IMG/VR virus record: IMGVR_UViG_3300044859_000518
Coordinates: 1 to 29,460 of that record
From: a virus
Direction: 5' to 3' (one strand)
Length of the DNA: 29,460 bases
Shown piece by piece: positions 1 through 29,460 of the stretch (the stretch's first letter is position 1; every line of letters begins with the position of its first letter). The notes beneath the pieces are model-generated. The model saw only the letters and a list, made by a program, of their open reading frames with translations. It searched no databases and was not told where the DNA came from. The translations under genes were made by a program, and so were the position numbers.

Positions 1-1646
1 GCTTTGTTCGTGCAAGAGTTGATAGTTCATATACAACAAATGATGCAAACATACCGATCGGTATTCAGGTACTTGTAAATGACACTAATGGTAATATAAA
101 CAATCAAACTAAAACACATAACTTTTGGGCTAATGGTAATGTAACTTTTGCTAATAGCGTTTTTGTTACAGATAGTTTAAGTGTTACTGGTAATATTACT
201 AGTGGTAATGCAAACTTAGGCAATTTAGTGACTGCTAACTTTTTCACTGGTGATGGTGGATTGTTGAGTAACATTATTGCAACTTCTGGTGCGTCTATTA
301 CTAATGGTAATAGTAATGTAGTGGTTACTGCAAATGCCAACATACTAATCAGCACAGCAGGTAATGCAAATGTTGTTGATATTTTTGCATCAGGAACAGT
401 AAACTTAAAACCACCACCACAAGGTCCATTAAATGCATTACGCATTGAGACATATGGTCGCTCTGGTAATACTGGTGCACAACGTATTAGTAGTACTAGA
501 TTTCGTGGTAACAGTACAACTCCATTAGGTGTTCAGCCCGGTGACTTCACAATGGAATTAATAACACTTGCCTCTAATGGTACAGCAGTACAATCAAATA
601 GTTTAGCATTTATTCGTGCTCAAGTTGGTAGTTCATATACAGCGAACAGTGCTAACATACCATTAGGCTGGCAAGTAGTTGTAAATGATACTAATGGCGG
701 CATAAACAATCAAACTAAAACACATAACTTTTATAGTAATGGACAGACTGCTCTATCTGGTAACTTAAGTGCTAGTAGCCTTTATATTTCAAATAATGCA
801 GGTGCAAACGTTGCTGATATTCAAGTGATTGGTGATAAAACAATATTCAGTGGTATTACAATAAAAAATGGTCAGTATAGAGTTATAGAAGACAACGTAG
901 ATCCAAGTACTGGGTTTACCCCATTGAGTGTTGGATTATATAGTGCTAATAATAGTATCCCATCTAATCGCTTTTTTAGAGGTGGAAATACAGAAGCAAG
1001 TCCAACAGGAGTTGTAGCCGGGGATCAAATCAATATTATTAACTATGGTGCATATGGTGATAGTGGTAACACATATGTAAATGTGTTTGATGCTCCAAGA
1101 GCAGTTGTTACAGGTAATGATGGTGCTGGTAATGTTACTGCTAACTTAGAGTTTTTTGCTTTCAATAACGGAAGTAATATTGTATTCACTTCAACTAATA
1201 CATACGCAAGTGGTAATCTAATAGTATCTGGTAATTTAAGTGTGACCGGTACTGCTAATATTGGTAACATCACTACTGCTAATGTTACTACTGCTAACAT
1301 TACAACTGCTAATATTGGTAACTTACAACTAAATCTATTCCAAGAAGATGTGTATGCGATTGGCTCAACAAGTGGCACAATCACACCAGATTTTAACAAT
1401 GGATCTATACAAAGTATGACATTGACTGGTAGTATCACAATGAATAGTTTGGCTAATGCTATAGCTGGTCGTAGTATGACACTAGTAATAACACAAGGTG
1501 GCAGTGGTGGTTATACACTAACAAGTTCAATGAAATTCTCAAATGGATATAAAACATTGAGTACTGGTGTAGGAGCAATAGACATTATTAGTGTGTTCTA
1601 TGATGGCTCTACATACTATTCTTCATTGACAAATGGATATGCATAA
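1..1646 (+). CDS. Tail fibre / receptor-binding protein, 5'-partial
   Basis: The reading frame is open from base 3 to the TAA at 1644-1646 and has no start inside the window that has to be used, so the N-terminus lies upstream. The visible part is rich in Asn, Thr, Gly, Ser and Ala with short beta-strand-like repeats (GNITTANVTTANITTANIGN near the end), typical of trimeric phage fibre shafts. A 41-residue block occurs twice, 202 residues apart, 32 of 41 identical. The last ~90 residues are less repetitive and may form a tip or trimerisation domain. The gene is followed at once by a glycine-rich adhesin, which fits a host-recognition module. Fibre type is inferred from composition and context; no specific family was recognised. 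Confidence 0.75.
   Translation, partial: FVRARVDSSYTTNDANIPIGIQVLVNDTNGNINNQTKTHNFWANGNVTFANSVFVTDSLSVTGNITSGNANLGNLVTANFFTGDGGLLSNIIATSGASITNGNSNVVVTANANILISTAGNANVVDIFASGTVNLKPPPQGPLNALRIETYGRSGNTGAQRISSTRFRGNSTTPLGVQPGDFTMELITLASNGTAVQSNSLAFIRAQVGSSYTANSANIPLGWQVVVNDTNGGINNQTKTHNFYSNGQTALSGNLSASSLYISNNAGANVADIQVIGDKTIFSGITIKNGQYRVIEDNVDPSTGFTPLSVGLYSANNSIPSNRFFRGGNTEASPTGVVAGDQINIINYGAYGDSGNTYVNVFDAPRAVVTGNDGAGNVTANLEFFAFNNGSNIVFTSTNTYASGNLIVSGNLSVTGTANIGNITTANVTTANITTANIGNLQLNLFQEDVYAIGSTSGTITPDFNNGSIQSMTLTGSITMNSLANAIAGRSMTLVITQGGSGGYTLTSSMKFSNGYKTLSTGVGAIDIISVFYDGSTYYSSLTNGYA
3..125 (+). repeat. Fibre domain repeat, copy 1
   Basis: This segment encodes a 41-residue block beginning FVRARVDSSY and ending INNQTKTHNF. 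It matches the block at 609-731 at 32 of 41 residues, in the same frame, with a 606-nt period. It points to tandem duplication of a whole fibre domain of about 200 residues; the first copy extends beyond the left edge. Confidence 0.85.
609..731 (+). repeat. Fibre domain repeat, copy 2
   Basis: Second copy of the 41-residue block, beginning FIRAQVGSSY and ending INNQTKTHNF. Differences from copy 1 are scattered substitutions without indels, so the duplication is old enough to have diverged but kept its fold constraints. Confidence 0.85.
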
Positions 1647-2386
1647 TGTTTGCGGCAAGAATTGGATTTTTTAATCAAGGTAGTGGTGCTGATGTTACTG
1701 GTGGTAATTCAACTATTGACGGTTTTTATACTGTTAGAACTTTTACCAGTAATGGCACATTGAGTGTAAGTAATGCTACAGTAAATATGACTTATTTGGT
1801 TGTAGGTGCTGGTGGTACCGGAAATCTTCCCCTAAATCCTGGATATGGTGGTGGTGGTGGTGGTAATGTTGCACAAGGAACATTTACAGCAGGAGGCACT
1901 TATACTATTACAATTGGAGATGGTGCAACTGGTAATGGAATATCTATTATTTCTACAGTTGTTTCCGCAAATAAAGGAGGAAGTTGTCCTCCTAGTGGAA
2001 GAGATGGAGGTAATAGTGGAATATATTTTGGTGGCATTGGTACTTATGGCCTAAGTTCAATTATTTCCGGTGGTGGTGGCGCAGGATTCGGTGCTAATGG
2101 CTTCGATGCAGTTGGTACTCCTTTTAATGACGGCGGCAATGGCGGTAATGGTATAATATCTAATATAACTGGATCTAATGTGTATTATGCAGGTGGAGGT
2201 GGTGGATACAGTGGCACAGGCAGTGGAGGTGTAGGTGGATTGGGAGGGGGTGGTAACGGTGGTGGTAATTCGGCGGCAACCCCAGGGACTATTAATACAG
2301 GTGGCGGTGGCGGTAGTGGTGACCGTAGCGGCGGTCAAGATGGTGGATCTGGAATAATAATACTTCGTTACTTAACACCTTTTTAA
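1646..2386 (+). CDS. Glycine-rich tail adhesin
   Basis: The ATG overlaps the fibre stop by one base (TAATG). After an N-terminal segment of about 50 residues, the sequence YLVVGAGGTG opens a poly-glycine region with many runs of 4-6 glycines, closed by GGSGIIILRY at the C-terminus. This layout (hydrophobic VVGAGG strand, Gly-rich loops, terminal GxGIIILRY strand) is the hallmark of phage glycine-rich tail domains, which resemble in principle the polyglycine sandwich of T-even gp38-type adhesins. Such domains sit at fibre tips and contact the host receptor. Length is 246 residues. The role as adhesin is inferred from the family and from the fibre gene upstream. Confidence 0.75.
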   Translation: MFAARIGFFNQGSGADVTGGNSTIDGFYTVRTFTSNGTLSVSNATVNMTYLVVGAGGTGNLPLNPGYGGGGGGNVAQGTFTAGGTYTITIGDGATGNGISIISTVVSANKGGSCPPSGRDGGNSGIYFGGIGTYGLSSIISGGGGAGFGANGFDAVGTPFNDGGNGGNGIISNITGSNVYYAGGGGGYSGTGSGGVGGLGGGGNGGGNSAATPGTINTGGGGGSGDRSGGQDGGSGIIILRYLTPF

Positions 2387-2390
2387 TATT

Positions 2391-2573
2391 ATGGAATTCA
2401 CATTAAAACAAATAAGCTGGATAGTCATCGGTTCATTAGGAATCGGTGGTACTGGCTATATGAGTATGAACAGTAAGATAGACGAACTAACAACTAAGGT
2501 AGCTGTTGTTCATACTGAGGTTAACAACTTAAAAAAACAACTTGACCGCATAGAAGAAAAACTATCCAAATAA
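2391..2573 (+). CDS. Small membrane protein with coiled coil (holin-like)
   Basis: A 60-residue protein with one hydrophobic segment at about residues 8-25 (ISWIVIGSLGIGGTGYM) followed by a charged heptad-like helix from about residue 30 to the end (LTTKV..VHTEVNNLKKQLDRIEEKL). A single N-terminal membrane span plus a coiled coil resembles small XhlA-type or class III holin-like proteins, often found next to tail-fibre genes. It starts 4 nt after the adhesin stop. No endolysin or spanin is visible nearby, so the lysis role is only a suggestion; a virion-anchored trimer-forming protein is an alternative. Confidence 0.5.
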   Translation: MEFTLKQISWIVIGSLGIGGTGYMSMNSKIDELTTKVAVVHTEVNNLKKQLDRIEEKLSK

Positions 2574-2603
2574 CACCTTAACCACCCGTTTTTTGCTATT
2601 TTT

Positions 2604-2611
2604 GATAAATA
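2604..2611 (+). promoter_or_regulatory. TAAATA motif (GATAAATA) upstream of HNH gene
   Basis: One of about a dozen intergenic TAAATA boxes in this window. It lies 33 nt before the HNH start and just ahead of an inverted repeat. Resemblance to the T4 late box TATAAATA is seen; promoter function is inferred. Confidence 0.3.
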
Positions 2612-2614
2612 TTC

Positions 2615-2630
2615 TTCTATTAGAATAGAA
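2615..2630. promoter_or_regulatory. 16-bp inverted repeat before HNH gene
   Basis: TTCTATT and AATAGAA form a perfect 7-bp inverted repeat around a 2-nt centre (AG), ending 13 nt before the HNH start codon. It is a plausible operator for a dimeric repressor or a small hairpin near the ribosome binding site. The half-site TTCTATTC/GAATAGAA recurs at the divergent start codons at 17907-17969. Confidence 0.45.
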
Positions 2631-2643
2631 TGGAGAAATACAA

Positions 2644-3102
2644 ATGGCAAGAGGAAGACCTAAAGGCACTAAGTCGTTATTAGAACGATTATTAGACAGA
2701 GTTGTAATCAATGAAGTAACTGATTGTTGGGAATATCAAGGTGGTAAAAACAATATTGGCTATGGGATGATACGTGATGAAAAGAAAATGCGTACAACAC
2801 ATCGTGTCAGTTACGAAGAACACGTTGGTAAAATACCCCCACGAATGTGTGTGTGCCACACTTGCGATAACCCTATTTGTTGTAATCCCAATCATTTATG
2901 GTTAGGTACATTAAAACAAAATAGCCACGATATGTATAAAAAGGGTAGAGGAAAACCCTTTGGCAGTTATCTTGGCAGTGGTGACGGAATGCGTGGTAAG
3001 AAACAACCAACAACACTTTGCATACATTGTAATCGGCTAATGCCAAACAACAGTTATGCAAGATTTCACGGGGAAAAATGTAGAAGTAAACTAAAAGAAT
3101 AA
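2644..3102 (+). CDS. HNH endonuclease (homing type) with C-terminal zinc finger
   Basis: A 152-residue protein. Residues 3-8 (RGRPKG) look like an AT-hook. The core from HRVSYEEHVGKIPP through VCHTCDNPICCNPNHLWLGT (about 53-90) is the HNH signature: His72 in the catalytic position, Cys74 and Cys79 region, Asn83-His84, and the following QNSHD. A second zinc site at the C-terminus has Cys126, Cys129, His142 and Cys146 (CIHC...HGEKC), as in several phage HNH proteins. It is a free-standing gene between the fibre module and the early region, bordered by unique regulatory DNA, typical of a homing endonuclease, although HNH proteins can also assist DNA packaging. An RBS-like AGAAATACA lies upstream with a weak GGAG at 2632-2635. 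Confidence 0.88.
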   Translation: MARGRPKGTKSLLERLLDRVVINEVTDCWEYQGGKNNIGYGMIRDEKKMRTTHRVSYEEHVGKIPPRMCVCHTCDNPICCNPNHLWLGTLKQNSHDMYKKGRGKPFGSYLGSGDGMRGKKQPTTLCIHCNRLMPNNSYARFHGEKCRSKLKE

Positions 3103-3105
3103 ATA
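3098..3105 (+). promoter_or_regulatory. TAAATA motif (AATAAATA) at start of candidate ncRNA
   Basis: The box overlaps the HNH stop codon and lies 4 nt before the long 12-bp stem that opens the structured region. If it works like a T4 late -10 box, transcription would begin around 3111, at the base of that stem. Function is inferred. Confidence 0.35.
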
Positions 3106-3108
3106 GTT

Positions 3109-3298
3109 GTGTAGTGAGACAACCTGATTTGCATAATTCAGTTATCCTAATTTACTACGCCATAGTAAATGTCCTTTAAAACGTCTCACTACACTTTCGT
3201 TTAGTTATAATAAGAAGTTCGTTATCCTGATAAAGTTATCGCAACGATAACTTTGAAGCCCCCAAGTTTTTAGTCATTCTCTGGGGGCTTCTTTTTAT
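3109..3298 (+). ncRNA. Candidate structured phage ncRNA (no known family)
   Basis: This gene-free stretch folds into nested perfect stems. An outer 12-bp helix pairs 3109-3120 (GTGTAGTGAGAC) with 3183-3194 (GTCTCACTACAC). Inside are a small hairpin at 3124-3141 (CTGA/TCAG) and an 8-bp hairpin at 3150-3170 (ATTTACTA, loop CGCCA, TAGTAAAT), making a three-way junction. Downstream follow a 10-bp hairpin with 3-nt loop at 3232-3254 and an intrinsic terminator. GTTATC occurs at 3141, 3221 and 3235 and its complement GATAAC at 3246, so alternative pairings are possible. No ORF of note, tRNA T-loop or known riboswitch core was seen. The RNA nature is inferred from structure, the upstream TAAATA box and the terminator. 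Confidence 0.5.
3255..3298 (+). terminator. Rho-independent terminator
   Basis: GAAGCCCCC (3255-3263) pairs with GGGGGCTTC (3283-3291), a 9-bp GC-rich stem with a 19-nt loop, followed at once by TTTTTAT. It ends transcription of the HNH gene and/or the candidate ncRNA and insulates the early promoter at 3474. Confidence 0.85.
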
Positions 3299-3380
3299 CT
3301 TCCGTGTATGTAGATACACATCCTGGCGAGATATCCAACTATTTTATTTTCAGTCAAAAAACACACAAAAAACACGGCTG

Positions 3381-3469
3381 TAGGCGCCTAGAACACAACA
3401 TTTTTTGTTGTTTTTACGCAACAACAGATTTTTTAGATAGAGAACTGTTGTATTTTTACAACCCCAACA
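3381..3469. promoter_or_regulatory. Palindrome plus CAACA/TGTTG half-site cluster
   Basis: A 10-bp perfect palindrome TAGGCGCCTA sits at 3381-3390. It is followed by six CAACA or TGTTG half-sites at 3396, 3406, 3419, 3422, 3446 and 3465, some arranged as inverted repeats (TTGTTG/CAACAA around an 8-nt loop; ACAACAG 3421-3427 with CTGTTGT 3445-3451). They end just before the -35 box of the early promoter. The arrangement suits operators for a regulator or, with the AT-rich T-tracts between them, an origin-like iteron region. Function is inferred. Confidence 0.45.
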
Positions 3470-3473
3470 ATAT

Positions 3474-3502
3474 TTGACAAAGAATAAAGGTTATGTTATA
3501 CT
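3474..3502 (+). promoter_or_regulatory. Consensus sigma-70 promoter for the early operon
   Basis: A perfect -35 box TTGACA (3474-3479) is separated by exactly 17 nt from a near-perfect -10 box TATACT (3497-3502). Start of transcription would be near 3509, giving a leader of about 20 nt with the ribosome binding site AAAGGAAA (3521-3528) before the ATG at 3531. It should be read by the host RNA polymerase on entry and drives 3531-4260 and probably the polymerase gene further on. Confidence 0.88.
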
Positions 3503-3530
3503 TGATGTAACAAACAACTAAAGGAAAGTT

Positions 3531-4019
3531 ATGGCGTCATTAGCAGAAATCAGGGCTCGTATGGGTATTATACAAGAAGAAAAACAAAAGGAAGTTAAAT
3601 CAGATCCAATCACATATGAACAGTATAAAGTATGGGATCAACTAAAAAAACCAAATAAGGTGTCCGATGTAGATGTGAGAATATATCATCATTCGGATAA
3701 GTCATTACACAATACATTGGAATGTCCCAAATGTGAAAGTGAATATATGCATCATATCGGTGTTGAACTATTTAACTGTGAAGAGGATGAACCGGGAGAG
3801 CATATAGAACTGTATCTTAAGGAATCATATGGATGGGATATGCTTAATGTAAAATGCCCAGAACATACGGTAAATAGTGATATGAAAAACAATCCAAGTA
3901 AAAGACGTAATGGATTATCCATTTCATTTGTATGTGAAGAATGTCATCATATATTACATTTGGGTATTGCTCAACATAAAGGTTTAACACAACTTTCTTG
4001 GAGCTTTATGAATGGCTAA
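3531..4019 (+). CDS. Conserved phage zinc-ribbon-like protein, unknown function
   Basis: A 162-residue protein. The N-terminus MASLAEIRARMG is a short helix of a kind also seen at the start of phage ssDNA-binding proteins. Two Cys pairs, C65-x2-C68 with HH at 74-75, and C135-x2-C138 with HH at 139-140, look like the knuckles of one zinc ribbon. The C-terminal signature NPSKRRNGLSISFVCEEC followed by IAQHKGLTQLSW resembles a widespread phage family of unknown function with the same NPS-R-G, CExC and QHKG features, as I recall it. It is the first gene after the sigma-70 promoter and so probably an early protein, perhaps acting on host transcription or replication; that role is inferred. Confidence 0.7.
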   Translation: MASLAEIRARMGIIQEEKQKEVKSDPITYEQYKVWDQLKKPNKVSDVDVRIYHHSDKSLHNTLECPKCESEYMHHIGVELFNCEEDEPGEHIELYLKESYGWDMLNVKCPEHTVNSDMKNNPSKRRNGLSISFVCEECHHILHLGIAQHKGLTQLSWSFMNG

Positions 4020-4260
4020 AAACTTAGAACAACATATTAGAGATAGTTTTATTAAACTAAATGACCGTGAAAAACTATATGAAAGTCACAATTTACATAG
4101 TGAAATATTGACTAATCATTTGGAAAAAGAACGAGATAGTTTGCGTAGATTACAGTTTCTATTATATCTAACTATGAAAGAACAATATCCCAATGAAACT
4201 ATTGACGGAACTACTATGTTTGAGAAATATATATTTGAGATAAAGGTCACATTAAAATGA
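4012..4260 (+). CDS. Small helical early protein, unknown
   Basis: An 82-residue protein whose ATG lies 8 nt inside the preceding gene, suggesting translational coupling. The sequence is strongly charged and helical (LHSEILTNHLEKERDSLRRLQFLLYLTMKEQ), without Cys and without a clear membrane segment; residues 40-60 could form an amphipathic helix. No family was recognised. Its place in the early operon suggests a host-takeover or regulatory peptide, which is inference only. Confidence 0.65.
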   Translation: MAKNLEQHIRDSFIKLNDREKLYESHNLHSEILTNHLEKERDSLRRLQFLLYLTMKEQYPNETIDGTTMFEKYIFEIKVTLK

Positions 4261-4300
4261 CCAAAATACATAGCTTATTTTAATGTTTAGTACTATAATG

Positions 4301-4316
4301 ACTAAATACTATTATG
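4301..4316 (+). promoter_or_regulatory. ACTAAATAC...TATTA motif upstream of the leader
   Basis: ACTAAATACTATTATG is the first of three intergenic sites with ACTAAATAC followed within 0-2 nt by TATTA (others at 6711 and 12913). A TATAAT also lies 2 nt upstream (4294-4299) but lacks a good -35. It would start a transcript across the structured leader and the polymerase gene. Promoter role is inferred from recurrence. Confidence 0.4.
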
Positions 4317-4380
4317 AGAGCGATTGGTCTCGTCCTCATAACTTTCTATCATTAAATATCCTTTTAATAATAGTTTGTAT

Positions 4381-4440
4381 CTCTCCAAAACAGAAATCCC
4401 CATTAGCGTGGGGATTTCATCTTCGCTAAAAGAGTTTTGT
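4381..4440 (+). ncRNA. Structured 5' leader, pseudoknot-capable
   Basis: The region 4261-4494 holds no gene. Its core is a 9-bp hairpin, GAAATCCCC (4393-4401) with GGGGATTTC (4410-4418). The loop sequence TTAGCG (4403-4408) is exactly complementary to CGCTAA (4424-4429), giving an H-type pseudoknot or, if geometry is too tight (the third loop has 5 nt across 9 bp), two mutually exclusive hairpins. An outer stem CAAAAC (4386-4391) with GTTTTG (4434-4439) encloses both. The downstream T-tract is poor, so a simple terminator is less likely. It lies 55 nt before the AAAGGA/ATG of the 59-residue gene that precedes the polymerase, so it may regulate that operon. Confidence 0.5.
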
Positions 4441-4494
4441 AGAAAAAAAAGACCTGTCTGGAGAGACAAACATATTTTTAATAAAGGATTTTTT

Positions 4495-4674
4495 ATGGCT
4501 TTAATAAAGGCTTTTAGTAATACAAAAAGTGATACGACTAATATAGGTCAAAAAAGTGATACGACTAATAGTAATGTGGCACTTAAATATCATTATAAGG
4601 GGTATATCCCCTATGGGGAAACACCCCTATCTTGCAACTTGCTTGACTTAGTAGGTGTGGAGTTAGTGTTATGA
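4495..4674 (+). CDS. 59-residue protein coupled to the polymerase gene
   Basis: The start at 4495 is chosen because AAAGGA lies 8 nt upstream; the reading frame is open back to 4375 but that part is occupied by the structured leader. The protein begins MALIKAFSNTKSDTT and has two copies of KSDTTN encoded by a 20-nt direct repeat. It ends with a hydrophobic stretch (NLLDLVGVELVL). Its TGA overlaps the polymerase ATG (ATGA), so the two are translationally coupled. No homologue was recognised. It may be a leader peptide as much as a working protein. Confidence 0.5.
   Translation: MALIKAFSNTKSDTTNIGQKSDTTNSNVALKYHYKGYIPYGETPLSCNLLDLVGVELVL
4524..4570 (+). repeat. 20-nt direct repeat, two perfect copies
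   Basis: AAAAAGTGATACGACTAATA occurs at 4524-4543 and 4551-4570, a 27-nt period, inside the 59-residue gene. It encodes the KSDTTN repeat. The perfect identity suggests a recent slip or a selected site. Confidence 0.85.
4599..4627 (+). promoter_or_regulatory. Alternating G4/C4 blocks, switch-like RNA element
   Basis: Four blocks follow each other: GGGG 4599-4602, CCCC 4608-4611, GGGG 4615-4618, CCCC 4624-4627. Blocks 1-2 and 3-4 can form two hairpins with 5-nt loops, or 2-3 can pair as TCCCC/GGGGA around a 3-nt loop with 1-4 outside. The pairings exclude each other, as in attenuators. The element lies in the last third of the 59-residue gene, 44 nt before the polymerase start. Confidence 0.45.
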
Positions 4675-6413
4675 ACTACTCACTTATCCAACTCAATGAA
4701 CAAAAACTATATGATTATTTCAATGCCCAAACTGATTGGCAAAAGAACAACATCAATAGTAAAATAGCAACATACAAAAAACTACTGGTTAAATACATTA
4801 TAGAACGAAAGCATTATACTTCCGGTCTTGACTTATATCAGTTCCCACACGACAAGTTTAGTAAAGAAGTTGGATTACAAGCAGTCTATGGAACTAAACC
4901 ACTTAAACGAGAACATTTCGTTAAAGTCATTCAACACACACAACCTCAATATACATTGATTCCAGGTAGCAATTTTACACAAAAAGTATCACTTATGACA
5001 ACAAACTTTAACATTGACTTATTAGTTCAAACAAACAGCATAGATGATTTGTTAGTTGCAAAGTATGGAGACGTAGATATCACTGACCCAAATGTCGTTG
5101 ATATCGTTCCCATTGACATAAAAAGCCTCAAGGCATATATGAAAGCAAATGAAGCATTACCCAATCGCAATACAACTATCATCAAATACTATAAAGATGC
5201 ACAGGAGATATTGATGACAGCAATAGCAACAAATGGCGTATTGCCCCAAGTTATCACTGAAAGCGAATATGGGCGTAGATACTACAGAGGTCTCAATCTA
5301 CAGAACGTCAGCAAAGTAGTGCGTGAAGCCGCACTGGGTCCTCATTACGAATACGACTTGAATGCCGCTGTATATGCTATTAAAACAAATATCTGTAGTT
5401 TAATCACTAACCAAAAGTTTACTTACACTAGCGAATACATTGAAGGTGGCGGCAAGTTTAAAGATAGTATTAGAAAACGATTAGCATTAGCCTGCTTCAA
5501 AGAGAACGAAAACGACAAATACTTCAAAAAGAATATAGAACGCATTAAACAAGCAATCACAGCGATTGGCTTCGGAGCAACACGTTCAAGTAAAGGATAT
5601 TATCAGGGCAAAGATTGGAAGCCTGTAAGTTTAGAACTAATCTTTGGATATTACACTCAAAACAATGGACGCAATATGCATAACCCATTGACAAAAGAAG
5701 TGTTAGACGATAAAGGTAATATGATACACAAGAAATGTATTGATATCTTTTTAGAAGATAGTTGGATGAAACACTTCTATGAAGAACAAGCAGTTATGAC
5801 CAAAACGATTTGCGACTATATGAAAGAATCTAAACAAGTAACAAAAGAAACACATTCATTCTTAGTAGATGGACGTAATGCAATCAACAACAATAAACTT
5901 ATGGCTCTTGTGTTCCAAACTAGTGAAAGAGCAATAATGGACTTTGCTGTAAAAGAAATAGAGAGCCAGGGTGTTAAAATATTATTACGGGTCCACGATG
6001 CATTATTCACAGATAAACGTATTGATATGCAGGAACTACATCATAAACTACACGAAGTGTTTGTTAGCGATAGTTTAAGTTGGTTGGGCAAAAGAATACT
6101 AAGTTTTGAAGAAACAGAAGCACAAGGCTTTTACTTTGACGATGAACTGTATGCACATAAAGAACGCATTAGGCAGGAGGAAATTAGTGCAGGTGGAAGG
6201 TCCTTAGGTGTAAAGCCACTCAACTACAAGCCTGTCTCATATGACGATAGTAAGCCATATGACGGATCCTGCGATTATGGACAAACAGAATATGACCCAG
6301 AACACGATCCATATATAGTAGATATGAACGAACAAGAACTTAGTGAACATTATCGCATAATAGGACACAAACCTGCAGATAGAATACCCGAACATATTAG
6401 GCGATTATTGTGA
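4671..6413 (+). CDS. Divergent polymerase with family A / T7 RNA polymerase-like palm motifs
   Basis: A 580-residue protein whose C-terminal half shows the spaced motifs of the polymerase A superfamily. Motif A: D229 in EYDLNAAVYAIK. Motif B: R291-x-K293 then F301-G302 in RIKQAITAIGFGATR, with the same K-x7-aromatic-G spacing as the O-helix of Klenow (K758/Y766) and T7 RNA polymerase (K631/Y639). Before motif C: Q416 and E419 in VFQTSERAIMDFA. Motif C: H442-D443 in LLRVHDALF. The acid that follows motif A in DNA polymerases (DYSQIE) is absent. The first 200 residues show no exonuclease motif. The acidic tail (510-560) is rich in Asp and Tyr. It could be a DNA polymerase/replicase or a single-subunit RNA polymerase; no other replication gene is in the window. 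Start overlaps the previous stop. Confidence 0.6.
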   Translation: MNYSLIQLNEQKLYDYFNAQTDWQKNNINSKIATYKKLLVKYIIERKHYTSGLDLYQFPHDKFSKEVGLQAVYGTKPLKREHFVKVIQHTQPQYTLIPGSNFTQKVSLMTTNFNIDLLVQTNSIDDLLVAKYGDVDITDPNVVDIVPIDIKSLKAYMKANEALPNRNTTIIKYYKDAQEILMTAIATNGVLPQVITESEYGRRYYRGLNLQNVSKVVREAALGPHYEYDLNAAVYAIKTNICSLITNQKFTYTSEYIEGGGKFKDSIRKRLALACFKENENDKYFKKNIERIKQAITAIGFGATRSSKGYYQGKDWKPVSLELIFGYYTQNNGRNMHNPLTKEVLDDKGNMIHKKCIDIFLEDSWMKHFYEEQAVMTKTICDYMKESKQVTKETHSFLVDGRNAINNNKLMALVFQTSERAIMDFAVKEIESQGVKILLRVHDALFTDKRIDMQELHHKLHEVFVSDSLSWLGKRILSFEETEAQGFYFDDELYAHKERIRQEEISAGGRSLGVKPLNYKPVSYDDSKPYDGSCDYGQTEYDPEHDPYIVDMNEQELSEHYRIIGHKPADRIPEHIRRLL

Positions 6414-6664
6414 TTATAAATAGTGGTATGAAACCCAATCCCATAACACTACATAAGAAAAATATCTATTTGGTTGAAGATATGCCCAATATGTATCTTA
6501 CCCATCATTATCAAAAGGCTACAAAGACTTGGACCTTCGTGGGTTATCGTTGTACAGCCTGTGGGCAATCATTAAAACAAGTTGGCAACATCATTAAACA
6601 CAATGACTTATGCCGTGTGTTAAACAAGAAAACTAAAAAAGATACTGAAGAAGAACCTGCATAG
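6410..6664 (+). CDS. Small zinc-finger protein downstream of polymerase
   Basis: The GTG at 6410 overlaps the polymerase stop by 4 nt (GTGA), which favours coupling; an in-frame ATG at 6428 is the alternative and would follow a TATAAATA box directly. The 84-residue protein (78 from the ATG) has C48-x2-C51, H64 and C68 (CTACGQSLKQVGNIIKHNDLC), a short zinc finger with a C2HC-type layout. The C-terminus is basic then acidic. It is probably a nucleic-acid-binding partner of the polymerase; this is inferred from the finger and the overlap. Confidence 0.6.
   Translation: MIINSGMKPNPITLHKKNIYLVEDMPNMYLTHHYQKATKTWTFVGYRCTACGQSLKQVGNIIKHNDLCRVLNKKTKKDTEEEPA
6415..6422 (+). promoter_or_regulatory. 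TATAAATA box
   Basis: Exact match to the T4 late promoter core, immediately before the alternative ATG at 6428. It overlaps the end of the polymerase gene. If used, the transcript would be nearly leaderless for that ATG and would run into the virion genes. Confidence 0.35.
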
Positions 6665-6689
6665 ATTTTCTTTCAAAATTTAACCCTTC

Positions 6690-6738
6690 TGTTCTCTTAT
6701 AATAGGAAACACTAAATACACTATTACGTAAGAGAACA
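6690..6738 (+). promoter_or_regulatory. Long imperfect inverted repeat with a TAAATAC motif in its loop
   Basis: TGTTCTCTTA (6690-6699) plus TAATAG (6700-6705) pairs with CTATTA (6721-6726) and TAAGAGAACA (6729-6738): 16 bp interrupted by a 2-nt bulge. The 15-nt loop is exactly GAAACACTAAATACA, which recurs at 12908-12922. No T-tract follows, so it is not a classical terminator. It separates the polymerase operon from the nozzle gene, whose start lies 8 nt downstream. It may be a promoter within an operator, or an mRNA 5' stabilising hairpin. Confidence 0.55.
6711..6728 (+). promoter_or_regulatory. ACTAAATAC...TATTA motif in front of the virion operon
   Basis: ACTAAATACACTATTACG, second of the three extended sites. 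The match to 12908-12922 covers 15 nt. Predicted late promoter for 6746 onwards; function is inferred. Confidence 0.4.
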
Positions 6739-6745
6739 ATAATAT

Positions 6746-8911
6746 ATGGCTCAAATCAAAAACCCACTAGACGAAGTACGCATCCCATTTGCGAAGATGA
6801 CCTTCACACCTGATGTTCCTTCGACGGCACTACAGCCTAACGAATACAACTATGGAGAGAATGTAGAGACTGACGTTCGTGGTATACGCAGTATGGCAGG
6901 TGATGAAGAAATACTAGACACAGTGCCCGGCATCCCCACATTCGTTACTGGTGGCTTTCGTCAAAACAATGAGTTCTGGTTCATCGTAGCAACTTACGAG
7001 ATAGATCCACTTGACCCCACAAACCCTGATGCTAACCTAGGCAGATGGTATGCAAGCAATGGCACAACTACTTGGTATGACATTACGCCAGGTGGTGTGC
7101 CAATATTAGGCTATCGTCAAAACACAAACATTACGGAGAGTTGGAACGGTACCGTACCATTGTTTAATGATACACGCACTGCACCAATGTTCTGGCCAGA
7201 GCCTACAGCACTTGACCCGTCACCCATAATGACACAGTACAGTAATCTAATACTGCCAGCAAACATTTATAATATTACATATGTTAATCCAACAACACAA
7301 AAAATTGTAGTAGGCTTTACTAGTACAGGATCAGATATCAGCGGCACAACATTAACTATTGGAACATTAACCAATGGTGAAGTATTTGCAGGAATGTCTA
7401 TTACTGGTACAGGAGTATCAGCTGCCACAAAGATTGTAAGTGGCAGTGGATCAATTTGGACAGTAAATATCAGTCAAACAGTTGCCGCTACTGCAATTGG
7501 TAGCCAACCATATGCATCAGCACCCTATACTGTAGGACAACAAATCGTTATCAGTGATGTTAATAACTTCTTCAATGGTGTATTCACCGTGGTTAGTTCA
7601 ACTACAACTACGATTGATTACCTTGCAGTGCCCGGTGCAGCCTACCCTGGCGGACCATTAGGTGTAGTCAATCCTGCATATACTTGGAACTATAATCCTA
7701 ACTGGAGTAAGGTAATTGCAAACTTTATGCGAATGTACAGTACGCCTAACGTGGGATCAATATTAGTAGCAGGTAACTTAACCGTGACGTTGATTGATGG
7801 AGTTACAGTTGAGCAGTATCCAACAACTGTGCAATGGAGTCAAGCGTTTGGTCTTAATCAAGCACCACGCACTTGGGTACCCACAATCACTAACGTAGCC
7901 AATCAGTTAGAAGTTCCAATACGTGGAGAAACGTTAGACGCATTCCCTTGCAACGGTCAGTTCTTCCTTTGTTCATATTGGGACACAGTTGTATTCAGTC
8001 CCATCAACTACAGTACGACAAGTGCGCCAATCTTAGGTGTTCGTCAGTTCAATCAAGGTCGCGGATTATTAAGTAGTAACTGTTGGGCAAACACAGACAA
8101 ACTTGTGTATGGTATAGATGCTAGAGATGTATGGGTCTTTGATGGACAAGACTTTCAGGGTCTAGGCAATCAACGTGTAAAAAATTGGTTGTTTGATAAA
8201 CTTGATCCAGAATATTATGACCGTGTGTTTATGGAAGTAAACACACAACGCAGTCAAGTTGAGATATACTATCCAGATGATGACAGTGTTGATGGCGTAC
8301 CAAACAAAATGCTTTCATATAGATACGACTTAGACTGTTGGAACAGTCCTAGAGATGTTAGTGACGCTACATTCAGTTGCGAGAGTCCTATTTTTGAGTT
8401 CAACACTCCAAACTATGATCCATTATTATCAAGCAGAACTGTTGTTTACGCTAGAGGTGTAGAAGATGGTAAGTTAGTACAAAAGGATCAAGGTTATGAG
8501 TTTATCAATGGGGCACCTATTGCAAGCGAGTTCCGTCGTGACAACATTAAACTACTGAAAGATTACAGTGGCAAACTAATGGTTCATCGCATACTACCAG
8601 AAGTAGTTAACTTGGGTGCGATTCAAGGTACAGACAATGAACTACCAATTGATCCTGCAACAAGTACAAACAAAGGTAACATCACAGTTACAGTTGAAGG
8701 TGCTAACAGTGTAGGCAGTGCCCCAACAGCAAAGACTCCAGTAACGATTGCTGTAGATGCTGATGGTATAGCAGGAGCCAATCCTTGGGCACAAATTAAT
8801 CAAAACGCTTTCCGTGTTAATAGTCTTAAGTTAAGCAACAGTAGTAATAACAGTGTATGGATGTGCAGTGCAACAACCTGGCAAGTAACACAAGTCGAGG
8901 ACGACAGATGA
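6746..8911 (+). CDS. Tail hub/nozzle-like protein (P22 gp10-like) with an inserted domain
   Basis: A 721-residue protein. The stretch from about 385 to 510 contains DAFPCNGQFFLCSYWDTVVFSP, GVRQFNQGRGLLSS, DVWVFDGQDFQGL and VFMEVNTQRSQVEIYYP, the repeated Trp/Phe-Asp-Gly blade pattern seen in beta-propeller nozzle and stabilisation proteins of podophage tails (P22 gp10 type), located below the portal. Residues about 186-310 break this pattern with Gly/Thr/Ser-rich sequence (DISGTTLTIG, SITGTGVSAATKIVSGSGSIW), a virion module also common in other phage structural proteins. No strong ribosome binding site is visible. It opens the large virion operon and overlaps the next gene by 4 nt. Confidence 0.7.
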   Translation: MAQIKNPLDEVRIPFAKMTFTPDVPSTALQPNEYNYGENVETDVRGIRSMAGDEEILDTVPGIPTFVTGGFRQNNEFWFIVATYEIDPLDPTNPDANLGRWYASNGTTTWYDITPGGVPILGYRQNTNITESWNGTVPLFNDTRTAPMFWPEPTALDPSPIMTQYSNLILPANIYNITYVNPTTQKIVVGFTSTGSDISGTTLTIGTLTNGEVFAGMSITGTGVSAATKIVSGSGSIWTVNISQTVAATAIGSQPYASAPYTVGQQIVISDVNNFFNGVFTVVSSTTTTIDYLAVPGAAYPGGPLGVVNPAYTWNYNPNWSKVIANFMRMYSTPNVGSILVAGNLTVTLIDGVTVEQYPTTVQWSQAFGLNQAPRTWVPTITNVANQLEVPIRGETLDAFPCNGQFFLCSYWDTVVFSPINYSTTSAPILGVRQFNQGRGLLSSNCWANTDKLVYGIDARDVWVFDGQDFQGLGNQRVKNWLFDKLDPEYYDRVFMEVNTQRSQVEIYYPDDDSVDGVPNKMLSYRYDLDCWNSPRDVSDATFSCESPIFEFNTPNYDPLLSSRTVVYARGVEDGKLVQKDQGYEFINGAPIASEFRRDNIKLLKDYSGKLMVHRILPEVVNLGAIQGTDNELPIDPATSTNKGNITVTVEGANSVGSAPTAKTPVTIAVDADGIAGANPWAQINQNAFRVNSLKLSNSSNNSVWMCSATTWQVTQVEDDR
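7301..7676 (+). other. Inserted Gly/Thr-rich domain in the nozzle-like gene
   Basis: This segment encodes about residues 186-310, rich in Gly, Thr, Ser and Val, between nozzle-like sequences on both sides. The pattern ISGTTLTIG...GMSITGTGVSAATKI...WTVNISQTV is a mobile-looking virion module I recall from other phage structural proteins. Limits are approximate. Confidence 0.45.
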
Positions 8912-9801
8912 TATCAAAATATCCAATAGAAACAAGTGACAGTGAAGGCATTATAGATGCAATAAACTATTTGCTCAGTGGTCCTTCAGGCTTAGGACAA
9001 AACTTTGCAGGGTTCAGTAGTTACACTCCTGCATATGTTACTGGTAACTTTCGTACACCATTTACACAGGTTAATCCAGCGGCATTATATGTGCCAGCCA
9101 TAGCATTAAGTGACGCTCAACAACTTGATGACAGGACAATCAAGTATACATTTGCAAGTGCCCAGCCTACCCCACCATTTGCATTAGGTAACGGCTTGTC
9201 TATCTATGGTATTACGCCCAGTACCTACAATGGCAATCGACTTAACATAATTCAAATTGGTGTAGTAGAATGCACAACCACTTATGTAATTGTAAGAAAT
9301 AGAGATGTTATTACCACACCGTTAGGCACATACGTGTCAGGTGGTTTTGTTGAACTTTCAACTACTGGTAACTTTTACAACGGTACTGATTGTGATGTGC
9401 GTGTTACAGTGACTGGTGGTAGCGACAGAGTGTTTATAAGTGGACAACTAGAAAACTTGATAAGTTATGAAGTTTTTACACAACCAGCAGATTTTACATA
9501 CAGTGTTAATATTGAAAGATACATTGGTGTACCCAACAACGATCCTACCAATCCTGACTTTATCTTTATTGAAGACGGAACCATAGTAGAGAAAGTATAT
9601 AGTTTTACTGTGAACACTGTTGGCCCTGGCACCTTTCCATTACAAGAAACAATATTCTCAACACTTGTAGATGAACCAGATCCAGGTTTCTATCGTTACA
9701 TTCTTCAGGTAAAGTTTAGAAATCCTACAATAGGTGATATGCAAGTAACAAGTAGTGAAGTATCATTGCGTAGTATTGCCGCACAAGTAGTTAAACAGTA
9801 A
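8908..9801 (+). CDS. Virion-associated beta-rich protein, unknown
   Basis: The start at 8908 overlaps the preceding stop (ATGA) and is preceded by GAGG; the frame is open further upstream but without support. The 297-residue protein (MISKYPIETSDSEGIIDAINYLLSGPSGLGQNF...) is rich in beta-type residues with Tyr/Phe/Thr patches and few Lys. Its first 40 residues (EGIIDAINYLLSGPSGLGQNFAGF) are a helix and loop followed by strands. The position directly after the nozzle-like gene suggests a tail adaptor or fibre-attachment protein. No family was recognised with confidence. Confidence 0.6.
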   Translation: MISKYPIETSDSEGIIDAINYLLSGPSGLGQNFAGFSSYTPAYVTGNFRTPFTQVNPAALYVPAIALSDAQQLDDRTIKYTFASAQPTPPFALGNGLSIYGITPSTYNGNRLNIIQIGVVECTTTYVIVRNRDVITTPLGTYVSGGFVELSTTGNFYNGTDCDVRVTVTGGSDRVFISGQLENLISYEVFTQPADFTYSVNIERYIGVPNNDPTNPDFIFIEDGTIVEKVYSFTVNTVGPGTFPLQETIFSTLVDEPDPGFYRYILQVKFRNPTIGDMQVTSSEVSLRSIAAQVVKQ

Positions 9802-9804
9802 ATA
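9797..9804 (+). promoter_or_regulatory. TAAATA motif (AGTAAATA)
   Basis: Spans the stop codon of the preceding gene, 18 nt before the collagen-like gene. Weak member of the motif set because the stop codon supplies part of it. Confidence 0.2.
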
Positions 9805-9822
9805 TAAGAACAAGGTAAAAGT

Positions 9823-12800
9823 ATGCCAAATTATAATCCAATAAGTCCACAACAACTAGCAATGATGGGTCGTGATGGCGACACAATGTTAGCACACATC
9901 AATGAAGAAGAAGCAATGATGCTCAAACAAATGGGCGGTCGTGGCACCATCAATCCTATGACAGGCTTACCTGAGTATGCGTTTGGTGATGACAGTTGGG
10001 GCTATGCTAGCCAAGACTATGGTAGTGGCTTTGATGACTATTACGATTATGGTGGCGACTATGGTGGTAACTATGGCGACAATGGCTACTATGGTGGCAG
10101 CCAACAAATAGTTAATGATCCTAACCTAGGCGCACTCAATGGCTTTGTTCAAGTAGGACCCGCAGATACTGGTGGTCGTCAGATTGGCGCAGATGGTATA
10201 CCAATCTATACACCAGTAGATGTAGGCGGTGGACTCTCTATTAGCCTAAATGACGCTGGTGGCGACTATAGTTCGGGCACAGTAGGGCAAGACTATGGTA
10301 GTGGTGACAACTATGATTATGGTGGTGGAGGTAACTATACAGTAGATGAGACTGGCAACTATACTTACAATGACTATGTTGCACCAGTAGATACATATGT
10401 TCCACCTGCTGATGTTTATGTTCCACCTGCTGATGTTTATGTTCCACCTGCTGATGTTTATGTTCCACCTGCTGATGTTTATGTTCCCCCATCATATGAT
10501 TACTCAGTAGATGAAACGGGCGCATACAACTATACAACACCAACACAGATTGCTAATGACGCAGCCGCAAGCGTAATAGGTGGCAACCAAACACTAATCA
10601 ATAACTATGTTGATAACTTAAGTGGTAGCATCAACAACGGTGTGAATAGTAATCTTATAACGATTCCGGGTAGTGGCAATACTAATAATGTAACAACAGG
10701 TGCAGTTACGCCGGCTGAGATTACAACAGGTAACATCACAGATACAACAGGATTAGACACAGGACCTGTCATTCCTACTGATACAATAACAGGTGGAACT
10801 GGTTCAACTACAATAGATACAGGTTCTACAACTGGTGCAGTAACACCTACTGATTTAGTCAATAACGATTTTGTAAATCAAGCAAACAATACAAATGTAG
10901 ATAGTTTGGTGAATGACTTCCAAACTAAGTTAGACCAAATCAATAGTAACCCAACGGTAGATACAGCATTGGCGTTTATTCCTGCTATAGCGGCAGCACT
11001 TGATGTAATAGGACACGGGGCAGTAGCCTATCTATTATCATTGTTAAATCCTACAGCAGGCACTACTAAAGCAGATGCAACTGATCCATCTAAAGTTGCT
11101 ATTGCTACATTCATCAACGATCCAAATAATGCGTCAATAAACAACTTACCACAAGCGGACCAAGATGCGCTAAGAATTGCGGCTGCCGCACTTACAACTA
11201 ATACCGATCCAAATAACATTCCTGAAATAGTTGTTACAGCAAAGCGTGACAGAGATACTAATGTTGTAACAGACACAGGCCCAGTTGTAATAGGTAGCGG
11301 TGGCACACCAACAACTACAATCGGTGGTGAGAATACAGGCGGTGGTGGAGATACAGGCGCAACTGGACCCGTCGTTGGTGCTACTGGAACAGTTGGAGCA
11401 AGCAGTGCTGTAGGAGCAAGTAGCGCAGTAGGCGCAAGTAGTGCCGCGTCAAGTGATGATAGCCCAGGTGCAGCCTATGCCAGAAACAATCAAGGTATGG
11501 ATGCTTACTACGAAGCCATTAGAACATTTATGGCAGGTAATCCTACAGCGCAACAACTTGCTGAAGCAATGGAAACATATGGCGTAAGTCAAAAAGATAT
11601 TGATGCGGCATTAAAACTAACTACAGGTGCAAGTGGCGCAACAACAGCCGCAACAGGAGCAACAGGAGCAGCCAGTGGTGCTACTGGAGCCGCAACAGGT
11701 GCAACAAGTGGGGCATCAGGTGTAGTAGGTGCTACAGGAACAGTAGGGGCAAGCGGAACAGTTGGAGCAACCAGTGGGGCTACTGGAGCCGCGAGTGGTG
11801 CAACTTCAGCCGCATCGGGTGCAACAGGCGCCGCAACAGGAGCAAGTGGATCAACAGGAGCAGCCAGTGGATCATCGGGTGCAGCCTCTGGTGCTACAGG
11901 AACCGTAGGTGCATCAGGAACTGTGGGTGCAAGTGGAACAGTTGGTGCTTCGGGCACAGTAGGTGCATCAGGAACTGTGGGTGCAAGTGGAACAGTTGGT
12001 GCTTCGGGCACCGTGGGCGCAAGTGGCACTAAAGGTGCGTCAGGAAGCTCAGGAGCGTCCGGAAGTAGCGGAGCAAGTGGAGCATCAGGATCATCGGGAG
12101 CAAGTGGAGCATCCGGAAGTAGCGGAGCAAGTGGAGCAAGTGGAGCATCGGGCGCAAGTGGAGCATCGGGCGCAAGTGGAGCATCAGGATCATCTGGAGC
12201 ATCAGGAAGTAGTGGTGCTTCTGGTAGTAGTGGAGCGTCAGCCGCAACAGGAGCAAGTGCCGCAACAGGTGCTACAGCGGCTACAGGCGCTACCGGAACT
12301 ACTGGGGCTACAGCGGCTACAGGCGCTACACGATTTATTCCACCAACAACACCAACTAACTTAGGATACTTAAATCCAGGCTTTATTAGACCAAGTGCAT
12401 TCTACAATACAAACGATCCTGCACAGAGTAAGTTTAATTGGGGAATGAAAGCATTCCAAACAGGTCCTACATTCAACGATACGTTGTATAACACTAATCC
12501 AAATGCGCCAGACACACCATATGGATTACAGCAAATGGCTCGCCCATTGACTATGGAAGAAATCAATGATATGATATTGGGTAAGACAAGCACAACACCT
12601 AAAGTAGCACCAGCAACAAGACGAGTTCCTATCACTGATGCTAACAGAAATGTTATGAACTTTGATTACAGCAAAGTTGGACAACTACCAGTGATAGCAC
12701 CAGTATCGCCAACACAAATAACATCAACGCCAACATCAACATCACCTATTAACGCTGAAATAACAAGACAATTAGGTAGTGATTGGTTTACTAGACAACA

Positions 12801-12891
12801 AGCGGCAGCGGCAGCAGGCGATTGGGAAACTTATTATAGAATACAACGACAAGTTGATGCTATTGTAAATCCATATGTTGATAACCCGTAA
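9823..12891 (+). CDS. Large collagen-like virion protein
   Basis: A 1022-residue mosaic. Residues 1-55 ([37 protein letters not shown]) match a conserved N-terminus that I recall on several phage virion proteins. Residues 55-190 are Tyr/Gly/Asp-rich. Next comes a VPPADVY repeat, four perfect 21-nt copies. Residues about 385-415 are hydrophobic and helical ([21 protein letters not shown]). From about 600 to 836 the sequence becomes Gly-X-Y, strict from about 690 ([12 protein letters not shown]), nearly all Ala/Ser/Thr/Val without Pro. A unique C-terminal domain of about 185 residues ends with a charged helix. Phage collagen-like regions form trimeric rods. Placement among tail and ejection genes suggests a tail spike or ejected internal protein. 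Confidence 0.7.
10399..10482 (+). repeat. Four perfect 21-nt tandem repeats (VPPADVY)
   Basis: The unit GTTCCACCTGCTGATGTTTAT occurs four times without a single difference at 10399, 10420, 10441 and 10462, with degenerate flanking copies (DTYVPP before, VPPSYDY after). Identity at synonymous positions indicates recent expansion or ongoing copy-number change. Confidence 0.95.
11625..12330 (+). repeat. Collagen-like Gly-X-Y coding repeat
   Basis: Nine-nucleotide and eighteen-nucleotide variants of Gly-Ala-Ser, Gly-Thr-Val, Gly-Ser-Ser and Gly-Ala-Thr follow each other. The first part is irregular ([10 protein letters not shown] breaks register); from about 11893 the Gly register is strict. The repeat keeps several other frames open, which explains long false ORFs on both strands here. 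Confidence 0.9.
11905..12012 (+). repeat. 54-nt tandem duplication in the collagen-like region
   Basis: Two copies, 11905-11958 and 11959-12012, differ only at the last base (A versus C). Each encodes 18 residues with three GTV/GAS-type units. It is a fresh duplication within older triplet repeats. Confidence 0.92.
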
Positions 12892-12912
12892 GTTAGTCAA
12901 TAGTAATGAAAC

Positions 12913-12930
12913 ACTAAATACATATTATAA
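12913..12930 (+). promoter_or_regulatory. ACTAAATAC...TATTA motif before ejection genes
   Basis: ACTAAATACATATTATAA lies in the 49-nt gap before 12941 and is part of a 15-nt exact match (GAAACACTAAATACA) to the hairpin loop at 6706-6720. Third of the extended sites; predicted promoter for the ejection-protein genes. Confidence 0.42.
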
Positions 12931-12940
12931 GGAAATTAAA

Positions 12941-13654
12941 ATGCCATACGGTGGAGCCTCAACAACATACACAACCCCTGATTTAATACCAGAACAAGTA
13001 GCCGATATCAAAGCAAAAACTGGCTTTTTAACAGAGAACATTATCCCTGCATTCAAGCAAGGTTCACAAGCCATTACTGATGTTTATAATCAAAATGTAG
13101 GTGGTACGGTAAATGCCGCACAAAACTTAGCAGGTACAGCAGGACAAGTACAACAAACAGCAGGAGAACTTGGTGAATCTGCATCACGCTCAGGTGTTGC
13201 TGGATTACAAAGTTTATTCAGTCCAGACTACGAACGTAATCAAATACAATCAGCACTGGCTCCAGCACAAGCACAATATATGCAAAACTTAGCACAACAA
13301 CAAGCACAGTTTGGTGGCAGTGGTAATTTAGGTAGTGCTCGTCAAGCGTTAGCAGGACAACAACTTGCTGGACAGAACGCCGCACTACAAGCAAAAACAG
13401 CCGCGGACTTACAAAGCCAGATTGCCGGACAACGACTACAAGCCGGTCAAGCATTAGCTGGATATGGGCAATCAAGTTTAGGTCAAGCATTAGGTGCAGC
13501 CGGAACTGGTGTCACAGCAGCCGGCATACCTTTAGATACAGTAAGCAAATACTTAGCCGGCTTATATGGTACTCCTCAGTCAACTTATAATGCTAACTTT
13601 GGTGGAACGCAAGGTTCTACTCAAACAGGCTTTAATGCTGGCTTCAAATTTTAA
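12941..13654 (+). CDS. DNA-ejection/internal virion-like protein
   Basis: The ATG at 12941 is preceded by AAGGAAA at proper spacing; the frame extends upstream into the collagen-like gene but without support. The 237-residue protein is rich in Ala, Gln and Gly. Its core (QIQSALAPAQAQYMQNLAQQQAQFGGSGNLGSARQALAGQQLAGQNAALQ, given here in outline as about residues 101-150) is the helical, Gln/Ala-rich pattern of P22 gp7/gp20-type and related ejected proteins that travel into the cell with the DNA. The N-terminus MPYGGASTTYTTPDLIP is Pro/Thr-rich. It starts a three-gene run of similar composition. The ejection role is inferred. Confidence 0.6.
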   Translation: MPYGGASTTYTTPDLIPEQVADIKAKTGFLTENIIPAFKQGSQAITDVYNQNVGGTVNAAQNLAGTAGQVQQTAGELGESASRSGVAGLQSLFSPDYERNQIQSALAPAQAQYMQNLAQQQAQFGGSGNLGSARQALAGQQLAGQNAALQAKTAADLQSQIAGQRLQAGQALAGYGQSSLGQALGAAGTGVTAAGIPLDTVSKYLAGLYGTPQSTYNANFGGTQGSTQTGFNAGFKF

Positions 13655-13664
13655 GGTATAAACA

Positions 13665-16256
13665 ATGGCACTATATGATTATATGGATTATGGGGTTGGT
13701 TACGATCCCGACGAAGAAGAACGTAAACGCAGACGAGCACAGGCTATGTCTGATGAAGCGGTTGCCAGTGGTGGTGGTTACACAGAGCCAATGGGTTATG
13801 GTGATATAACTCGTCAAGCGTTTGACAACAGAATGAACAGTGCCCAAGCTAGGATGAATCAAGCGGCACAACTCTTTACTGACCCAGAAGAAACACTACG
13901 TAGAAGATTAGCAACACAACAAGATGAGGCTGCAGCCGAACCTACTCCAGTAAAACAAACGATTACAACTAATCCACAAACTGGCGAACAGACAGTAAAG
14001 ATTGAGGGTAGCGCAAGAGATTTAAGTGCCAGTAATCCATTAACACCAACTGTAATTGGTCCTGTTGCTCCTACAGAAGAACAACTACGCCCACAACAAG
14101 AACAGTTCGCACAACAGTTTCAACAATATCGTCAACAACCGGTCGCTAATCAGCAACGACCCGTCGCAATGATGCAACAATTGCCAAGTCAAGGACCTAT
14201 TAGTCCTGAGATGGCTAACAGACCATCCCCTAACATTGGACAACCTCCAACTCCAGGCCCCGGAGTACAAGTAGCAAGTAATCAAGCCAATTTGCCACCA
14301 ACTGTATCTGCTAATGCTCAAAGACCGGCAGTGCCAGGATTGGCAGCATTGCCTACATTAGCACAAATGGGTATGGCAGCACAACAATCACAAGATAATA
14401 GGATAGCCGAAGGTCAAGGCGAAGGTGGAGCCAGAACAGAAGATATATACCGTGAAGCAATCATTAATGGTGCTAACGAAAAAGATCCAGCAAAGCGCCG
14501 CAATAGTTTTGCAACAATCATTGCTGATCCAAATGCTGGTGAAGGCAACAAAGCATTAGCGCAAAACTTTATGTTTGATGATTATAAAAAACAAAAAGGG
14601 ATAGATGATGCCAATCAAAAACTTGCTGAAGCGACACCTACAGATTACGCTAGATACCTTAAGGAAAAAAACAAAGAAGGCAGTTATATAAAAGCCATAT
14701 TACTTGCTCGTTTAGGATTAAACGATTTAGCACAGAAAGAAATGGAACTTATTAATCCTACAATAACAATGGAAAGTGCTGTTGATAGTAAAGGTCAAAA
14801 GTTTAGTGCTGGACGTGATAAGAATGGCAATATCATTGTAGGATTTGACGCTACTGGTAAAAAAATAGGTCAAGAAAAACTTGCAGAATTAAGTGCAGCC
14901 GCTATGCCAACCAAATCATTCTTGTTGCCACAAGGTGCTGGCGGATTAATGCAGAAAACTATTATAGGGCCTGATGGTCAACCACAAGTTATTACTGGAC
15001 AAGTATTTACCGATCCCGTTACCCGTGATACTTACTTCCAATCTGGTAAAACTCGTTATGATGCAACTGGCTTATCAACTCCAGCACAGAACGTTCAAAA
15101 TGTTTATAGTGCAGCCGCAGCCGGTAGTGCAGGTAAAGCAGGTGGTGAAGGCTTTATACCACAACCGTTGCCAGCATTCCCAGGACAACAAGGTGGAGCG
15201 CCGGCTTCATATGTGAATCCTCAACAAGCGGCTACTACAACAGTTGCAACGACTTCGGTTGATCCGGCAGCAGTTCGTAGAGCACAAAGTGATATTGAGT
15301 CCCTTGACAAAGAGATTAAACGTCTAAAACCCGGTGCACCCGGTGCAGCCAAAAGCCTACAAACATTCCAAACTGAACGTGCTGCCGCTCAACAACGATT
15401 ACAACAAGCACAAGGTGGTGCACCAGCAACTAATGTTCCTGTATCAACAGCAGGAATGCCCGTATGGCAACAAAGACAAAATGCCGCACTTGGTGAAGCA
15501 CAAACTAAAGAAGCAATTCAAGTTGCAGGTAAGCGTAGTGAAAGTTTTAACAAGATACTTGATGAAGAAGTTCGCCCACAAGCACAAGCGGGTGACACAG
15601 TTAGTTCAGTTCGCAAACAACAGTTCGCTATCTTTGATAGACCTGGTGTTGATAGCAATAAACTATTTGGCTTATACAATGCCGCACAAGGAGCTCCAGG
15701 TGATCAGAAATTAAGTATTATGCGTGATATTTTTGGTGGAATATTCAAACCGGAAGCAGAAGTTAGTCAGCGTTTAGCATTATTAAATTTAACATCACAA
15801 GAAAGAACAGCATTAGAAGAATACAATATTGCTAACCAACGTATCAATGCCGCGACACTAAAACAAACAGCAGGTCCTGGTTCAGTTAGTGATGCTGAAC
15901 AACGTGCTAATAGAGAAAGCAACGTTGATCCTACTAAAGTCCCAGCACTTGGCGCATACAATGCTATGGCACAAAGTCAGTTTAGTGGTGACTTGGCAAG
16001 ATACAAAGGAGATTGGGCTGATACACAACCAGCGACTAACGCATTACAACTTGATAAAGCGTGGCGTAAAGAATCACAATCGTTATCCGAAGTATATGGC
16101 AACATTGCTAAACAACGTGCCCAATATATTGCAGGTAATGGTGCAACAACTGCCGCGGTTCGTGAAGGTTATAGAAAGTTCCCTATTCCAGAGTATGATC
16201 CTAATTCAGGAACTTGGAAGAAGACTAAGCCAATAGCAGAAATATTAGGAAGATAA
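13665..16256 (+). CDS. Large internal virion protein, ejection type
   Basis: An 863-residue protein starting MALYDYMDYGVGYDPDEEERKRRRAQ. Residues 90-240 are low-complexity Pro/Gln. Residues about 260-370 form a helical domain with TEDIYREAIINGANEKDPAKRR and GSYIKAILLARLGLNDLAQKE, a pattern I recall from internal virion proteins of uncultured podoviruses. A loop-rich beta region (380-480) is followed by Ala/Gly linkers, a coiled-coil-like stretch near 530-575, and a helical C-terminal domain ending near IPEYDPNSGTWKKTKPIAEILG. No lysozyme or transglycosylase catalytic motif was seen. Size and place suit the large subunit of a DNA-translocating ejection complex. Confidence 0.6.
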   Translation: MALYDYMDYGVGYDPDEEERKRRRAQAMSDEAVASGGGYTEPMGYGDITRQAFDNRMNSAQARMNQAAQLFTDPEETLRRRLATQQDEAAAEPTPVKQTITTNPQTGEQTVKIEGSARDLSASNPLTPTVIGPVAPTEEQLRPQQEQFAQQFQQYRQQPVANQQRPVAMMQQLPSQGPISPEMANRPSPNIGQPPTPGPGVQVASNQANLPPTVSANAQRPAVPGLAALPTLAQMGMAAQQSQDNRIAEGQGEGGARTEDIYREAIINGANEKDPAKRRNSFATIIADPNAGEGNKALAQNFMFDDYKKQKGIDDANQKLAEATPTDYARYLKEKNKEGSYIKAILLARLGLNDLAQKEMELINPTITMESAVDSKGQKFSAGRDKNGNIIVGFDATGKKIGQEKLAELSAAAMPTKSFLLPQGAGGLMQKTIIGPDGQPQVITGQVFTDPVTRDTYFQSGKTRYDATGLSTPAQNVQNVYSAAAAGSAGKAGGEGFIPQPLPAFPGQQGGAPASYVNPQQAATTTVATTSVDPAAVRRAQSDIESLDKEIKRLKPGAPGAAKSLQTFQTERAAAQQRLQQAQGGAPATNVPVSTAGMPVWQQRQNAALGEAQTKEAIQVAGKRSESFNKILDEEVRPQAQAGDTVSSVRKQQFAIFDRPGVDSNKLFGLYNAAQGAPGDQKLSIMRDIFGGIFKPEAEVSQRLALLNLTSQERTALEEYNIANQRINAATLKQTAGPGSVSDAEQRANRESNVDPTKVPALGAYNAMAQSQFSGDLARYKGDWADTQPATNALQLDKAWRKESQSLSEVYGNIAKQRAQYIAGNGATTAAVREGYRKFPIPEYDPNSGTWKKTKPIAEILGR

Positions 16257-16257
16257 A

Positions 16258-16962
16258 ATGGATCCAACATTACAAGCAAAGATAGACGAAGCAAAAGCAA
16301 ATGGCTATACTGATGAGGAAATAAATGCTTATCTTGGTAGTCAAACTAGTCCTCCTCCTCAACAAGGATTAGGTCCTATGGACCGTAGTGAGGAATACAC
16401 AGGTTTAGCACAAGGTATGGGTATGAATGCAGTAGGGAATGTGCTTGAGTATGGTGTTCCTGCAGCCGCAGCCGCATATGGTGTAAAAAAACTTATTGAT
16501 GCTTATAAAGGTCCTATATCACCAGCACAAGCCTCACAAGTAAGTCAAGCTGGGAAAGCCGCACAAAATATTGGACAAGCCGCACGTGCTACTGGAACAG
16601 GTGGTGCAGGTGCATTCAATCAAATGGCTAATCAGTTGGGTAGTAATACAGTACAATTTCCTAAAGGTCCTGTATCACCAGCACAAGTTACAGCACCCAC
16701 AACTGTTGCACCACAAACGCAAGCTCCTGGTATGATGCAACGAGGAATGGATTACACAAATAAAATGCGACAGGTTGCCGCAGAAAAGGTAATGCAAAAT
16801 GCAGGCAATATAGCAAAAGCAGGAGTAGGATTAGGAGCACTAACTTACTCAGCACCATTAGGTCCTCCCGTACCTACTAAAGGTCCTTATAGAGGAATGG
16901 AAATAAACCCAATGTCAGGTAGACCTTGGAGACCTGAAGAACTAGCACAAATAAACAGATAA
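16258..16962 (+). CDS. Third ejection/internal virion-type protein
   Basis: A 234-residue Ala/Gly/Gln-rich protein starting 1 nt after the previous stop. The N-terminus LQAKIDEAKANGYTDEEINAYL is a short helix-turn-helix-like motif (x-A-x-x-A-G-Y-S/T-D-E-E-I) common at the start of phage internal virion proteins. Two hydrophobic segments, about 58-75 (GNVLEYGVPAAAAAYGV) and 177-195 (IAKAGVGLGALTYSAPLG), could insert in a membrane. The ending RGMEINPMSGRPWRPEELAQI is a distinct tail. GPISPAQ/GPVSPAQ is repeated inside and has an echo (GPISPEM) in the preceding protein. A membrane-channel part in DNA ejection is plausible but inferred. Confidence 0.55.
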   Translation: MDPTLQAKIDEAKANGYTDEEINAYLGSQTSPPPQQGLGPMDRSEEYTGLAQGMGMNAVGNVLEYGVPAAAAAYGVKKLIDAYKGPISPAQASQVSQAGKAAQNIGQAARATGTGGAGAFNQMANQLGSNTVQFPKGPVSPAQVTAPTTVAPQTQAPGMMQRGMDYTNKMRQVAAEKVMQNAGNIAKAGVGLGALTYSAPLGPPVPTKGPYRGMEINPMSGRPWRPEELAQINR

Positions 16963-16970
16963 GTATAGAT

Positions 16971-17402
16971 ATGACAACACAAGAAATACTAACACAAACC
17001 TTCAACAATAACTTTGTTGCTTACTATCGCTCACACGTAGCGCACATTAACATTTTGGGTCGCAACTTTCGCAGTGACCATAAGTTACTACAAGGTGTCT
17101 ATGAAAGACGACAAGCACAGATAGATATTCTTGGAGAACTACTACGCACATTAGATGATTATATGCCTTGTGAAATACAAGATGTATTAAATCAAAGTGA
17201 AATAGGCACAGGCATCTTTGAAGAAGATGCAGATGGATTTTTAGAAGGAGTTAAAGATGATTTGGAATTACTTAAAGGAACATACGAAGAACTTATGGCT
17301 ATTGCTGAAGACGAAGGTCACAAAGAAATAGCCAACTACGCTCAGGATCAAATATTAGATTTGGCAAAGAGCATATGGATGTTACGATCAACTTTGGAGT
17401 GA
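16971..17402 (+). CDS. Dps/ferritin-like protein
   Basis: A 143-residue all-helical protein. The segment YYRSHVAHINILGRNFRSDHKLLQGVYERR...IDILGELLRTLDDYMP follows helices A and B of Dps. Four ferroxidase ligands are in exact register with the Dps family: H25, H37 (12 apart), D52 (15 later) and E56 (4 later). The fifth usual ligand, four residues after the second His, is Gln41. Dps proteins oxidise and store iron and can bind DNA; phage relatives of this kind lie in virion gene clusters. The gene overlaps tail-to-tail by 15 nt with a minus-strand gene. Ferritin-like fold is well supported by the pattern; enzymatic activity and packaging in the virion are inferred. Confidence 0.72.
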   Translation: MTTQEILTQTFNNNFVAYYRSHVAHINILGRNFRSDHKLLQGVYERRQAQIDILGELLRTLDDYMPCEIQDVLNQSEIGTGIFEEDADGFLEGVKDDLELLKGTYEELMAIAEDEGHKEIANYAQDQILDLAKSIWMLRSTLE

Positions 17403-17906
17403 ATCTCTACTAGGTACCTGCCTAGTAGGTAATCGCTTATATGCGGCACTGCCTCGCACAATGTAACCTTTTCTTTCGTGTAATTTTAAAAAAGTAGATT
17501 GAGTTTCACGCATTGTAGTACTACAGATAATATTAACCTGTGCTAGTTTTGCAAAACTTTCCCATATATCTAACATATCTTTAATCAAACTTATCTTATC
17601 TCTATTTGATAAGTCAATCTTAAGATGTGCAAATTTAATAGATAACATTTCTTCATTAGACCAAGCCATTTTCTCACCTTTCTTAGCCCAAGTATATGCA
17701 ACAATATTGTTATTACTGTCAGTAGCAACAGAAAATAACTCAGTAGTTGGTGAAAAAAACTGATTTACAATAGCAAGAGTAATATTGTGACTAAATGCAA
17801 TCTCATCAATAGTCCATACGTCTTGAACTTCAAATAAGTATGGATATGTTATATCAACTATTTGTTTTACATCTAATCCATTTGCAGGGCGCCAAGTATA
17901 TTTCAT
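17388..17906 (-). CDS. GNAT-like acetyltransferase homologue
   Basis: The only minus-strand gene supported here. The start at 17906 (MKYTWRPANGLDV) is chosen because AAAGGA stands 6 nt upstream; an in-frame ATG at 17927 lacks such a site. The 172-residue protein has the outline of a GNAT domain: N-terminal helix DVKQIVDITYPYL, central strands NIVAYTWAKKGEKM, the segment NEEMLSIKFAHLKIDLSNRDKISLIKDMLD in place of the acetyl-CoA region, then STTMRETQSTFLKLHERKGYIVRGSAAYKR, which matches the family C-terminal strand-helix-strand. A classical Q/RxxGxG/A loop is not obvious, so activity is uncertain. Similar proteins occur in virion modules of uncultured phages as I recall. Confidence 0.62.
   Translation of the reverse strand: MKYTWRPANGLDVKQIVDITYPYLFEVQDVWTIDEIAFSHNITLAIVNQFFSPTTELFSVATDSNNNIVAYTWAKKGEKMAWSNEEMLSIKFAHLKIDLSNRDKISLIKDMLDIWESFAKLAQVNIICSTTMRETQSTFLKLHERKGYIVRGSAAYKRLPTRQVPSRDSLQS
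17407..17428. terminator. Hairpin between convergent genes
   Basis: CTACTAGG (17407-17414) and CCTAGTAG (17421-17428) form a perfect 8-bp stem with a 6-nt loop, 4 nt after the Dps-like stop codon and inside the end of the minus-strand gene. There is no U-tract on either side, so it is a weak terminator or an mRNA 3' end stabiliser. Confidence 0.45.
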
Positions 17907-17969
17907 TTCTATTCCTTTATAATACAATATTTAACATATCATAAATATATGTTTAGGAAAAGAATAGAA
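17907..17969. promoter_or_regulatory. Divergent intergenic region with inverted start-site repeats
   Basis: The 62 nt between two divergent start codons hold TTCTATTC (17907-17914) next to the minus-strand ATG and its exact inverse GAATAGAA (17962-17969) abutting the plus-strand ATG. Between them are AT-rich TTATAATAC and CATAAATA (17940-17947), candidate -10 boxes for either direction. Each half-repeat overlaps or follows a ribosome binding site. A shared operator is possible. Confidence 0.45.
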
Positions 17970-19090
17970 TGAGATTTCATATACTAGGTTTGCCCCACAC
18001 CGTTACAAGTAAAGAATATGTCGCTTGCGCTTACACACAAAAAGTGTGGAAGTTCGGCAAGATGATGAAAAAGTTAGGGCACGAAATAATACATTATGGT
18101 CACACAGATAGCGATGTGATTTGTGATGAACACGTATCAGTCATTACTAACGATGACTTAAAAAAAGCATATGGATCATACGACTGGCGTAAGAACTTCT
18201 TTAAGTTTGACAACAACGACCACGCTTACACTACATTTTTCTCTAACAGTATTAGAGAAGTAGGCAAACGAAAACAAAAAAACGATTTTATACTACCATT
18301 CTGGGGCAGTGGAGTAAAACCCATATGTGATGCTCATACAGATATGATATGTGTAGAGCCAGGCATTGGATATGCTGGTGGTCATTTCGCAAAATGGAAG
18401 ATATTTGAGAGTTACGCTATCTATCACGCCTATTGTGGCTTAAACAATGTAGGCAGTTGTAATCAAGGATGGTATGATGTTGTCATACCAAACTACTTTG
18501 ACCCAGATGACTTTACATACAAAGATGTAAAGCAAGATTACTATTTGTTTTTGGGTAGAGTGTATGAGGGCAAGGGTATTCATATCGTCAATCAAATAGC
18601 AGAGAAACTACCACATATCAATATTATCGTTGCAGGACAGAATCCAGACAATATCAAGTTTCCTGACAATGTGTTGTTTGCTGGCTATGCTGATACAGAA
18701 ACACGCAGAGAACTAATGGCTAATGCTAAGGGTGCGTTTGTTCCCAGTCAATATGTAGAGCCATTTGGTGGTGTACAAGTAGAACTATTGATGAGTGGCA
18801 CACCCACAATCACAACAGATTGGGGAAGTTTCGTAGAAAACAACATTCACGGTGTCACAGGATATCGTTGTAGAACGTTTGAGCAGTTTATATGGGCAAC
18901 AGAGAATATAGAGAACATCAAGCCAATAGATTGTAGAACTTGGGCAGAGAATTTTACATTAGACAAAGTAGGTCCAATGTATGAGGAATACTTTCAAAGC
19001 ATACTAAACATACAAACAGGTAATGGATGGTATGAACCTAATCCAAATAGAACCAACTTAGATTGGCTAAAGAAAGATTATCCTAAATAA
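17969..19090 (+). CDS. GT4-family glycosyltransferase
   Basis: A 373-residue protein of GT-B type. The C-terminal half has the donor-binding signature: YYLFLGRVYEGKGIHIVNQIAEKL (about 191-214), INIIVAGQNPD, and the GT4 E-x7-E motif E264...E272 in VPSQYVEPFGGVQVELLMSGTPTITTDWGSFVE. The N-terminal half (MRFHILGLPHT, KFGKMMKKLGHEIIHYG) forms the acceptor domain. A nucleotide-sugar donor is expected, the acceptor is unknown: candidates are phage DNA bases, virion proteins or the host envelope. It stands alone after a divergent regulatory region, in an accessory block. A weak AGGA lies 10 nt before the ATG. Family call is strong, the role is inferred. Confidence 0.85.
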   Translation: MRFHILGLPHTVTSKEYVACAYTQKVWKFGKMMKKLGHEIIHYGHTDSDVICDEHVSVITNDDLKKAYGSYDWRKNFFKFDNNDHAYTTFFSNSIREVGKRKQKNDFILPFWGSGVKPICDAHTDMICVEPGIGYAGGHFAKWKIFESYAIYHAYCGLNNVGSCNQGWYDVVIPNYFDPDDFTYKDVKQDYYLFLGRVYEGKGIHIVNQIAEKLPHINIIVAGQNPDNIKFPDNVLFAGYADTETRRELMANAKGAFVPSQYVEPFGGVQVELLMSGTPTITTDWGSFVENNIHGVTGYRCRTFEQFIWATENIENIKPIDCRTWAENFTLDKVGPMYEEYFQSILNIQTGNGWYEPNPNRTNLDWLKKDYPK

Positions 19091-19092
19091 AG

Positions 19093-19100
19093 CATAAATA
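19093..19100 (+). promoter_or_regulatory. TAAATA motif (CATAAATA) in the gap before the possible small terminase
   Basis: CATAAATACATTATG: the box lies in the 14-nt gap and runs almost into the start codon at 19105. Very short distance argues against a T4-like start for this gene unless the message is leaderless. Confidence 0.25.
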
Positions 19101-19104
19101 CATT

Positions 19105-19455
19105 ATGGAAAAGACAGAAATCAAAACAGAAAAAGCAAAGGGCAAGGGCGGTGTTCGTCCAGGTGCGGGCAGACCTAAAGGTGGCACTAATCAAGTATCA
19201 GTAAATGGGCTATTAGCCGCATTGGAAAGAAAAACAAAAGGTGTTGGTTATGAAACTATATTGATGGAAGACTTCATCAATGCTAGAGATAGTAAGGATC
19301 ATCAACTAGTCATCAAATATCACAATCTAATATTAAATAAGTTAATGACACATATTAGCAAGATTGAGATTACTGATAGCCAAGACACTATTGATATGAA
19401 ACAAAAAGCCTTTACAGATGCATTGGCTAAACTCGCTGGAATAAAAAAAGAATAA
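19105..19455 (+). CDS. Possible terminase small subunit or AT-hook DNA-binding protein
   Basis: A 116-residue protein. The N-terminus is basic and holds GGVRPGAGRPKGG, the AT-hook-like stretch frequent at the start of small terminase and related phage DNA-binding proteins. A helical middle follows (NGLLAALERKTKGVGYETILMEDFINA, DHQLVIKYHNLILNKLMTHISKIEIT), with a short C-terminal helix. It lies 4.2 kb upstream of the large terminase, which is far for a TerS, and a second candidate lies directly beside TerL. DNA binding is likely, the terminase role is tentative. Confidence 0.5.
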   Translation: MEKTEIKTEKAKGKGGVRPGAGRPKGGTNQVSVNGLLAALERKTKGVGYETILMEDFINARDSKDHQLVIKYHNLILNKLMTHISKIEITDSQDTIDMKQKAFTDALAKLAGIKKE

Positions 19456-19463
19456 ATAACATT

Positions 19464-19604
19464 ATGATGAACAAAAAACCAACTACAAACAGTAAAGATA
19501 AAAAAACTGACAAGTTGTCGCCAAAGCAAAAAGCAATGGACAAGAATAAAAACGGCAAGATTGACGGTAGTGATTTTTCAATGTTGCGTAAAAAGAAGAA
19601 ATAA
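19464..19604 (+). CDS. 46-residue EF-hand-loop microprotein
   Basis: A very small gene in a string of small genes. It starts at the first of two adjacent ATGs. The product is Lys-rich with MDKNKNGKIDGSDF at 25-38: D26-x-N28-x-N30-G31-x-I33...D37, an EF-hand-type calcium loop with Asp in place of the usual Glu at position 12. It ends LRKKKK. Such one-loop basic microproteins recur in phage genomes as I recall, without known function. A TAAATA box (19451-19458) precedes it. Coding status is supported by the motif and the tight packing (1 nt to the next gene). Confidence 0.65.
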   Translation: MMNKKPTTNSKDKKTDKLSPKQKAMDKNKNGKIDGSDFSMLRKKKK

Positions 19605-19605
19605 T

Positions 19606-19830
19606 ATGGCTACTAAGAAAGTTAAACTAAGTGTTGGCAGAGGTGAGAAATTACCTGCAAGCAAAGGCGCTGGTTTAACCGCTAAAGGTCGTGCCAAGTA
19701 TAACAAGGCAACTGGTAGTAATTTGAAAGCACCAACTAAGAGTGGTCCTAGACAAAAAAGTTTTTGTGCTAGAAGCGAAGGTTGGGATGGTGAAAGAGGC
19801 AAAGCCGCAAGAAAGAGATGGGGATGTTAA
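19606..19830 (+). CDS. Small basic phage protein (DUF6321-like)
   Basis: The start at 19606 follows the previous stop by 1 nt; the frame opens further back into the EF-hand gene but without need. The 74-residue product MATKKVKLSVGRGEKLPASKGAGLTAKGRAKYNKATGSNLKAP... shows the ASKGAGLTAKGRAKYN and SFCARSEG blocks and the KRWGC ending that I recall from a conserved family of small phage proteins (DUF6321 by memory). Highly basic, probably nucleic-acid or virion associated. Function is unknown. Confidence 0.72.
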   Translation: MATKKVKLSVGRGEKLPASKGAGLTAKGRAKYNKATGSNLKAPTKSGPRQKSFCARSEGWDGERGKAARKRWGC

Positions 19831-19831
19831 T

Positions 19832-19996
19832 ATGAAAAATGGATTATATGCAAATATAAACGCCAAACGAGAACGCATAAAAGCAGGCTCTGGTGAAAAG
19901 ATGCGTAAGCCCGGCACTAAAGGCGCCCCAACAGCGAGTGCGTTTAAGCAATCAGCAAAAACGGCTAAGAAAACAACAAAAGGAAAATCAAAATGA
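19832..19996 (+). CDS. Small basic conserved phage protein (GLYANI... family)
   Basis: Starts 1 nt after the preceding stop. The 54-residue product MKNGLYANINAKRERIKAGSGEKMRKPGTKGAPTASAF... is very basic. The GLYANI-AKR-RI-AGSGEKMRKPGTKGAPTA pattern recurs in many phage genomes as I recall, with no known function. Its stop overlaps the next start (ATGA). Confidence 0.7.
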   Translation: MKNGLYANINAKRERIKAGSGEKMRKPGTKGAPTASAFKQSAKTAKKTTKGKSK

Positions 19997-20292
19997 AAGA
20001 TAATTCAGGAATGGGATACGCAGGCTTTAGTGGCCCAGGCTACAGCCGCAATGACTCGGAAAAAGTATTAGTTAACAAACATTCAGGTACAATGAATGAT
20101 GGAGCACTAATCAACAAAGGTCGTGGCCCTACTGGTGGTGGCACAGCAATGCCTGTATGCGGTAAAGATATGTTTACAGGTAAGGCACAAGTTCGTCAAG
20201 CAGTTAGTGATGGACAAACAACAGCAATGCCTAAAGTTGGTAGAGAAAGTTTCAACTTTGGTCGTGGCCCAACTAAAGGGAATCAACGATAA
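19993..20292 (+). CDS. Small Gly-rich protein with GRGPT repeats
   Basis: A 99-residue protein overlapping the preceding gene by 4 nt and the next by 1 nt. It contains INKGRGPTGGGTAMP in the middle and FNFGRGPTKGNQR at the end, plus TAMP twice, which gives an internal duplication of a G-R-G-P-T element. A similar KRGPTTGN occurs in the 22067 gene. No family was recognised; low-complexity basic and Gly-rich, maybe a virion cement or disordered assembly protein, which is a guess. Confidence 0.6.
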   Translation: MKDNSGMGYAGFSGPGYSRNDSEKVLVNKHSGTMNDGALINKGRGPTGGGTAMPVCGKDMFTGKAQVRQAVSDGQTTAMPKVGRESFNFGRGPTKGNQR

Positions 20293-20660
20293 TGACTGTT
20301 CAAGCATACCAAGTCACAGGACTAACACATTTAGTAACTGCCAATTCAACTAGCAGTTCAATCAACGTTACACCAACAGAAGCAGGTTTTAGTTTTGCAG
20401 GACAACGTGGTCCTGTATTCTTAAAAATCACTAATGGCAGTGCTACTGAAAACATTTACTTTAATACTGGACTAGCAAATGTAACAGCAACTATACCAAC
20501 AGGTGATGGCGCTAATGCAGGCAGTTGCGTAATACCAGCATATGCTGAAGTTATTGTACAAGTTGCTTCACAATCAATACCACCAGCAACAATTTTTGTT
20601 GCTAGTGTTGCGGCAAATTCAAGCCCAGTGTATATTACACCAGTCACATTGGTAAACTAA
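20292..20660 (+). CDS. Small beta-rich virion-type protein
   Basis: A 122-residue protein with alternating hydrophobic/Thr/Ser strands (FLKITNGSATENIYFNTGLANVTATIP, AYAEVIVQVASQ, TIFVASVAANSSPVYITPVTLV), few charges and no Cys pair except one. This profile suits a small head-decoration or fibre jelly-roll/Ig-like domain. It starts inside the stop of the preceding gene. The virion role is inferred from composition and its neighbour at 20679. Confidence 0.55.
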   Translation: MTVQAYQVTGLTHLVTANSTSSSINVTPTEAGFSFAGQRGPVFLKITNGSATENIYFNTGLANVTATIPTGDGANAGSCVIPAYAEVIVQVASQSIPPATIFVASVAANSSPVYITPVTLVN

Positions 20661-20678
20661 AAATATAAGGAAAATATT

Positions 20679-22055
20679 ATGACAACAATCAGAACGGATC
20701 TAATCCCAGATTTATACGCTAATCCAATTAGCACAATTAGCCAAGCTAATCCAGCAGTAGTTACAGTTCCTACTGTTGCAACTGTTGTTAGCACAACAGG
20801 TACTATTGGTACAGTAACAGGTTCAGGCACTTCAAGTGTTCCTTGGACTGCTACAATTACATTGATGAGTGCAGTAACAGGACTAGTATCAGGTTCTATT
20901 ATTACTGCTACAGCAGGCACAGGCACATTTGCCGCAGGTGGTGTAGTAAGTGTTAAAGAAGTTACTGGTAATAAGAGTATTACAATTAATAAAATTGGTG
21001 GCACTATTCCTACAGCAGGAGATGTTACCAACATTTCATTACCAGCAGTAAGCACATTACCAACATTCCTTTCAACTGCCAATATTGTTAGCACAACTGG
21101 CACTATAGGCGCAATTCCTACAAGTGGATTAACTAGTGGAGTTACAACTTTTACAACTGTAGCAGGAACCAGTGTTACAGCAGCCGCAACTTATACCGCT
21201 GTTCCACAATTATCTACTAGTGGTAGTGGTAGTGGTGCAATTTTTACAGTTGTAAAAGCAGGCGCAGGCACAGCATACAGTGGAGCAGTGACAATAACTG
21301 TTACCACTGTTGGTTCTGGTTATGCAGTAGGAGATACTATTACCATCGATGGAGCAAACTTAGGCGGAGTAACGACTACTAACAATATGACATTGACAGT
21401 AGGCGCAGCCAGTCTTGGTGGTCCTTGGACTTTCACTATCACAGGAATGAGTTCACTAGTTGGTCTACAAGTTGGTGATGTTATTACTGCTACAGCAGGC
21501 ACAGGTACATTTAGCGCGGGTGGTTCAGTTGTTGTTGCCAGCCTTGCAAGTTCAACTAGTATCACAGCAACAAAAACAGGTGGATCAAGTCCCATAGCAG
21601 GAACAATTACAAACATTAGTATTGCACGTGGAACTATTGTTTTATTCACTAATCCAGGTAATAAACTTACATTTTCAAGTGCTACTGGAGAATTTGTAGC
21701 AGGTGAAATCATTAGTCAAGTTACAAGTTTGGCTACAGGAGTTGTTACAAATGTATTGCCAACAAGTATTGAATACCTAGCAACTGCCAATGTGTTTAAT
21801 ACTGCCAATGTAGTTACAGGTGCTACAAGTGGTGCTACTACAACTCCAACAGCAGTAACAGGTATGAACCAATTACTAACAGCAGGTATTAATGGTACAA
21901 ACTCTTTTTATATTAGTGTATTGTCAGAAAACACATTTTCATTATATACAGATGTTGCCTTAAGTACAGCAGTTGACAGCACTGGTTTTACAGCCGCAAC
22001 AGCCAATGCTGGTCAGTACACAGACTTTAATGTAGTAATAGTTACTGAAGCATAA
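20679..22055 (+). CDS. Repetitive beta-rich virion protein
   Basis: A 458-residue protein, start preceded by AAGGA at 8 nt. Residues 55-121 and 249-314 are an internal duplication: both begin PWT-TIT-MS and contain ITATAGTGTF-AGG and end TNIS. VVSTTGTIG and IVSTTGTIG at 36 and 136 form a second repeat. Residues 208-241 (TTVGSGYAVGDTITIDGANLGG) are a GYxxGDTI element common in phage structural proteins. Composition is Thr/Ser/Gly/Val/Ala with almost no charged residues. A head-fibre, decoration or minor virion protein is likely; the family is not certain. Confidence 0.6.
   Translation: MTTIRTDLIPDLYANPISTISQANPAVVTVPTVATVVSTTGTIGTVTGSGTSSVPWTATITLMSAVTGLVSGSIITATAGTGTFAAGGVVSVKEVTGNKSITINKIGGTIPTAGDVTNISLPAVSTLPTFLSTANIVSTTGTIGAIPTSGLTSGVTTFTTVAGTSVTAAATYTAVPQLSTSGSGSGAIFTVVKAGAGTAYSGAVTITVTTVGSGYAVGDTITIDGANLGGVTTTNNMTLTVGAASLGGPWTFTITGMSSLVGLQVGDVITATAGTGTFSAGGSVVVASLASSTSITATKTGGSSPIAGTITNISIARGTIVLFTNPGNKLTFSSATGEFVAGEIISQVTSLATGVVTNVLPTSIEYLATANVFNTANVVTGATSGATTTPTAVTGMNQLLTAGINGTNSFYISVLSENTFSLYTDVALSTAVDSTGFTAATANAGQYTDFNVVIVTEA
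20841..21041 (+). repeat. Internal domain repeat, copy A
   Basis: Encodes residues 55-121 of the virion protein. Its ITATAGTGTF segment is encoded by nearly the same bases as in copy B, so the duplication is fairly recent in that core. Confidence 0.75.
21423..21620 (+). repeat. Internal domain repeat, copy B
   Basis: Encodes residues 249-314; same pattern as copy A, 194 residues later, with the outer parts more diverged. Confidence 0.75.
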
Positions 22056-22066
22056 AAGGAAATAAA

Positions 22067-22366
22067 ATGTTAAACACAAAAAACCCCCAAGCCAAAGAAA
22101 TTAACCAGAAGCGCGGCCCTACAACAGGTAATGCTGGTACACCAACTAAACGCAATGATTTTATGGATGCTAAATCAGCTAGTTCTAGTGAAAAAGCATC
22201 ATTAGCTAAAATGGTTACAGATGCATTAGAAATGCGTGGTCGTGGTACAGCTCCTACTGTTAATCCAGCATTAGAAGGTGTTAGTATGAATACTAATACA
22301 GGTCCTAAAAAGAACTCTACAGCAAATGGTAGCAAACTACCAAGCAAATACAAGTCACCAAAATGA
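22067..22366 (+). CDS. Small basic protein, unknown
   Basis: A 99-residue protein with AAAGGA 6 nt before the ATG. Sequence is basic and polar: NQKRGPTTGNAGTPTKRNDFMD, a helical middle (SEKASLAKMVTDALEMRGRG) and a Lys/Ser-rich end. The RGPTTGN element echoes GRGPTKGN at the end of the 19993 product. The stop overlaps the next start (ATGATGA). Likely disordered with a short helix; function is unknown. Confidence 0.6.
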   Translation: MLNTKNPQAKEINQKRGPTTGNAGTPTKRNDFMDAKSASSSEKASLAKMVTDALEMRGRGTAPTVNPALEGVSMNTNTGPKKNSTANGSKLPSKYKSPK

Positions 22367-22515
22367 TGAACAAAACTGTTAAGCCAAAAGCAACTAAAAA
22401 GCCTGCAACTAAAACTGTTGCAACTAGCAAGTTCAAAAAGCCTAATCGCCCAAATCCTGGTAGGTCAGGCCCAGCAGGACAAAAAGGTGCATTAGGCGCA
22501 ACAAGCGGCTACTGA
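22363..22515 (+). CDS. 50-residue Lys/Pro-rich protein
   Basis: Too short for most gene finders. It starts at ATGATG overlapping the preceding stop and ends at TGA 22513-22515. The product MMNKTVKPKATKKPATKTVATSKFKKPNRPNPGRSGPAG... resembles histone-tail-like or linker peptides; a similar Lys/Pro/Ala bias marks other small proteins in this block. The tight overlap supports coding. Function is unknown. Confidence 0.55.
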   Translation: MMNKTVKPKATKKPATKTVATSKFKKPNRPNPGRSGPAGQKGALGATSGY

Positions 22516-22516
22516 G

Positions 22517-22524
22517 TATAAATA
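22517..22524 (+). promoter_or_regulatory. TATAAATA box before the packaging module
   Basis: Exact T4-late-type core, 2 nt after the previous stop and 51 nt before the start at 22575. Best-placed of the motif set to drive the terminase-portal block. Confidence 0.42.
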
Positions 22525-22525
22525 C

Positions 22526-22548
22526 AAAGAGACATTTATGTCTCTTTT
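22526..22548 (+). terminator. Hairpin with U-tract, terminator-like
   Basis: AAAGAGACA and TGTCTCTTT form a 9-bp stem around TTTA, followed by an interrupted T-run (TTTTATTGTTTT). The stem is A/T-heavy for a strong terminator. It ends the small-gene operon or, if transcription starts at the TATAAATA just upstream, caps the new mRNA. Confidence 0.55.
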
Positions 22549-22574
22549 ATTGTTTTGATATGAAAGGAAATTAT

Positions 22575-23381
22575 ATGAATAGAAAAACAACAACCACAGA
22601 CAACACTTGGGACATTGCTCCCACACCTCAAGATCCTATTGACATTGTAGAAGAAGTCAAGCAGGAAAAACTAAAGTCAAAAAAACAAATAGTAGAAGAT
22701 AAGTCAATACTAACTCATCCAGAGTTTGATATTGATGGACTAATGACAGACTTCCCTACGGCTACTGAACTTGAGCGTTTTGTGTATGACCAAACAGGCA
22801 TTGTATTAAATCTAAAAGGTCGTGCTAATAAACTAAAATATCAAATTGCAATGGATGTATTAAATGGTGTTGAAGTAGATCCAAAATTTACTGGTAGCGA
22901 CAATCCATACATTGATAGAACTGAACTAGTTCCTATTGATCCGCTTAAGATTGTACCAGAACGTGATAGAACATTGCCAGCATCTACTGAAGTTCAAAAT
23001 ACATTCTACGTTCCTACATTTCCTCATCCAGATGAAGAAGCACGTGCTAAGGATATGAAATGTCATATGGTGTTTAGAAAATACAAAAATGGTATGATTA
23101 GTTATGAAATCTTAGGTCCATTACAAGAACGACCTGTTGGTGAAAAGATTGACAAGTTTGGTCGTGTTCGTCCTGAAGTTATTAAATGGTTTGATCCACG
23201 TACGGGTGAGCAAGTTGTTCAGCGTGAAGATGGCACATTAACTCCTACTGGTAAAAAACTACGTGGTACTATGCAAACATATCGTGTTAATAAATCTAAT
23301 CAATGGGAAGTATGGGTAGACCGTGAGTTCATTAGTTTGAATGATTCAGTGAAAAATAATCCCTGGGACTTATCCAAATGA
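22575..23381 (+). CDS. Conserved phage protein upstream of terminase, unknown
   Basis: The start at 22575 is chosen because AAAGGAAA stands 7 nt upstream; an ATG at 22560 is part of that site. The 268-residue protein has a polar N-terminus, a helical segment (DGLMTDFPTATELERFVYDQTGIVLNLKGRANKLKYQIAMDVLNG) and a beta-rich core with HMVFRKYKNGMISYEILGPLQERPVGEKIDKFGRVRPEVIKWFDPRTGEQVVQREDG in outline, then MQTYRVNKSNQWEVWVDREFI. I recall close relatives in uncultured podovirus genomes next to the terminase gene. Its role is not known; a packaging or head-assembly accessory protein is possible. Confidence 0.65.
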   Translation: MNRKTTTTDNTWDIAPTPQDPIDIVEEVKQEKLKSKKQIVEDKSILTHPEFDIDGLMTDFPTATELERFVYDQTGIVLNLKGRANKLKYQIAMDVLNGVEVDPKFTGSDNPYIDRTELVPIDPLKIVPERDRTLPASTEVQNTFYVPTFPHPDEEARAKDMKCHMVFRKYKNGMISYEILGPLQERPVGEKIDKFGRVRPEVIKWFDPRTGEQVVQREDGTLTPTGKKLRGTMQTYRVNKSNQWEVWVDREFISLNDSVKNNPWDLSK

Positions 23382-23677
23382 ACGAAATAAGAGACACGAT
23401 GATTCATCAGGCAAGAGAAGATGCAAAAGTAAAAGACACATTAATCTTACAAAAGATTAACGCAAGTCATCGTGTCGCTTTTGCTGAGAAGTTTCCTGGT
23501 CAATGCGAACACATACTACGATTACTAACAGAACGATTACAAGCAGGACTTGATAAGCGTGATGGTGTATTGATTGAAGATGTAAGTACTTGGAAACTAT
23601 CACCACAAGAACTTAAAGATTTAAGCAAAGCACTTGAAGCAATATACTTTGTACATAAAAGTTTAAAGGCAAGTTAA
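23378..23677 (+). CDS. Small helical protein beside TerL, terminase small subunit candidate
   Basis: A 99-residue protein starting with a 4-nt overlap (ATGA) with the preceding gene and ending one base into TerL. It is charged and helical: MNEIRDTMIHQAREDAKVKD, KFPGQCEHILRLLTERLQAGLDKRDG, LSPQELKDLSKALEAIYFVHKSL. Directly preceding TerL is the usual place of TerS, and helical DNA-binding/oligomerisation is the usual make-up. No specific TerS motif was recognised, so the call rests on position and composition. Confidence 0.5.
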   Translation: MNEIRDTMIHQAREDAKVKDTLILQKINASHRVAFAEKFPGQCEHILRLLTERLQAGLDKRDGVLIEDVSTWKLSPQELKDLSKALEAIYFVHKSLKAS

Positions 23678-25287
23678 TGCTAGGCGAAGATGTTCTAATG
23701 GCGAGGGCATTGCGATATAGTGTGGATAAAAACAATCTCACTATTGACAGTCTCAAAACTATACCGGGACCATTAAAAAGTAGTTTAATGGATCTAAGCA
23801 TCAGTGTTGCTGATGATATGAAATACAACCAACTAAAGTATTTTAGACCATTTCAGCATCAACTTGAGTTTTTCAAAACTGGCATACACGAACGTAGAGG
23901 TATTCTTGCAGCCAATCGTATTGGTAAAACAGTATCTACTTGTTTTGAGACAGCAATGCATCTCACTGGATTATATCCTGAATGGTGGGAAGGCTTTCGT
24001 TATGAAGGACCTATCACAGCAATGGTTGCTGGTGAGGGTTGGAGCCAAGTTGCTCTTGTATTACAAAATGAATTGTTAGGAACACAGGATGTCAAAATCA
24101 CTGAAAATCTTGGATCTGGTGCTATACCACGTGACTGTATTATTACTAGTACAATGCGTAATGACGGCGCCAATAATATTGGGTGTGAAATTAAGCATAA
24201 GTCTGGTGGTAATAGTTATCTGTTATTTGCCAATTATACGCAAGAAGTTAGACAACTACAGGGTTTCAAACTTAACTTAGCCGTATTTGACGAACAACCA
24301 CCAGATGATTTCTTTAGTGAGATTGTAACTCGTACAGCAACTACACAAGGTAAGGTTTTATGTTCTTTTACTCCCCTCAAAGGATTGAATGGATTGGTTA
24401 GTAAGTTCTGGAACAAAGAAGAAGGATACAACTATATTCGTGTTGCTTGGGATGATGTTCCAGAATACGATCCTTGGGGTCATCCATTCTTATTAAAAGA
24501 AACTCGCAGACAATTGGAGCGAGATTATTTACCACACGAACGTGAAGCACGTATGGCAGGTAAGCCTGTTATGGGTAAAGGTGCTGTATTCCAAATCAAC
24601 AACTGGCCTACATATAAGACGGGTGAAATTGATTTCACACGATTGCCTAACATACATAGAGTTATCGCACTTGACTTAGGCTTAGTCAATGATAAAACAG
24701 TTATATCACTAATGTATTGGGAACCATATGAGCGAACCGCTTATTTACATAAACAGATTATTGTGCAGGGTATTGAAGAAGCAGTCCCCACTCAGTATAT
24801 CAATCATCTCCTTCGTCCTGAAGTGTTTGGTACTCCTATCGTTTTACCTGCTGACGCAAACACTAGTGGCAGATACACTATGAGTGCGGCATCAATACGT
24901 GAACTATTTGAGAGTTATGAACTAAACGTATATGAGAAAGCGATTATGAATCCACCAGATAGTGAAGGTCGCACAACTAATCATAAGAGTTATGGTATCA
25001 ATCAAATGCGTCAAATGTTAGAAGTGGGTAGTTTGATGATTAACGAAAACTGTACAAACTTTCTAAGTGAAGCACAAAACTATTATGTAGACGTACAGGG
25101 TAGATTCAGTGACCCAGACGACTGTATTGATAGTTGTAGATATGCTATACTGGCTTGTCTCAATGGTATTGCTGAACCGTGGGATAATCGTAGTCCTCAA
25201 CAAAGAATGATGGCACAACGAGACAGATACGTCAAGCACGATGATACTAACAAACCTGCTTGGAAAAAAGCATATTCAGCAAACTAA
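23677..25287 (+). CDS. terL: Terminase large subunit (TerL)
   Basis: A 536-residue packaging motor. The ATPase domain has Walker A at 78-85 (AANRIGKT), the Walker B LAVFDEQ with D205 and catalytic E206, and a coupling motif at about 229-235 (CSFTPLKG). The nuclease domain, RNase H-like, has D333 in VIALDLG, D393 in LPADAN and the C-terminal acid cluster D479/D481/D482 in FSDPDDCIDSCRYA. The protein cuts concatemers and pumps DNA into the prohead through the portal. Sequence around LYPEWWEGFRYEGPITAMVAGE fits the T7/P22-group terminases. The ATG overlaps the preceding stop (TAATG). Confidence 0.95.
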   Translation: MLGEDVLMARALRYSVDKNNLTIDSLKTIPGPLKSSLMDLSISVADDMKYNQLKYFRPFQHQLEFFKTGIHERRGILAANRIGKTVSTCFETAMHLTGLYPEWWEGFRYEGPITAMVAGEGWSQVALVLQNELLGTQDVKITENLGSGAIPRDCIITSTMRNDGANNIGCEIKHKSGGNSYLLFANYTQEVRQLQGFKLNLAVFDEQPPDDFFSEIVTRTATTQGKVLCSFTPLKGLNGLVSKFWNKEEGYNYIRVAWDDVPEYDPWGHPFLLKETRRQLERDYLPHEREARMAGKPVMGKGAVFQINNWPTYKTGEIDFTRLPNIHRVIALDLGLVNDKTVISLMYWEPYERTAYLHKQIIVQGIEEAVPTQYINHLLRPEVFGTPIVLPADANTSGRYTMSAASIRELFESYELNVYEKAIMNPPDSEGRTTNHKSYGINQMRQMLEVGSLMINENCTNFLSEAQNYYVDVQGRFSDPDDCIDSCRYAILACLNGIAEPWDNRSPQQRMMAQRDRYVKHDDTNKPAWKKAYSAN

Positions 25288-25295
25288 GGAAATAT

Positions 25296-25523
25296 ATGAA
25301 TAGTAAGTTTTTAGCAACTGTAGGAAACAATCTTCCTACAATAATGTGTGAAGAACACGCAAAGATGTTTGAGAAGATGATGATGATAGCAGAAGTTCCA
25401 CATACTATCTATGAAATGGAAGATGAGGACTCAACAGAGTTAGAATGTCAGGCTTGTAATCTTAAAGATACAGTAGATGAAATGAGCAGACCTAAAATCA
25501 TCTTGCCAGGAGATTACCATTGA
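25296..25523 (+). CDS. Small conserved Cys-containing protein
   Basis: Start at 25296 preceded by AAGGA; 75 residues. NNLPTIMCEEHAKMFEKMMMIAEVPHTIYEMEDED...LECQACNL has a C18-x2-H21 and a later C-x2-C, a possible zinc site. It lies between TerL and another conserved unknown and overlaps it by 4 nt. I recall similar proteins in this place in related phages, without a known function. Confidence 0.6.
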   Translation: MNSKFLATVGNNLPTIMCEEHAKMFEKMMMIAEVPHTIYEMEDEDSTELECQACNLKDTVDEMSRPKIILPGDYH

Positions 25524-26155
25524 GCTACATAGTATCAGCATTACCACCAATCAAATGCTTTGTAAAGCGTGAGTTTTTATATAACTTTCAAAAAGGACAC
25601 GGAGAACTAGAACCTGCAATATGGGTCAGTCTTAAAGCATTGCGTGGACAAGTGTTTCGCATTGAGAGTTTATTACCCAGTTACGGTGCACTATACGATA
25701 AACTACCTATACACGCTTATGTATGGAAAAAAGACCACACAGGAACATTGCCTATTGATATGTTGCAACTATGGGATTGTATGGGTTATCGTTTTACTAT
25801 TATAGAAAAGATAGGCTTACGCAACTTAGGTGTGAAGTTTTTAGGCAAAGATAAAGAATGGCATTATGGTAACTACTTGTTTACAGTAGATTTTTGTAGT
25901 GAAGGTATGGATGTAGATACAGGATTTACTGAAGTTGCAGAAGAACACAAATCGTTTAACTTTATTAAGTTAGAGAATGGACAGTTTGCTTGTCAGCCTA
26001 ACAATCGTTGTTTGTGGTACGATCAAAGTTTAATTCCTAGTGAAACTAAGTTTCCTGATTTTCAGGCTGCACAAAACTTATGGACTGTAGATGGCACACG
26101 CAAATGGACCGCAGGAGATGATTGGTTCTACAACATTGAAGAAAGAAAGTCTTAA
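25520..26155 (+). CDS. Conserved phage protein between TerL and portal, unknown
   Basis: The start is TTG at 25520, overlapping the previous stop (TTGA). The 211-residue protein contains CFVKREFLYNFQKGHGELEPAIWVSLKALRGQVFRIESLLPSYGALYDKLPIHAYVW in outline, then PIDMLQLWDCMGYRFTIIEK and EEHKSFNFIKLENGQFACQPNNRCLW. Relatives are frequent at this site in podovirus-like metagenomic genomes as I recall. It is not part of the known packaging machine; a role in head or packaging assembly is suggested by position only. Confidence 0.65.
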   Translation: MSYIVSALPPIKCFVKREFLYNFQKGHGELEPAIWVSLKALRGQVFRIESLLPSYGALYDKLPIHAYVWKKDHTGTLPIDMLQLWDCMGYRFTIIEKIGLRNLGVKFLGKDKEWHYGNYLFTVDFCSEGMDVDTGFTEVAEEHKSFNFIKLENGQFACQPNNRCLWYDQSLIPSETKFPDFQAAQNLWTVDGTRKWTAGDDWFYNIEERKS

Positions 26156-26171
26156 TGACACAGAGGAATAG

Positions 26172-26199
26172 CCTTTGACTAAATAGTCTATACTAAAGG
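26172..26199 (+). promoter_or_regulatory. Stem-loop with TAAATA motif before portal gene
   Basis: GACTA (26177-26181) and TAGTC (26184-26188) form an inner inverted repeat, and CCTTT (26172-26176) pairs with AAAGG (26195-26199) outside. The AAAGG is the only ribosome-binding-site-like sequence before the portal ATG at 26213. The inner repeat also contains ACTAAATA (26178-26185). Confidence 0.45.
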
Positions 26200-26212
26200 T
26201 AAAAACCCCATT

Positions 26213-28495
26213 ATGTTAGATATCAAAAATATCCCAGTTGAGAACATCAATCAAAACAGAACAATGAACGCAAGGTTCGTTCGTATGAAGAACCAGATGG
26301 ATGTAAAAATGGCAAGTTACTTGCGCTATTTAGGCACCAAAAACGCGGTCAACCGTGCTTCAGATTATCACTATCTATGTCTTGCTGTAACGGATTCAAC
26401 AGCCCCAGTGAATGGCATTGACTACATTCACCCATCCGTAAAACCCGTAGTAGATTACGCAACAGCAGTAGTTGCTAAGGGACTAATGCCAAATGGCGAA
26501 ATCAACTTTGAGTTTGTAGCAGATACAGAAGAAGATGAAATAGCCGCAAGACAAGCAACTGATATGGTTCATAAAGTTGTTAATCAAATGAATGATCCAC
26601 ACTTCATATTAGAGCGTTGGATTATGGATGCGATGATGCACAAGAATGGTATGATGATGATTAAGCCCATACGTGAGCCTATTACTCGTTATGTAGAAAC
26701 ACAAGGCACAAATGACCAACTAAGAGCATTTGAGCAACAAGCAGGCGATAGTGGATTAACAACATTGCGTCAAAGTAAGCGTAAAGTTAGTGTTGAAATG
26801 GATAAAGTTATTGCTGAAGTTCAACAACTACTTGGCGAACAACAAGGTGAGTTAGCAAAAACTATGGTAGAAAGTCGTATGAATAGTATGATGCAAATGC
26901 CAGAAGATATGGATCCAGAAATGATGGCAATGGAACAACAAGAGATACAAGCTAGTTCTATTGAAAGCCAAGAAGAAATACTTAACAGTGCTATCAATCG
27001 CAACACAATCTATTCAGCCAAATATAAACTAACTGGCTACAATATCAATATTAGATTTCACCCAATCGCTCAACACTATTGGATCTGTGATCCTACAGTT
27101 CCTGAGATGAAGGATCAACCATTCTGTGGTTACTACGATCCAATGACTATACAAGAAGCAATGGAACTATATCCAGGCATCAACTTGGAAGAGTTTAGAA
27201 CTCACGCAGAATACAATATGAATGGTGCATACCAAGCAGGTTCAGTACTAAACAACTTAGCTATTCACGCACGTGATAGTGTTCCAGTTATGGGTATTCC
27301 TGTTTCTAGTGCGGCAAGTGCTGATCCAGATAGTCGTCAAATATCAATCGTTACAGTTTGGAACAAATATGATATTGATGGTGATGGTGAGTTAGAACTA
27401 GTTGAGTTGATTTACTCAGGCTCATACATTATCAGTGCAAGAGAAGTAGAGTTTATTCCTGTTGCTAATATGTGTCCTAAGCCACTACCAGGTAACTTCT
27501 ATGGTATGAGTGTCGCTGAATCAGTGATACCTATGCAAGAATACAACACTTCAGCCGCACGTGCTGAGATACAGTTAGGACTATTAACAGCAACTCCTCG
27601 TATTGGTGTTAAGCCAGACAGATTAGACTTTGAGATGTTGCAAGATGGCGAAGCCGCTATCTTTATCTTAGACAGTAAGTTTGACCCAGCAAAAGATATC
27701 TACCAATTGCCTCCTCCAAGCGGAAACTTACAATTCTTGGAAGTTGCTATGAACCGCATACAACAAGATACAATGGCTATGGTTGGAATGACTACACCAA
27801 GTGATGTGTTTAATCCAGAAGTTATGGCACCCGGTAACTCAGGTATCAAATTACAGTTAGCATTGACTCCTAATCAAATCATACAAGACAATACAGTTCG
27901 TAACAGTGCTGAAGGTCTTAAAGAAGCGATTTGGTTAGTATGGAGAACACTAATTCAGTATGGTGATGATTATGGTGTTAAGAAGTTAGCACAACAATTT
28001 CACCCAGACAAACAACCTGTATACTTAGATTATCAATCTTGGGACGATATGAACTTCTGTGATAGAAAACAAATACGTATGGAACTAAGTTTGGGTATGA
28101 TGAGTGAAGAAAATGCATTGGGCAGATTACAAATCATTCAAAAGTGTCAAACTGATTTATACACTACAACTACAGGTATGGTTCAAGCAGGCACATTGAC
28201 TAAAGAAATATATCAAAAGGTCAAGAAGCCGTTCGCTGATACATTGTATGTTTTAGGTGTAAAAGACGCAGATAGTTATTTACCAAGCGATGACGAAGTA
28301 GAACAGATGATTGCACAGGGTGCTGAAGCAATGAAGAATCGTGAACCAAGTGCTGAAGATAAGAAACGTTTAGCAAGTGCTAATTTAGATACTGTTAAGG
28401 CTCAGCAAATACAAGCAGAAATGGAAGGCGTTGATGCTGAAAGTCAATTAGATTTTATGGCAGTGGCAGCGGGAGATCCAAAAGTATATTCGTAA
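26213..28495 (+). CDS. Portal protein (P22/N4 type head-to-tail connector)
   Basis: A 760-residue protein, near the 725 of P22 gp1. The N-terminal segment (SDYHYLCLAVTDSTAPVNGIDYIHPSVKPVVDYATAVVAKGLMP, about 50-93) matches the wing start of this portal class. A Met/Gln-rich helical insert fills about 195-260. Then RFHPIAQHYWICDPTVP, and TVWNKYDIDGDGELELVELIYSG with a full EF-hand-like loop D387-x-D389-x-D391-G392...E398. The stem/clip region follows (NFYGMSVAESVIPMQEYNTSAARAE; FNPEVMAPGNSGIKLQLALTPNQ), and a charged C-terminal helix. It forms the dodecameric ring for DNA packaging and exit, docking TerL. TerL lies just upstream, as expected. Confidence 0.88.
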   Translation: MLDIKNIPVENINQNRTMNARFVRMKNQMDVKMASYLRYLGTKNAVNRASDYHYLCLAVTDSTAPVNGIDYIHPSVKPVVDYATAVVAKGLMPNGEINFEFVADTEEDEIAARQATDMVHKVVNQMNDPHFILERWIMDAMMHKNGMMMIKPIREPITRYVETQGTNDQLRAFEQQAGDSGLTTLRQSKRKVSVEMDKVIAEVQQLLGEQQGELAKTMVESRMNSMMQMPEDMDPEMMAMEQQEIQASSIESQEEILNSAINRNTIYSAKYKLTGYNINIRFHPIAQHYWICDPTVPEMKDQPFCGYYDPMTIQEAMELYPGINLEEFRTHAEYNMNGAYQAGSVLNNLAIHARDSVPVMGIPVSSAASADPDSRQISIVTVWNKYDIDGDGELELVELIYSGSYIISAREVEFIPVANMCPKPLPGNFYGMSVAESVIPMQEYNTSAARAEIQLGLLTATPRIGVKPDRLDFEMLQDGEAAIFILDSKFDPAKDIYQLPPPSGNLQFLEVAMNRIQQDTMAMVGMTTPSDVFNPEVMAPGNSGIKLQLALTPNQIIQDNTVRNSAEGLKEAIWLVWRTLIQYGDDYGVKKLAQQFHPDKQPVYLDYQSWDDMNFCDRKQIRMELSLGMMSEENALGRLQIIQKCQTDLYTTTTGMVQAGTLTKEIYQKVKKPFADTLYVLGVKDADSYLPSDDEVEQMIAQGAEAMKNREPSAEDKKRLASANLDTVKAQQIQAEMEGVDAESQLDFMAVAAGDPKVYS

Positions 28496-28503
28496 AATAT
28501 TTG

Positions 28504-28511
28504 TATAAATA
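28504..28511 (+). promoter_or_regulatory. TATAAATA box after portal
   Basis: Exact TATAAATA in the 37-nt gap between portal stop and the 58-residue gene, 22 nt before the next ATG. Could give separate high-level expression of scaffold and capsid genes beyond the window. Confidence 0.4.
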
Positions 28512-28532
28512 GATTACAACAATGGAATAGTA

Positions 28533-28709
28533 ATGAAAACAACATTATATGTAAAAGAGTTAGATGATGGAAATGAAGAAATAGTTGATATTGCTACAGT
28601 GGATTACAGTGACAATCCAATAGTATCAATAAACCATATTTCTAATAGAATTCTTCAGTTATACAAAGATATTGAAGACCAAAATGTAACTCCATATATT
28701 GAGGAATAG
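28533..28709 (+). CDS. 58-residue protein, unknown
   Basis: A short gene with GGAATAG 1-7 nt before the ATG and a next gene 2 nt after its stop. The product MKTTLYVKELDDGNEEIVDI... has a strand-like N-terminus and a helical end (HISNRILQLYKDIEDQNVTPYIEE). No family was recognised. Coding is supported by packing and by codon texture like its neighbours. Confidence 0.6.
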   Translation: MKTTLYVKELDDGNEEIVDIATVDYSDNPIVSINHISNRILQLYKDIEDQNVTPYIEE

Positions 28710-28711
28710 CA

Positions 28712-29056
28712 ATGATTAATGACAATACAGTAGATTTTTTCAACAACAGATTAACAGTTGATTTAAGTAATATAAACAAACTAACTCCTGCTCAACAGGA
28801 CAGAGTTAGACATTACGGAAGTCAAGCAGAGGCATTGCTTAAGAATAAAGACTTAGCAATGTTCGTGCATCATTTTAAGTTTGAGTGTGCTGATAACTTA
28901 GCAAGTATAAGAGGTCACACACCCGAAGATAATATGCAACGAGTTTCGTTATGTAACGAACTCGCTGGAATAGACAGTTTCATTACTTCTTTGAAAAAAG
29001 CAGTATATTTGAAAAATAAGCTCGGTAACACTAACGTGCCCGAAGAATTAAATTAA
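28712..29056 (+). CDS. Small helical protein between portal and scaffold, unknown
   Basis: A 114-residue helical protein with TPAQQDRVRHYGSQAEALLKNKDLAMFVHHFKFECADNLASIRGHTPEDNMQRVSL in outline and a C-terminal helix IDSFITSLKKAVYLKNKLG. The HTPEDN-R-xL block looks conserved. Start preceded by GAGGAATAG. Position suggests a head-assembly accessory factor; no family was recognised. Confidence 0.6.
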   Translation: MINDNTVDFFNNRLTVDLSNINKLTPAQQDRVRHYGSQAEALLKNKDLAMFVHHFKFECADNLASIRGHTPEDNMQRVSLCNELAGIDSFITSLKKAVYLKNKLGNTNVPEELN

Positions 29057-29066
29057 GGAAACATAA

Positions 29067-29460
29067 ATGGAAACAACGACAAGTCCTAACACTGAAAACA
29101 GTGCGGTCGCAAGTCAAAGTGCAGTTACAAGCGATGCAAGTATTGCATCTAAAATGGCCGCTATGCGTGAACACACAGAGCGTAACCTACTTAGACAGCA
29201 AGCAGAGCAACCTGCAACAGGTCAAGATGGATCGGCAGATACTTCAAGCCCTGTGGCACCCAGCGATAATGCTGAAGCCGAAGTTGGTGATACCAATGAT
29301 AATAGTAATGTTAGCGACAATCAAGAAACAGATAGCCCTCAAGAGGTAACTACTGGTAGTAATGAGAGTTCAGCAGAAGATTTGATTGACTTTATTGAAT
29401 TCGCAGATACAAACCCGAACGCTAAGTTCAAGTTTATGCGAAACGGTAAAGAAGTCGTAA
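29067..29460 (+). CDS. Scaffolding protein, likely, 3'-partial
   Basis: Open from ATG 29067 (preceded by AAGGAAA) through the right edge, 131 residues visible. The start METTTSPNTENSAVASQSAV is followed by an acidic, Gln/Asp/Ser/Asn-rich disordered region, then EDLIDFIEFADTNPNAKFKFMRNGKEVV. Acidic, low-complexity N-terminus and place right after portal fit phage scaffolding proteins, which guide capsid assembly. Another frame in this region is only a shadow. Confidence 0.6.
   Translation, partial: METTTSPNTENSAVASQSAVTSDASIASKMAAMREHTERNLLRQQAEQPATGQDGSADTSSPVAPSDNAEAEVGDTNDNSNVSDNQETDSPQEVTTGSNESSAEDLIDFIEFADTNPNAKFKFMRNGKEVV

Follow-up and report, generated by a model that had tools for sequence, protein, structure and literature searches.

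Introduction

T4-type late promoters carry a TATAAATA box that is read by a gp55-like factor. In bacteria, the Helicobacter small RNA RepG recognises its target, a G-repeat in an mRNA leader, through the sequence of its terminator loop. Phages also control the initiation of translation, and the T4 RegA protein is a single factor that sits on the translation initiation region of about 30 mRNAs and thereby represses them (PMC3014915). Phage RNAs with related activities have been described, including P22 sar, which acts on one phage mRNA, ant, by interfering with the initiation of its translation, and lambda PreS, a small RNA that acts on host dnaN (PMC12197685).

The window that we analysed, i.e., the entire stretch of 29,460 nucleotides, comprises positions 1-29,460 of IMG/VR record IMGVR_UViG_3300044859_000518, and the RNA locus described here lies at 3109-3298 on the + strand. 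As in the RegA system, many unrelated genes of these phages share a start-region motif, but the factor that we propose is an RNA rather than a protein. Like P22 sar and lambda OOP, it would be a phage-encoded RNA pairing with phage mRNAs; unlike sar and OOP, which have one neighbouring target each, it would act on many targets in trans through a short loop, and it has a conserved three-way junction. As in RepG, the proposed target-recognising part is the terminator loop, although here it is a start codon that would be recognised.

Results

Location and fold of the RNA

An earlier note on this DNA described a gene-free stretch with stems of 12, 8, and 10 bp and a terminator, and every one of these elements was found at the place it gave, on the + strand. 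Positions 3109-3298 are devoid of any ORF of at least 40 aa, the nearest being the upstream HNH gene (2644-3102), which stops at 3102. On the other side, 3′ of the RNA, a sigma-70-like promoter of the early operon (3474-3502, + strand; TTGACA-17-TATACT, 11 of 12 matches to consensus) is followed by the early genes, so that both of the flanks named in the note are in place. The locus is far more stable than shuffled sequences, with a minimum free energy of −56 kcal/mol compared with a shuffled mean of −31.9 (z −6.6; 0 of 200 shuffles).

Based on single-sequence folds, P1 (12 bp, 3109-3120 with 3183-3194) closes a three-way junction that spans 3109-3194. P2 (3124-3141) is a short CTGA/TCAG hairpin with TTGCAT in its loop, which forms 4 bp in five representative folds and scores weakly on the wide alignment (63% paired in the 19-sequence set), whilst P3 (3150-3170) is a hairpin of 8 bp (3150-3157 with 3163-3170) with the loop core GCC(A). 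With the short P2 present besides P1 and P3, three helices do meet in the part closed by P1, and the same three-way junction was obtained in five single-sequence folds made without an alignment. The strand that joins P2 to P3, TTATCCTA (3142-3149), is unpaired and largely conserved in the alignments, as is the motif TCCTTTA within the strand that follows P3 (3171-3182).

Downstream of the junction, a linker, TTTCGTTTAGTT...AAGTTCGTTATCC (3195-3231), is partly conserved in the alignment and leads to the 10-bp hairpin AAAGTTATCG/CGATAACTTT (3232-3254; 3232-3241 with 3245-3254), which shows compensatory replacements in relatives and is absent from contig G015. The RNA ends in an intrinsic terminator (3255-3298), with a GC-rich hairpin (3255-3264 with 3282-3291) followed by a U run, and a loop (3265-3281) that holds TTTTAGTCAT. 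A consensus terminator scanner missed it because the loop is longer than 8 nt. The earlier note had further suggested that GTTATC/GATAAC copies permit alternative pairing. The copies do exist, but the alternative pairing is not conserved: in contig G013 the hairpin copies have become GTTAGA/TCTAAC, yet the unpaired GTTATCC copies are kept, and we therefore dropped the idea of a switch.

Relatives of the locus and their gene order

An exact-stem search returned two close relatives, one of them present as two near-identical contigs. Contigs encoding the neighbouring virion protein supplied three more divergent copies, identified by similarity and a covariance model, and scanning with the spanin-like protein encoded next to the RNA brought the total to about 24 related viral contigs, all with the RNA in the same place, after the spanin-like gene. 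The carriers are uncultured short-tailed phages, and no named phage record is close at the DNA level. Among 50 viral contigs with loose pattern matches, the covariance model added no member; motif matches in bacterial genomes (L055, L056) were discarded as chance, because no other conserved element accompanies them.

The order of the locus is constant, namely tail genes, the spanin-like gene, an optional HNH or ferritin-like gene, and the RNA. In G028, the RNA directly follows the spanin gene with nothing in between, and it is therefore independent of HNH. The HNH gene, to which the earlier note had given weight as a neighbour, is thus incidental, and the presence of the RNA without HNH in G028 and other phages also led us to reject an HNH-linked mobile element or a HEARO-like HNH-associated RNA. 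In many relatives (L132-L152), the position of the HNH gene, after the spanin gene and before the RNA, is taken by a ferritin-like gene (Dps-like, PF00210, phrog_3636); the window itself encodes another member of this PHROG family, at 16971-17402.

Several other features of the region were recorded. When window 2644-4020 is compared with L002, a 162-aa early protein is 99% identical, whereas nearby structural proteins are 39-69% identical, and the module around the RNA has therefore probably been exchanged recently. Large early proteins of 580 aa (window 4671-6413) and 372 aa (L002 3948-5066) occupy the same slot; they are unrelated to each other by BLAST and have no Pfam match. In L031, about 500 bases (8520-9020) are without an obvious gene and gave no Rfam match.

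Covariation and family status

The stems are retained in syntenic relatives with strong compensatory change, which upholds the proposal of a new structured phage RNA made in the earlier note. In 19 distinct sequences, aligned by fitting to a covariance model that favours structure, two-sided compensatory changes were found in 17 of 21 pairs (89 cells), a level reached in 0 of 500 shuffles, and 91% of cells are paired, compared with 67% in shuffled and 34-43% in slid controls. P1 is 99.5% paired in this set, with two-sided changes in eight of 11 counted pairs, and P3 has them in all seven pairs counted. With five sequences, two-sided changes were seen in 8 of 18 pairs, and 95.6% of cells pair. 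The covariance model scores the + strand at 124 bits and the − strand at 24 bits, and the G-U pairs lie on the + strand; the conserved object is therefore a + strand RNA.

No family in Rfam 15 matched at its curated gathering score, and a known RNA family was rejected on this ground. The best match below threshold, Phe_leader, reached 29 of the 55 bits and covers the linker and terminator region alone. We conclude that the locus is almost certainly a real, previously uncatalogued family of structured RNA.

A presumed late promoter box precedes the RNA

A TAAATA box, presumed to be a late-promoter element of the phage, lies at 3100-3105 (+ strand) and overlaps the stop codon of the HNH gene. 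The earlier note had seen this box where a T4-like promoter would start the RNA at the foot of the first stem. Its spacing is nearly fixed, since all the copies of the RNA that we located have it 3-6 nt ahead of P1. There are 21 TAAATA sites in the window, and 10 of them precede a gene start by 8-45 nt, compared with 0.9 expected, and the genes behind them include those for virion, tail, and portal proteins. Boxes occur 20-40 nt upstream of many window genes (e.g., at 2606, 6713, 9799, 17942, 26180, and 28506). On this evidence, TAAATA looks like a T4-late-like promoter box of the phage itself. The likeness to T4-type late promoters is that the box stands upstream of late-type genes; the difference is that no Sigma70_r2-type factor was found in these contigs. 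The phage with these boxes has an SU10-type portal.

Because the box precedes P1 so closely in every located copy, the RNA is probably transcribed separately and late in infection, and the unit is closed by the terminator before the next gene. A recurrent TATAATGACTAAATAC-like element (window 4287-4310; G002 9228; G013 13828; G039 2099; G043 6527) probably combines a sigma-70 −10 box with a TAAATA late box that overlaps it. We also considered ATGACTAAATAC sites (window 4298, and in relatives) as targets of the RNA and rejected them, since they look like promoter boxes instead.

The terminator loop is complementary to a start-codon context

The terminator loop, UUUUAGUCAU, is constant, and its core, TTTTAGTCAT, is invariant in 18 terminators with differing stems, a constancy that terminator function does not require. 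Its complement is AUGACUAA, a start-codon context, which is the commonest ATG+5 start word (8-mer) among the SD-preceded genes of loop-carrying contigs; these statistics were run after the loop motif had been seen, although a list of start words drawn up without reference to it also had this motif at the top. With genes called by a simple script on incomplete contigs, AUGACUAA starts occur in 14 of 124 gene families of phages with the loop, compared with 2 of 138 in relatives that lack the RNA (p 0.0008), although the GC content of this control set is 0.44 vs. 0.374; in the small, GC-matched set where the RNA lacks the loop, the count is 2 of 67. The control contexts ATGGC and ATGAGT have no such excess in loop-carrying phages. 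In the same phages, ATGACT is followed by a third codon AAN in 15 of 25 starts, compared with 36 of 209 for all remaining starts (p 1.1e-5), an effect absent from both loop-lacking and RNA-lacking relatives. Base composition by itself therefore does not explain it. Outside starts, with the RNA genes themselves removed, AUGACUAA is mildly above expectation. The RNA thus has an unpaired, conserved seed that is complementary to mRNA start regions above chance, as in trans-acting antisense small RNAs.

Within the window, the best of 31 starts is the proposed target ATGGCTAAAAACTT (4012-4025, + strand), the start region of the second early gene (4012-4260), with which the loop could pair over about 15 contiguous bp, one of them G-U (−18.8 kcal/mol). 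Six phages, which are related and hence not independent, were compared in this respect, and in four of them the better of the first two downstream genes is unbeaten by other genes for a match to the loop segment. Among the genes with complementary starts are those for an MT-A70 methyltransferase, a DUF5906 protein, and several small proteins encoded close to the RNA. The putative target genes vary from phage to phage, and not all are necessarily early, at least one (139 aa, G043/G047) being a possible exception; G013 has no strong loop match, and in several loop-carrying contigs, themselves incomplete, no AUGACUAA start was detected.

A weaker candidate is the SD and start of gene 3531 (TAAAGGAAAGTTATGGCGT; 3516-3537, + strand), which is complementary to the P3 loop ACGCCAT and to TCCTTTA and is the best-ranked start for this segment in both the window and G002. 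It is weak because the P3 loop, which fits the window and G002, varies elsewhere in the family, and as a general anti-start element this loop was rejected. So were the unpaired GTTATCC and TCCTTTA as anti-SD seeds, whose complements are not among the top enriched words of start regions.

Discussion

We consider the chances about even that the locus encodes a late trans-acting RNA that blocks the translation starts of several phage genes. The boldest version, to which we give somewhat less than even odds, is that the terminator loop is an anti-start-codon seed by which the late RNA silences the phage's own regulon of AUGACUAA starts, as an RNA version of RegA; a search for the RegA family, run without a positive control, found no match. 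The phage late promoter at the foot of P1 would give rise to a discrete transcript of about 190 nt that stops at its own terminator, the loop of which would pair in trans with the AUGACUAA start-codon regions of several phage mRNAs. Starts of the form AUGGCUAA or AUGAUUAA could also be bound, through a G-U pair, and the resulting duplex would block ribosome binding. The three-way junction may be a conserved platform for stability, for protein binding, or for extra anti-SD contacts.

Pairing between loop and start does not account for the conserved strands of the junction, and the main rival to the antisense reading begins from them. The working part of the RNA may be the three-way junction, whose conserved strands (UUGCAU, GUUAUCCUA, GCC, and UCCUUUA) would bind a phage or host protein, the ribosome, or a ligand, with the loop as a second, non-antisense binding site. 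Apart from the loop, no unpaired positions are better conserved than these strands, and five phages without the terminator loop (G040, G044, G048, G053, and G054) still have the junction. What this explanation leaves aside is the excess of AUGACUAA starts, which is confined to the loop-carrying phages, and we regard it as distinctly the less probable.

Three other explanations are less probable still. Host-acting phage small RNAs are known (PMC12197685), and a host-takeover RNA acting on host mRNAs, as PreS does on dnaN, would have precedent; we think it improbable, given that it is among the phages' own genes that complementary start contexts are in excess. A little less probable again is that the late operon transcript simply ends in this RNA, which as a stable 3′ UTR with a terminator would protect late mRNAs and insulate the early promoter. 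The RNA does always close the late block, and a terminator is found at the end of most copies, yet a terminator needs neither a conserved junction nor a constant loop, nor a promoter box nearly fixed in its distance to P1. That the perfect inverted repeats in the window act as DNA, as cruciforms or protein sites, is very improbable in view of the + strand G-U pairs, the difference in model score between the strands, and the U run of a terminator on the same strand.

The antisense reading, in which we infer duplex formation and repression from the match between loop and starts, is directly testable, since a conserved family, a readable seed, and a predicted set of targets are all to hand. The locus adds a structured RNA family that is absent from Rfam. 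Few lytic phages are known to control their own genes through an RNA that acts in trans.
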